Assembly (NCBI GenBank): GCA_903904885.1 | Contig: CAIVED010000001.1 | Span: 1-42,373 of the forward strand | Origin: an uncultured archaeon | GTDB lineage: Archaea; Nanobdellota; Nanobdellia; Woesearchaeales; CAIVOO01 | Direction: 5' to 3' | DNA length: 42,373 nucleotides | In this document: positions 1 through 42,373 of the stretch, one piece after another | Layout of the letters: every line of letters starts with the position of its first letter | Numbering within the stretch: the stretch's first letter is position 1 | Program-made: the position numbers and the translations under genes | Notes under the pieces: generated by a model | Databases searched by the model: none | What the model saw: only the letters and a program-made list of their open reading frames with translations | Told to the model about the DNA's origin: nothing

Positions 1-1
1 A

Positions 2-631
2 GAGTTTTACAACAGACTTTTTGGATGGGATCCTCAAAGCAATCCTGCCATGGGCAGCGTATATAATGCAGACAGCCTTGCACTAAGAATGACAATAATG
101 AATGGCCTCCCGCCCCAGTTTTTCAGGGCAGCAATACATGCATCTATCTCAAATAGGAAGTTTGCTGAAGAGGCAAGGCAGAATGGATATGTTGGGGGAT
201 TAATACTTCTTCCAATGGAAACAGTCAGTGAAATAGTTTCGACAAGAGAGTTGTATTCAAGAAGCTATAAAGAAAAAATGTTGCAGAAAGACTACTGGGC
301 CAGCCATGATACAGACCTTGAACTCGCTGCAGTTGCAACGCAGGCAATGACATCCTATCTCGGAAAAGGAAATGTTTCAACATTATATGCCAGATTATTT
401 GCAGGCAACAAAGAAGTTGACAAGGCAATTAAAAAAGCAAACAGCGATGATTTTGCTGATTTCTCACCATTTCTTAATCCCTCTGCAAGAGAACTGGTAA
501 ACAGGGCAGTTGCCTTTCATCCGTTTATGGCGGAAGATGCGATGCCAATGAAAGATGTCCGCTGGCAATTCAATCAGGAATATTCGTATGAAGTTCCCAT
601 GAAGATTTGGCTTAATGAACATAAATTATAA
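2..631 (+). CDS. Unknown protein, 5'-truncated by the window edge
   Basis: The reading frame is open from base 2, so the true start lies outside the window; an internal ATG at 50 is only a fallback. The visible 209 residues have no motif I recognise. The sequence is soluble-looking and mixed in composition, with aromatic residues near the C-terminus (VRWQFNQEYSYEVPMKIW). The stop overlaps by 6 nt the stop of the convergent AbrB-PhoU gene. No function is proposed. Confidence 0.75.
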   Translation, partial: EFYNRLFGWDPQSNPAMGSVYNADSLALRMTIMNGLPPQFFRAAIHASISNRKFAEEARQNGYVGGLILLPMETVSEIVSTRELYSRSYKEKMLQKDYWASHDTDLELAAVATQAMTSYLGKGNVSTLYARLFAGNKEVDKAIKKANSDDFADFSPFLNPSARELVNRAVAFHPFMAEDAMPMKDVRWQFNQEYSYEVPMKIWLNEHKL

Positions 632-1537
632 TTTTTCAGAATTAAGCGTTAAAAGCGGCCCGACCAAATTCTGGATTGTGTGCAGAATTTCAGAGATATA
701 ATTCAGCATTCGTGATTCGCTTACTGATTTGGTCTTGAACAACTCATTGATTTCCTTCATTGTTTTCAATATCCTTGACCCAAGGTCCACTATTTTTTCC
801 CTGTCAAAATTACTGAATATTACCTGGAAATCGTTGAGAATCCCGTTTACTCTCTCAAATATCTCAATTATTTTTTTGTCAGGCATTGTTTTTGCTTCAA
901 AAGAGTATCTTGCAAAATCCTTGTATATGTCCCCGATTGATTCCAGCCCCTCTATTACGTAATAAAGCATTGGAGCGTCCCTTGGGTCCACGAGCCCCTT
1001 GTTTATTATCCTCCTGCAGAAATTTGCATACTTGTTTATTATCAAATCCCTCTCGGGTATTGTTCCCAGAATTTCAATATTCTTGTTTTTGAGCGCGTTT
1101 GCGCAGTCCTCGGCTATTGAGAAAAGCATGTTGAACGTCCTGCTCGTTATGGAATTGAAATTTGTCTCCTTTGCCTCAACAATCTCCTTTATCGTGCATC
1201 CCTTTTCGGTCTGGCTTATTATTTCAAAACCGACAAATTCCTGTAGGACAGAATAAATCTTTGAAACGTCTTCTGGTTTGCTGAAATTTATTGTTATTTC
1301 ATCATAGCCAGCCTTGTATAAAGCGCTTATGACCCTTCTCCATATCTCCTTCAATTCTGAGATGTTTATTGCCGCTTTCCTTATTTCAGGCAAAGTTTGA
1401 GAAGCTATAAGAAGTTCCCTCCCTTTCTCAACTACATCGACCTCGTCGCCCTTGCTGAGGCGGTACTTTCTCGTCCATTTGGAGGGCAGGCTCACCATCA
1501 GGGTGGCTGCGCCCTGCCTGACTATGCTTCGTTTCAT
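626..1537 (-). CDS. AbrB-PhoU domain regulator, copy 1
   Basis: The first ~45 residues (MKRSIVRQGAATLMVSLPSK..., then LSKGDEVDVVEKGRELLIA) form a SpoVT/AbrB-type swapped-hairpin DNA-binding domain. Residues ~95-300 are helical and PhoU-like, with repeated acidic and basic helices. Fusions of this kind are common in archaea and are usually linked to phosphate uptake control, but no pst genes are nearby, so the ligand is unknown. A paralogue of the same architecture lies at 33905-34858. The upstream region holds three inverted repeats and a series of AGTATAWAWACTTT-like motifs, suggesting tight and perhaps autogenous control. Length 303 aa fits the family. Confidence 0.85.
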   Translation of the reverse strand: MKRSIVRQGAATLMVSLPSKWTRKYRLSKGDEVDVVEKGRELLIASQTLPEIRKAAINISELKEIWRRVISALYKAGYDEITINFSKPEDVSKIYSVLQEFVGFEIISQTEKGCTIKEIVEAKETNFNSITSRTFNMLFSIAEDCANALKNKNIEILGTIPERDLIINKYANFCRRIINKGLVDPRDAPMLYYVIEGLESIGDIYKDFARYSFEAKTMPDKKIIEIFERVNGILNDFQVIFSNFDREKIVDLGSRILKTMKEINELFKTKSVSESRMLNYISEILHTIQNLVGPLLTLNSEKL

Positions 1538-1557
1538 CTTGTCAAAAAATAAAAAAA

Positions 1558-1633
1558 GAGCAAAAAGCTTGCTTTCGTTGGGGGCTTTTTGCTCAAAAAA
1601 GGCAATTTGGCGATTGCCTGTTTCTGAAACAGG
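1558..1633. promoter_or_regulatory. Three adjacent inverted repeats in the AbrB-PhoU 5' leader
   Basis: Three palindromes lie in a row. GAGCAAAAAGC (1558-1568) pairs perfectly with GCTTTTTGCTC (1584-1594). GGCAAT/ATTGCC sits at 1601-1618. CCTGTTTC-t-GAAACAGG sits at 1617-1633. A minus-strand TATA-like sequence just beyond them would place them in the 5' leader of the AbrB-PhoU mRNA. They could be protein operators, RNA hairpins or both. Confidence 0.6.
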
Positions 1634-1725
1634 TATAAATACTTTTGGGCAGTATATAAACTTTTCTGAATTGTATAATAAGTATAAGCCAGTATATATA
1701 CTTTAATAAAAAAGTATAAATATAA
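1632..1725. promoter_or_regulatory. Iterated GTATA(A/T)A-ACTTT motifs and divergent TATA boxes
   Basis: Five related AT-rich motifs occur in under 100 nt, at about 1632, 1650, 1672, 1690 and 1711. The 1690 copy (AGTATATATACTTT) is almost a perfect palindrome. Some of these serve as TATA boxes: 1715-1725 would start the 1769 gene with a ~24-nt leader carrying the SD-like GGAGTGGTGA, and 1632-1643 read on the minus strand would start the AbrB-PhoU gene. The regular iteration suggests a multi-site operator. Confidence 0.5.
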
Positions 1726-1768
1726 GGCAAAACGCTGATTCTATAAAACTCGGGAGTGGTGACAAAAT

Positions 1769-2311
1769 ATGACTGGAAATGATAATGCAATGGTACTTTA
1801 TGCACAGAATGCAGGCCTGGATATATCCCGATGCATGATGGACGTACAAACCCCTATTTCAAAACTTGAAATTGAAACAAGGATAGTTGTAGATGAGTAT
1901 ATGTTTGCAGGAGGATTTAGAGACCTTGAGTTAGATACGCATGGAATTTTGGGATTTGCTTATGCTAGACTATTTGAGGAACTAAGAGTAAGGCAAGAGC
2001 AAGAACCATCTTTTTCAGACAAAGTCCTGAAAAGGATATTTGGGGAAAAAGCGCCTAGGTCTTGTATTGAACATGAAGGGAAAAGATATTGCAGAAAATG
2101 GGGTGTGGCAAATGGAGAAAGCAGAGAAAGAATTCTATGGTACAATGAGCATACAAGAAAAGCTGAGATACAAAAAGAGCTAATTGGAAAATTGAAATTA
2201 AATATTTCAACATGGGAACATACATTAGTCTCCAACGAACTGTTACTTGCACTTTTTAGTCCATTGCTTCCCCCTCTGGAAAAATTATTTTATGAGATGG
2301 CGAGGTTTTGA
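1769..2311 (+). CDS. Unknown 180-aa protein heading the accessory operon
   Basis: I do not recognise this protein. It has no signal peptide. The middle is charged, with two cysteines in a short basic stretch (RSCIEHEGKRYCRKWG), and the C-terminus is hydrophobic and Leu-rich (LLLALFSPLLPPLEKLF), a possible amphipathic or membrane-contacting helix. The ATG follows an SD-like GGAGTGGTGA. It is the first gene of a tightly packed + strand series that runs to 9303; the next ATG begins 2 nt after its stop, so translation is probably coupled. Confidence 0.7.
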   Translation: MTGNDNAMVLYAQNAGLDISRCMMDVQTPISKLEIETRIVVDEYMFAGGFRDLELDTHGILGFAYARLFEELRVRQEQEPSFSDKVLKRIFGEKAPRSCIEHEGKRYCRKWGVANGESRERILWYNEHTRKAEIQKELIGKLKLNISTWEHTLVSNELLLALFSPLLPPLEKLFYEMARF

Positions 2312-2313
2312 AA

Positions 2314-2673
2314 ATGAGAGCAATAATTTTATCAGACATGGAAACGGATGTTGAAAGGGTTCTGATAGACCACATCCTGAAGAAAGAGCACGGCTATGAT
2401 TCAAGACTTGTTACCGCTGAAGACAAGCTGTACGATGCGCTTGAAACAGAACAATTTGATGTTGCAGTAATCCACGCAACCACCAACCCAGACTGGGAAA
2501 ATACTGCATTCAGGATAAGGTCAGCGACTCAGATACCAATCTATGCCATACATGGAATAATGGACAAGGACAAACCTGCCTTGCCCAGGATGCTGGAAGA
2601 ACAAAATATCCAATTCTCCAACTACGGGGGCATTGACAAATTCGGAGAATGGCTTGAGGAGCATAAAAAATGA
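2314..2673 (+). CDS. Degenerate receiver-like protein A1
   Basis: This 119-aa alpha/beta protein has the strand-helix alternation of a response-regulator receiver or flavodoxin-like fold: MRAIILSDME, then FDVAVIHATT, then IPIYAIHG. Where a receiver would have its phosphorylated Asp, at the end of the third strand, there is His-Ala-Thr-Thr, so phosphorylation is unlikely. I chose the ATG at 2314 over a TTG at 2308 that overlaps the previous stop. A similar layout is seen at 3751 and 4693, suggesting three diverged copies. The stop overlaps the next start by ATGA. Confidence 0.7.
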   Translation: MRAIILSDMETDVERVLIDHILKKEHGYDSRLVTAEDKLYDALETEQFDVAVIHATTNPDWENTAFRIRSATQIPIYAIHGIMDKDKPALPRMLEEQNIQFSNYGGIDKFGEWLEEHKK

Positions 2674-3230
2674 CAGAAACACAATTTTGGGAAGATGACT
2701 GCCCGCTGTTGCAGGAGATCGTTGGTAAGGAATGGGAAAGCTACAGAACTAATTTATGGGCGAATGATGCCATTGAGTATCATACTGACAATTCTAAAGT
2801 AATGGATATGCCAGCAAAATTGTATCTTGAAAGAGAAGCAATCATACAAAAAGTAGAAAACTTTTACGGAAAAACAATTGAGGCTGCTCTGGGAAAACCG
2901 CTTGATGATAATTCAAACGAGTTTGCAGGAAACATGGGAACAAGGTTAAACATTTCGCTTGGTCTTCCAATTATTGGCGGGACAGAAGCACCATATTTAC
3001 TTCTTTTCACTTCAATAGACGGCGCTGAGCCAGAGGAAATCATAAGGTGCTGTGCTGATGTAATCCAGGCAAGGGATTTCCTGGCAAAAAAAGGATACGA
3101 GATTGAATATGAGCAAAATGAGGGAAATCTGGACCACACAATTAATCCTAAAATTGACAGCGTGGCTGAACTGAAGACCTTTTTGGGGGATTTAAAGCAG
3201 TTGTATGACCTATTTGAGGGAGGAAAATGA
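2670..3230 (+). CDS. FWED-motif protein B1 (unknown)
   Basis: This 186-aa protein begins MTETQFWEDDCPLLQEIVG and is clearly paralogous to the protein at 4112-4696, which begins MTEPTFWEDESPLIRLIAG. The two also share a C-terminal helix with spaced leucines (KTFLGDLKQLYDLFEGGK against DKLFSDIRKVYDSLGGKK). The middle is alpha/beta and variable. No catalytic motif is evident. It follows a receiver-like gene with an ATGA overlap and precedes the true receiver with another, so receiver-like and FWED proteins may be partners. The function is unknown. Confidence 0.75.
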   Translation: MTETQFWEDDCPLLQEIVGKEWESYRTNLWANDAIEYHTDNSKVMDMPAKLYLEREAIIQKVENFYGKTIEAALGKPLDDNSNEFAGNMGTRLNISLGLPIIGGTEAPYLLLFTSIDGAEPEEIIRCCADVIQARDFLAKKGYEIEYEQNEGNLDHTINPKIDSVAELKTFLGDLKQLYDLFEGGK

Positions 3231-3754
3231 CAGAAACACCAAAAATATTGATAGTTGAAGACAACAAAGCTCATCTTCAGAATGCTGTTGAACAGCTTGG
3301 GCATTTTGTGGATTTAACCACTGCAAAGAATTTTGACAGCGGATTGGATGCATTGAGGGATGGCAAGTTTACTTTTATGCTTACTGACCTGATGATGCCG
3401 AAAGGAACCAGCAGAACCATGGGCGACAGGGGAATGGAGATGATTTTTGAAGAAATGCCCTACGGATTTCCTCTTGCATTCTATGCTGCAAGAAAAGAAG
3501 TTCCTATAATTGCAATTGTTACAGACATAAACCATCACCAGCATCCGATGGCCTACTCTTTTGATTACATCCACGGGGTTCACAGGATTAACAATTCCAT
3601 CCTGAAGGTTGGCGGCGCTCCAATGATGCCCAAAGGAGACATTTACGTCAAAGACTGGGCAAGGGCGCTTCTGGACCTGAGAGAAATGGACCTCAAAGAG
3701 GCCTTTCCTGAGATGGAATTTTTTCAAAAGCTTAAGGAGGAATATGGAAAATGA
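3227..3754 (+). CDS. Response-regulator receiver protein with intact phosphoacceptor site
   Basis: The 175-aa protein has the receiver landmarks: acidic pair E11-D12 after the first strand (ILIVEDN), phosphoacceptor D54 in LTDLMMPKG, Thr99 at the end of IIAIVTD, and a Lys near 136-142 followed by a C-terminal helix. An insertion between the third strand and later helices (residues ~60-92) and another around the His-rich NHHQHP make it longer than a minimal receiver. No output domain is fused, and no histidine kinase lies in the window, so the phosphodonor is unknown. It sits between B1 and A2 with ATGA overlaps on both sides. Confidence 0.85.
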   Translation: MTETPKILIVEDNKAHLQNAVEQLGHFVDLTTAKNFDSGLDALRDGKFTFMLTDLMMPKGTSRTMGDRGMEMIFEEMPYGFPLAFYAARKEVPIIAIVTDINHHQHPMAYSFDYIHGVHRINNSILKVGGAPMMPKGDIYVKDWARALLDLREMDLKEAFPEMEFFQKLKEEYGK

Positions 3755-4119
3755 AACTTGCAATCTACTGCGAACAGGGAAATCCTGTAGGAAAAGCTCT
3801 GGAAATGATAACCAAAACCCTTGGAAGCCATGAACCAACAATAGTCTGCGATGAAAGCGCACTATATGACTGGATACAGGAAAACCAGTATCAGGCAATG
3901 ATAATGGTTTCAGTAGCCAACCCTGAAAGAAATTTGAGTCTTGCAAAAGCAGTCAGAAAAATAACAGGAATTCCGATTTATAATTTAGTAGTTAAGGAAG
4001 AGAATTTGGAAGACCTGACAAGCAAGAATATCCGCACTATTCCAATTATGAGCGGCATGCCTGATTTGATAGCTTTGCTTGCAGAAGCAGAGAAAAATTT
4101 AGGAGACAGGCATGACTGA
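3751..4119 (+). CDS. Degenerate receiver-like protein A2
   Basis: This 122-aa protein repeats the A1 layout: MKLAIYCEQGN, then YQAMIMVSVANPERN, then IPIYNLVV. No Asp stands at the receiver phosphorylation position; Val-Ala-Asn is there instead. It follows the true receiver (ATGA overlap) and overlaps the second FWED gene by 8 nt. The order A-B-receiver-A-B-A fits tandem duplication of an A-B pair. The role is probably protein interaction, by analogy with pseudo-receivers; this is inference. Confidence 0.65.
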   Translation: MKLAIYCEQGNPVGKALEMITKTLGSHEPTIVCDESALYDWIQENQYQAMIMVSVANPERNLSLAKAVRKITGIPIYNLVVKEENLEDLTSKNIRTIPIMSGMPDLIALLAEAEKNLGDRHD

Positions 4120-4696
4120 ACCAACATTCTGGGAAGATGAATCGCCTCTTATCCGACTGATTGCTGGAGAGGAATGGACAGAACTTAAGAGAATTTGCCC
4201 AAGAAGGGTATCCCAAGGATATTATGTTATAGGGCTTACCACACCGAGAGCGCAGGAATTATACCAAAAAGCAGAAGATAAGCTTGAAGAGGCTTACGGA
4301 AAAATAATCCAGCCACATTTTAACGGTGTTGCTTTTTACAAATTGCAGGACAGGCTCTTCCAAGTCTCTTACCCTCCGGAAGAAATAAGGGATCTTCTTA
4401 TTGAAATCAATGTGATGCTTCCTGATTTTGGTTCCAGACGCCTTCCGTTTCCAGAATTGACCTTCAACATGCTGCACGACCCTGAGCTGGCAAAAGGGGA
4501 AAACATAAAGCAGCTGATATCCCTTGAAACAAAATTTCTTGATGTTTTCGAAGAGCAAGGGTACGTTTTCCAGTCAACTAGCGATAATATTGCAACAAGG
4601 CACTTCACGCAAACAAAAGTCTCAAAACTTGAAGAGCTGGACAAACTGTTTTCAGACATTAGAAAGGTTTATGACAGCTTGGGAGGGAAAAAATGA
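4112..4696 (+). CDS. FWED-motif protein B2 (unknown)
   Basis: This 194-aa paralogue of B1 has the same N-terminal signature (MTEPTFWEDESPL, EEW at ~20) and the same C-terminal leucine-spaced helix. The centre differs strongly, so the two proteins may have separate partners. No signal peptide, membrane segment or known catalytic motif is visible. The start lies inside the previous gene (8-nt overlap) and the stop overlaps the next start by ATGA, so expression is likely coupled. Confidence 0.75.
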   Translation: MTEPTFWEDESPLIRLIAGEEWTELKRICPRRVSQGYYVIGLTTPRAQELYQKAEDKLEEAYGKIIQPHFNGVAFYKLQDRLFQVSYPPEEIRDLLIEINVMLPDFGSRRLPFPELTFNMLHDPELAKGENIKQLISLETKFLDVFEEQGYVFQSTSDNIATRHFTQTKVSKLEELDKLFSDIRKVYDSLGGKK

Positions 4697-5046
4697 GAAT
4701 CCTGTTTTTAGGCAAAGCGAACTCGGAAATTTCATCTGCAATACAGGGGAATCTGCTGGAAAGAAAAGATGTTTTTGCAGACATTGCATACAATGAACTG
4801 CAGGCCTATGAATCGCTTTTGAGAAGCCCGGAGCTGGTCATAATCTCAGAGCAATGTGAAAGTGTTCCTCTGATAACTAGAGGAAAAACAGAAAAACCAA
4901 TAATGTATGTCCATTCAAAACCGCTTAAAGACGCTGAAAAACTAAAAGAACGGAAAATTTACTGTTACCCGTCAAACAAACTAGGCAATTTCTATGTTGA
5001 CCTTTCATTGTTTCTTGGAAGAATTGGGGCAGGAGAAGGAGCATAG
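4693..5046 (+). CDS. Degenerate receiver-like protein A3
   Basis: This 117-aa alpha/beta protein begins MRILFLGKAN and resembles A1 and A2 in strand order (PELVIISEQ, then KPIMYVHS). The position expected to hold the phosphoacceptor Asp is Ser-Glu. The acidic pair after the first strand is also lost (Gly-Lys). It is the third degenerate receiver of the block and directly precedes the exported beta-rich protein with a 4-nt gap. The relation to receivers is based on fold pattern only and is tentative. Confidence 0.6.
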   Translation: MRILFLGKANSEISSAIQGNLLERKDVFADIAYNELQAYESLLRSPELVIISEQCESVPLITRGKTEKPIMYVHSKPLKDAEKLKERKIYCYPSNKLGNFYVDLSLFLGRIGAGEGA

Positions 5047-5050
5047 ATAA

Positions 5051-6169
5051 ATGAACCTTAAAACAGCCCTCGGAATCGGAGCAGTAACATTGTTGTCTTT
5101 CCTAGCCCCTGCTCTTGCCAAGGCAGAGGCAAAGATTGATGCGGCTTATTCTTTCATCAACAGGCCGAAGATAGAATACGCAATGAGAGGCGCGAGGATT
5201 GGATTTTATGATGAAAACTCTTTTTTCGGGGGAGAGCAGCAGCAAATAGAAACTAAGGGAGAAACGCAAATAAGGAATCTTGCAGGCGCAAGAGTGCCTG
5301 TTGATTTGGGCGGCCATCTCTTGAGGGCAGAGATAATGGGCTCCCAGGAAGCTGAGCAAAACACATTTGGTGTAAGATTAAGATACTTCTTTGATGAAAA
5401 TCACTCGCTTGGCCCTATTGTTGAATCTTTAGCAAAAAAAACAGAAAACAATACGCTCTACGGAATCCAGGGCCATGTTGAATGGCGCGGGATAAGAACT
5501 GAAGGCGGGGTTTACAATCTGATAACACCAAAAGAAACAAAGATTCTTGTCAACGGCGTAACAAATTTCACTGCACTGGACCACAGATTCGGGCTTGCAT
5601 GGAAATTATCAGAAGAACAACAGTGGTACGGCCTTGTTGCTGTAAATCTCAAAGGAAATTTTGGATATCATCTTAAATTCACCTATGAGCCAACAGCGGG
5701 AAAAGCATCTCAAAGAATAGTATTGGCCGACAGCCCAATGGTTGCGCCGTTTGCTTACTATCCTTTGTCTCCGCTGTATGGCGGTGATTCAATGGTGGAC
5801 ATCATTCCAGAATACCCTGATTCTCCTGGCAGTGTTGCAGGAGTGGATGAATTTTATGTTCCGGTATATTTCCCCATGCAGAAAAAAGCTGCCCTATGGA
5901 TCAACCACCTGTCAGACCAGAGAGCTAATACCGAGAGGCTTGAGGTTGAAGGAGCAATATACCCCTTTGCAATGCTCCAGGAAGACAATTTCTTCAGGAA
6001 TTTATTTGTTGGGGCAAAATGGGTCCAGAGCAGGGCAGGGAATGAAACAGAAACCTCAACAAGCGGATATATCGGGCTGATAAAAGGTCCTTTCAGGTTT
6101 GTAGTCCAGCAGGAAGAGGGAAAAAAGGGCGAAACAGTTGGATATGTGATGTGGAGCCAGCAGTTTTGA
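5051..6169 (+). CDS. Exported beta-strand-rich protein, barrel-like, copy 1
   Basis: Residues 1-26 form a Sec-type signal peptide (MNLKTALG, a hydrophobic core, then ALAKAEA). The mature chain has many short amphipathic beta strands with alternating polar and hydrophobic residues and aromatic ends (HSLGPIVES, YGIQGHVEWRG, GYIGLIKGPFRFVVQ) and ends in Phe (VGYVMWSQQF), a layout typical of outer-membrane beta-barrels. An archaeal cell with one membrane has no obvious place for such a barrel, so a surface beta-sandwich is an alternative. A paralogue lies at 9484-10548; both contain YPF...N.FVGAKW near the C-terminus. The function is unknown. Confidence 0.75.
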   Translation: MNLKTALGIGAVTLLSFLAPALAKAEAKIDAAYSFINRPKIEYAMRGARIGFYDENSFFGGEQQQIETKGETQIRNLAGARVPVDLGGHLLRAEIMGSQEAEQNTFGVRLRYFFDENHSLGPIVESLAKKTENNTLYGIQGHVEWRGIRTEGGVYNLITPKETKILVNGVTNFTALDHRFGLAWKLSEEQQWYGLVAVNLKGNFGYHLKFTYEPTAGKASQRIVLADSPMVAPFAYYPLSPLYGGDSMVDIIPEYPDSPGSVAGVDEFYVPVYFPMQKKAALWINHLSDQRANTERLEVEGAIYPFAMLQEDNFFRNLFVGAKWVQSRAGNETETSTSGYIGLIKGPFRFVVQQEEGKKGETVGYVMWSQQF

Positions 6170-6175
6170 GGGGAA

Positions 6176-7102
6176 ATGAATCTTGAACTATTACTTACAG
6201 AAGCAGCAGCCGGTTTTGGTACAGGCGTATTGCTGGGTGTGAGATTTGACAGGAAGTATAATTTTGTACTGGAATTTGACAAAGCCCATTCAGAAATCGG
6301 CGGTAAGCTAGCTATTAATGAAGGCGCAGAAAAGCAAATTTCCCTTTTGCCTTTAGGAAGTTCCATGATGATGGGAGGATTGGCAGGCCTGGTAAATTTG
6401 CCCCAGGGACCGACAATAGCTCTTGAAGGGATTAGCATTTCCATGATATCAACATACGCAGGGTTTAAGGCAGGAGAATATGCCAGCAGGTTTCTAAGAA
6501 AAAAGACAAGATTAAATGATTCTGAACAAGCAGAACTGGACGGCATATTCGATGATTTGAAACAAAACGCAATGAATGACGAGAGTTTTAGCGAACCGTC
6601 TCAAAGACTAAACAGTTTTTTCACAAGAGCTATACAACGCAGCAGAAATCCGGATATTTGCAAAGAAATTTATAACAGAATAGAGGGATTAAACACTGAA
6701 GTTACTGCCTGGAGGGACGCAAGGGCATTAAAAAATTTCCTTCAGCTAACTGAAATGGCAGGGGTCGGCTCCTGCACAATAAATCCTGATCTGAAAGGCG
6801 TTCCTTATGTTGTAATTCTGCACGAAGGGAAAGGCTATCAAACCATGATATCAATAAGTCATGAGCCAGGCGTTGGGGAATATGAAGGTTTTTTTGCTGG
6901 CCGGGGAAGGGTAGAAGAGGCTTTTTCCTGGGATAACAAGCCGGAAACACTGCTGCAGATAATAAACGAGCGTTATCGTGACAAGCCGGTGATACTTGTG
7001 TCGGGATGTTCTGAAGCCCCTCTGGAAATGAAGGGAATGTGTTCTGTACAAGCATTTGCCCAGGACTATAAGCAGAAAAAGAAGTTAGAAAAGTTGAATT
7101 AG
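6176..7102 (+). CDS. Membrane-anchored unknown protein (308 aa)
   Basis: The N-terminus contains glycine-rich hydrophobic stretches (residues ~5-22 and ~56-98, including LGSSMMMGGLAGLV and ISISMISTYAGF) that look like two or three membrane segments. A soluble helical region follows, then a mixed alpha/beta C-terminal domain (PYVVILHEGKG, KPVILVSGCSE). No known motif was found. The gene starts 6 nt after the beta-rich protein and ends 5 nt before the sigma-like gene, so all three are likely co-transcribed. It might link envelope and cytoplasm, but that is inference. Confidence 0.65.
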   Translation: MNLELLLTEAAAGFGTGVLLGVRFDRKYNFVLEFDKAHSEIGGKLAINEGAEKQISLLPLGSSMMMGGLAGLVNLPQGPTIALEGISISMISTYAGFKAGEYASRFLRKKTRLNDSEQAELDGIFDDLKQNAMNDESFSEPSQRLNSFFTRAIQRSRNPDICKEIYNRIEGLNTEVTAWRDARALKNFLQLTEMAGVGSCTINPDLKGVPYVVILHEGKGYQTMISISHEPGVGEYEGFFAGRGRVEEAFSWDNKPETLLQIINERYRDKPVILVSGCSEAPLEMKGMCSVQAFAQDYKQKKKLEKLN

Positions 7103-7107
7103 AAAAG

Positions 7108-9303
7108 ATGACATCGGATGACCGAGAACTCGAACTTATTCAACGCGCTAAAACTGGAGATTCTTACGCGCAGGAAGAGATAGTTAAAAAGTATGAAAAA
7201 CTCGCAATCTGGGCCATTCCTTCTAAGCTGAGAAATGATGATGAGATTCAAGAGGCAAAAATTGATGCCTGGAGAGCGATAAATGATTTTGACCCCTCTT
7301 TGGGTAGCCTGACAACACTAATTGTCAAGTATGTCAAAAACGGTGTCTTTACCAGAAGGCGAAGTGAAAAATCAAAAAAGATAATCCCAAAAGACAAAAT
7401 TGTTTCATTGTATGAATATGTAAACGCGGAAACAGACAGAGTTCTAATTGAAACATTAGACTCAGAAAGAGCAGCGCTTCCTGGCTGGGAGAAACAGCAA
7501 CCAATATCTTTTCTTGAGACACGTGTTGACCTAGGCGATTTGATTTCAAGAACAGAGCTTTCAGAAAAGGAAAAAAATGCTTTGCTTATGCATCTCCAAG
7601 GCATGAACAATACAGAAATAGGAGATGTAATGAACCTTTCGCGACAAAGAATAAGCCAAATCATTAAGGAAATATTATGCAAGCTCAAAGGCTCAGTCTA
7701 TGAGCCAAATTTGATAAGTCTTATGGACGGAGAAAAAAATTCTCGTTTTGAATTTCCCCAGGACCATTTAAAAATGCAGAGGATACTCTTCAAGCACGTT
7801 CTTAATCAAACTGGTTTGCCTGTTGAGAAAATAACCTGGGAGCTTGTGCAAAAATACGGATTGCGGGAGATTATTCCTGGGAACTCTCGAAAACCTCCAA
7901 GAAAAGCAGAAGTCATCAACAGACTTTTATCCCCTGAAAAAAGGATGCCTGATTTCTGCTTCCTGGGAACAAGAAAATGGAAAGGGGAAGATGCGAAAGC
8001 AAAATCTTTTGATGCAATGGAATATTTGGTTATGAATTTTGCATACATTGCAAGCACCCCTGCTTTTGATATAGTACCTTGGCTGCAGGGAATGGTTAGC
8101 GGGGTGTATGCCTATAGTTGTAAGCGGGCAAATAAAGAGTTCCAATATGAAAGACTTAAACTTGATGACCCGCAAATGAAGAGAATGAGTTTATTATCAA
8201 GCACAACAGACAATAACTCAAAACTTCTAGGTGGAAATCACAAGAATGCCAAAGGGAAGGTAATAGACCATCTTGAAAAGTTAGAGAACATAATTAATAA
8301 CTCCCCTCTGACTACCAGAGAAAGAAAAATTCTGGATTTATGGGTGGATGGTAAGGACTGGGGCGAAATATTTGGCAATATTCCTGAAGAGTTTGGTGGT
8401 GCAAAAGAAAAAAAAGACAGCATGGTAAGACAGGAAATGGGCCGCATCAAAAATAAAATAAAGCTGGGAGCCATCTTACTTTTCCCATCCTACGAGGAAG
8501 GCGCAGATCTTGAAGAGATTGAAAAAGAAACATCAGAAAGGTTTCATTCAGGTAAAGAGCTTAGCATTTTTGACAGGTATTTCAGGTTAAGGCTTGGAGC
8601 AGTAATAAAGGAGGTTGCAAGAGAGAGAAAATGGAAACTAGAGGATTTTCCTTATGTTGCAAAGAACAGTCACTTTCATGACAGATTTGGCAACATTATG
8701 GAAGTTTTTGGCCATTCTGTCTCGAGAATGGCACTTTTTGCCTTTCCGGATTTGTGGAAAGAATGGCAGTTTAATTTTAAAGGCAGATGGGATGGTGAGA
8801 GAGGCAGAGAAAGAGCGTTCAGCGCCATTGAGGATATTTTGGAGAAAGAGCGCTCATTCATTTTTACAACTGCACATTGCAAAAAATACCGTTTGCGTGG
8901 GATGCTGGATTCATTTGGGAAAGGGAATTACATTGGAATAAATCAGCTATTTTGCAGGGATTACTGGGGTAAGAGGATAAACACTAATTTTGAGATGCAT
9001 GACAGAAACAGGAAACTGCTTGCTCTTTTGTTTGATGCACGCGGCAGTCCTTATGCCAGAAAGCCAAAAATGAGCCCAGAGGATATTACTAACTTTGACA
9101 GAAAAAATCTTTACAGGCTGGCAGGGCTTTCACAATCTGAAGAACTGCAATGGGAAACTCGTATTGAGATCTGGAATTATGGGGCAGGATATCTCAAACA
9201 CATTGAAGTTGGAAAAATGACCAGCCTGTCTTCTAAAGTTTGCAGATATCACTTTAATACTACAAGGGAAAGAATGACAGAGATAGTCTCAAAAATGTAC
9301 TAA
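7108..9303 (+). CDS. Sigma-70-like protein with region 2 and region 4 signatures, 731 aa
   Basis: Residues ~7-86 read as bacterial sigma-70 region 2: LIQRAKTGDSYAQEEIVKKY, then DDEIQEAKIDAWRAINDFDP and a basic end VFTRRRS. Residues ~150-196 read as region 4, a helix-turn-helix: LSEKEKNALLMHLQGMNNTEIG then LSRQRISQIIKEIL. A second, weaker set occurs at ~303-356 and ~400-455 (LTTRERKILDLWVDGKDWGEI). The motif (K/R)W(K/D)GE near 290-307 recurs at 560-578. Archaeal RNA polymerase uses TBP and TFB, so a true sigma role is unproven; it may be a DNA-binding protein derived from a bacterial or viral sigma. It ends the 1769-9303 operon. Confidence 0.8.
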   Translation: MTSDDRELELIQRAKTGDSYAQEEIVKKYEKLAIWAIPSKLRNDDEIQEAKIDAWRAINDFDPSLGSLTTLIVKYVKNGVFTRRRSEKSKKIIPKDKIVSLYEYVNAETDRVLIETLDSERAALPGWEKQQPISFLETRVDLGDLISRTELSEKEKNALLMHLQGMNNTEIGDVMNLSRQRISQIIKEILCKLKGSVYEPNLISLMDGEKNSRFEFPQDHLKMQRILFKHVLNQTGLPVEKITWELVQKYGLREIIPGNSRKPPRKAEVINRLLSPEKRMPDFCFLGTRKWKGEDAKAKSFDAMEYLVMNFAYIASTPAFDIVPWLQGMVSGVYAYSCKRANKEFQYERLKLDDPQMKRMSLLSSTTDNNSKLLGGNHKNAKGKVIDHLEKLENIINNSPLTTRERKILDLWVDGKDWGEIFGNIPEEFGGAKEKKDSMVRQEMGRIKNKIKLGAILLFPSYEEGADLEEIEKETSERFHSGKELSIFDRYFRLRLGAVIKEVARERKWKLEDFPYVAKNSHFHDRFGNIMEVFGHSVSRMALFAFPDLWKEWQFNFKGRWDGERGRERAFSAIEDILEKERSFIFTTAHCKKYRLRGMLDSFGKGNYIGINQLFCRDYWGKRINTNFEMHDRNRKLLALLFDARGSPYARKPKMSPEDITNFDRKNLYRLAGLSQSEELQWETRIEIWNYGAGYLKHIEVGKMTSLSSKVCRYHFNTTRERMTEIVSKMY

Positions 9304-9339
9304 CGCCGTATCCATCGCCACGTCTAAAGTTTAAACTAG
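9301..9339 (+). repeat. Dispersed short repeat with TTTAAA core, copy A
   Basis: The sequence TAACGCCGT, about 7 variable bases, then CGCCACGTCTAAAGTTTAAA occurs here directly after the sigma-like stop codon. It recurs inverted at 26462-26498, and the core ACGTCTAAAGTTTAAA recurs at 35625-35640. The core could act as a BRE/TATA element, but no gene starts 25-28 nt downstream of this copy. Confidence 0.7.
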
Positions 9340-9411
9340 GTGAGTTTGCCCATTTACCCTAAAAACAATAAAAATCACGCTTTTGTGATACTTTCTTTCC
9401 TTTTTTAATAA

Positions 9412-9452
9412 ACTATGTGACAAAAAGTAAAAATTTCTATGTAACAAAAATT
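9412..9452 (+). promoter_or_regulatory. Promoter region of the second beta-rich protein, with direct repeats
   Basis: CTATGTGACAAAAA (from 9412) and CTATGTAACAAAAA (from 9436) are direct repeats 24 nt apart. The second runs into AAATTAAATA, a plausible TATA box ~30-35 nt before the ATG at 9484. The pair could be a two-site operator. It gives this gene a promoter separate from the long upstream operon. Confidence 0.45.
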
Positions 9453-9483
9453 AAATACAATTCCGGCCTTAGAAATAGGTAAA

Positions 9484-10548
9484 ATGAGCTGGGCAAAAAA
9501 AATAACAGGAAAGACAAGAAAGGGAATCGCAACCATGGCAGCGGCACTGTTCCTGCTTGGCGCTCCCTTGCTGTCAAAATCAGATGAAATAAATATTTCC
9601 AACTCCTTTGCAAACGAAAAAAACAGGAATTCCCTTGAATTTAAGATAAATCATGAAGAAGAATTTGACCTAGGGGACAAATATGTTCCTCAATCAGGGC
9701 CGGTTTCCCTTAGAGCCATCGGACCAACGCCTTTCTCAGATTCAAAAAAGATTTTCTCAGGCACAAATTCGTCTGTATCGCTGTTTGCCAAAACATCAGA
9801 CCTGAGAACAGAGCATCCGGATTACTGCGGAGTCCGCATTCGTTCTGAAAACGACGGCTCAAGGGCAGACCTCATCCTCGGTGGAGAGCTGGTCGGTTCC
9901 CGGAGCATTCCATATTTGAGCAGTTTTAACATAATAAGAATTCCTGGAGGCAATCTCATACTTGCCGCAGACATTTCAACCAATGAGGGCATCTATTCTG
10001 CTGGATTTTTCAACAGCAACAATGCAGTTGGCTACGGCGCATTCCTGACCTATGACACTCTAGACAGAAAAAGCCTTGAGCAAATTGTGATAACCGACGG
10101 CAATCTGCTCAGCAGAAGGCATGCCTATTACATAACAAACTTTCCCGAAGATCCGATTTGGGCAACCCCCTTTGATTTTGCAGAAAGGGGCGGCATCCGG
10201 CTTGAGCATTCATATTCTGCTCCTGACAGAAACGACCGCATTTCAGCAGAAGCCATGATATACCCATTCAGCTATGCTGCAGGAAGGGAGAACATCGGCA
10301 ACTGGTTTGTCGGAGCGAAATGGGACAGAACCTCCATGCCCGGGGAAAAAAGCGAATCTGCCTGGGTCAGCACCGGCTACACCAGCGGGAGCATAAGGAT
10401 TTACCTATCCAAAGAAGTTTCAGGCAAGGAAAAACTGGCCGGCGGATTTGACGTCACGCTTGAAACGCAGAAGCTTGCCGCGCTCAGGGGATTTGCTGAT
10501 TACGACCTGATTTCCCTCGGAACTCTTTTAGGCGGGGTTGGGAAGTAA
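9484..10548 (+). CDS. Exported beta-strand-rich protein, copy 2
   Basis: This 354-aa protein has a basic n-region and hydrophobic core (residues ~1-33, KKITGKTRKG then TMAAALFLLGAPLL), consistent with a signal peptide. The rest is beta-strand rich. It matches the 5051 protein along its second half: VGYGAFLTYD against FGYHLKFTYE, QIVITDGN against RIVLADSP, and IYPFSYAAGRENIGNWFVGAKW against IYPFAMLQEDNFFRNLFVGAKW (shown in part). Unlike copy 1 it does not end in Phe. The sigma-like gene lies between the paralogues. Confidence 0.75.
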   Translation: MSWAKKITGKTRKGIATMAAALFLLGAPLLSKSDEINISNSFANEKNRNSLEFKINHEEEFDLGDKYVPQSGPVSLRAIGPTPFSDSKKIFSGTNSSVSLFAKTSDLRTEHPDYCGVRIRSENDGSRADLILGGELVGSRSIPYLSSFNIIRIPGGNLILAADISTNEGIYSAGFFNSNNAVGYGAFLTYDTLDRKSLEQIVITDGNLLSRRHAYYITNFPEDPIWATPFDFAERGGIRLEHSYSAPDRNDRISAEAMIYPFSYAAGRENIGNWFVGAKWDRTSMPGEKSESAWVSTGYTSGSIRIYLSKEVSGKEKLAGGFDVTLETQKLAALRGFADYDLISLGTLLGGVGK

Positions 10549-10579
10549 TTGCATCTCCCTTGAAAAATATCCCGACTGC

Positions 10580-10780
10580 TGGTTCTTGCATTACTTTTCC
10601 TGTTGTTTTTGCTTCTTCTGCTCGAGTGCCATGCAAGAATAAAATTATTACTTGCCGAAGGCACAAGAAAATGCGTAGCATTTTCTGTGCAGAAAATGGC
10701 AAAGCCATTTTCTTGCAAGTTAAAGCAGTTCTGGCAATTGAGGCAAACAGCGAGAGCAAGAATCTAAAATAAGAACCGCC
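10580..10780 (+). repeat. Structured intergenic element E, copy 1 (long form)
   Basis: This is one of four related elements (19019, 20992, 24678). It starts TGGTTCTTGCATTA, contains TGCCATGC and CTGGCAAT that can pair as a stem, and carries GCAAGAATC near its end. The long form holds two nested hairpins in the middle, AGAAAATGC/GCATTTTCT and GCAGAAAATGGC with GCCATTTTCTTGC. It fills the space between convergent genes. A MITE-like element or a structured RNA are both possible. Confidence 0.75.
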
Positions 10781-10825
10781 AATAATAAATAGTTTTATGT
10801 TAGTAAAATAAAAAGAATAAAAACT

Positions 10826-11425
10826 TTACCTGCTCGCGTCCGCCTGCCTTTCAATCTCGTTCTTCTTGGAGATTGCGTTGGAACTTGGGCTGGACTGGTA
10901 TGCGAAGACTATCTCTTCTGCAAGTGTTTCAGCTGCTTTTCTTTTTGTACCGAAGGATTTCTGGTATGCTCCCTGGACAAAATATCTCAGCGCCAAATCA
11001 ACCCTTCTCTGGGGGGCGCACTCTACCGCTTTCGGATAACGCGCACCGCCGTATTCAATTGTGACAATTTCCTCTCTCGGAGCGGCGTTCTCAATCGCCT
11101 TTGCAAGAACTTTTATTGGGTTCTCGCTTGTTCTTTTTTCCACCAGCTGGAGAGTTTCAAACATAAGCTTATAGGCTGTTGAGGCCTTGCCTGTGCAGTG
11201 GCCGGAACTCTTGTTATGCTTCTTTCCCTTGTGGCCGGGAATCATTATCTTGTTTATCAGCCTCTCAACAATGAATACCCTTGATTTGTAGAACCTGTTG
11301 CCTGCGTATCTTGCGCCTGTCTTAGGCACAATTCTCGGAGCCAAAGTAATGTAGTCTCTCAGCCCGGGGTCTGCTATGGAAATTCCCTCTGTTCCCCATT
11401 TGTTAAATGCCTTTAGCTCGCTCAT
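10826..11425 (-). CDS. rps7: 30S ribosomal protein uS7
   Basis: This small-subunit head protein organises the 3' domain of 16S rRNA and contacts the E site. The 199-aa length is typical of archaeal and eukaryotic S7. Family motifs are present: a basic central region [27 protein letters not shown] followed by [11 protein letters not shown], and the C-terminal [16 protein letters not shown]. It is the last gene of the eL30-nusA-uS12-uS7 operon and overlaps uS12 by 4 nt. The tef1 gene that often follows is absent; repeat element E copy 1 lies downstream instead. Confidence 0.97.
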
Positions 11426-11859
11426 TTTCTTGCTTTCTCTATTTTTCCTTTTCTCAGTGCCTCAATTGACTGGTCATTAACCTTGATAACCTGCCATCTT
11501 ACGCCGGGAATGTCGCCCATGGACCTTCCCATTTTTCCGCCGATGCACTCAATAATTACCTCATCGTGCTCGTCAATAAGCTTTATTGCCCCGTCACCCG
11601 GGGCGAAGGCAGTTATCTGCCTGCCATTTTTAATAAGCTGAACGCGAACGCATTTTCTCATTGCTGAGTTAGGCTGCTTTGCCTCAAGCTGAACCTTTTC
11701 CAGGACAATTCCCTTTGCCTGGGATGCCCCTCTCAGCGGGTCTGATTTTGCCTTAAGCCCGAGAGTGCTTCTTACATACCATTTATTACTCCACCTGAAA
11801 GTTTTCCTTCTGTTCTGAAGCTTTTTTGCGGCATTTATTCCCGATGATTTTTTTCCCAT
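11422..11859 (-). CDS. rps12: 30S ribosomal protein uS12
   Basis: This decoding-centre protein is identified by [19 protein letters not shown] and [12 protein letters not shown], which carry the conserved PNSA and GDIPGVR loops. The 145-aa length and the N-terminus rich in Lys and Arg match archaeal S12 (eukaryotic S23). It overlaps uS7 by 4 nt and follows nusA with a 2-nt gap, so the operon is tightly coupled. Confidence 0.97.
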
Positions 11860-11861
11860 GT

Positions 11862-12275
11862 TTATGTTACCTTTATTTCCTTTATTGGAAAGTGCCTTTT
11901 CACCCTCTCCTCGAGGATTCTGAGCGAGCTGCCCCCCCTTCCTATGAGGTAGCCCCTTGTTGACGAGTCCGGCGGAGTCAGCGTGACAACGCCGTCCTGC
12001 TCCTCTATTTTTTCAACCCTGAGCGGCTGAACGAGGTTTTTGATGAACGTAAACAACTGGTCGCTGAACTCTACTATTTTAATCTTTCTTTTTAAAGCTG
12101 CTGCGAGCCGCTTGACATTTTCGCCGCCCTTGCCCACAGCCTTGCCGAGTTCCCCGGGGCCGACAACGAACAACAGTTCGCTGTCGTTGATGCAGTCCTT
12201 TACAGACGCCCTTGTTACCGCCTGGAAAAGCGATATAATCTTCATCGTTTCCATATCGAATACGACTTTACTCAT
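11862..12275 (-). CDS. nusA: Archaeal NusA-like transcription factor, two KH domains
   Basis: The 137-aa protein consists of two KH RNA-binding domains and lacks the N-terminal RNA-polymerase domain of bacterial NusA, as is normal in archaea. GxxG loops are GKGG ([14 protein letters not shown]) and GRGG ([14 protein letters not shown]). It lies between eL30 and uS12, the conserved archaeal order, and overlaps eL30 by 4 nt. Its role is presumed to be in transcription elongation or termination, from the family. Confidence 0.95.
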
Positions 12276-12535
12276 TTAAGTACGCTCAAAACTGAAATGA
12301 AAAACGGCTTTTTGCACAGTGTGCCGATTTCCTCATTTGTCTGCTCAAGCTCGATTATTGGAGTCTGCGCAAGTTCACCGTAATATTTAAGGTCCTCTTT
12401 GATATCCGCCGGGCAGTTTGATGAAACATAAACCTTCGACAATTTGCCTACTTTGAGATACTTTACAGTCTTCCCAGTGCCAACTACAAGATTCTTTGAT
12501 TTCAGCAACTTCTTTATGTCTTCTGTGTCTGCCAT
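12272..12535 (-). CDS. rpl30e: 50S ribosomal protein eL30
   Basis: This L7Ae/L30e-family RNA-binding protein has the hallmark LVVGTGKTVKYLKVGKLSKV followed by VSSNCPADIKEDLKYY. At 87 aa it is slightly short for archaeal eL30, trimmed at the ends. It heads the operon with nusA, uS12 and uS7. An SD-like GAGGT lies upstream of the ATG, and a TATA box (TTTATAAA, 12613-12620) would give a ~54-nt leader. The RNA polymerase genes that usually precede it are not here. Confidence 0.95.
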   Translation of the reverse strand: MADTEDIKKLLKSKNLVVGTGKTVKYLKVGKLSKVYVSSNCPADIKEDLKYYGELAQTPIIELEQTNEEIGTLCKKPFFISVLSVLK

Positions 12536-12612
12536 ATGGAACCTCGGAAAAGGTTAGTCAGAATGGATTCTGGCCTTTTCTTCTCTTCCTGCATCAAAAA
12601 TTGAAAGGGTGG

Positions 12613-12620
12613 TTTATAAA
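12613..12620 (-). promoter_or_regulatory. TATA box of the ribosomal operon
   Basis: TTTATAAA read on the minus strand lies ~81 nt before the eL30 ATG, predicting a leadered transcript with an SD (GAGGT) just before the start codon. It overlaps the 3' flank of the hypothetical gene at 12630. Confidence 0.5.
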
Positions 12621-12629
12621 GGTTGCTGT

Positions 12630-13097
12630 TTAAAGGCTGCCCTCGATGTAATCTCTAATCAATACTCCGGCGCCGAATACCCTCTTTGCAATATCCCATA
12701 AATTCTTATCAGCATCTGCTTTAGCCGCAAAATACGCTCTCTCCCGATTGTTATCCGGCCATGATGTTTTAATTTCTACTTTCAAAGGATCGTTGTCTGG
12801 GGTTCCCCAGCCAGTGTCCTTTAAAGTCATAACCCTTTGGACCAGGGATTCATGGCGATGTGCTCTAACCAGATTAAAGCCTTCAAAATAAATTAGCGCC
12901 TGTTTTACTTGGGATTTGGCTAAATCTGGTTCTTCATTTTCCTTCCAGTCTGCAATCTGTGCCAAAACAACCAATCCCCCGGCAGAATACTTAACATGAA
13001 ATCTGTCCGGACTGTCCAGCCCCAGGATTTCTCCAGTCGGGACTCTCCCGGTTACATGCTCCATCATTCCCGGCAAATATGATATTGTGACCCCCAT
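12630..13097 (-). CDS. Unknown 155-aa protein
   Basis: No family is recognised. The protein is soluble, with an N-terminal beta-rich part (HVTGRVPTGEILGLDSPD, FHVKYSAGGLVVLAQ) and a C-terminal helical part (YFAAKADADKNLWDIAKRVFG). The ATG at 13097 lies ~27.5 nt from the centre of an ATTTAAAT box shared with the divergent methyltransferase gene, which supports a leaderless transcript and this start. Confidence 0.75.
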   Translation of the reverse strand: MGVTISYLPGMMEHVTGRVPTGEILGLDSPDRFHVKYSAGGLVVLAQIADWKENEEPDLAKSQVKQALIYFEGFNLVRAHRHESLVQRVMTLKDTGWGTPDNDPLKVEIKTSWPDNNRERAYFAAKADADKNLWDIAKRVFGAGVLIRDYIEGSL

Positions 13098-13120
13098 GCA
13101 AAAAAGTAGCAGGCATACTT

Positions 13121-13128
13121 ATTTAAAT
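13121..13128. promoter_or_regulatory. Symmetric bidirectional TATA box
   Basis: The palindrome ATTTAAAT is centred at 13124.5, exactly 27.5 nt from the ATG of each divergent gene (13097 and 13152) in a 54-nt intergenic region. It probably drives both as leaderless mRNAs. Confidence 0.7.
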
Positions 13129-13151
13129 TTTTTCATTTTAGAGTAGATACT

Positions 13152-13847
13152 ATGAGACATGAGATTGTTGATTTTTTGGCATCAATCGGGATTTCCCGCT
13201 TCGAATTCGAGCAACTGAATGAAAAAGTATGCAAAGCGGGGCTGGAGAGGGAATTCTTGGAGGAAAACTGGTTCCATCCCCAGCTTTATGAGCTAACGCA
13301 GGGCATATCATGCTTCTATGATTTCAAGGTTAATTTTATGGAGTACCTGGCCAAGTTTATTGGGAACATGAAAGGAACAAAAAAACATATTGTAGACGGA
13401 GGATGCGCAACAGGGATTGACATATCATTTTTGGCCATGCAGTTCCCCGGACATAAATTTTTTGGCTACGACCGTGAAAATGCGCTAATAGCTGCTGCAG
13501 AAAGAAGAAGAAAAAATCTGGGCATTGGCAATCTGGAATTTTCTGTTGAAACCCATGGAAGAGCAACCAAAAAAATACCGCCCGCGGACCTGTTGTACAC
13601 AAATGGCGCACTCGGGTCTGATGACGGAAACACTGCCGTTGAAGTTGGAAAGCTGGTTGTGGGGATATGCCGGAGGGTTCGGTCCGGGGGCAGTTACATA
13701 CTTGCCGGAATGAGTGAAGGCGCAGGTTTTCTTGAAATGCAGACAGAAGCAAACAGGAACAGCATTTTTCTTATAAGGACAGATATTATAGGAAATTTTG
13801 GCGCAGAAATTGCCTACAACTATTTGTTTAGGGTAAGACCCCAATAA
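13152..13847 (+). CDS. SAM-dependent methyltransferase (class I)
   Basis: The 231-aa protein has Rossmann methyltransferase motif I IVDGGCATGIDISFLA (~79-94), then the acidic residue closing the second strand in FFGYDREN, and a motif IV-like PADLLYTNGAL. An N-terminal helical extension of ~75 residues may select the substrate, which cannot be told from sequence. The gene is probably leaderless from the shared TATA box. The next gene, the ABC ATPase, has its own TATA box (13849-13858). Confidence 0.85.
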   Translation: MRHEIVDFLASIGISRFEFEQLNEKVCKAGLEREFLEENWFHPQLYELTQGISCFYDFKVNFMEYLAKFIGNMKGTKKHIVDGGCATGIDISFLAMQFPGHKFFGYDRENALIAAAERRRKNLGIGNLEFSVETHGRATKKIPPADLLYTNGALGSDDGNTAVEVGKLVVGICRRVRSGGSYILAGMSEGAGFLEMQTEANRNSIFLIRTDIIGNFGAEIAYNYLFRVRPQ

Positions 13848-13879
13848 TTTAAATATAACATAAGCAAAAGCATAGGATA

Positions 13880-14596
13880 ATGGAACCCTTGCTTGAAATC
13901 AAAGAGGTGTCGAAGAGCTTCGGAAAGAGGCGCGTAATTGACAGCCTTTCACTTGACCTTTATCCCGGAGAAATTGTTGGGCTGGTAGGAAGGTCCGGCT
14001 GCGGGAAATCAACATTAATCAAGATTCTTGTGGGCTATTACAAGGCAGACAGCGGCAAAATAATATTCAATGGCAGGGATGTTACAAAACACTTCAACAA
14101 AGTCAAGGAGATTGTCGGCTACACAACCCAGGAAAACTCTTTCTATGAAAAACTGACTGTCCATGAGAACATGGTTTATTACGCAAATCTTTACAATGTC
14201 GGAATCAGCGCAAGGAGGGAAAGAATCAATCATCTTCTCAGGGCTGTTGAGCTCTACGGAAGCAAAGACGTTCTCGCAGGGAACATATCCGGCGGCATGA
14301 AAAGGCGGCTTGATTTTGCCATATCACTGCTGCACAACCCGAAGCTGGTGATTCTCGACGAGCCAACCACAGGGCTTGACCCGGTTCTTGTTGAAAACTT
14401 CTGGAAAATAGTTGAGGAGATTGTGAGGGCTCAGGGAATAACTGTGCTTGTTTCATCGCATCTATTGCCCGAAATAAAGGAGCACTGCTCAAAGGCCGCG
14501 GTGATGTCCAAGGGAAAAGTGAAGGAAATCCTGAGGATGAGAAAGGACCTTGATTTTGACGAGCAGTTCAGGAGGCTGACCAATGAAAGCCCTTGA
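13880..14596 (+). CDS. ABC transporter ATPase (ABC-2 exporter type)
   Basis: The 238-aa nucleotide-binding subunit has Walker A GRSGCGKST (37-45), a Q-loop (GYTTQEN), signature ISGGMKRRLDF (~138), Walker B LVILDEPTTGLDP and an H-loop VLVSSHLL. The subclass (GMKRRL signature, no substrate-binding protein nearby) fits drug, lipid or polysaccharide exporters. It overlaps the permease gene by 14 nt. A TATA-like AATTTAAATA lies ~27 nt before the ATG, so the pair has its own promoter. Confidence 0.95.
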   Translation: MEPLLEIKEVSKSFGKRRVIDSLSLDLYPGEIVGLVGRSGCGKSTLIKILVGYYKADSGKIIFNGRDVTKHFNKVKEIVGYTTQENSFYEKLTVHENMVYYANLYNVGISARRERINHLLRAVELYGSKDVLAGNISGGMKRRLDFAISLLHNPKLVILDEPTTGLDPVLVENFWKIVEEIVRAQGITVLVSSHLLPEIKEHCSKAAVMSKGKVKEILRMRKDLDFDEQFRRLTNESP

Positions 14597-16295
14597 AAAG
14601 CTCATGTTTGAGGTTTACAAAAACTTCAAGCTTATTTTCAGGAACTGGAGCTCATTGATTCTGATAGTTCTTGCGCCGCTGTTCCTGATACTTATTGTCG
14701 GCTACTCTTTCAGCGGGGACCAACTTCATGACATAAAAATAGGGGTAATTGCCTCGGACTACACAGGGCTGGAGGATTTTGCCGCAAATGTGAGCAGCTT
14801 CGCGACCATCGTGCAGTACAGCAGCGTTAACAGGTGCATAGGGGACATGATTTCAGAAAAGGCCCACCTATGCCTTGAGATAAAAGGCATGCTCAGCTCA
14901 TCGGCAGGAGAGGTGCCCTCAGGGGATGTGACCTTCTACTATGACAATACAAAAAAGAAAACAAGCCTGCTTCTGATAAGCCAGCTCAAGGACTTTTTTG
15001 GGCTTACGTCGGAAAAAATAGCGCTCATATCCACTGAGCAGATTTTCTCAAACATACAGGACATGCTTGATTTCATTAACTCTCAGGTTACGGAGGTTGG
15101 GCAGACAAAAGCAGAGGCGGAAAAAATAAGGGATGGCCTTACTGAGAGAAAATACAAGCTTATCGCCATAAGAGATGAATTTGAGCCAAGATACATTTAC
15201 CTGAAGGAGCTCCAGCAGGGATTCCAGGAAAGAATCAACATTTTTTCAAACGATACGGACATGATGATTAGCTCCGCAGAGAATGCAAAGAGCGCCGCAG
15301 AAGCAATAAAATCGCTTAATCTTGTGCCTGAAAATTCAACTGAATTTTCCATGATTGATTCCTCCATCGCAAATCTGCAAAGCAGCATTGACCGGATGAA
15401 GTCCGGAAGGGACTCTGCCTACTCCCAGCTCGAAAAAATCAACGACTCGCTTAATGAGATTGCCTACCAGCTTGACAGCATAAACCAGTCCCTGAACGAC
15501 GAGATTTCAGCAACTGACAATTACATAACCCTGATTAACCAGAGCATCAAGCGCATTGATGAAATAACCGCAGAATCGCAGCAGAGAATGCAGAACCTTT
15601 CGGCACTGAGCCCTGAGCTTGCCAAGCAAATAAGCAGGCCCATAACCCAGAGCTTTACAGAGCTTGTAAAAAACGTGAAGGACGTCCAGCTTGCGTTCCC
15701 CATACTTCTGTCAACAATAATAATATTCATAAGCATAATATTCGCAAACATAATCACCGCGCTTGAACTCGGGGGAAAGGCCTATGTGAGAAACATACTT
15801 GCCCCGGTAAATGACCTGCTTTTCACATCAGGCATAGCGCTGACCAATTTCATAATCATAATGTTCCAGGTGGCTGTACTTTTGCTTGTTACCCAGGCAA
15901 GATTCAAGGTTGATGTCCTTTCCCGCCTTGGCGCAATGGTGCCGGTGATAGTTGTCCTTATACTTTTGTTTGTCTTTGTCGGCATGGCGCTGGCGTATTT
16001 GTCAAAGAACATACAAACTTCAATACTCATCTCAACATTTGTTGCCCTGGGATTCTTCCTTTTCAGCGACACAATCAACGCCCTTGAGTCCATGCCCGTC
16101 CTGGCAGCAAGGATTGCTGCATTCAACCCGGTAGTTATGGTAAACGGCATGTTCCGGCAGATAATTTTCTTCGATGCCACACTTGGCCAGATTTCCAGCC
16201 AGTTCACGCTTCTCTGCATATACGCCGCAGGCCTATTGGTGGTATTGGTTATCGTTTCAAAAATCAAGAACAAAATGCGGCTGAAGGATTACTGA
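14583..16295 (+). CDS. ABC-2 type permease with coiled-coil extracytoplasmic domain
   Basis: The 570-aa partner of the ATPase has one N-terminal membrane segment (~residues 22-42, LILIVLAPLFLILIVGYSF). A ~330-residue extracytoplasmic region follows, with a long coiled coil (~165-350) rich in Ser, Asn and Gln. Five to six C-terminal membrane segments complete the ABC-2 layout. This architecture resembles YhgE/Pip-type and MmpL-independent exporters of bacteria. The substrate is unknown. It ends 1 nt before the convergent unknown gene. Confidence 0.9.
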   Translation: MKALEKLMFEVYKNFKLIFRNWSSLILIVLAPLFLILIVGYSFSGDQLHDIKIGVIASDYTGLEDFAANVSSFATIVQYSSVNRCIGDMISEKAHLCLEIKGMLSSSAGEVPSGDVTFYYDNTKKKTSLLLISQLKDFFGLTSEKIALISTEQIFSNIQDMLDFINSQVTEVGQTKAEAEKIRDGLTERKYKLIAIRDEFEPRYIYLKELQQGFQERINIFSNDTDMMISSAENAKSAAEAIKSLNLVPENSTEFSMIDSSIANLQSSIDRMKSGRDSAYSQLEKINDSLNEIAYQLDSINQSLNDEISATDNYITLINQSIKRIDEITAESQQRMQNLSALSPELAKQISRPITQSFTELVKNVKDVQLAFPILLSTIIIFISIIFANIITALELGGKAYVRNILAPVNDLLFTSGIALTNFIIIMFQVAVLLLVTQARFKVDVLSRLGAMVPVIVVLILLFVFVGMALAYLSKNIQTSILISTFVALGFFLFSDTINALESMPVLAARIAAFNPVVMVNGMFRQIIFFDATLGQISSQFTLLCIYAAGLLVVLVIVSKIKNKMRLKDY

Positions 16296-16748
16296 TTACC
16301 TGCGCCAGTTGGAAATTGCGGAATCCAAAATATTTCTCACCCAACTGATTATAAGCGGCCCAACTCTTGCAACCTCTTCTCCTGTCAAACCCCGGATAGG
16401 GAACCGCTCCACAGGGTAATATTCTCCTCCACTGACCAAAACATTCATGTACACTACAAGCCAATTTATGTCATCATTAATTGCATAATCCTCGTCAGCT
16501 CTCAGGCTCATCGCCAGAATATTCTTTTCGAAGGAATCTCCTTTTTTTACTGGAACAATCCCAACTTCAATATCAAAAAGATTGTTTCTCATATCTGTAA
16601 ATGAAGTTCTAACTGAGTCATGATGCTTAACAGACACGTGCCAGCCAAGTTTATTTTTCTTGTCAACTATTTTGTAATTGTCAGTTATTTCCTTGAATAG
16701 CCATTGGCATAAGATCTTGAAATTTTTATTATCAGTTATATTTTTCAT
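16296..16748 (-). CDS. Unknown 150-aa protein
   Basis: No family is recognised. The protein is soluble, has alternating short strands and helices (WHVSVKHHDSVRTSF, LFDIEVGIVPVKKG) and ends with a hydrophobic helix and Arg-Arg. It lies 2 nt downstream of the desuccinylase-like gene and is probably co-transcribed with it. Confidence 0.7.
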   Translation of the reverse strand: MKNITDNKNFKILCQWLFKEITDNYKIVDKKNKLGWHVSVKHHDSVRTSFTDMRNNLFDIEVGIVPVKKGDSFEKNILAMSLRADEDYAINDDINWLVVYMNVLVSGGEYYPVERFPIRGLTGEEVARVGPLIISWVRNILDSAISNWRR

Positions 16749-16750
16749 CT

Positions 16751-17740
16751 TTACTGAATAATCCCAAGTGCCATCACCGGCGTGCCGGGAAATGCCACTG
16801 ATGTGTCAGAAAGCCCGAGAATAACGCAGTCCTGCAGGGCATTTATTGTTTCCATCGTCTTGCCGAAGGCGTTGTAGACCTTTGCAATCGGCTGGCCTTT
16901 TTTTACTATGTCGCCGGCCTTCACCACAAATCGCACAATCCCGCTTGTGGAGCTTGCAGGGTCGCTGGAGTATTTCAGTATTTTTCCCAGGGCAGGCTCT
17001 GCAACAGGATATGAAAAATCCTCTGTTTTTTCAAACATGCCCAGCTCGGAAAGTATGTTCAGGACAGACTTTACGCCAATTTCAACATTTTTCTCATTCA
17101 CCACATAGGACTCGCCAAGTTCCATGGTGACCGCGGGAATGTTTTTCTGCACAAGGCTGTAGGTCAGTGATTTGTTTAGGTCCTGCTCTTCCACCAGCTT
17201 TGCCGGCTCCTCGACCATTATCAGCCCGGTTTTCTTTACAAATGACTTGACCTTTTCATATATCTCCTTGTTTTTGAATGCCGGCGCAGGGTCTATCAAA
17301 ACATAGGGCACTGTCTGGCTCCAGTCATTGTGCAAATCCAGTACAACCGTGGGATTTGTTTTTGTGATTGATGTGAATATTTTTTCGGCGATTCTCTCTG
17401 CCAGGGAGCCGTTTTTGTCTCCCGGGAAAGCCCTGTTAAGGTCCTCTTCGCTTATGTTGATATGCCGAGACGCGGTTTCAAATCCAATTGGGTTCATTAA
17501 GGGGAATGCATAAACCGTGCCTTTAAGCAGCGGCTTCTTTTTCAGCAGTTTGAATATTTCCTGTATTATGACAATGCCCCCAAGCTCATCCCCATGGACG
17601 CAGGCAGTCAGCCAGACAACCGGGCCTGAATTAACGCTTTTTGCCTCCATAACCGGCAGCTTTCTCTGGGAAAGGTCTGAACCTGTCAGAATCTTAAGAA
17701 AAGAGTATTCTATCTTCTGGGCCTGGTTTAGCTTTTTCAT
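16751..17740 (-). CDS. Succinylglutamate desuccinylase/aspartoacylase-family deacylase
   Basis: The 329-aa protein has the M14-like zinc site: LTACVHGDELGG (His and Glu ligands at ~45-48), then VVLDLHNDWSQ (His) and the catalytic-type Glu in VTMELGES. The family hydrolyses N-acyl amino acids or related amides; which one cannot be told here. The C-terminal ~90 residues form a beta-rich biotinyl-like domain (IVRFVVKAGDIVKKGQPIA), common in this branch. It is transcribed with the 16296 gene. Confidence 0.85.
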   Translation of the reverse strand: MKKLNQAQKIEYSFLKILTGSDLSQRKLPVMEAKSVNSGPVVWLTACVHGDELGGIVIIQEIFKLLKKKPLLKGTVYAFPLMNPIGFETASRHINISEEDLNRAFPGDKNGSLAERIAEKIFTSITKTNPTVVLDLHNDWSQTVPYVLIDPAPAFKNKEIYEKVKSFVKKTGLIMVEEPAKLVEEQDLNKSLTYSLVQKNIPAVTMELGESYVVNEKNVEIGVKSVLNILSELGMFEKTEDFSYPVAEPALGKILKYSSDPASSTSGIVRFVVKAGDIVKKGQPIAKVYNAFGKTMETINALQDCVILGLSDTSVAFPGTPVMALGIIQ

Positions 17741-17810
17741 AGTCCTGCTTATTCCGCATGATTATTTAAAGATTTGCCCGGAATCCAATAGAAAATTAAG
17801 AATAATGCAA

Positions 17811-18116
17811 TCAGACCTTTTCTTCGTTATTCTTGACTTCCAGCCTGCCCGTCCTTCCGGAGGTTACCTGAAGCTTGCCCTGGAACTCCGAAACATAGCC
17901 GTCAAATATGGAAATAACGTCCCCTTCCTTGACCAGGTCAACCTGCTCATTCCAAAGGGAGCAGTCCACTTTGCCAGAATCATCTTCCAGTACAGCGGTT
18001 GCGACCCTGCCTTTCTTTCCGAATTTCTCGAATTCCCTTATTGAGCCGACTTTGGCAACCCTGACATTCTCAAGGTTGACATTCTTCATTCCTGCTGTTA
18101 GTTCGCTTATTTTCAT
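17811..18116 (-). CDS. OB-fold nucleic-acid-binding protein (SSB/RPA-like)
   Basis: The 101-aa protein is a single OB fold of the archaeal RPA/SOSS-B type: KISELTAGMKNVNL, then TAVLEDDSGKVDCSLWNEQVD, EGDVISIFDGYV and GKLQVTSGR. Proteins of this kind bind single-stranded DNA or act as subunits of RPA. A TATA box centred ~25 nt upstream (18138-18147) supports a leaderless start. It is divergent from the SIMPL gene. Confidence 0.85.
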   Translation of the reverse strand: MKISELTAGMKNVNLENVRVAKVGSIREFEKFGKKGRVATAVLEDDSGKVDCSLWNEQVDLVKEGDVISIFDGYVSEFQGKLQVTSGRTGRLEVKNNEEKV

Positions 18117-18161
18117 TTTATGTGTTAAAATGGCTCTATTTAAAAAACTAACTGAAGCATT

Positions 18162-18179
18162 CTAAGGCAAAAACCTTAG
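18162..18179. promoter_or_regulatory. Inverted repeat between divergent OB-fold and SIMPL genes
   Basis: CTAAGG-caaaaa-CCTTAG is a 6-bp inverted repeat located between the two TATA boxes. It may bind a regulator of one or both genes. Confidence 0.4.
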
Positions 18180-18222
18180 TTTAAGGGAATATTTATATAA
18201 AAAAGGCTATTTTATGGGAATT

Positions 18223-18966
18223 ATGAAACAGACAAACACAACGGCAATAATAGTAGCAATTGTTATAGTGATTGGAGCACTGATCGGGGTTTGGCTTCTT
18301 GTTAGCAGGATACCTGCAGCAACAACTGCAAACACAATCTCTGCAACAGGGAACTCCCAGATTACAGTGATGCCTGATGAGGCAACAGTATACCTTCTTG
18401 TGGAAACAAGAGCGGTTTCAGCGGACGCAGCAAAGAATGACAACTCAAGGATTTCTGAGGCTGTTAACACCGCTTTGCTGAACGTGAACATTGACCGGAA
18501 AGACATTCAGACCCAGAATTTCAACATCTACCCTGAATACGACTGGTCCAACGGAAACCAGACATTGAAGGGCTATGTGGCTTCAAACCAGATTAATGTC
18601 AAGACAACTGACTTCAACAATGTCGGAAAAATAGTTGATGCCGGCGTTGACAAGGGCGCTCTTGTTAATTCAATAAACTTCGACCTGTCAAATGCCAAAA
18701 CAAACGAGTACAAGAAATCTGTTCTTGCAAATGCATCCCAGGATGCAAAAGCAAAGGCAGAGGCCATTGCAGCAGGTCTTGGCAAAAAGCTCGGAAACCT
18801 TGTTTCAGTGCAGGCATCTGACTACAACTACATGCCTTACCCAATATACGCCAGGAGCGACATGATGGCAGGCGGAGCTGCAGAAGCGAAAGTGGCAGCA
18901 ACCAACATCCAGCCCCACAGCCTTGACGTGACTGCAACAGTTTCGGTAAGCTACGAGATAAGGTAA
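18223..18966 (+). CDS. SIMPL-domain (DUF541) extracytoplasmic protein
   Basis: The protein has one N-terminal membrane anchor (~residues 7-30, AIIVAIVIVIGALIGVWLLV) and then the SIMPL fold: ISATGNSQITVMPDEATVYL and repeated beta-alpha-beta units. Bacterial members are linked to oxidative stress tolerance or kinase signalling; the archaeal role is unknown. Two ATGs are possible (18214 and 18223). I chose 18223 because TTTATATA (18192-18199) is centred 27.5 nt before it, matching the other leaderless genes here. The tail AKVAATNIQPHSLDVTATVSVSY matches the family. Confidence 0.85.
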   Translation: MKQTNTTAIIVAIVIVIGALIGVWLLVSRIPAATTANTISATGNSQITVMPDEATVYLLVETRAVSADAAKNDNSRISEAVNTALLNVNIDRKDIQTQNFNIYPEYDWSNGNQTLKGYVASNQINVKTTDFNNVGKIVDAGVDKGALVNSINFDLSNAKTNEYKKSVLANASQDAKAKAEAIAAGLGKKLGNLVSVQASDYNYMPYPIYARSDMMAGGAAEAKVAATNIQPHSLDVTATVSVSYEIR

Positions 18967-19005
18967 ATTATTTTTTGTTTTCTTTTTTTATTTCTTCTTC
19001 CAATA
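18967..19005 (+). terminator. T-rich terminator after the SIMPL gene
   Basis: A run of T tracts (TTATTTTTTG, then TCTTTTTTTA) directly follows the stop codon, the usual form of an archaeal terminator. Structured element E copy 2 begins a few bases later. Confidence 0.45.
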
Positions 19006-19018
19006 AGAATATTTTTCT

Positions 19019-19165
19019 GGGCAAGCCTTAAACTCACTGATTGCTTTTTTGTTTGTCTTTATTGCCAGGCTTGCAGTAAACTGCCTTCGGCAGTTAATAA
19101 TTATCTTCTTGCATGGCACTTAAGCAAAAGAAGTTGAACAAACAAAAAGAATAATGCAAGAACCA
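19019..19165 (-). repeat. Structured intergenic element E, copy 2 (short form)
   Basis: Read on the minus strand it starts TGGTTCTTGCATTA, has AAGTGCCATGCAAG and CCTGGCAATAAAG as stem halves, and ends TTTAAGGCTTGCCC. In place of the long-form hairpins the centre holds one short hairpin, ACTGCCgaaGGCAGT. It lies between convergent genes. Confidence 0.75.
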
Positions 19166-19191
19166 AAAAACAGGATTTTATTTAATGACGC

Positions 19192-20079
19192 TCAGGTTTT
19201 TATATTCGCCTGATTTTGCACGATTCCATTCGCAAATCCTTTCCCGAATGAGAAACCAAATCCGTTCATCATGCCTGCAAAGATGTCAAATATTGATGAT
19301 TTCTTTTCGTATTCAACGTAATTGATTTCCTTGAGATTCTCCCTCTTCTTTATTATCTCCTCAGCCACTTCCTTTCCGCCCAGGAAGTCAACAAGCCCGA
19401 GATTCTTCGCTTCCATGCCAAGGTAGAATTTTCCGTTGGCAAGCTTTCTGACGCTATCAACGCTCATGTTCCTGTTTTCTGCAACAGACTGGATGAAATA
19501 CTCATGCATGAGGTCAAGGGTGTTCTGGAGTGATTTTCTCTCAGAATCTGTCAGCGGCTTGTAGGGCGAGCCGATGTCCTTGTAATCCCCGGCAATCATT
19601 CTCTCGTAGGTTATGTTAAACCTGCCAAGCAGGCCTGAAAAATCCAGGTACGAGCCGTAAACTCCGATGCTTCCGGTTATTGAAAGCGGATGCGCCACAA
19701 TCTTGTATGCAGATGAAGCAACCCAATATGCGCCTGAAGTCCCTGATTCCCTTATCCAGGCAACAACGGTTTTATTTGAATTTTTAACTGCATCTGCTAT
19801 CTCTGCAGAAGCGACCGGAGTCCCTCCCGGCGAATCAATTTCAAGCAGGATTGCCTTTATTGAAGAGTCGGCATTTGCTTTTTTTATTGAATCCACAATA
19901 TCCGATGATGAAACAACCCCGGAATTCAGGAATCCCCCGCTTTCGGACATGATGGCCCCGCTTATTTTTATGTGGGCAACATTGCCGAAGTCTCCCTGGC
20001 TGAACAAAGACGCAACCAGCCAGCTAAGAATGAACAGGGAAATTATTATCGCTATTGTTATTTTTATCTTGCCTTCCAT
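19192..20079 (-). CDS. sppA: Signal peptide peptidase SppA (S49 serine protease)
   Basis: This membrane protease degrades cleaved signal peptides or quality-control substrates. An N-terminal membrane helix (6-25) leads to the S49 domain. Nucleophile Ser115 lies in ESGTSGAYWVAS and the general-base Lys167 in GDYKDIGSP, giving the Ser-Lys dyad of the short archaeal and Bacillus-type SppA (295 aa). The oxyanion/structural motif LLEIDSPGG is present. It overlaps the upstream RDD gene by 16 nt, so the two are an operon. Confidence 0.93.
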   Translation of the reverse strand: MEGKIKITIAIIISLFILSWLVASLFSQGDFGNVAHIKISGAIMSESGGFLNSGVVSSSDIVDSIKKANADSSIKAILLEIDSPGGTPVASAEIADAVKNSNKTVVAWIRESGTSGAYWVASSAYKIVAHPLSITGSIGVYGSYLDFSGLLGRFNITYERMIAGDYKDIGSPYKPLTDSERKSLQNTLDLMHEYFIQSVAENRNMSVDSVRKLANGKFYLGMEAKNLGLVDFLGGKEVAEEIIKKRENLKEINYVEYEKKSSIFDIFAGMMNGFGFSFGKGFANGIVQNQANIKT

Positions 20080-20516
20080 TTTTCAACCTCGACTGTTTTT
20101 GTCTTTGTGAGCATCTCGCTTAGTGAAATTCTCTTCCAGATTATAAATATTGGGTCCAGAACCCACAAAAATACGAACGGGATGAAAGGAAGCAGGAAAA
20201 GATTCCGCCCGAAGGCCTGCATTACTGACATCCTTCTGTCATCTGCAGAGACAGAAACAATCCTCATCAGCATCTTGCCGACTGTCTGGCCAAGCAGGTA
20301 TTCAAAAAGCGTGAAATAGAGAATGCCGATGATTGAAACTGCTATAATAAGCTGTGTCATGGGGCCCTGATAGGCCAGGAAAGAATAATTGATGGCATTT
20401 GCCGCCTTTTCAGCTATATTGTTAAAAGGGTAAAGCAAAAGAAAATCCATTATCAGCAAATCAAAGACAAACGCCCCAAGCCTTTTCCAGGTTGAGCAAA
20501 GAATGAGTTTTGGCAT
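20064..20516 (-). CDS. RDD-family membrane protein
   Basis: This ~150-aa protein has three predicted membrane segments (VFDLLIMDFLLLYPF, LIIAVSIIGILYFTLF, FLLPFIPFVFLWVL) and the RDD pattern: Arg in WKRLGAFVFD, then Asp, and the loop LGQTVGKMLMRI. Its transport or other role is unknown. I chose ATG 20516 over the TTG at 20525; the sequence MPKLIL begins there. It is the first gene of the RDD-sppA operon. Confidence 0.85.
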   Translation of the reverse strand: MPKLILCSTWKRLGAFVFDLLIMDFLLLYPFNNIAEKAANAINYSFLAYQGPMTQLIIAVSIIGILYFTLFEYLLGQTVGKMLMRIVSVSADDRRMSVMQAFGRNLFLLPFIPFVFLWVLDPIFIIWKRISLSEMLTKTKTVEVEKWKAR

Positions 20517-20606
20517 GGGAGTCAATTTTTTTGGTTATTTAAAAGGTTTGTGCTGATTGGCCATTTTCAAAAACATTTATAAACCAATACTATTAATTTG
20601 AGAGCA

Positions 20607-20954
20607 ATGGGAAGAAAAGAAGAAGAATTGACCGAGCAGCAGAGGATTGAGACAGAAATCAGGAGGATTCATCTTCCAAGGGGCAGGGAAGTTCTGGGAA
20701 TGGCCACAAGAATGCTAGGCTCAAGCCGTGTTGAAGTCAAATGCTTTGACAGCAAGACAAGGGTCTGCAGGATTCCCGGCAGATTGAAGCGTTCTTTGTG
20801 GGTCAAGGAAGGCAATATTGTGATTGTTGAGCCCTGGGAATATTCCGGTGATACAAAGGGAGACATAGTATACAAATACACACCGACACAGGTTGGTTTC
20901 CTCAGGTCAAGGGGCTATCTCAAGGCGCTCGAGCAGATACAGGGGGAGTTCTGA
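20607..20954 (+). CDS. eif1a: Translation initiation factor aIF1A
   Basis: This S1-like OB-fold protein (115 aa) promotes initiator tRNA binding and scanning or start selection on the small subunit. Landmarks are EVLGMATRMLGSSRVEVKC, RVCRIPGRLKR and the typical W(V/I)xxGDxVLVxPW form, here LWVKEGNIVIVEPWEY, then GDIVYKYTPTQV. I use the ATG at 20607; an upstream in-frame TTG at 20598 is less likely. It is convergent with the lspA operon. Confidence 0.96.
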   Translation: MGRKEEELTEQQRIETEIRRIHLPRGREVLGMATRMLGSSRVEVKCFDSKTRVCRIPGRLKRSLWVKEGNIVIVEPWEYSGDTKGDIVYKYTPTQVGFLRSRGYLKALEQIQGEF

Positions 20955-20991
20955 TTTTTTATTTAATTCCTTTAGATAAAAACCCATTTAC

Positions 20992-21150
20992 TGGTTCTTG
21001 CATTACTCTTGCTGTTTAGCTTGCTTCTTATGCTCGACTGCCATGCGAGAAAATAATATTTATCTGTCAAGCGCAGCACAGACAGATTAAAGCAGTTCTG
21101 GCAATCAGGGCCAACATCCTAAGCAATAAGCAGAGTTAAGACCTGCCCAG
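20992..21150 (+). repeat. Structured intergenic element E, copy 3 (short form)
   Basis: It starts TGGTTCTTGCATTA, contains ACTGCCATGCGAG and TTCTGGCAATC as stem halves, and ends GAGTTAAGACCTGCCCAG, close to the end of copies 2 and 4. Its central hairpin is CTGTCaagcgcagcaCAGACAG-like, unlike the others in sequence but in the same place. It lies between convergent aIF1A and lspA. Confidence 0.75.
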
Positions 21151-21156
21151 AGAAAA

Positions 21157-21624
21157 TTATTTTGCTCTAATCTTCGCCGTGCCTTTGCTCCAAAAAATTT
21201 CTTTAGCAATCAGCCCAATAATCCCCACGTTCAGATAGATGTCCGCAAAGTTGAACACAGGCCAGATCCGGAAGTCAATGAAATCTGTAACATAGCCAAA
21301 AGCAACCCTGTCAATCAGATTCCCCACAATCCCGGCAATCAGGAAAAACAGCATAACCCTGCTGAATTTGTCTTCTGGGAATTTGTCATGGAAATAAATC
21401 ACAATCCCGAGAACAATCAGATAAATCCAAATCATGTAATTATTAATCCCCTGAAAAAGTCCGAAGGCGATGCCGAAATTCTGCACAAATGTGAGATGAA
21501 ATACGTTTTTTATCAGGGGAACCGATTCGGCCATGCCCCTTGCAAAAAATTTTGCCAGCTGGTCAGCAGCAATCAAGACCATTATGAGAAAATATAAAAA
21601 ACTGCCCTGCTTCTTCTTCACCAT
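21157..21624 (-). CDS. lspA: Lipoprotein signal peptidase (LspA, signal peptidase II)
   Basis: This membrane aspartyl protease cleaves prolipoproteins before the lipobox Cys. The 155-aa protein has four membrane segments. Conserved positions are Asp21 in AADQLAKF, the NFGIAFGLF motif, catalytic Asp105 in GNLIDRVAFGYVTDF and Asp128 in VFNFADIYLNVG. LspA is a bacterial enzyme not typical of well-studied archaea, so lateral transfer is likely. A lipobox protein is encoded at 34862-35482. It overlaps the coiled-coil gene by 7 nt and ends the 872-aa/coiled-coil/lspA operon. Confidence 0.93.
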   Translation of the reverse strand: MVKKKQGSFLYFLIMVLIAADQLAKFFARGMAESVPLIKNVFHLTFVQNFGIAFGLFQGINNYMIWIYLIVLGIVIYFHDKFPEDKFSRVMLFFLIAGIVGNLIDRVAFGYVTDFIDFRIWPVFNFADIYLNVGIIGLIAKEIFWSKGTAKIRAK

Positions 21625-21962
21625 TTTATTGTTTCCTTTTTCTGGGCATTTTCCATTTTGTCAAGCCGGTGGTTGATGTTTTCAAGCATGGCTTTTATGG
21701 TGTCGAGCTTTGACGAGAGAAGCTCCATGCTCCTTGAAATGTCTTTTGAAGCAAGCTCTCCTTTGTAGGAATCAGACTCCCTGAATGCAGATGGCTGCTC
21801 AAATGAGGGCGCTGAAGGCAGGTTAAACGAAGGCACCTCCGGCGTTTCAGGCACAGAGAATTTCGACTCCACAGGCGGGAGATTGACATCAAGCCTGAGC
21901 GGCTCTATGCCGATGCCGAGTTTGGGCTCATTTTTCTTTTTAAGGAATGAAAAAAATCTCAT
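21618..21962 (-). CDS. Pro-rich, C-terminal coiled-coil protein (114 aa)
   Basis: An N-terminal basic patch (MRFFSFLKKK) leads into a low-complexity Pro/Ser region (~20-62) and then a coiled coil (~72-110, SMELLSSKLDTIKAMLENI). The true start is the ATG at 21962, which overlaps the stop of the Ig-repeat gene as ATGA; the longer frame above it is inside that gene. No enzymatic motif is present. It may be a scaffold for the neighbouring surface protein, by position only. Confidence 0.75.
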   Translation of the reverse strand: MRFFSFLKKKNEPKLGIGIEPLRLDVNLPPVESKFSVPETPEVPSFNLPSAPSFEQPSAFRESDSYKGELASKDISRSMELLSSKLDTIKAMLENINHRLDKMENAQKKETIKW

Positions 21963-24577
21963 TTGCCGCCTCCGCTCTTGAAAAGCGCAAAAATGCTCAG
22001 GACAGCATCCCACACTTGCTGCAGGAATGTCCTTTGCACCTTCACCTCGGTTATTTTTGAAATCTGAACCTCTTTTGCTGCGGGTTTTTCCTCCGGCGCT
22101 TTCAGGACAGTTACATTTGTGTATGAGCTGTTTGAAACTGTGAAAAATTTCCTGCCCTGGTAGAAATATTCTGCATAGGAAGGCATGAACTCCAAAATTC
22201 CCTCCCTGTCCGCCTTTTTCCGGTAGGTTATTTTGTCTGTCTCGCCCGGATCAAGCCGGAGATTCCAGTTGTCGCCGCCATCGGTTATCTTTACGCTGCC
22301 AGCCTCTGAGCCGGCATTTTTGACAACTATGCTTGATTCTACATCCTGCCCCACAAGAACAGTATCGTTTGACACCCTCCAAACGATAAATGCGGGACCC
22401 GAGATGTAGCCGTAGTCTGCATCAAAAGAAATCTCTGATGAATTTTTAAAGAAAACATTCCCCTCCTTGTCTTTGTACATGAAAACCGCCGGAGCAAGGG
22501 TAAGCGAGCCGTTTTTCTTGGGCCTTATCCTGTGTACATCGCGGATTGTATAACTCTCTCCGGGGAAAAGGCTTCCGATGGTGAAATTTTTCTGCCCCAA
22601 AATGTCAATGTCCTGCTGGACAGGGAAAAATACGCTGATGTCTTTGAGCGCTTCCTTGTCATCAGGGTTTTGTATTGTGTACAGTACGTCAAGAATCGCA
22701 CCCCTCACAATATGCGGGTCTGATATCGCATTCGCGATGGAAAGGTCCTTCTGCTTTGGGAGCACTGTTACGTAATCTGTTTTCTCAAAGGCATATACCT
22801 TGCCGCCATCCTCATACCTCGCAGTTGTCCTGAAAGAATATGATTGCTGGGCAGCAACCTGCGGCGCAGTCATCCGGTATTCATAGGCAGTTGTTTCCTC
22901 GTTGCCGTTTATGTTAAGGTTGCTTATTGAATTAAGCCCCTCCACAGTAAATTCCATTGGGACCACGTCAAAAACACGCACGTTCTTTACGTCAGCATTT
23001 CTGTCATTTTTTATCTTTGTTTTAACGGTAAAAGCCTCGCCTGATTCAACAGTGGTCTTGCTCAGGTCGTGGGTGATTGAAAGCCCTGCAAGCGCGTCAA
23101 CAACAATGCTGTACTCAAAGCTTTCATCAAAATGCTCGCCGTATTCCGTGTCATAGCCAACATTAACTATCAGCTTGTAGGCTGAATCTGACTCCACATA
23201 GGGCATTTTAACCAGCTGGTTTACCAGCACTGCAGGGGAAGTTTCATTAAGCCAAAAAATGCTTCCCCCGGTTATGTTTGAAAGGTTTGTATCAACTCGC
23301 AGAATTATGTTCTTAAGCGCCACTCTGTCGCTGGGGTTTGAAACGCCTATTTTTATCAGCTTCTCCTCCCCGGAATCATAGGATGGGTATTCTCCGAAGT
23401 TTGTGAATATCGCGATTTCCCTATGGTCTACTTTCAGCGAATCCTTTTTCTCGGTGAAAATCGGCTCGCTGTTAAGCTCATAGCCGGCATCCAGGAAAAT
23501 GTCCGATACTCCCCCCTTCTCCGCAACAAGCCTCAATGCTATGAACTTGGTTGTGTTTCTCTTCATCGCCCCGCTGAACTGGAGAAGGCCCGGGCCCATT
23601 ACATTTATTTTCTGGCTCTGGACAGTCAGGTTGCTAGTGTCATTGAAAAAAACATGAACGCTGGTGATATCAACAAACCTGAGGCCTGAGGGAAGGGAAA
23701 TGTTAAAGACCAGATTGTCAAGGTCATCATCTCTGGGATTGGTCAGGTTGACCACAAAAAGAACGCTGTCCCCTTCCGAGACTTCCCTGTCAGATTCGTT
23801 GAAATAGGTTGTGACCAGAAGCGCATTTTCAACTTCGAAGTTTATGGGACTTGAGAAAAGGTACTTTGTCTCTACCCCGTCAAAATAAGAAACCTGGGCT
23901 TTTACAGACCTCGTTGTCTCCTTCAATGCTTTTATGTAATAATTGCAGGAGATTTTGCGGTTTTCCCTCAAACTGCCCCTGTAAACCGCGCTGCTTCCCT
24001 CTTTTGAGCAGTAGCCTCCAACAGTCTCAAGCTCAAACTCCAAGGGGTCAAAGGAATCGATAAACTCAAAATTATCTGCCGGGATGCCAATGCCGTTTGT
24101 AACATTAACCGATATCTCCGCCTCCTCACCTACAGAAAGTGAGGATTTGTCAATCACCCGGGAAACCGCAATTTCAGGAACCACCTCATAGGCGGTCAGG
24201 TTGGCCTTGAACTTGCCAAAATCAGGGTCATATATAGATCCTATAAAGCAAAAGTCAATGTTGATTACTGTCTTGCAGCTGCCGAGCGGAACAAAAAAAT
24301 AGCTGCCGTGATAGTTAAGCTGTATGCTGTCAGGATGCTTTACCCCCTCAGACAAAAAAGAGATTATGAACGGGTTGCTGTCAATTGTGATGCTCTGGTC
24401 AGAAAAGACATAGCCGCTGTAAACCAAATCCCTTGAAGCCTGGGCAAAGGCGGCATAAAGGACAACAACAACCAAAACGCATACCAGCACCCTGCCTAGG
24501 GCTGAAAAAAACATGCTAAAGAGCTTGACTGCCACTATTGCAAGGATTATTATCAGTATTATCCACAAAAGTTCCAT
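21959..24577 (-). CDS. Large surface protein with six Ig-like (DUF11/CARDB-type) repeats
   Basis: This 872-aa protein has two N-terminal membrane segments (LLWIILIIILAIVAVKLF and VLVCVLVVVVLYAAFA). About six repeats of ~90-110 residues follow, each opening with a phrase like SLSVGEEAEISVNVTN, TVESGEAFTVKTKIKND or TVLVGQDVESSIVVKN and a proline/Asp-rich strand. There are many N-x-S/T sequons. The C-terminus has a short amphipathic helix (VWDAVLSIFALFK). The repeats suggest an extracellular stalk or adhesion role. The start is ATG 24577: the frame runs 85 codons further but crosses repeat element E copy 4. Confidence 0.85.
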   Translation of the reverse strand: MELLWIILIIILAIVAVKLFSMFFSALGRVLVCVLVVVVLYAAFAQASRDLVYSGYVFSDQSITIDSNPFIISFLSEGVKHPDSIQLNYHGSYFFVPLGSCKTVINIDFCFIGSIYDPDFGKFKANLTAYEVVPEIAVSRVIDKSSLSVGEEAEISVNVTNGIGIPADNFEFIDSFDPLEFELETVGGYCSKEGSSAVYRGSLRENRKISCNYYIKALKETTRSVKAQVSYFDGVETKYLFSSPINFEVENALLVTTYFNESDREVSEGDSVLFVVNLTNPRDDDLDNLVFNISLPSGLRFVDITSVHVFFNDTSNLTVQSQKINVMGPGLLQFSGAMKRNTTKFIALRLVAEKGGVSDIFLDAGYELNSEPIFTEKKDSLKVDHREIAIFTNFGEYPSYDSGEEKLIKIGVSNPSDRVALKNIILRVDTNLSNITGGSIFWLNETSPAVLVNQLVKMPYVESDSAYKLIVNVGYDTEYGEHFDESFEYSIVVDALAGLSITHDLSKTTVESGEAFTVKTKIKNDRNADVKNVRVFDVVPMEFTVEGLNSISNLNINGNEETTAYEYRMTAPQVAAQQSYSFRTTARYEDGGKVYAFEKTDYVTVLPKQKDLSIANAISDPHIVRGAILDVLYTIQNPDDKEALKDISVFFPVQQDIDILGQKNFTIGSLFPGESYTIRDVHRIRPKKNGSLTLAPAVFMYKDKEGNVFFKNSSEISFDADYGYISGPAFIVWRVSNDTVLVGQDVESSIVVKNAGSEAGSVKITDGGDNWNLRLDPGETDKITYRKKADREGILEFMPSYAEYFYQGRKFFTVSNSSYTNVTVLKAPEEKPAAKEVQISKITEVKVQRTFLQQVWDAVLSIFALFKSGGGK

Positions 24578-24677
24578 AAACCGCCTCTTTTTAAAGTTTT
24601 TAAGGGGATTTAAGGAGTTTTTATTTTTAAAGGTTGTGGTAAAGTGAGCCATACATCCACCAAACAAAATAATTTTT

Positions 24678-24878
24678 GGGGCAAGCCTTAGCTTCGATTC
24701 TTGCTTTTCAGGGTTACCTAGATTGCCAGGCTCGCGTAACTTGCAAGAAAATGGCTTCGCCATTTTCTGCACAGAAAATCCGTTGGATTTTCTTGTGCCT
24801 GCGGCAAGTAATATTATTTTCTCGCATGGCAATCATGCAGAAGAAGCCAAACAAACATCAAGCCTAATGCAAGAACCA
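24678..24878 (-). repeat. Structured intergenic element E, copy 4 (long form)
   Basis: On the minus strand it starts TGGTTCTTGCATTAGGC, has ATTGCCATGCGAG pairing with CGCGAGCCTGGCAAT, carries two inner hairpins as in copy 1 (AGAAAATCC/GGATTTTCT and GCAGAAAATGGC with GCCATTTTCTTGC) and ends CTAAGGCTTGCCC. It occupies most of the 372 gene-free bases between the Ig-repeat gene and the microprotein genes; the rest (24879-24949) is AT-rich with nothing recognisable. Confidence 0.8.
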
Positions 24879-24949
24879 AGAAACGGAATTACGCTAGTCT
24901 AAGAGCATGAAATCAGAATAGAAATAAAAAAATAAAAACATAAAAAAAA

Positions 24950-25000
24950 TTAGCAGCATGAACACTTTTTTGCTGATTTTTTTGACTTTTTCTTAGCCAT
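24950..25000 (-). CDS. Lysine-rich 16-aa microprotein with CSCC tail
   Basis: The peptide is MAKKKSKKSAKKCSCC. An SD GAGGTGA lies a few bases before the ATG, which argues that it is translated. It resembles the neighbouring MAKKKKAKKK. A three-Cys C-terminal cluster could bind a metal or anchor the peptide, but no function is known. It is too short for usual gene finders. Confidence 0.5.
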   Translation of the reverse strand: MAKKKSKKSAKKCSCC

Positions 25001-25025
25001 CATGTCACCTCGTAGAACCAAAAGC

Positions 25026-25058
25026 TTATTTCTTCTTTGCTTTTTTCTTCTTAGCCAT
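25026..25058 (-). CDS. Lysine-rich 10-aa microprotein
   Basis: The peptide is MAKKKKAKKK. The ATG is preceded by GAGGTGA at SD distance, and the SD lies just after the agmatinase-family stop codon, so it is probably on the same mRNA. A duplication with the 16-aa peptide downstream is likely, since both open MAKKK behind the same SD. A leader-peptide role (Lys codons sensing charged tRNA) is one speculation. Confidence 0.5.
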   Translation of the reverse strand: MAKKKKAKKK

Positions 25059-25076
25059 CAAGTTCACCTCTTTGTT

Positions 25077-25841
25077 TTAATATAATTCAATTAGTATTTT
25101 TTTTGCAGTATATAAAGTTTTTTCTTTTTCATCCAAATCCGGGTTGATTTCAACGATGTCAACGAATTTCAGGTTCTTCAGGTTTTTCAGCCGCTGAACC
25201 ATGTAAACCAGCTCTCTCGACGACAAACCGCCCGGCTCGCAATAACCTGTGCCTGGCGCGAATGCAGGGTCCACCGCATCAATGTCAATAGAAAGGTACA
25301 GTTTTCTGAAATTTCTTGCCATTTCCATCAATGTATCGCAAAGGTTGTTTACTCCGAACTCAAAAATGCTTTTCATGTCAAAAAATTTTATTTTCTTCTC
25401 GGAGATGAAATCCATTTCAGAGTTGTGCCAGGCGCGGATTCCAAACAGGAATACATTCTGCGGTAGTAAAACGCCATCATCAATCAGTTTGCGCAGAAAA
25501 TCCTCATGGGTCACTGCATCAGTGCCTTCCATCATATCCGGATGGGCATCAAGGACTATTAACGCATCGCATTTTGAACCCTTGAAAGCAGAGTAGGTAA
25601 TTGAATGGTCGCCTCCCAAAATCACTGCTTCTTCGAATTCTGCTACTTTTTTCTCAATTTCTGCATGGGTTTCAGCAAAATTTGCAGGATTTACGCTTAT
25701 TTCTGCTATTTTCAGCTGCCCTTTTCTGTTATTTTCGCTGGAATAGTCCGGGAAATCAGCCAAAATAGCATCCGGAGCCTTGGCGCAGCCCTTGTTTTTG
25801 CCCAGGGAACCCGCATCAAAAGGTATTTTTATGATGTTCAT
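25077..25841 (-). CDS. Ureohydrolase (agmatinase/arginase family)
   Basis: This manganese enzyme family hydrolyses agmatine, arginine or formiminoglutamate to release urea or formamide. Metal ligands are all present: His79 in GGDHSITY, Asp98/His100/Asp102 in VLDAHPDM, Asp186 and Asp188 in SIDIDAVDPAFAPG. The length (254 aa) is short for the family (~290-310). The polyamine branch (agmatinase) is most likely in archaea, but the substrate is not fixed by the motifs. A TATA-like sequence ~27 nt upstream supports a leaderless start. Confidence 0.9.
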   Translation of the reverse strand: MNIIKIPFDAGSLGKNKGCAKAPDAILADFPDYSSENNRKGQLKIAEISVNPANFAETHAEIEKKVAEFEEAVILGGDHSITYSAFKGSKCDALIVLDAHPDMMEGTDAVTHEDFLRKLIDDGVLLPQNVFLFGIRAWHNSEMDFISEKKIKFFDMKSIFEFGVNNLCDTLMEMARNFRKLYLSIDIDAVDPAFAPGTGYCEPGGLSSRELVYMVQRLKNLKNLKFVDIVEINPDLDEKEKTLYTAKKILIELY

Positions 25842-25879
25842 GGCATTTAATAGAGAATAAAGCTTTTAAAATGTTTGTT

Positions 25880-26149
25880 TCATTTTGAATATATCTTATC
25901 ATGATGGTCAAAATCAATAAATGATATCTTATTTTCTTCTTTGACAAAACTAAAAATCAGAACAAAATGGCCTATGTGAACCCGCTTACAATCTTTCAGG
26001 TCGTACCGGAGATTTTTATAATGGTCAATTTCCTCGCAGTTTATTATTTCCTCAATCTTGCTCATTATTCGCTCAAACAAAAGCCTGTCTTTCTTGGCAA
26101 GCTTGCCAAGAATCTCTTTTAAATTAGGCTTAATCTCATACGCTCTCAT
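25880..26149 (-). CDS. RelE/ParE-family toxin
   Basis: This 89-aa basic protein has the RelE fold order: N-terminal helices (LKEILGKLAKKDRLLFERIMSKIEEI), then strands YDLKDCKRVHIGHFVLIF and KISFIDFDHHDKIY. RelE relatives cleave mRNA on the ribosome. It overlaps the antitoxin gene by ATGA. Confidence 0.88.
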   Translation of the reverse strand: MRAYEIKPNLKEILGKLAKKDRLLFERIMSKIEEIINCEEIDHYKNLRYDLKDCKRVHIGHFVLIFSFVKEENKISFIDFDHHDKIYSK

Positions 26150-26388
26150 CCGCTTCCCTCAATATGTTTTCTTAATTCAGCAATATTCTTGAATTTGGTT
26201 CCTTCCTGTTTTCTTATTTTTTCAAGTTTCTCAAGATACTCCGGCCTAATCTCCGGCTCCAGACACTCCTCAAACTTGTCTATTACTAGTTTGATTGCCT
26301 CAGACTTGTTCTTTAAACCAAATTTTCCCTTAACTATGTTCAAAATCCTGGCTTCATGCTCTTCTAAATTGATTATCGCCTGCACCAT
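26146..26388 (-). CDS. Antitoxin of the RelE-type pair (ribbon-helix-helix-like)
   Basis: This 80-aa protein has an N-terminal strand (MVQAIINLEEHE) and helices typical of archaeal small antitoxins (NKSEAIKLVIDKFEE), with a Glu/Lys-rich C-terminus that would wrap the toxin. An SD GGAGG precedes the ATG. The operator-like TTATAA-N7-TTATAA sits just upstream, so it probably represses its own promoter. Confidence 0.82.
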   Translation of the reverse strand: MVQAIINLEEHEARILNIVKGKFGLKNKSEAIKLVIDKFEECLEPEIRPEYLEKLEKIRKQEGTKFKNIAELRKHIEGSG

Positions 26389-26400
26389 TATTCCTCCGTT

Positions 26401-26456
26401 TTATAATATTTCGTTATAAAACATTACATATTATTATGATTTGTTATATAAAGGTT
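26401..26456 (-). promoter_or_regulatory. Promoter and operator of the RelE-type pair
   Basis: TTATAATATTTCGTTATAA (26401-26419) is an inverted repeat with 6-bp arms and a 7-nt centre near the antitoxin start. CTTTATATAAC read on the minus strand (26444-26454) is the likely TATA box. Confidence 0.55.
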
Positions 26457-26461
26457 TCGAC

Positions 26462-26498
26462 TATTTAAACTTTAGACGTGGCGAATGGGACGGCGTTA
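26462..26498 (-). repeat. Dispersed short repeat with TTTAAA core, copy B
   Basis: The minus strand reads TAACGCCGT, seven variable bases, then CGCCACGTCTAAAGTTTAAATA, almost the same as copy A at 9301. It lies between the RelE-type pair and the HNH gene. Confidence 0.7.
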
Positions 26499-26633
26499 AG
26501 GCAACAAAGGCAGAAATTCGGGGTTATTTGATTATAAGCTGTTATGTTCAATAAATTTGAAGTCTTAAAGAAATAGGAGAAGACGGCTTTCCTTTTGACA
26601 ACATTTAAATATATTCTATCATTTTTTGGTTAT

Positions 26634-27365
26634 ATGAAATTTGAATTTAAAAGACATCAAATAAGTAAAATTCCTCGCAAAAAAATTATTGAAGAACTTG
26701 AGAAAGTTGCAAAACATTTTAATTACACAGATTTCAAGCAAGATGACTTCGATAAACTTGCAGATACAAGCCATGATACAGTTTACAGAGAATTTGGTTC
26801 TTGGGAAAAAACAATGCAATTTCTTAAAGAATATCTGAAACAGAAAGGAATAGATTTTGAAATCATTTCTAGGAGAAGCATATATTCCATGAAAGAAATG
26901 TTTGATGAAATGGAAAGAATATGGTTAATACTTAGTCATAGACCTTCAAAAAATGAATGGGCTGCGAACAATCCCAACATTAGCTATGATACAATATACC
27001 GACATTTTGGTGGTTGGAAAAATGCTTGCTTAAAGTTCATAGAATACAAATCAGGCGAAGAAGTTGCTTCAGATGAAAATTTACCAAAACTAATCAAAAG
27101 CACAAAATCTTTACTCATAAATCACCCAACAAAAAATAAAATAGCAAATGCAAGAACAATTTCTCTAAGTATTAGATTAAAAGTGTTGAATAGAGATAAA
27201 TTTCGATGCGTTTTTTGTGGGAAAAGTCCAGCTACCGATATTGGCACAAAACTTCACATTGACCACATAAAACCATTTTCAAAAGGTGGCAAGAGTACAT
27301 TGGAAAATCTTCAAACATTATGTGAAGAATGTAATCTGGGGAAAAGTGATAGAAAAATTGATTAA
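26634..27365 (+). CDS. HNH endonuclease with two homing-associated repeats
   Basis: The 243-aa protein has two helical repeats of the homing-endonuclease-associated type (~18-66 and ~90-140), each ending in a (D)TVYREFGSWEK or DTIYRHFGGWKN phrase that binds DNA. An HNH zinc-dependent nuclease follows (~178-243): CVFCGKS and CEECN supply zinc Cys, and LHIDHIKPFSKGG holds the catalytic His. The ATG at 26634 is chosen because TTTAAATATAT (26604-26614) lies ~25 nt before it; a TTG at 26595 would place the TATA box inside the gene. A solitary mobile nuclease is likely. Confidence 0.85.
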   Translation: MKFEFKRHQISKIPRKKIIEELEKVAKHFNYTDFKQDDFDKLADTSHDTVYREFGSWEKTMQFLKEYLKQKGIDFEIISRRSIYSMKEMFDEMERIWLILSHRPSKNEWAANNPNISYDTIYRHFGGWKNACLKFIEYKSGEEVASDENLPKLIKSTKSLLINHPTKNKIANARTISLSIRLKVLNRDKFRCVFCGKSPATDIGTKLHIDHIKPFSKGGKSTLENLQTLCEECNLGKSDRKID

Positions 27366-27430
27366 TGGAAACTGCCTTTTTATTCTCATTCTTGATCTAT
27401 CGCATTGTAGGTTCTGAAATAATTAAAAAA

Positions 27431-27784
27431 TCACGCCATAAACTCCATTGCCAGCGAATTAATGCAGAACCTTTTGCCTGTGGGCTTCGGGCCGTCGTCA
27501 AAGATGTGCCCAAGATGGCTTCCGCATTTTGCGCAGACAACCTCGGTTCTGTTCATGAAAAGGCTTTTGTCCTTTTTGAATTGGACAGCGCCCTTTTTGG
27601 CATCGTAAAAGCTCGGCCAGCCGCAGTCTGAATCAAATTTTGTATCCGAAGAAAACAATTCATTTCCGCAGGCAGCGCAGACATACCTTCCCTTTTTGTT
27701 GAATTTAACGTATTTGCCGGACCAGGGCGGCTCTGTTCCTTTTTCTTTCAAAATGTGATATTGTTCTTTTGTGAGTTTTTTCAT
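27431..27784 (-). CDS. msrB: Methionine-R-sulfoxide reductase MsrB
   Basis: It reduces the R epimer of methionine sulfoxide in proteins and relies on thioredoxin (TrxA and TrxB lie at 39787-41006). The 117-aa enzyme has four zinc Cys in two CxxC pairs (CAAC, CAKC), the WPSFYDA motif, [11 protein letters not shown], and the catalytic Cys in KRFCINS. It lies 5 nt after the metallophosphoesterase gene and is likely co-transcribed. Confidence 0.97.
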
Positions 27785-27789
27785 TTTTA

Positions 27790-28866
27790 CTATTTTGCGC
27801 TCAATTTCAAAAGCGTTATCTCGCTTCTTGAACCAAGCCTGAAGGGCGGGCCCCAGGTGCCAGTACCCGGGGAAACATACAAGTATGTGCCCTTGTAATT
27901 GTAAAGTCCCTTAATTTTTGGGAAGAATATCTGAACAATGTAATTGAATGGCCAGATTTGTCCGTCATGGGTGTGGCCCGAAAGCTGAAGATTAACCCCC
28001 GCCCTATTGGCTTCGTTGAGTTTAGAAGGCGGATGGTACATTAGGACAGACGGCTTTGTTTTGTTTATTTTAATTGAACTTATGCTAAAACTTTCTCCAG
28101 TCATCTGATTTGGGTTGTCGATTCCTATTATCTGGATGCCGTTATAATCAACCAATTCGTTCCTCAGAATTTTGAGATTTGTCTTGCTCAAAAGTTTCGT
28201 CACATTGTCAATGCCTTCGTATATCTCGTGGTTTCCCATTGTGAAGAAAGTTTTTGCCTTGAGCTTGTTCAGCGGCGCTATTCCTTTCTGCGTAAGTATG
28301 CCGCTGCCGTCTGCCAAATCGCCTGTAATCATTACAATGTCCGGCCTGAGCGCATTCGTTTTTTCAACGACTTTGGAGAGATATTCTGAATTGTGAATAG
28401 TGCCTACGTGAATGTCTGAAAGCTGGACAATTTTAACATTCCTCTTAAGATTGGGAATTTTAACATCAACAGTTTTGACATTTATGAAAAGAGCATTGAC
28501 TATTGAAAAAACCGCAAGCAGTGAAACAACCGCAAGAATAATTATTCCTGTTGTTTTTGTATCAATCTTGGCAAACAACCTCACAATCTCGTAAATGCCT
28601 AAAGAGCAAAGCAACAAAAACAATGTTCCGAGCCATACTGCCGAGCCGGTGTAAATAACCCTTATTATTGGGCCGTCAACAAATCTTTCAAGAATGCTCA
28701 GCAGAGGAAATAACAAAGTCATTGCAATAAGCACAAAATAAAACCAGAATGTTGCCTGAACCTCCAAAAGCCCGCCAATCCGTGTGAAAACATACCAGTT
28801 CATCGCGAAATAGCCTAAGATAAACACTGCAAAGAAAACAACAAAACCCCAGATTCTGCTTGCCAT
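27790..28866 (-). CDS. Membrane-anchored metallophosphoesterase (YkuE/YaeI-like)
   Basis: The 358-aa protein has about four N-terminal membrane segments (residues 5-~140). A calcineurin-like phosphoesterase follows: LSDIHVGT (Asp, His), [19 protein letters not shown] and [13 protein letters not shown]. In bacteria close relatives remove phosphate from lipid A or related lipids; a membrane phospholipid substrate is plausible here but not shown. It precedes msrB in an operon. Confidence 0.9.
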
Positions 28867-28940
28867 TATTTGACTGGATTAAACATGATATTTAAATGTT
28901 TTGCAACAGTCCAAACTTTCTTGTAAGTCTCAAGAATAAC

Positions 28941-29219
28941 CTATTTTAACTTGCCGCCGCACTGGGTGCAGAATTTTGTTCCCAGAGGAAAATCGACATT
29001 GCATTTTGGGCAGTTTAGCATCAATTTTTCGCCGCATTCAGGGCAGAATTTCAATCCCCCTTGGCTTAGCTTCTTTTTGCATTTAGGACATTTGTCAGCT
29101 GGTGATCCTTTTTGGAACACTGCATTGGTTCCTTTATTGATTGCGTCCGTGACCCCCTGGTTCGCTCTAAAGGTAAGGTTATTTTTCACCTGGTTTACGA
29201 CATTGTCTAAAATTCCCAT
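28941..29219 (-). CDS. Double zinc-ribbon protein
   Basis: This 92-aa protein has an N-terminal helical part and two zinc ribbons: CPKCKKKLSQGG with FCPECGEKL, and CPKCNVDFPLG with FCTQCGGKL. Such proteins often act as interaction modules. Its position gives no clue to a partner. Confidence 0.85.
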   Translation of the reverse strand: MGILDNVVNQVKNNLTFRANQGVTDAINKGTNAVFQKGSPADKCPKCKKKLSQGGLKFCPECGEKLMLNCPKCNVDFPLGTKFCTQCGGKLK

Positions 29220-29261
29220 ATAAAACGATTAATAAGCCAGATATATAAATATTTCCCTTAG

Positions 29262-29651
29262 TTAAGTATCATAGACATTCAAAGCATAAACGCCTACCCG
29301 GTCATGCGGAATCACCAGGCCTTTAGCTTCAACTTCAATAATGAATTTCTGCATAAGCTCAGGAATTCTTCTAAATACCCGTTCATCTAATTTTCTTGGC
29401 TGCGCATTATTGTTGCCTTCAAATATTACATATCCCAACCCCGCGCCTACCTGAGAGCCAAGCATGTGTTCGCCGGCAAGATAGAAAATTCTTGGGTTTG
29501 CAGTAGGGTCTTCAGCTAAACTGCTAAACTCGCCTAGGGATTCCTCATCGCTTGTTTCACCAAATAATGCCCTCAATCTTTCAGCCGGGGCTATATGCAC
29601 CAAACTTTCACCAGCAATTCCAACAATTAAAATGTCAAGTCCGCCTGCCAT
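29262..29651 (-). CDS. Unknown third gene of the HEPN-MNT operon
   Basis: This 129-aa protein has a glycine-rich N-terminus (MAGGLDILIVGIAGES) and a C-terminal phrase DRVGVYALNVYDT. No family is recognised. I chose the ATG at 29651, 2 nt after the HEPN stop, over a GTG at 29657. Close spacing suggests co-transcription with the toxin-antitoxin genes; it might modify or support them. Confidence 0.6.
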   Translation of the reverse strand: MAGGLDILIVGIAGESLVHIAPAERLRALFGETSDEESLGEFSSLAEDPTANPRIFYLAGEHMLGSQVGAGLGYVIFEGNNNAQPRKLDERVFRRIPELMQKFIIEVEAKGLVIPHDRVGVYALNVYDT

Positions 29652-29653
29652 TC

Positions 29654-30124
29654 TCACATCTCTTCCAGTTTTCTTTTGATTTCCTCTTTTAATTTGTTCA
29701 GGTACAGATTAAATTGTATCTCAACCTCCTTCCACTCTGCATGATTTACAGGCATTCCATAATAATTTATCCCGTTTCTTTTTGTCCTGACCTTTTCAAA
29801 GAACTCCCAGCTGAAATCAAGCTCAGGATGTTTTTCGCAAATATAAGCAAAAAGGCACTGATGGTTGTCTGATTTTATCTTCTCAAACCTCAAAAATGCC
29901 TCCACAAGCTCATGCAGGGCATCATAAAATAACTTGTAAACGCCATTCCACTGGCTGCTTTCTTTTGGGATATTGTTTTTCAGTGTTTTGCCTGCATCAA
30001 TATCGCTTTCGGCAATAAGCATTGTTGATTTTATTTTTTCTTTGTCAATATTCTCCAGAATAATAAATTTGCCTTCTTTCCTGCATTTCAAAAAACATTC
30101 ATCCTGTTTGAGATATTTAGGCAT
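29654..30124 (-). CDS. HEPN-like protein (toxin candidate)
   Basis: This 156-aa helical protein carries the HEPN-type motif near residues ~113-122 (RTKRNGINYYG), in which the usual Rx4-6H reads with Tyr where His is common. The helices LFYDALHELVEAFLRFEK and IQFNLYLNKLKEEI support the fold. HEPN proteins next to MNT nucleotidyltransferases are RNase toxins, often inactivated by modification of the Tyr. It overlaps the MNT gene by 8 nt. Confidence 0.75.
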   Translation of the reverse strand: MPKYLKQDECFLKCRKEGKFIILENIDKEKIKSTMLIAESDIDAGKTLKNNIPKESSQWNGVYKLFYDALHELVEAFLRFEKIKSDNHQCLFAYICEKHPELDFSWEFFEKVRTKRNGINYYGMPVNHAEWKEVEIQFNLYLNKLKEEIKRKLEEM

Positions 30125-30665
30125 TTGCTTCCACCTTCAAAAAGTCCAAATCACCCTTAACAAGGTTGCCTTTAATAATGTTTCTGATAAACCCGGTGCC
30201 AAACTTTTTCAGATCCCCAGTGCTATGGCAGACAAACAACTGTATATCCCTATGAAGCTTCAGCTCATATTTTGCCACGCTAAGCCCTTCAGGGTCGCCG
30301 TAGATGAACAGGTCAATGTCGCTGCCCTCGTACCAGTCAGACCTTGAAAAACTGCCGAAGATGATTACGGTCTTTGCTTTTTTCAACGCACTTAGCTGGT
30401 TCAAAAACCCGCTTTCATACAGCATATTCAATGCAAATAATTTTTTTCTGTTTTGGTAGGCAGGCGAATCATAATTGCTGATGTAATAGGGCATTTTTCC
30501 TTTTTCTTTCACCTTTTTAACAAGGCCTTCCCTGGTAAATTTCTTGAGCCACCTGTCCGCCTTGCTCCTTGCCACCCCCGCCTCTCCCAAAATCTCCTCA
30601 AAATGCCATTCCCGTGTAGGGTTTTCAAAAAACAGCTTTAAGATGGCTTCTTCCTTGCTTCTCAT
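30117..30665 (-). CDS. MNT nucleotidyltransferase with N-terminal helix-turn-helix
   Basis: The 182-aa protein combines a winged helix-turn-helix (~1-60, REWHFEEILGEAGVARSKADR) with a minimal nucleotidyltransferase whose active site reads IIFGSFSRSDWYEGSDIDLFI (GS then DxD), as in MNT antitoxins. It probably modifies and silences the HEPN partner and represses the operon through its HTH. The start is ATG 30665 because the TATA box TTTATAAA is centred 28 nt upstream; a second ATG at 30677 would leave too short a spacing. Confidence 0.85.
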   Translation of the reverse strand: MRSKEEAILKLFFENPTREWHFEEILGEAGVARSKADRWLKKFTREGLVKKVKEKGKMPYYISNYDSPAYQNRKKLFALNMLYESGFLNQLSALKKAKTVIIFGSFSRSDWYEGSDIDLFIYGDPEGLSVAKYELKLHRDIQLFVCHSTGDLKKFGTGFIRNIIKGNLVKGDLDFLKVEANA

Positions 30666-30667
30666 AA

Positions 30668-30697
30668 TAGTTCCCATAATAGGAACTAATTTATAAA
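30668..30697 (-). promoter_or_regulatory. TATA box and palindromic operator of the HEPN-MNT operon
   Basis: TTTATAAA (30690-30697) is followed by the inverted repeat TAGTTCC-cataata-GGAACTA (30668-30688), which covers the expected transcription start. The HTH of the MNT protein is the natural candidate to bind it. Confidence 0.6.
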
Positions 30698-30764
30698 TGT
30701 TTCGGGAAAACAGAAATCAGTAGTCAGATATAGAATAATTTCTGGGGGCATTATAGTTATATTC

Positions 30765-32462
30765 TCACATCTCTTCCAGCATCTCAATCCCGAGCAGGTT
30801 CAATCCGTTTGCCAAAACCTGCCTAACGCAGTAAATCAAAAGTATTCTCGCTTTCTTCAGTTCCTGCTCCTCGGTCAATACAGGGCAGGCGTGATAGAAT
30901 TCGTTGAACGCCTGCGAAAGCTTAATCAAATAATGGGCAACCTTGGACGGGTCAAGATTCTTTGCAGCGTCTTCAACATGAATATCAAATTCAGAAAGGG
31001 TTTTTACCAGATTCTGCTCCTGCGCTGTGCTTAAGAGAGAGAAATCAGCTGACTCGCTTACAGGCTTTCCGTATTTCTTCAAAATTGAGCAGATTCTTGC
31101 ATAGGAATACTGCACATAGGGTCCGGTCTCGCCCTCAAAAGAAATTGATTCTTTCGGGTCAAATAAAATATCTTTCACAGAATCCTGCTTCAGCATGAAG
31201 AATTTAATTGCCCCGATGCCTATGGCATTGGCTCTCTTGTTAACCTCATTCTCAGTCAAATCAGAATAACGGGCCATTATCTCTTCCCTTGCAAGGGTAA
31301 ACATTTCGGTTATTATGTCATCGGCGTCAACAACAGTGCCTTCCCTTGATTTCATCTTCCCCTCAGGAAGATTAACCATGCCGTAGCTTTTGTGGTAAAG
31401 CCTGTCGGAAAATTCAAAGCCAAGCCTTTTCATTATCGCAAACAGCTGCCTGAAGTAAAGGTTCTGCTCGCTTCCTACGACATATATTGCCCGGTCAAAA
31501 TTATACTGTTCATATCTTAATTTTGCAAGGTAAATGTCCTGGGTAACATATATCGCAGTCCCGTCCGCCCTAAGCACAACCTTGTCAGGAACGCCCAAGT
31601 CCTCAAGTTCGGCATATATTGCGCCCTCTGCATTTTTCTTCAGCAGGCCCTTTTCAAATCCTTCCTCTACAATCTTCCTTCCTTTTTCATAAAGCTCAGA
31701 CTCATACTGGATGACATCAAACTTAGTCCCGAGCCTGTCATAGGTCTCGTCAAAACCCTTCAGTACCCAGTTGTTCATCTTTTTCCACAATGCCCTTATG
31801 TCCTTATCTCCTGCTTCCCAAAGGCGGAGCATCTCATAGGCTTCTTCCTCTATTTCAGGATTCTCCTTAGCATTATTGTTGAACAGAACGTAAAAATCAC
31901 CCACAAAATGGTCCGGCTTCTTGTCCGGCTCCCTGTTCTCGCCCCATTTCTGGTAGGCAAGCATTGACTTGCAGATATGAATCCCGCGGTCATTGATTAT
32001 GTTTGCCTTTATGGCCTTGTAGCTTGAGAAATCAAGAACAGCGGATATTGCTGCGCCCAGAACGTCATTTCTCACATGGCCAACGTGCTGCGGCTTGTTC
32101 GTGTTCGGCTGGGAGAATTCAACCACAATTGTTTTGCCCTTGCCCATCAATGATTTGCCGTATATCTGCTTTAGTTTCGCAACTTCAGTGAGTATCCGCT
32201 CTGCGAACTTCGCTTTTTTTATGAAAAAATTAACATATGGCCCTGTTGCAATAATTTTGTCAATCAAATCCGATGGCTGGGAATTGTCTGCAATCAGCTT
32301 TGCAATCTCGTTTGGGGATTTTTTCAGCTCCTTTGAGAAGAGGAAGCAGGGCAAAGCAAGGTCGCCTAATGCAGTATCTTTAGGAATCTCAATCATGGAA
32401 TCAGATATGTTAGGAACAGTTTTGGATGCTATTTTTACAGCGTCTTTCTTGAATTCGTCCAT
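30765..32462 (-). CDS. argS: Arginyl-tRNA synthetase
   Basis: This class I synthetase charges tRNA-Arg. The 565-aa protein has an N-terminal Add-1 domain (~1-90), HIGH motif as HVGH (126-129, in NKPQHVGHVRND), the KMSKS counterpart as GKMKSREGT, and a C-terminal DALR anticodon domain (~450-565). All parts and the length are normal. A TATA-like TTAATAAA ~27 nt before the ATG suggests a leaderless transcript. Confidence 0.97.
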   Translation of the reverse strand: MDEFKKDAVKIASKTVPNISDSMIEIPKDTALGDLALPCFLFSKELKKSPNEIAKLIADNSQPSDLIDKIIATGPYVNFFIKKAKFAERILTEVAKLKQIYGKSLMGKGKTIVVEFSQPNTNKPQHVGHVRNDVLGAAISAVLDFSSYKAIKANIINDRGIHICKSMLAYQKWGENREPDKKPDHFVGDFYVLFNNNAKENPEIEEEAYEMLRLWEAGDKDIRALWKKMNNWVLKGFDETYDRLGTKFDVIQYESELYEKGRKIVEEGFEKGLLKKNAEGAIYAELEDLGVPDKVVLRADGTAIYVTQDIYLAKLRYEQYNFDRAIYVVGSEQNLYFRQLFAIMKRLGFEFSDRLYHKSYGMVNLPEGKMKSREGTVVDADDIITEMFTLAREEIMARYSDLTENEVNKRANAIGIGAIKFFMLKQDSVKDILFDPKESISFEGETGPYVQYSYARICSILKKYGKPVSESADFSLLSTAQEQNLVKTLSEFDIHVEDAAKNLDPSKVAHYLIKLSQAFNEFYHACPVLTEEQELKKARILLIYCVRQVLANGLNLLGIEMLEEM

Positions 32463-32551
32463 GCTGTTAATGTAGAATGAGGGTTTATTAAGGTTTTGGT
32501 AATTCCATGATTATTTATTATTTGTAACTTTAAAGTAGTTAAGATGGAAAG

Positions 32552-32561
32552 ATTTATAAAT
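32552..32561 (+). promoter_or_regulatory. TATA box of the HAD pseudogene
   Basis: TTTATAAATA is centred ~27 nt before the ATG at 32583, the same spacing as in working leaderless genes here. The promoter outlived the gene, or the gene died recently. Confidence 0.55.
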
Positions 32562-32582
32562 ATCAGGCATAAGATATAATCT

Positions 32583-33227
32583 ATGGCAAAACCAATACTC
32601 ATAGGCGTGAACAGGGACGGTACAATCAACTTCGACCCAGGCTATTTTGGCAGGGATGAGAACTGGAAGCGGCAAATTATCATACATAAAGGAGTTGTTG
32701 AAGGCATTCAGTTGCTTAACACAAATAACCTGGTCAAAATTATTGTCGCTACAAATCAAAACGGCGTTGCAAGATGATATTTTAAAACAAAAAGGGTTGA
32801 AGAGGTAAATAAGGCAATTGACCATTTTCTTTCGCAATACGGTGTTAAGATAGATAATTGGCAGTACTGCCCTTTTGTTGACGAAGAATATGCAAAAAGC
32901 AAAGGGATTTCGCTTGGAAGCAAATGGGTTGCTAACATGGACCCAAAATATGGCCCGAGAAAACCCGGCATAGGAATGCTGGTTAAGGGCGCAAAAGAAT
33001 TAGGCCTTTCGCTGGATGATTTTGGCAGCATATATTTTATCGGCAATTCAGCAGTTGATGTTCAGACAGGATTAAATGCAGATGGAAAAGGAATTCTTGT
33101 TTGCAATGGAAAAAACAGAGAAGAAAAAGAGAAACTGGACGGGATTTTGGCGGATGAATCAAAAAAGATTGTAGTGCCTAACTTTTATGAAGCCGCACAA
33201 CGGATAATCGACGATTTAAAAAAATAA
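32583..33227 (+). pseudogene. HAD phosphatase (GmhB/histidinol-phosphatase type), inactivated
   Basis: The frame runs through the whole 645 bases but is broken by one in-frame TGA at 32775-32777. The family phrase is TNQSGIARGYF; here it is TNQNGVAR-stop-YF, so a Gly codon (GGA) has become TGA. The HAD nucleophile is also lost: the motif DRDGTIN reads NRDGTIN (residue 10, Asp to Asn). The rest, including NSAVDVQTGLNADG, is well kept. Two independent lesions indicate a young pseudogene rather than recoding. TGA is a normal stop in neighbouring genes. Confidence 0.8.
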
Positions 33228-33410
33228 TTACTTCTTCTCTTTTTCAAGCTTCCTTATCATCTCCTCTATCTGCACAAGCTTCTCGTTCTGCCTGAGGGCG
33301 GTTTTCACAAGAACATCGTTCCTTTTCTTAAGCTCCTCTATCTCAGAGTCCCTTCTCCTCAGCTGAGCCTCGTAGGCCTTTTCCATTTCAGCAGCGCCAT
33401 CTTTATGCAT
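33228..33410 (-). CDS. Small coiled-coil protein (60 aa)
   Basis: This charged helical protein (AYEAQLRRRDSEIEELKKR, then EKLVQIEEMIRKLEKEKK) is predicted as one continuous coiled coil. It abuts the HAD pseudogene tail to tail. No family is recognised. Confidence 0.7.
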   Translation of the reverse strand: MHKDGAAEMEKAYEAQLRRRDSEIEELKKRNDVLVKTALRQNEKLVQIEEMIRKLEKEKK

Positions 33411-33448
33411 AAAATAAAATAGAACACGCCAGTTTTAAAATTTTGCGC

Positions 33449-33583
33449 TTAATAGCTGCCTTCCCACCCTCGTATGAACTCCTCTTCTTCAGGGGACATT
33501 CCGTCTTCGTCCAGGCTGGCTTCAACCCTGTCTGAAACAATGTCTTCATCAATTCGGTGCCTTGAGATTTGTACCATTCTCAT
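33449..33583 (-). CDS. Small acidic protein (44 aa)
   Basis: The peptide begins MRMVQISRHRIDED and is acidic in its second half (SLDEDGMSPEEEEFIRG). I chose the ATG at 33583 because it follows an SD GAGGTGA; a longer frame upstream would cross the TATA box TTTATAGG and lacks an SD. It has no known family. ATATAC/GTATAT palindromes lie upstream (33635-33656). Confidence 0.65.
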   Translation of the reverse strand: MRMVQISRHRIDEDIVSDRVEASLDEDGMSPEEEEFIRGWEGSY

Positions 33584-33634
33584 GCGTATCACCTCTTGAA
33601 AGTATAATAGGCGCCAGGGATTTATAGGTGCGCG

Positions 33635-33656
33635 ATATACCGCATATACTGTATAT
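33635..33656. promoter_or_regulatory. ATATAC/GTATAT palindromes upstream of the small acidic gene
   Basis: GATATAC-cgc-ATATACTGTATATC contains a near-perfect palindrome and a direct repeat of ATATAC. It recalls the AGTATATATACTTT motifs before the first AbrB-PhoU gene and ATATATACTATATAT before the second. Confidence 0.4.
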
Positions 33657-33698
33657 CCAAGAAACAAGAACAGGGGTTGCAGCACCACTTTCGAATTA

Positions 33699-33839
33699 CG
33701 TCAAGAACCACCTGCTAAAGCAGGTGGCGTGTTACGACCACCTTAAGAGCAAGTGGTTCTTGAGCGTGCTCAGAAATTGCTCGTCCTTACCTCGAGCTAA
33801 AGCATGAAGTGTGCGTCAGGAGCAATTTCTGACACGTCA
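33699..33839 (+). repeat. Double-palindrome element P, copy 1 (IS200/IS605-PATE-like)
   Basis: 141 nt with two imperfect inverted repeats. Stem 1 joins AGAACCAC to GTGGTTCT and encloses the hairpin CCACCTGC-taaa-GCAGGTGG. Stem 2 joins CAGAAATTGCTC to GAGCAATTTCTG and encloses GCTCG/CGAGC. The same element lies at 37512-37655 with high identity. The CACCTGC-taaa-GCAGGTG hairpin is like subterminal hairpins of IS200/IS605 elements, but no transposase is present. It fills most of the 321 bases between the acidic gene and the AbrB-PhoU gene. Confidence 0.75.
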
Positions 33840-33851
33840 ATGAATAGAAAA

Positions 33852-33888
33852 GTATTTAAATAAAGCAGGAAACATATATACTATATAT
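33852..33888 (+). promoter_or_regulatory. TATA box and AT palindrome of the second AbrB-PhoU gene
   Basis: GTATTTAAATA (33852-33862) is a likely TATA box; ATATATA-c-TATATAT (33874-33888) overlaps the expected transcription start ~20 nt before the ATG. An SD-like GGGGGTG precedes the ATG, so the mRNA is leadered. Confidence 0.5.
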
Positions 33889-33904
33889 CATATTGGGGGT
33901 GTAA

Positions 33905-34858
33905 ATGGAAACTAGAAAACTAATTAGCTTTGGCAGTTCGTCATATGTTATCTCATTGCCAAAGACCTGGGTTTCCCAAAACCGGCTTGAAAAAGGCGAT
34001 TCTCTCTATGTTGAAGAAAAATCAAACGAGCTCATAATAACTTCCGGCGATTCGGAAAAGCAGAAAGAGGTAAAGGAAAAGCAGATTGACTGCTCAGGCA
34101 AGCCCATTGAAAAGATTAAATGCGAGCTTTTTGCAGCCTACCTTAACAATTACAACATAATAGAGCTCCGGCAGCTTGATGAGGAGCGGATTATGAAAGT
34201 AAAGGAGATGCTCCAGGGCCTGGCAGGGCTGGAAATACTTGAGCAGACATCTGACAAGATAATCGCAAAGGATTTGATAAACATAAAAGAGGTGTCTATA
34301 AAAGCGCTGATGAGGCGGATTGACATAATCATAAGGTCCATGATGGATGATGCCATGACAAGCGACCAGAAGAACAATGTCAAGAGCCTATATGACCGCG
34401 ATGAGGACATCAACAGGCTCCATTATCTTGTAAGGCGAATTATTACTGCAGCCCTTGAGGACCAGAAAATATCAAGGCTTTTTGAGACAGAGCCAAAGGA
34501 CATCCTTCTTGACTGGGAAGTCGCCCTTAGGCTTGAGAAAATCGGGGACAACCTTAAAAGGATAAACAAGTGCATTTCAAAATCAAAGATAGAAGACAAG
34601 AAGTTCCCAGTTGTCCTGGACATTTTCAACAAGCTAAAATCAAAATACCTCGGGGTTATGAAAGCGTACTATTCAAAAGACCTGGATATCGCATGTGAGG
34701 TTGAGACAACAAAAAGGGAAATCTACGACAAGTGCGATGAACTGCTTCAGAACGGCTGCGCCTCAAACAAGCAGTGCGTTGTTCTGGCTGAGAACCTGAA
34801 AACAATGAATGCAATGATTGCAAACATTGCAAAGTCGGTTGTGCTGAACTGCGTTTGA
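33905..34858 (+). CDS. AbrB-PhoU domain regulator, copy 2
   Basis: The 317-aa protein has the same plan as the 626 gene: an AbrB domain (~1-48, RKLISFGSSSYVISLPK, RLEKGDSLYVEEK) followed by a long helical PhoU-like region with IRSMMDDAMTSDQ and later RLEKIGDNLKRINKCIS. Both have an AT-palindrome in their upstream region. Two regulators of this kind within 34 kb suggest paralogues with different ligands or partners. Confidence 0.85.
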   Translation: METRKLISFGSSSYVISLPKTWVSQNRLEKGDSLYVEEKSNELIITSGDSEKQKEVKEKQIDCSGKPIEKIKCELFAAYLNNYNIIELRQLDEERIMKVKEMLQGLAGLEILEQTSDKIIAKDLINIKEVSIKALMRRIDIIIRSMMDDAMTSDQKNNVKSLYDRDEDINRLHYLVRRIITAALEDQKISRLFETEPKDILLDWEVALRLEKIGDNLKRINKCISKSKIEDKKFPVVLDIFNKLKSKYLGVMKAYYSKDLDIACEVETTKREIYDKCDELLQNGCASNKQCVVLAENLKTMNAMIANIAKSVVLNCV

Positions 34859-34861
34859 GAA

Positions 34862-35482
34862 CTATATCTTTTTAATTTCTTCAACATAAATGCCTTCAGA
34901 AGGCAGGTGCTCCCAGCCAATATACCCAATGTCATTAAAACCAGTTATTCTGACTTTTTTATTAATATAAGTTCTAAATGCATCATTCCTTCCAGTTTCA
35001 TCGAAAATATACAATTCTGTTCCATCATTTTTTATTAGCTTGAAAATGTGATCTTCACCTCTTGTTCCTTTGCCATACACTATCTCAATTATTTTCCCTT
35101 CTATAACAAAAGATTCAGGAATATTTGGTTTTTTATCAAGTTCTATTGTAAAATTATTTTCTCCTAATTTAAGATTTATCAAGGAAACTGAATGATTATA
35201 CTCTTTTTTAAATCCCTGCAGCCCATAGGCCCCGGATGAACCGGAGGTAGTTATGGAGCACCTGCCTTCAATGTTTGTGTAACACTTTTCATAACCGCCA
35301 AGGAGAACAATTGCGCCTTCAACAGGCTCTTTGCTGTCTTTGTCAGTAACAAAGCTGTTTAATGTCACTTTGCCATTTGTGACATTAGGATTAGCAATCT
35401 CAACCTCTTTTCTGGCACAGCCTACAAACAGAGCGATTACAATAATAAAAATTACTCCTGCCAGCATAATTTTGTATTTCAT
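34862..35482 (-). CDS. Lipoprotein with carboxypeptidase-regulatory-like domain
   Basis: The start is ATG 35482, giving MKYK, a hydrophobic core and the lipobox LFVGCA with Cys at ~22; TATA-like ATTTAAAT centred ~26 nt upstream supports it, and an upstream ATG at 35497 would be too close. The mature chain opens with a beta-rich domain (SFVTDKDSKEPVEGAIVLLGG) and ends with an OB-like fold (KVRITGFNDIGYIGWEHLPSEG). LspA at 21157 is a candidate to process it. The stop lies 3 nt from the convergent AbrB-PhoU stop. Ligand or function is unknown. Confidence 0.8.
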   Translation of the reverse strand: MKYKIMLAGVIFIIVIALFVGCARKEVEIANPNVTNGKVTLNSFVTDKDSKEPVEGAIVLLGGYEKCYTNIEGRCSITTSGSSGAYGLQGFKKEYNHSVSLINLKLGENNFTIELDKKPNIPESFVIEGKIIEIVYGKGTRGEDHIFKLIKNDGTELYIFDETGRNDAFRTYINKKVRITGFNDIGYIGWEHLPSEGIYVEEIKKI

Positions 35483-35621
35483 ACTGTTAAGATTCATTAT
35501 GGCATATTTAAATATGCTTTTTAATTTAGGCTAATACCTTAAGACTCACTTCCATTCATTAAAAATTATTTCATCCTGTTTAATGCCGAATTAGTTCACA
35601 GTATGCAACGCAGTGGCTAAC

Positions 35622-35642
35622 ACGACGTCTAAAGTTTAAATA
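35622..35642 (+). repeat. Dispersed short repeat with TTTAAA core, copy C
   Basis: The core ACGTCTAAAGTTTAAATA matches copies A and B; the outer part is poorly kept. No reading frame follows, but ~25 nt downstream begins an area with tRNA-like phrases (GGTTCAAACTC at 35711), so a small RNA start is possible. Confidence 0.6.
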
Positions 35643-35770
35643 CTCCGTCTAAAAAGAAAAAAAATGGCCCAAAAAAGGCCTGGTGTGCTAGAACCCACTA
35701 TAAAGCTTGGGGTTCAAACTCATATTTAAACATTATGCCTGGATGGCCCAGTTCAAAAAAAGAAAAAAAA

Positions 35771-35803
35771 CCGCCGCCTAACCGGCAGCAACAGGTTGAC
35801 CGC
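35771..35803 (+). repeat. Partial duplicate of the tRNA 5' half
   Basis: CCGCCGCCTAA-CCGG (35771-35785) and the exact 13-mer ACAGGTTGACCGC (35791-35803) match the D-arm and anticodon arm of the tRNA at 35847 with small gaps. It has no 3' half. Confidence 0.65.
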
Positions 35804-35846
35804 TAAATAAAAGATGTTTAACTAGTATATAAATTTTATCAATCAT

Positions 35847-35947
35847 GGCGCCGTCGCTTAATCCGGTATGGCGACAGGTTGACCGCCTGTGGCTTTCCAA
35901 AGCTCTGCGGGTTCAAATCTGGACGGGTGAAAATCCCGCCGGCGCCG
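35847..35947 (+). tRNA. Class II tRNA gene, Ser-like body, anticodon unclear (GAC by plain fold)
   Basis: Acceptor GGCGCCG pairs with CGGCGCC, followed by G73. The D-stem is GCT/GGC with a D-loop containing GG. The anticodon stem ACAGG/CCTGT holds loop TTGACCG. A long variable arm GCTTtccaAAGC marks a class II tRNA, and G73 suits Ser. The T-arm GCGGG-TTCAAAT-CCCGC is interrupted by ~16 nt (CTGGACGGGTGAAAAT), which resembles a tandem duplication of the T-arm. Read literally the anticodon is GAC (Val), odd for this body; C37-G38 is also unusual. It may be a mutated or intron-bearing tRNA, or a pseudogene. TATA TATATAAAT lies ~20 nt upstream. Confidence 0.6.
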
Positions 35948-35989
35948 ACCTAATCCCCGCTCCCGGCGACACCTTAATTGTAAAAAGAA

Positions 35990-37471
35990 TCACTTCTCCG
36001 GCTTCATTGTCGGAAAGAACATCACGTCTCTTATTGTTGGGGAATTGGTGAGAAGCATAACCATCCTGTCAATTCCAAGGCCAACGCCTCCGCATGGCGG
36101 CATTCCGAATTCTATTGCCCTGACAAAGTCTTCATCCATTGGATGAGCTTCCTCAAATCCTGCTCTCAGTAGTTCTGCCTGCTCCTGCAGCCTTTTCTTC
36201 TGCTCAACAGGATCGTTTAATTCCGAATACACCGCACCGATCTCCCATCCGTTTGCAAACGGCTCAGCCCTCTCCACCAACGCAGGATTTTTCCTGCTGA
36301 CTTTTATTAGCGGGCAGACTTCGCACGGTGGGTCAAGTATGAAAGTCGGCTGGGTGAGCTCTGCTTCAACAAGCTCTTCAAACAAGGAGGTTATTATCGC
36401 CCCCCGAGTCAAATCCCCCTCAATCTGCAGATTATAAGTATTTACCAAATCTTTCAGCTCATCATCAGAAAGCGTTTCAACATCAATTTTGGCCTGCTCC
36501 TTGAGCGCGTCCGCCATTGAAACTCTTTTCCATGGTGTTTTGAAATCAATCTTCTTCCCCTGGTATTCAACAACCGTTGTCCCAAGCACTTTTTTTGCAA
36601 CAAAGGAATAAAGTTCCTCAAATACTCTCATGATATCCGCGTAATCAGTATATGCCCAGTAAAATTCAAGCATGGTAAATTCGGGATTGTGTGTTTTATC
36701 CATTCCCTCATTCCTGAAATTCTTGCAGATTTCATAGACCTTGTCAAATCCCCCGACAACCAGCCTCTTGAGATACAATTCAGGGGCAATCCTCAGATAC
36801 ATGTCAAAATCCAATGCATTGTGATGTGTTTTGAATGGCTTTGCATTTGCCCCCCCATAAATTGGCTGCAGGACAGGTGTTTCAACCTCAACAAATCCTT
36901 TTTTATCAAAAAACTCCCTGATTGCAGAAATTATTTTCGCCCTTGCGATGAAAACATTCTTTTTCTCAGGGTCCATAATCAAATCAAGGTATCTGCGCCT
37001 GTATTTCAGTTCCGGATCCTGAATTCCATGGTATTTCTCAGGCAAGGGATATAGTGATTTGCATAAAAGCTGCAGTTTTTTTACCTCAACTGTTGTTTCT
37101 CCGGTTTTTGTCTTGAAAACAAGCCCCTCAACACCAATTATGTCTCCAATGTCAAACAATTTGAACAGCTCAAAATTATTCTTGTCATCATCATCTTTCA
37201 GGAGAATCTGCATTTTGCCGGTTTCATCCTGCAGATGGGCAAATGCTATTTTTCCCATTTTCCTTATTGCCATAAGACGGCCTGCAATGGAAACATTCTC
37301 AGTTGTCATGTCCCCCGGCTTCAGGTGCATGTTTTTCTCAAGAATTTCCTGCGAATTATTTTTCCTGTCAAAACTGTAGGGATAAGGATTTACGCCTTTT
37401 TTCCTGATTTCTTCAAGCTTCTTGTACCTGTCGGTTATTACAGAAGATTCAACCTCTATTTCCTTTTCCAT
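35990..37471 (-). CDS. lysS: Lysyl-tRNA synthetase, class II
   Basis: It charges tRNA-Lys. The 493-aa protein has an N-terminal OB-fold anticodon domain (~55-165) and a class II catalytic core: motif 2 NFRNEGMDKTHNPEFTMLEF and motif 3 GVGLGIDRMVML. Many archaea use the unrelated class I LysRS, so a bacterial-type class II enzyme is worth noting. CTATATAAAT centred ~27 nt upstream supports the leaderless start at 37471. The P element copy 2 lies just beyond that TATA box. Confidence 0.96.
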   Translation of the reverse strand: MEKEIEVESSVITDRYKKLEEIRKKGVNPYPYSFDRKNNSQEILEKNMHLKPGDMTTENVSIAGRLMAIRKMGKIAFAHLQDETGKMQILLKDDDDKNNFELFKLFDIGDIIGVEGLVFKTKTGETTVEVKKLQLLCKSLYPLPEKYHGIQDPELKYRRRYLDLIMDPEKKNVFIARAKIISAIREFFDKKGFVEVETPVLQPIYGGANAKPFKTHHNALDFDMYLRIAPELYLKRLVVGGFDKVYEICKNFRNEGMDKTHNPEFTMLEFYWAYTDYADIMRVFEELYSFVAKKVLGTTVVEYQGKKIDFKTPWKRVSMADALKEQAKIDVETLSDDELKDLVNTYNLQIEGDLTRGAIITSLFEELVEAELTQPTFILDPPCEVCPLIKVSRKNPALVERAEPFANGWEIGAVYSELNDPVEQKKRLQEQAELLRAGFEEAHPMDEDFVRAIEFGMPPCGGVGLGIDRMVMLLTNSPTIRDVMFFPTMKPEK

Positions 37472-37495
37472 GGGCTGATTTGTTTGGAATGGGAT

Positions 37496-37504
37496 TTATA
37501 TAGT
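37496..37504 (-). promoter_or_regulatory. TATA box of lysS
   Basis: TATATAAAT on the minus strand is centred ~27-28 nt before the lysS ATG. P element copy 2 starts 8 nt further upstream. Confidence 0.6.
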
Positions 37505-37511
37505 TTTTGAA

Positions 37512-37655
37512 TGTCAAGAACCACCTGCTAAAGAAGGTGGCGTGCTACGAGCCACTTTCATAAACCGGTGGTTCTTGAGCATGCTCAGAAATTGCTCGTC
37601 CTTACTTCGAGCTAAAGCAACGAAGTGTGCGTCGAGAGCAATTTCTGACATATCA
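37512..37655 (+). repeat. Double-palindrome element P, copy 2 (IS200/IS605-PATE-like)
   Basis: 144 nt, same order of two inverted repeats as copy 1: AGAACCAC...GTGGTTCT and CAGAAATTGCTC...GAGCAATTTCTG. The inner hairpin has one mismatch (CCTGC-taaa-GAAGG). The outer ends are TGTCA and TGACA-like. It sits between lysS and the 37660 gene, in the same orientation as copy 1. Confidence 0.75.
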
Positions 37656-37659
37656 GAGG

Positions 37660-38334
37660 TTACTTCCTGGCGGAAAAATACCTGCCGACTGCCTTTTCCC
37701 CTGCAAGAATAATCTCCTTTATTGAGCTGAAACCGGGCAGGTTTTCTCCCTGCATGAACAGCAAGTTTCTCTGTTTGTTTGCCCGGCATTCCGGGTTGGA
37801 CATGAAATAACCCCTTAGCTGGTCGCCTATTAAAGGGAAAAAATCGCTTGGGAATTTAGTTTCAAAAACCTTCCCTCTTTCAGGCAGCTCAAGGTTTTCA
37901 TCAGCTAGGGTAGCGGGGGATTTGTTTAGGTAAAAGATAGCTTCACCTTCAGAAACCAAATAAAGATTATTTTTGCGTCTCAGAAACTTCAGGCCTCCTG
38001 AGGCTTTTATCAATCGAAGCTCCACCGCCTTCCAGCTTTCTGTCCCCCTAGCCAGGCCCTCATACCGGGTTATTTTCGCCACAGGCTGCCCGGGATATTG
38101 GATAAGGAGGGTTACTATTGACTGAAGCATCCTGGCAGTTTGCTGGGTTTTTGGGTCCTCACAGCCGGATTTCAGTGACTTTGCAGCCCATTCAAGCAGG
38201 GCAGAGTCAACAGTGTCAGAAAGGTCCAGTTTCACCAAATGGGACGATGCCCCGTTGAGAAAAAATCTGTCAGTTACCCTTGAAACGCGTCGTTTAAACT
38301 CGTCATACAATGTTGGTGGGAGATTAAGTGCCAT
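37660..38334 (-). CDS. Unknown 224-aa protein
   Basis: No family is recognised. The protein is soluble and mostly helical in the first half (YDEFKRRVSRVTDRFF, ARMLQSIVTLLIQYP) with a beta segment (GLKFLRRKNNLYLVSEGEAIFYL). The start ATG 38334 is followed by MALNLPPTLYDEF. It lies 3' of Pth2 with a 56-nt gap. Confidence 0.7.
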   Translation of the reverse strand: MALNLPPTLYDEFKRRVSRVTDRFFLNGASSHLVKLDLSDTVDSALLEWAAKSLKSGCEDPKTQQTARMLQSIVTLLIQYPGQPVAKITRYEGLARGTESWKAVELRLIKASGGLKFLRRKNNLYLVSEGEAIFYLNKSPATLADENLELPERGKVFETKFPSDFFPLIGDQLRGYFMSNPECRANKQRNLLFMQGENLPGFSSIKEIILAGEKAVGRYFSARK

Positions 38335-38390
38335 TTGTACCTCATGGCTTCAATAGCAACAGAAAAATATTTAAGGTTAATGGAAAAACG

Positions 38391-38729
38391 TCAAATCAGT
38401 TTCAATTCCCCAGTAACCTTGTCAATCTTCTCTTCTTCGTCTGGCCCAATTCCAAGGCAGGTTGTTGTGCCCGGCTCAACAGTTGTGAGCCCTGCATCAG
38501 ATATCAAAGCAGTCACCAGTTTTGCCGCCCTTGCCCTCGACAGGTATTCCTTCAATTCGTTCAGTCCGGCAACCTTCAAAACAGACTTCTTCATTCCCTC
38601 GGAATGCCATTCCTCCACAGTGCCTTTTTTGGATTTCAGGACGCACTCAACAGAAGCGTGTGCTACCTGGACAGCCAATTTGCCCTTTGGCAACTGAAGG
38701 TCCTGCCTCACAAGGATTACCTGTTTCAT
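38391..38729 (-). CDS. pth: Peptidyl-tRNA hydrolase Pth2
   Basis: It rescues tRNAs from prematurely released peptidyl-tRNA. The 112-aa protein has the Pth2 signature: KQVILVRQDLQLPKGKLAVQVAHA (with GK and the catalytic-type residues), ALISDAGLTTVEPGTTTCLGIGP. Archaea and eukaryotes use this form. It is divergent from the Cys-rich gene with only 32 nt between the start codons. Confidence 0.97.
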   Translation of the reverse strand: MKQVILVRQDLQLPKGKLAVQVAHASVECVLKSKKGTVEEWHSEGMKKSVLKVAGLNELKEYLSRARAAKLVTALISDAGLTTVEPGTTTCLGIGPDEEEKIDKVTGELKLI

Positions 38730-38736
38730 GGGCTGA

Positions 38737-38758
38737 TATTTATTTCGGGGTTTAAAAA
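38737..38758. promoter_or_regulatory. Overlapping divergent promoters of Pth2 and the Cys-rich protein
   Basis: TATTTAT (38737-38743) serves the + gene ~22 nt away and TTTAAAAA (38751-38758, TTTTTAAA on the minus strand) the Pth2 gene ~25 nt away. The two promoters occupy one 32-nt gap, so they probably compete. Confidence 0.5.
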
Positions 38759-38761
38759 ACT

Positions 38762-39355
38762 ATGCCCGACAGTTTTAAAAATCTTTTTGGAAATAAATCT
38801 GGCATGGACACGATAATACTAAACCCGGAAAATGCAACCTACTACTGCCACCCTGGCTGCGGAGACTGCTGCTGCTATGGGATACCGCTCTACCCGTCAG
38901 AGGCCTGGGACATCTCAAAAAATGAGGGCATCCCCCTGGACAGGCTCGTTGGAATAAAAAAGGGGCAAATTGCGCTTAGAAGAAAAAACCTTGATTCAGC
39001 TGATTGTATTTTCTTTGACAAATCAAGAAACTGCAGGCTGCATGGAAAGGACTACCAGCCGTATGTATGCCAGGTTTACCCGCTCAGGTTTAAGACAAGA
39101 CTATCGGAAGGGCGGATAACTATAAACCTTGAAGAAAGGCACAAGATATGCAATAATGGCAGGAACGAGCTGGTGGTTCCTGAAGAACAGCTTATCCAGC
39201 TCGCGGAGAAAGGGATAAAAATGAAAGTTGCCGAGAGGCTGGCAGGGAAAAGTTCTGATGTCAGGGTATTATGCGAAAAATCTTTTGAGCACTTAAATTC
39301 CCTGTCAATTGAAGACGCTGTTCAACAGGCTATCCGACTTTGTTGGGGAAAATGA
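38762..39355 (+). CDS. YkgJ-type Cys-rich metal-binding protein
   Basis: This 197-aa protein has the zinc/iron-binding Cys set of the YkgJ family: HPGCGDCCCYG, then SADCIFFDKSRNCRLHG and QPYVCQVYPLRF. The family is thought to bind a metal or an Fe-S cluster; its reaction is not known. The start at 38762 lies ~22 nt after a TATA box; an internal Met at residue 15 is possible. Confidence 0.85.
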   Translation: MPDSFKNLFGNKSGMDTIILNPENATYYCHPGCGDCCCYGIPLYPSEAWDISKNEGIPLDRLVGIKKGQIALRRKNLDSADCIFFDKSRNCRLHGKDYQPYVCQVYPLRFKTRLSEGRITINLEERHKICNNGRNELVVPEEQLIQLAEKGIKMKVAERLAGKSSDVRVLCEKSFEHLNSLSIEDAVQQAIRLCWGK

Positions 39356-39443
39356 CAGTTTAGGGGCCAGTCTATTCTAAACCAAAAAGTTTATTTCTGA
39401 TTAAACAGAGTATTTATAGGAACCACCTTCTGGGATTATCAAG

Positions 39444-39857
39444 ATGAAGATATACATATCCGGGCCCTTCTCAACAGACCCTGACGGGATTTTTCACAAT
39501 GATTCTGGGATAATGGCAGAGAACAGGAGAATTGCGAAGGAAATCGGGATTCTCCTGGCAAAAATGGGCCATGAGCCCTATGTCCCGCATACTCACCTGG
39601 GCGGCTGGGAAAATGAACTAAGCTATGAGGAGATAATGAGAATACACCTTACATTTATTCGGGATTGGGCAGACGGGCTTTTCTTCATCGGGCCCAGCAG
39701 AGGCGCAATCATAGAAAAAAATGAGGCAGAGATGCTCGGGCTTCCTGTTTTCAGGGCAATTGAGGATTTGCAGAGATTCAGCGAACTTATTTCTTTTCAG
39801 AAACTGCCTCCATGTAGGCTGAGTATGCAGCAACAGCTCCTTGCGCAGCTGCAGTGA
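39444..39857 (+). CDS. Nucleoside 2-deoxyribosyltransferase-like protein
   Basis: The 137-aa protein begins MKIYISGPF, has a helix ending KMGHEPYVPHTH and IRDWADGLFFIGPSRGAIIEKNEAEMLG, which match the NDT/DUF4406-type fold with the acidic Glu near GAIIEKNEAE. The family exchanges or cleaves N-glycosidic bonds of deoxynucleosides. The last ~24 codons run over the end of trxB on the other strand (71-nt overlap), so the tail is probably not functional. TATTTATAGG lies ~28 nt before the ATG. Confidence 0.8.
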   Translation: MKIYISGPFSTDPDGIFHNDSGIMAENRRIAKEIGILLAKMGHEPYVPHTHLGGWENELSYEEIMRIHLTFIRDWADGLFFIGPSRGAIIEKNEAEMLGLPVFRAIEDLQRFSELISFQKLPPCRLSMQQQLLAQLQ

Positions 39858-40695
39858 TTATTTGCTTTAGCTTGTTATTTGTAATATCTCCAGCAGCAAA
39901 AATGCCCTTTACGCTTGTTTTCTGGTCAGGGTCAGTGATTATGTAGCTTTTCTCGTCAGTTTTGACACCAAGATGCTTGAATATCAAATTTGACGGCTCT
40001 GAGCCGATTTCAATGAATATGCCATCAACTGCCAGGGTTTTCCCTGATTCCAATAACAGAGATTCAACAAACTTTTTCCCCCTGATTTCCTTGACATTGT
40101 CCTGGAACATGCATTTTATTTTCTTGTTTTTCTCAACAGCCTCAACCCAGGCGGGATCTGCCCTGAAGAATTTGTCCTGGCGGTAGATTATACATACCTC
40201 GTCTGCGAATTCCGCAAGCAAAAGAGCAGAAGTCAGCGAGGAATTGCTTCCTCCGACAACAGCAACCTTCTTGTTTTTGTAGAATGCAGCATCGCAGGTT
40301 GCGCAGTAGCTTACTCCCTTTCCGTAGAATTCCTCTTCGCCGGGAACATTCAGCTTTTTTCTTTTTGTTCCTGTTGCGATTATGATTTTTTTGGTGTGAT
40401 ATTCTACAGTTCTGTCTGTTGAGACTATGAAATGGGAATCTGTTTTTTTTATTCCTGTTACTGTTTCATTTACAATCGGAATCTTCAGGTTTTCAACCTG
40501 CTCCTTCATCTTCTGCATCAGTTCAAAACCGCTGATTGACTTGTAGGACGGAAAATTCCAGACATCGTGGGCAGTTGCAGCCAGGCCGCCATCCTCGGCA
40601 CAGAGAACAATGGCGTTCATCTTGTATCTGGCAGCGTAAACAGCTGCTGTGTAACCTGCAGGACCACCTCCGATAATTATTAAATCATAATTCAT
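39787..40695 (-). CDS. trxB: Thioredoxin reductase
   Basis: This flavoenzyme passes electrons from NADPH to thioredoxin. The 302-aa protein has FAD motif IIIGGGPAGYTAAVYAAR, redox CATC (Cys131, Cys134), NADPH motif VVGGSNSSLTSALLLA (Ser replacing the usual Asp) and C-terminal GDITNNKLKQIITAAAQGA. It overlaps trxA by 4 nt; the trxA-trxB operon probably feeds MsrB. Its 3' end overlaps the convergent deoxyribosyltransferase-like gene. Confidence 0.96.
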   Translation of the reverse strand: MNYDLIIIGGGPAGYTAAVYAARYKMNAIVLCAEDGGLAATAHDVWNFPSYKSISGFELMQKMKEQVENLKIPIVNETVTGIKKTDSHFIVSTDRTVEYHTKKIIIATGTKRKKLNVPGEEEFYGKGVSYCATCDAAFYKNKKVAVVGGSNSSLTSALLLAEFADEVCIIYRQDKFFRADPAWVEAVEKNKKIKCMFQDNVKEIRGKKFVESLLLESGKTLAVDGIFIEIGSEPSNLIFKHLGVKTDEKSYIITDPDQKTSVKGIFAAGDITNNKLKQIITAAAQGAVAAYSAYMEAVSEKK

Positions 40696-41006
40696 AGAAT
40701 TTCCTCAATCTTCTTTTTTATCATTTCTTTTGGGACATAGCCGACAATCCTGTCAACTTCCTTTCCTTTGCTGGTCATGACAAGGCATGGAATTCCCCTC
40801 ACTGCGAAGTCATTTGCAACCTTGCTGTTTTCATCAACATTGACCTTTGCAAACTTGATTTTGCCCTTGAAATCATGGCTCAGTTCCTCAAAAACAGGGG
40901 CAAGCATCCTGCAGGGCCCGCACCACTCTGCCCAGAAATCAAGGATAACAGGAATGTCAGACTTCAGCACTTCTTTTTCAAAATTGGACTCTGTAATTTC
41001 TAGCAT
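40692..41006 (-). CDS. trxA: Thioredoxin
   Basis: This 104-aa small redox protein has active site WAEWCGPCRML (Cys29, Cys32), the buried Asp (ILDFWAEW) and cis-Pro in VRGIPCLVM. It is first in the trxA-trxB operon. An SD GAGAGGTG sits 5-6 nt before the ATG. Confidence 0.97.
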   Translation of the reverse strand: MLEITESNFEKEVLKSDIPVILDFWAEWCGPCRMLAPVFEELSHDFKGKIKFAKVNVDENSKVANDFAVRGIPCLVMTSKGKEVDRIVGYVPKEMIKKKIEEIL

Positions 41007-41078
41007 GGGAACACCTCTCGCAAGAGTGTTATTTTGGTGGTTTTATAAAGTTTTTTGTTGCCTAAAAACAGAAACATT

Positions 41079-41110
41079 TAAATAGTTCAACAGTTTAACT
41101 GTTTAACTGA
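41079..41110 (+). promoter_or_regulatory. Promoter and operator of the VapBC-like pair
   Basis: ATTTAAATA (41078-41086) is the TATA box. CAGTT-t-AACTG (41091-41101) and the following repeat of GTTTAACTG form an operator-like sequence at the expected start of transcription, suited to an AbrB-type repressor. Confidence 0.5.
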
Positions 41111-41120
41111 GGTGAGGAAC

Positions 41121-41384
41121 ATGGAAACAGAACTAGTAAAAATGTCAGAAAAAGGCCAGTTAGTTGTACCGCAGGATATAAGGGAAAGCGCCAATTTAGT
41201 GCCTGGAGAGAGATTCGTGGCATTCCAAGTAGATGACGGAGTGTTGTTCAAAAAAGTTGAAATACCTAAAGTCAAGCTTGATTTTGAATCATTAGCCAAG
41301 GACATTGAAGCCCAGTTTAAGAAGAACAATGTTAGAAAGGGTGAGGTAAAAGAGGCAGTTAAATGGGCAAGAAAAAAATTGTAA
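41121..41384 (+). CDS. AbrB-type antitoxin
   Basis: This 87-aa protein has a SpoVT/AbrB domain: ELVKMSEKGQLVVPQDIRESANLVPGER (in part), then VAFQVDDGVLFKK. A basic C-terminal helix would neutralise the toxin. The ATG at 41121 is chosen over an upstream GTG because it follows the SD GAGGTGAGG. It overlaps the PIN gene by 22 nt. Confidence 0.88.
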   Translation: METELVKMSEKGQLVVPQDIRESANLVPGERFVAFQVDDGVLFKKVEIPKVKLDFESLAKDIEAQFKKNNVRKGEVKEAVKWARKKL

Positions 41385-41770
41385 TAGATACCAATAATCT
41401 TATTTCTGCTCTTGGATGGGAAGGAAAATCCAGAGAGCTGCTGAGGAGAGTCATAGACAACGAATATGAAATGATTATTTCTCTGAAACAAATAGAAGAG
41501 CTTAAGAGAGTTCTTAATTATCCTAGATTTAAATTTAGAGAAGAGCAGAAACAAAAATTTCTAGGAGTAATATTTGAAATTGCAACAATGATAGAAACAA
41601 AAACAGCAATTAACATCATAAAAGATACTTCAGACAATATGCTAATTGAAAGTGCTGTTGAGTCCTGCTCGGATTATATAATCTCCGGAGACAACCACTT
41701 AAAAACAATTAAGCAGTTTAGGGGCATTAAAATTATTTCAGTCAGTGAGTTTTTAAGGGAAGAGAAATAA
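41363..41770 (+). CDS. PIN-domain toxin (VapC-like, COG1569 type)
   Basis: This 135-aa ribonuclease has PIN acidic residues Asp9 (IVIDTNN), Glu45-46 (KQIEELKR), Asp91 (TSDNMLIESA) and Asp110 (ISGDNHL), all near their usual places. The family cleaves tRNA or other RNA at set sites. The gene overlaps the antitoxin by 22 nt. Confidence 0.9.
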   Translation: MGKKKIVIDTNNLISALGWEGKSRELLRRVIDNEYEMIISLKQIEELKRVLNYPRFKFREEQKQKFLGVIFEIATMIETKTAINIIKDTSDNMLIESAVESCSDYIISGDNHLKTIKQFRGIKIISVSEFLREEK

Positions 41771-41939
41771 TGACATTCTATCGGTTAAACTTGTTTAAAT
41801 GTATGAACTTTTTGGTTTTCTGGTTAAATATTTTTAATCCTGGTTTTTAACTAAAAATTTACATTAACTCCATAGCTTAATGTCAATATTGAAAATAATC
41901 CAGAAAATTTATAAATACCCAAAAAACATTACTTAGGAA

Positions 41940-42335
41940 ATGGACAAAAAATTTTGTTTTGAATACTGGAAATTTTATGTTGGATTGGTTGCTGCAGCAT
42001 TCACAGCAATATTTTTGGAAAAGATTGTTGATTATTTACGCCCTTCTAAAGAATTGCTTTCTTCAGGCATTTTAACTGTAGTATTTTTAGGGGTTTATGG
42101 GGGGATATTTATAAAAACAAGAAAGAGGATTAAAAAAATTCGAACACAAATAGTTCCAGTAAAAGAAACAGGTTATCTTGAACACTTTTTTAGTATTTTG
42201 GCAGCATCATTTTTCTCTGTTTCTTTAAGTCTAACAATAATCGGAACTATAAAAGGTAATTTACTCTTTTGGTTATTTGGTTTATCTGCTATTTTCCTAG
42301 GCACATCTTTTGTATTTAAAAAATGTAATATCTGA
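41940..42335 (+). CDS. Small membrane protein (131 aa, about four membrane segments)
   Basis: Four hydrophobic stretches are visible (FYVGLVAAAFTAIFLE, GILTVVFLGVYGGIFI, FSILAASFFSVSLSLTIIG, LLFWLFGLSAIFLGTSFVF) with a basic loop after the second (KTRKRIKKIR). No family is recognised. TTTATAAA centred 28 nt before the ATG predicts a leaderless transcript. Confidence 0.8.
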   Translation: MDKKFCFEYWKFYVGLVAAAFTAIFLEKIVDYLRPSKELLSSGILTVVFLGVYGGIFIKTRKRIKKIRTQIVPVKETGYLEHFFSILAASFFSVSLSLTIIGTIKGNLLFWLFGLSAIFLGTSFVFKKCNI

Positions 42336-42373
42336 TACGCCAAGAATATTTCAAAAATTTAATTTATTTATGA

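Follow-up and report, generated by a model that had tools for sequence, protein, structure and literature searches.

A candidate lineage-specific regulatory operon with receiver, pseudo-receiver and sigma-70-like genes in a woesearchaeal genome

Results

Gene layout

The source genome (1.31 Mb, 44 contigs, 98.7% complete) carries a block of eleven plus-strand genes, g1 to g11, within the initial 42 kb of its contig C1; this whole stretch of 42,373 nucleotides is referred to as the window. The ribosomal genes rps7 and rps12 converge on the block, and an AbrB/PhoU-type gene diverges from it. Genome-wide statements are based on family and profile searches, and recurrence was assessed in 192 other genomes of the same order (193 including the source genome). 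The genes and features of the locus are the following:

626 to 1537, minus strand: AbrB/PhoU-type gene, divergent, with an upstream region in common with g1
1632 to 1704, plus strand: operator-like cluster of three AGTATAWAWACTTT copies (starts 1632, 1651 and 1691)
1769 to 2311, plus strand: g1, 180 aa, no family match
2308 to 2673, plus strand: g2, 121 aa, predicted pseudo-receiver, first half of cassette copy 1
2670 to 3230, plus strand: g3, 186 aa, FWED protein 1
3227 to 3754, plus strand: g4, 175 aa, receiver of the TDxNHH family by family alignment and active-site residues
3751 to 4119, plus strand: g5, 122 aa, predicted pseudo-receiver, paralogue of g2
4112 to 4696, plus strand: g6, 194 aa, FWED protein 2, paralogue of g3
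4693 to 5046, plus strand: g7, 117 aa, probable third pseudo-receiver, weak when taken alone
5051 to 6169, plus strand: g8, 372 aa, predicted exported, N-terminal signal-like segment
6176 to 7102, plus strand: g9, 308 aa, N-terminal third moderately hydrophobic
7108 to 9303, plus strand: g10, 731 aa, sigma-70 regions 2 and 4 (residues 9–194) and a long C-terminal region
9301 to 9335, plus strand: 35-nt element ending ACGTCTAAAGTTTAAA, beginning at the g10 stop codon, with five exact core copies in the genome
9484 to 10548, plus strand: g11, 354 aa, predicted exported, paralogue of g8

All eleven open reading frames of the first-pass annotation were found in place, as was the operon-like spacing that it had described for the ten genes between 1769 and 9303, with overlaps of 4–8 nt or gaps of 4–6 nt. 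Six of the nine junctions within g1–g10 overlap (by 4 nt at g1/g2, g2/g3, g3/g4, g4/g5, and g6/g7, and by 8 nt at g5/g6) and three are gapped (g7/g8, 4 nt; g8/g9, 6 nt; g9/g10, 5 nt). The start codon of g2 is TTG; an ATG 6 nt downstream would leave a small gap. For every open reading frame, the annotated frame outscored the other five in a codon model trained on the conserved genes of the window. A G-rich, Shine-Dalgarno-like stretch is found at most starts and is weak at g10 and g11. The genes g10 and g11 are 180 nt apart, and g11 is probably a separate transcription unit. Among the PADLOC defence families, none matched in the block except for a weak receiver-domain match of g4, and no defence or virus assignment was obtained.

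Repeats

The three AGTATAWAWACTTT copies span 73 nt upstream of g1. The third copy (1691) includes the perfect palindrome AGTATATATACT, and a TATA-like box lies directly downstream of the cluster, at about 1713–1722. The pattern gave three matches in 231 nt (0.002 expected) and nine in the window (1.6 expected), both being post hoc statistics on a pattern derived from the region itself. The repetition upstream of g1 is real.

Copies of the element that begins at the g10 stop codon lie at 9301–9335, 26464–26498, and 35607–35640 in the window and at two further loci of the genome (L009 and L010); the reversed control gave no copy, compared to five exact core copies of the element. One copy precedes a XerA/integron-integrase-like recombinase gene by about 50 nt, and the element is possibly a recombination site. 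Two other kinds of repeat were noted in the window. An interspersed repeat of ~170–240 nt occurs in four copies (10556–10796, 18968–19185, 20968–21163, and 24660–24890), which are 71–89% alike in pieces and occur in both orientations; one lies just downstream of g11, and another overlaps a 957-aa open reading frame at its start. Near-identical, hairpin-forming blocks are found at 33700–33839 and 37513–37655 (pieces of 45, 52, and 34 nt, 88–96% alike).

The receiver g4 and its family

In the search against PF00072 (Response_reg), g4 scored 22.9 bits (E 1e-4), below the cut-off of 30.2; its assignment as a receiver is supported by the family alignment and by profile matches to the PDB. The alignment is marked by the active-site residues, by a TDxNHH motif after strand 4, and by VKNW close to the end. 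The active site of g4 is complete (acidic pair E11 and D12, D54, T99, and K142), and the protein is predicted to be a phosphorylation-competent receiver.

A search with a relative of g4 detected the family in seven of the 192 other genomes. At four of the eight loci from these genomes (L041, L059, L062, and L064), the receiver gene has a TrmB-type gene as its direct, divergently oriented neighbour, and at one an AbrB/PhoU-type gene takes that position. No earlier description was found of this receiver family, often with a divergent TrmB gene, and the family represents a testable unit in its own right. In one other woesearchaeon (G161), the g4 relative is accompanied by another receiver, a small receiver-like gene, and GHKL ATPases.

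Clusters with a TDxNHH receiver and another receiver were seen in G161 (L060:4640-13743) and in a further genome, G172 (L058:6059-12455). Proteins of ~200 aa and of ~610–630 aa seem common to both, and the G161 cluster adds two GHKL ATPase genes. The source genome itself has a second receiver region (L011, C12:9000-28000), which contains two receivers, one of them an 'ILYIDDS' receiver, and an AbrB/PhoU-type gene.

Histidine kinase families HisKA and HATPase_c were searched for in the source genome. HisKA gave no match, and HATPase_c matched two genes, GyrB and topoisomerase VI B by sequence, in agreement with the first-pass description of receivers without a kinase. Across the order, 91 of the 193 genomes have a HisKA match and 145 have receivers. 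Receivers without a detected kinase are thus a trait of the source genome, of its closest relative (G001), and of others, not of the order as a whole.

Pseudo-receivers and FWED proteins

A three-sequence profile of g2, g5, and g7 matched response regulators in the PDB at 3.2e-5. The profile of g2 and g5 alone reached an E-value of 0.08, g7 alone gave no such match, and comparison of the pseudo-receivers with the profile of the TDxNHH receivers gave no signal. In all three proteins, the phospho-acceptor aspartate is replaced by other residues (alignment with 1nxo; A7). Of the receiver modules that had been annotated in the block, g4 therefore stands, being the only one that keeps the active site, and g2, g5, and g7 are better described as pseudo-receivers.

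The paralogy of the two FWED proteins, proposed earlier, was borne out in a comparison with shuffled sequences (g3/g6, Z=18). Similarly, g2 and g5 are paralogous (Z=11.4), and g7 is weakly similar to both (p about 0.02–0.03). As both pairs are clearly paralogous, a two-gene cassette of pseudo-receiver and FWED gene is present twice (g2,g3 and g5,g6), flanking g4. The duplication suggests that each pseudo-receiver works with the neighbouring FWED protein. The FWED structure predicted for g3 is alpha/beta with moderate confidence (pLDDT 68). The model gave no PDB fold match at E<0.001, and FWED relatives were found neither in the 192 genomes of the order nor in GTDB contigs or IMG/VR.

The sigma-like protein g10

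The archaeal polymerase normally relies on TBP and TFB. Family searches agreed with the sigma-70-like annotation of g10: TIGR02937 (2e-15) and region 4 (5e-7) were both over the cut-off, and region 2 (1.5e-4) fell just below it. Two further genomes of the order have the C-terminal region, and G161 encodes a full-length relative; residues 335–731 align with the G161 protein, which also has a region-2 match. The C-terminal profile matched weakly in G009 and G077. The protein matched in G077 contains DUF4046 and is encoded in a conjugation-like cluster (L136:4038-14347). No relatives of g10 were found in IMG/VR. The phage-type family phrog_351 was discarded as a sigma match for g10, as it is generic and RpoD-like sigma proteins of other woesearchaea match far better.

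Sigma-70-like matches over the cut-off were obtained in 71 of the 193 genomes, some of them with regions 2, 3, and 4. Many of these (L026-L045 and other loci) are RpoD-like, often several per genome, and lie in long open frames. In 2021, Castelle and colleagues described sigma-70 proteins from Woesearchaeota; they detected no anti-sigma factors and considered it unclear how the proteins are controlled (PMC8204110).

Exported proteins and g9

The products of g8 and g11 are 23% identical across 184 residues (Z=15.6 against shuffles), and both have N-terminal signal-like segments. They had been annotated as paired exported beta-rich proteins; the pairing and the signal-like segments were recovered, whereas 'beta-rich' reflects, for g8, a sequence pattern and a model at pLDDT 34. 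An outer-membrane beta barrel was considered for g8/g11; the g8 model, a beta meander at very low confidence without a PDB match, is unusable. Amphipathic-strand statistics were not significant for either protein, and neither had a family, fold, or relative, including in the 192 genomes. A candidate g8 relative in G108 (E 0.003) is a lysozyme-like protein and was rejected as a chance match. At a locus of another genome of the order (L063:403-2166), an exported 587-aa protein ends in ISFTISYLF, which resembles a bacterial outer-membrane C-terminal signal.

The membrane anchor assigned earlier to g9 is weak: no segment exceeded the standard TM threshold (maximum KD19 1.56). No significant similarity was found between g9 and the small membrane proteins encoded beside rps7 in G001.

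Recurrence and chromosomal place

The complete gene set recurs in none of the 192 other genomes. The g4 and g10 families co-occur only in G161, on different contigs, and this single, unlinked case was set aside as evidence. Hit lists across the order, read by eye, placed receiver and sigma-like genes close together only in G166 and G189. The co-occurrence in related DPANN genomes that the first-pass annotation had suggested looking for was thus not observed within the order. This is the outcome that it had named as refuting its proposal, and it applies to a conserved system but not to a lineage-specific one. The parts are less unusual than it had suggested: sigma-70-like proteins and receivers are widespread in the order, and woesearchaeal sigma-70 proteins have been published (PMC8204110). 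The set as such appears unique to the source lineage, and the envelope-sensing role that had been proposed for it is putative.

At the same place beside rps7, G001 carries a receiver and small membrane-type genes, of which only the receiver is detectably similar to any block gene. Other genomes have unrelated genes there. That G001 has another receiver with membrane genes in this position is a point in favour of a regulatory hot spot that evolves fast.

Discussion

Our preferred reading is that the block is one co-transcribed, lineage-specific regulatory operon of Candidatus Woesearchaeota whose parts act together, to which we give somewhat less than an even chance. It draws on the coupled coding layout, the active site and family alignment of g4, the PDB match of the pseudo-receiver profile (3e-5), the duplicated cassette, the sigma regions, the lack of HisKA or kinase-type HATPase matches, and the clustered operator-like repeats. 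Further support comes from the TDxNHH receivers that lie beside TrmB (four of eight loci) or AbrB/PhoU genes (one) elsewhere, the operon itself being divergent from an AbrB/PhoU-type gene, and from the cluster around the g4 relative in G161 and the receiver and membrane-type genes beside rps7 in G001. Against it stand the absence of the set from the other genomes, the unlinked g4 and g10 relatives in G161, the linkage of receiver and sigma-like genes in G166 and G189 only (by eye), and the lack of an assignable function for g1, g3, g6, g8, and g9.

Nearly as likely, and a serious though tentative alternative, is that a hot spot by rps12-rps7 gathers fast-evolving accessory genes, so that the ten genes would be co-transcribed without forming one system. 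The different receiver and membrane-type genes at this place in G001, the unrelated genes there in other genomes, and the lack of homologues for most block genes all fit such a hot spot. Against it, the very tight coupling, the internal duplication of a two-gene cassette, and the receivers at the same place in both relatives all argue for a shared theme.

The one-operon reading has a variant in which the exported proteins are the output, serving at the cell surface or in host contact, and the receivers and sigma-like genes only regulate them. We regard this effector variant as unlikely: two exported paralogues, one inside the operon and one just downstream, are in its favour, but it leaves the excess of regulators over exported proteins unexplained. 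Very improbable, finally, is that a mobile or viral element introduced the sigma-like gene together with its regulators, the block being its remnant or cargo. In favour of such an origin, the C-terminal profile of g10 has a weak match to a protein encoded next to conjugation-like genes in G077, and the short repeat directly after g10 also occurs closely ahead of a recombinase gene of the archaeal XerA type. Against it, the block has no integrase, capsid, or replication gene, matches the rest of the window in composition and codon use, and has no IMG/VR relative, phage and plasmid records giving only single weak sigma-domain matches.

Under the preferred reading of one regulatory operon, that the parts form a single pathway is something we infer from the operon layout. 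The exported g8 and g11, and perhaps g9, would report on the cell surface, and each pseudo-receiver would bind its co-encoded FWED protein. Charged by small phosphodonors or unphosphorylated, g4 would switch the pseudo-receiver/FWED complexes, which would hold or release g10; g10 could then act on promoters, among them perhaps that of the operon itself. The full chain, from the exported proteins to promoter action of g10, is improbable. An archaeal signalling system in which a sigma-like protein of bacterial type is controlled by kinase-independent complexes of receivers or pseudo-receivers with FWED proteins is doubtful as well; if true, it would explain how DPANN sigma-70 proteins can be regulated without anti-sigma factors. 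Woesearchaeal sigma-70-like proteins are frequent, and their function with the archaeal polymerase and their control are open questions (PMC8204110). With no kinase detected in the genome, an operon that unites a sigma-like protein with receivers offers a concrete protein set for binding tests.

Comparison with known systems

Receivers and a sigma-type protein are also combined in the PhyR-NepR-sigmaEcfG switch of Alphaproteobacteria, which includes the single-domain receiver MrrA (PMC5964349). The likeness is an analogy only, as the block has no receiver-sigma fusion, NepR-like gene, or histidine kinase; family searches of the block returned neither such a fusion nor a NepR family match. The woesearchaeal sigma-70 family fam00359 (PMC8204110) is closer: like g10, it has regions 2 and 4, belongs to the same archaeal group, and has no known anti-sigma factor. 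In contrast to fam00359, g10 is ECF/SigH-like with a weak region 2 and is encoded together with receivers in one operon; its long C-terminal region recurs in just two more genomes of the order.

The orphan receivers beside TrmB or AbrB/PhoU regulators in Woesearchaeota belong to the same TDxNHH family as g4 and are likewise near a gene for a DNA-binding regulator. Elsewhere, however, orphan TDxNHH receivers are usually single genes, whereas g4 is embedded in a ten-gene operon. Known pseudo-receivers (reviewed in PMC12632262), such as that of ShkA (PMC7010744), resemble g2, g5, and g7 in being receiver-like without the phospho-acceptor. Those of the block differ in that they are stand-alone and archaeal, and in that g2 and g5 have been duplicated along with their FWED partner.

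Follow-up and report, generated by a model that had tools for sequence, protein, structure and literature searches.

A long sigma70-family protein in a Woesearchaeales chromosome and the polymerase it may act upon

The gene block and its archaeal setting

The sequence considered here, called the window, is a stretch of 42,373 nucleotides from an uncultured Woesearchaeales archaeon, in which genes, as in all loci discussed below, were called mechanically. Near its start lies a tightly packed run of forward-strand genes (1769-9303) whose last member, at 7108-9303, encodes a 731-residue protein of the sigma70 family. The sigma gene begins 5 nt past a gene for a probable membrane-associated protein (6176-7102, forward strand), so described from hydrophobic stretches in its N-terminal part, and a gap of 180 nt separates it from the next gene, at 9484-10548 on the same strand, for a probable secreted protein. 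The latter is a paralogue (E 5.8e-5 to 10171-10431) of another probable secreted protein within the run (5051-6169, forward strand), which has an N-terminal hydrophobic signal and a strand-like pattern; neither of these two flanking proteins matched any family. The pattern of alternating strands and the aromatic last residue of the 5051-6169 protein are reminiscent of beta-barrels. In the gap before the 9484 gene the motif CTATGTRACAAAAA occurs twice (about 9410-9450) and is a possible operator or promoter element.

The membrane-associated protein encoded at 6176-7102 matched no family and has three distant relatives in 352 genomes; only speculatively can it be called a regulator of the sigma protein. 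Its relatives in two other loci (L144, 8612-17090; L146, 12744-18770) lie near genes that by eye look E1-like, JAB-like and proteasome-type ATPase-like, perhaps a ubiquitin-like system. The beginning of the run (1769-5046, forward strand) consists of seven short genes, tightly packed or overlapping, for degenerate receiver-like proteins and paralogous small proteins, as judged from their sequences and from a Response_reg match on 3227-3754 (1e-4, below cut-off). Between 2308 and 5046 the degenerate receiver-like proteins are interleaved with a pair of duplicates (2670-3230 and 4112-4696), in a manner resembling cassette duplication.

Upstream of the block, and divergent from it, is an AbrB/PhoU-type gene (626-1537, reverse strand) with a MazE_antitoxin domain match just under cut-off (3.3e-5, 24.2 bits) and strong similarity to other AbrB/PhoU-type proteins (phmmer 1e-29). 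This divergent arrangement recurs, through relatives of the AbrB/PhoU-type and block genes, in two genomes (L145_13/L145_8 and L146_2/L146_1). The intervening forward-strand promoter region (1633-1767) holds TATA-like sequence and AGTATAxATACTT repeats (motif family D1), palindrome-like and present at least three times at 1633-1704, and this TATA-rich head of the block, read by sequence, is consistent with archaeal-type transcription.

The setting beyond the block is archaeal, as the initial annotation had it: the uS7, uS12 and NusA-like genes that come next on the contig match archaeal equivalogs, and a TFB gene is present in the genome, which is 98.7% complete. The GC content at third codon positions (GC3) is 0.28-0.49 in the block, for the most part below the values around it, a mild hint of either foreign origin or relaxed constraint. 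Elsewhere in the window, a possible gene at 26595-27365 is markedly low in GC (0.30) and GC3 (0.21) relative to the rest, and the class II lysyl-tRNA synthetase encoded at 35990-37471 is of bacterial type, exceeding the lysS_bact cut-off, here in an archaeon.

The sigma head and the C-terminal extension

The first 200 residues of the 7108-9303 protein form a sigma head with regions 2 and 4, which the initial annotation had recognised by eye and which profiles and predicted fold now substantiate. NCBIfam TIGR02937 (sigma70-ECF) matches residues 21-194 (2e-15; 56.8 bits, cut-off 42.9) and Pfam Sigma70_r4 residues 150-194 (5e-7, 29.6 bits against 24.1), while Sigma70_r2 falls just under its cut-off of 24 on the whole protein (21.9 bits) and just over it on the head alone (25.5 bits) or in the genome search (25.9 bits), which also found this to be the single sigma copy in the genome. 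Of the phage families, phrog_351 ("RNA polymerase sigma factor") gives 3e-21 for the open reading frame and 3.8e-19 for the head, and phrog_1740 gives 7.2e-14 for the head. In an AlphaFold2 model of the head, built with 16 archaeal sigma relatives as input, the pLDDT is about 95 in sigma2 and about 90 in sigma4, and all 50 Foldseek matches listed from the PDB were sigma-factor or sigma-polymerase entries; global TM-scores stay low, since the placement of the two domains relative to each other is free. Region 2 thus spans residues of about 7-95 (7126-7392, forward strand; Sigma70_r2 on the fragment, model and alignment A4), and the region 4 helix-turn-helix residues 149-196 (7552-7695, forward strand; LSEKEKNALLMHLQGMNNTEIGDVMNLSRQRISQIIKEILCKLKG), with model helices at 153-195. 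Both the region 2 fold and profile and the region 4 helix-turn-helix that mark the family are present, and it is nearly certain that this is a sigma70-family protein in an archaeon.

The residues of region 2 give a mixed answer. The core-binding signature of region 2.2, D45-x-x-Q48-E49 (D403, Q406 and E407 of sigma70), is retained, whereas the promoter-melting aromatics of region 2.3 (F427, Y430, W433 and W434 of sigma70) are gone, the stretch reading LTTLIVKYVKN, and the protein may therefore not initiate transcription at all. The four aromatics are the set of group 1 sigma factors, from which ECF sigma factors also differ, so that their loss does not exclude membership of the sigma70 family as a whole. 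Bacterial sigma factors of the ECF/SigH type (TIGR02937, TIGR02859) share with the window protein the sigma2 and sigma4 domains, the short linker and the D-x-x-Q-E signature, but the window protein differs in lacking the promoter-melting aromatics and in carrying a C-terminal extension of about 530 residues, and it misses all curated equivalog cut-offs of the ECF/SigH subgroup by far (39.1 against 294.8 bits for SigH). Nor does it have an export signal or a transmembrane stretch, and no secretion system was recognised beside the gene.

Within the extension, the initial annotation had described a second, weaker set of sigma signatures. A region-4-like helix-turn-helix signal is indeed found at residues of about 399-455 (8302-8472, forward strand), through GerE (LuxR-type; about residues 400-420, 16 bits, E 0.009) and phrog_5767, "sigma factor" (about residues 340-451, E 0.0014); judged by sequence, E-values of 0.001-0.01 are suggestive of this second helix-turn-helix, not proof. 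The other half of the set, a second region 2, gave no profile signal after residue 200. A W-x-G-x-x-G-R repeat at residues of about 540-604 (8725-8919, forward strand) resembles by phmmer the repeats of a relative, L101_4, which itself matches Pfam DUF4046 (PF13255) at 2.8e-14, whereas the window protein has no direct Pfam match there. A possible third region-4-like helix-turn-helix at residues of about 655-731 (9070-9300, forward strand) has no Pfam match of its own in the window protein and is suggested by alignments (A2/A5) to L100_2, a distant long-type relative with a full sigma2-sigma3-sigma4 head, whose aligned stretch (residues 765-801) matches Sigma70_r4_2. The model of the extension has a pLDDT of 56.8 and no meaningful fold match, and for this reason its fold is not claimed.

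The long type is sparse and changes fast. Close relatives of the window protein were found neither in 84,980 genomes nor in 2.9 million viral contigs, and relatives that are clear over the C-terminus come from two genomes only (G057 and G058), with that of L100_2 (G009) more distant. A syntenic long-type pair, L098_15 and L099_14, shares 25% identity where the two align, against 74-99% for most neighbours in conserved position, a few others being 22-42% identical; the C-terminal part of L098_15 likewise has no close relative in the 2.9 million viral contigs. In the same otherwise conserved stretch, L098_9 and L098_10 too are only 22-30% identical between congeneric genomes.

Sigma genes among Woesearchaeales and their relatives

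A bacterial sigma70-family protein does lie in an archaeal chromosome, yet it is not the isolated oddity that the initial annotation implied. Of the 352 genomes of the order, 140 have sigma2 (79 of the 180 good ones), and it occurs in other orders of the class as well (102 of 277 genomes in a phylum sample, with a stricter threshold); the sigma-bearing genomes include ones in one or two contigs (G012 and G183). Sigma70 genes in Woesearchaeota are not a new phenomenon, since they were reported in 2021 as prevalent there (fam00359), beside TBP, TFB and TFE, with no anti-sigma factor recognised, as in the loci studied here, and with mis-binning ruled out (Castelle et al., 2021; PMC8204110). The main text of that study gives sigma70 one paragraph, without analysis of architecture, residues, polymerase, promoters or rates (PMC8204110); new here, relative to the literature covered, are the long architecture, the order-wide count, and the residue, polymerase, promoter and rate results.

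The relatives comprise an RpoD-like type (400-1700 residues, some as tandem arrays of two or three), an ECF type and a FliA type; one RpoD-like member exceeds the RpoD_Cterm cut-off (358.4 against 354). The window protein is a divergent member of the rarer long type. Sigma neighbours in the relatives are largely ordinary archaeal genes, and no conserved anti-sigma partner is common to the sigma loci, save a membrane winged-helix protein in four genomes of one family. In these (L049, 1817-6994; L054, 86-5275; L057, 8689-12073; L073, 11181-13299) its gene is followed by one to three RpoD-like sigma genes, and the protein, in which a signal peptide is combined with an extracellular domain, a single transmembrane helix and a cytoplasmic winged helix, is a candidate membrane sensor for archaeal sigma factors. 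Genes for ATPases that by eye are of the GHKL type (MutL/Hsp90-like) lie beside RpoD-like sigma genes in two other loci (L042, 11068-13446; L056, 6323-8359).

The contacts of a bacterial sigma factor are widely kept in the RpoD-like type. Residues were counted in 47 copies aligned to an E. coli sigma70 sequence, its numbering checked against known positions, and two alignments (A1 and A3), in which heads or ECF rows were misplaced because of repeats, were left out of all residue claims. Core contacts are conserved at D403 (45/47), Q406 (35/47) and E407 (42/47), residues that melt the -10 element at F427 (45/47), Y430 (42/47), W433 (31/47) and W434 (41/47), and readers of the -35 element at R584 (38/46), E585 (41/46), R588 (40/47) and Q589 (41/47). 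Between congeneric genomes, the sigma genes have a dN/dS over sigma2-sigma4 of 0.16-0.37, several times the 0.01-0.13 of most syntenic neighbours (a single fast one has 0.48), which places typical copies under purifying selection, yet fast-changing. The phylogeny, which covers the RpoD-like type alone (the head of the window protein is too short and divergent for a tree), is star-like, with 27 of 54 inner branches open and bacterial sequences falling at three positions. The branches of the archaeal sigma factors are long and lie far from the bacterial ones, and no bacterial sigma factor closer than about 50% was found for the one copy searched, in a bacterial sampling biased by exact-peptide seeding.

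These results bear on where the genes come from. That the window contig is bacterial, through contamination or mis-assembly, might be thought of because the genome, probably assembled from a metagenome, is split into 44 contigs, but the archaeal uS7, uS12 and NusA genes after the block on the same contig, the occurrence of relatives in contigs of 0.7-1.5 Mb and the long archaeal sigma branches make its probability negligible, and it is rejected for practical purposes; mis-binning was also excluded by Castelle et al. for their own sigma genes (PMC8204110).

A more serious alternative, though an improbable one, is that the gene is something that a virus, a plasmid or a defence island carries or has left behind, and that the sigma protein serves that element. 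The strong matches of the head to phrog_351 and phrog_1740, the best of any phage profiles, speak for it, as do the low GC3 of the block relative to most of the window, the resemblance of RpoD-like relatives to MzaA, which is the sigma-like component of the anti-phage system MZA, and a GHKL-type ATPase gene (L042_12) directly upstream of one such relative. The C-terminal extension alone, however, has no phrog_351 match, and no full-length relative was found in the phage genomes searched, nor any relative among the viral contigs. RpoD-like relatives match MzaA over sigma2-sigma4 but far below cut-off (374 against 800), and the window protein has no PADLOC match. Further against such an element, no viral, integrase or plasmid genes were recognised in the block, and the genes around sigma in the relatives are for the most part ordinary archaeal ones. 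Membership of the MZA system is rejected, its cut-offs not being reached, although the GHKL-type neighbours recall it. The window protein descends from a bacterial or phage sigma factor, has its gene established in a Woesearchaeales chromosome and is enlarged at its C-terminus.

Polymerase, promoters and the possible target of the sigma factors

In textbooks, archaeal transcription starts with the help of TBP and TFB, not sigma, and no sigma factor is known to work with an archaeal RNA polymerase. Exactly one Rpo1N, archaeal in sequence, is encoded in each of 20 genomes, that of the window (G000) included, and with this as the largest-subunit gene no bacterial core polymerase was found in the same cell in those 20 genomes, a fact that bears on how the sigma protein can work, not on its ancestry. 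The clamp coiled coil of Rpo1N is ordinary archaeal and uniform across genomes with and without sigma. Promoters tell a similar story: TTGACA-N16-18-TATAAT occurs 48 times against 47 in reversed controls, without excess, in 30 sigma-bearing genomes, and the ratio for extended -10 elements is 1.33 with sigma and 1.35 without (p 0.64). These searches cover near-consensus sigma70 sites only, and not sites that are few, degenerate, ECF-type or specific to long sigma factors; for such near-consensus sites the lack of excess speaks against a broad sigma70-type regulon at home, which is rejected. One genome (G332) has 16 forward TTGACA-N16-18-TATAAT matches, far above other genomes and probably a repeat.

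The homology between the clamp coiled coils of archaea and bacteria, with the purifying selection on the sigma genes, speaks for a working sigma factor for the archaeon's own RNA polymerase at a few special promoters, beside the TBP/TFB pathway. Set against it are the clamp helices of Rpo1N, which are the same whether or not sigma is present, and the missing promoter signature, and we hold this possibility to be slighter still than service to a mobile element.

Far more plausible, although tentative, is a sigma-derived DNA-binding regulator at home, whose sigma4 and extra helix-turn-helix modules would bind archaeal operators with no bacterial polymerase involved, and whose sigma2 would be a structural relic or a protein-protein interface. 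The loss of the region 2.3 aromatics, the added modules of helix-turn-helix type, the single sigma copy in the genome, the degenerate receiver-like proteins of a block that faces an AbrB/PhoU-type gene, and the lack of excess sigma70-type promoters all argue for it. What counts against it are the core contacts, for which a protein that only binds DNA has no use and which are kept both in the D-x-x-Q-E signature of the window protein and across the 47 divergent RpoD-like relatives.

Closely ahead of the home regulator we place, with a probability of roughly 0.4, the explanation that the sigma protein docks on a bacterial-type polymerase that is not the archaeon's own and belongs to a partner, a prey or an invading element. 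At home, an archaeal promoter would drive the sigma gene together with those of its block for the membrane-associated protein and the two probable secreted ones; sigma2, we infer, would dock on the clamp helices of an RNA polymerase that is of bacterial type and absent from the archaeon, and sigma4 and the added modules would choose the DNA sites. Kept core and promoter contacts, an exclusively archaeal polymerase, the lack of promoter excess and fast evolution together make the option of a partner's polymerase more credible, and a bacterial target is ecologically possible in view of genomic work that found pore-forming toxins and peptidoglycan degradation in Woesearchaeota and read them as predation on bacteria (PMC9723730). 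In a more specific and rather unlikely form of this foreign-polymerase explanation, Woesearchaeales and related DPANN archaea would maintain a quickly evolving repertoire of bacterial sigma factors that is delivered into, or met inside, the cells of a bacterial partner or prey and reprogrammes bacterial RNA polymerase there. The window protein, enlarged and with several helix-turn-helix modules, would in that case hold polymerase or promoters rather than start transcription. Against a foreign target stand the failure to find an export route and the loss of the region 2.3 aromatics in the window copy; the best evidence for it, moreover, comes from RpoD-like relatives and not from the divergent long type, and horizontal acquisition followed by limited time could also account for the conserved residues.

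The initial annotation was right about the sigma identity and the archaeal setting and incomplete on prevalence, for sigma70 is common in Woesearchaeota; the three options that it raised, an exapted DNA-binding protein, a viral import and a factor for the polymerase of a partner, are all among the explanations weighed above. In a large archaeal group, purifying selection preserves sigma factors whose bacterial contacts are intact, although the only polymerase there is archaeal. An archaeal polymerase driven by sigma, sigma domains turned into regulators at home, or archaea that act on bacterial transcription would each be new. Whose polymerase the archaeal sigma factors control is now a sharp question, testable through the loci, residues and genomes given here, and, if true, action on a partner or prey would be a transcriptional takeover across domains of life.
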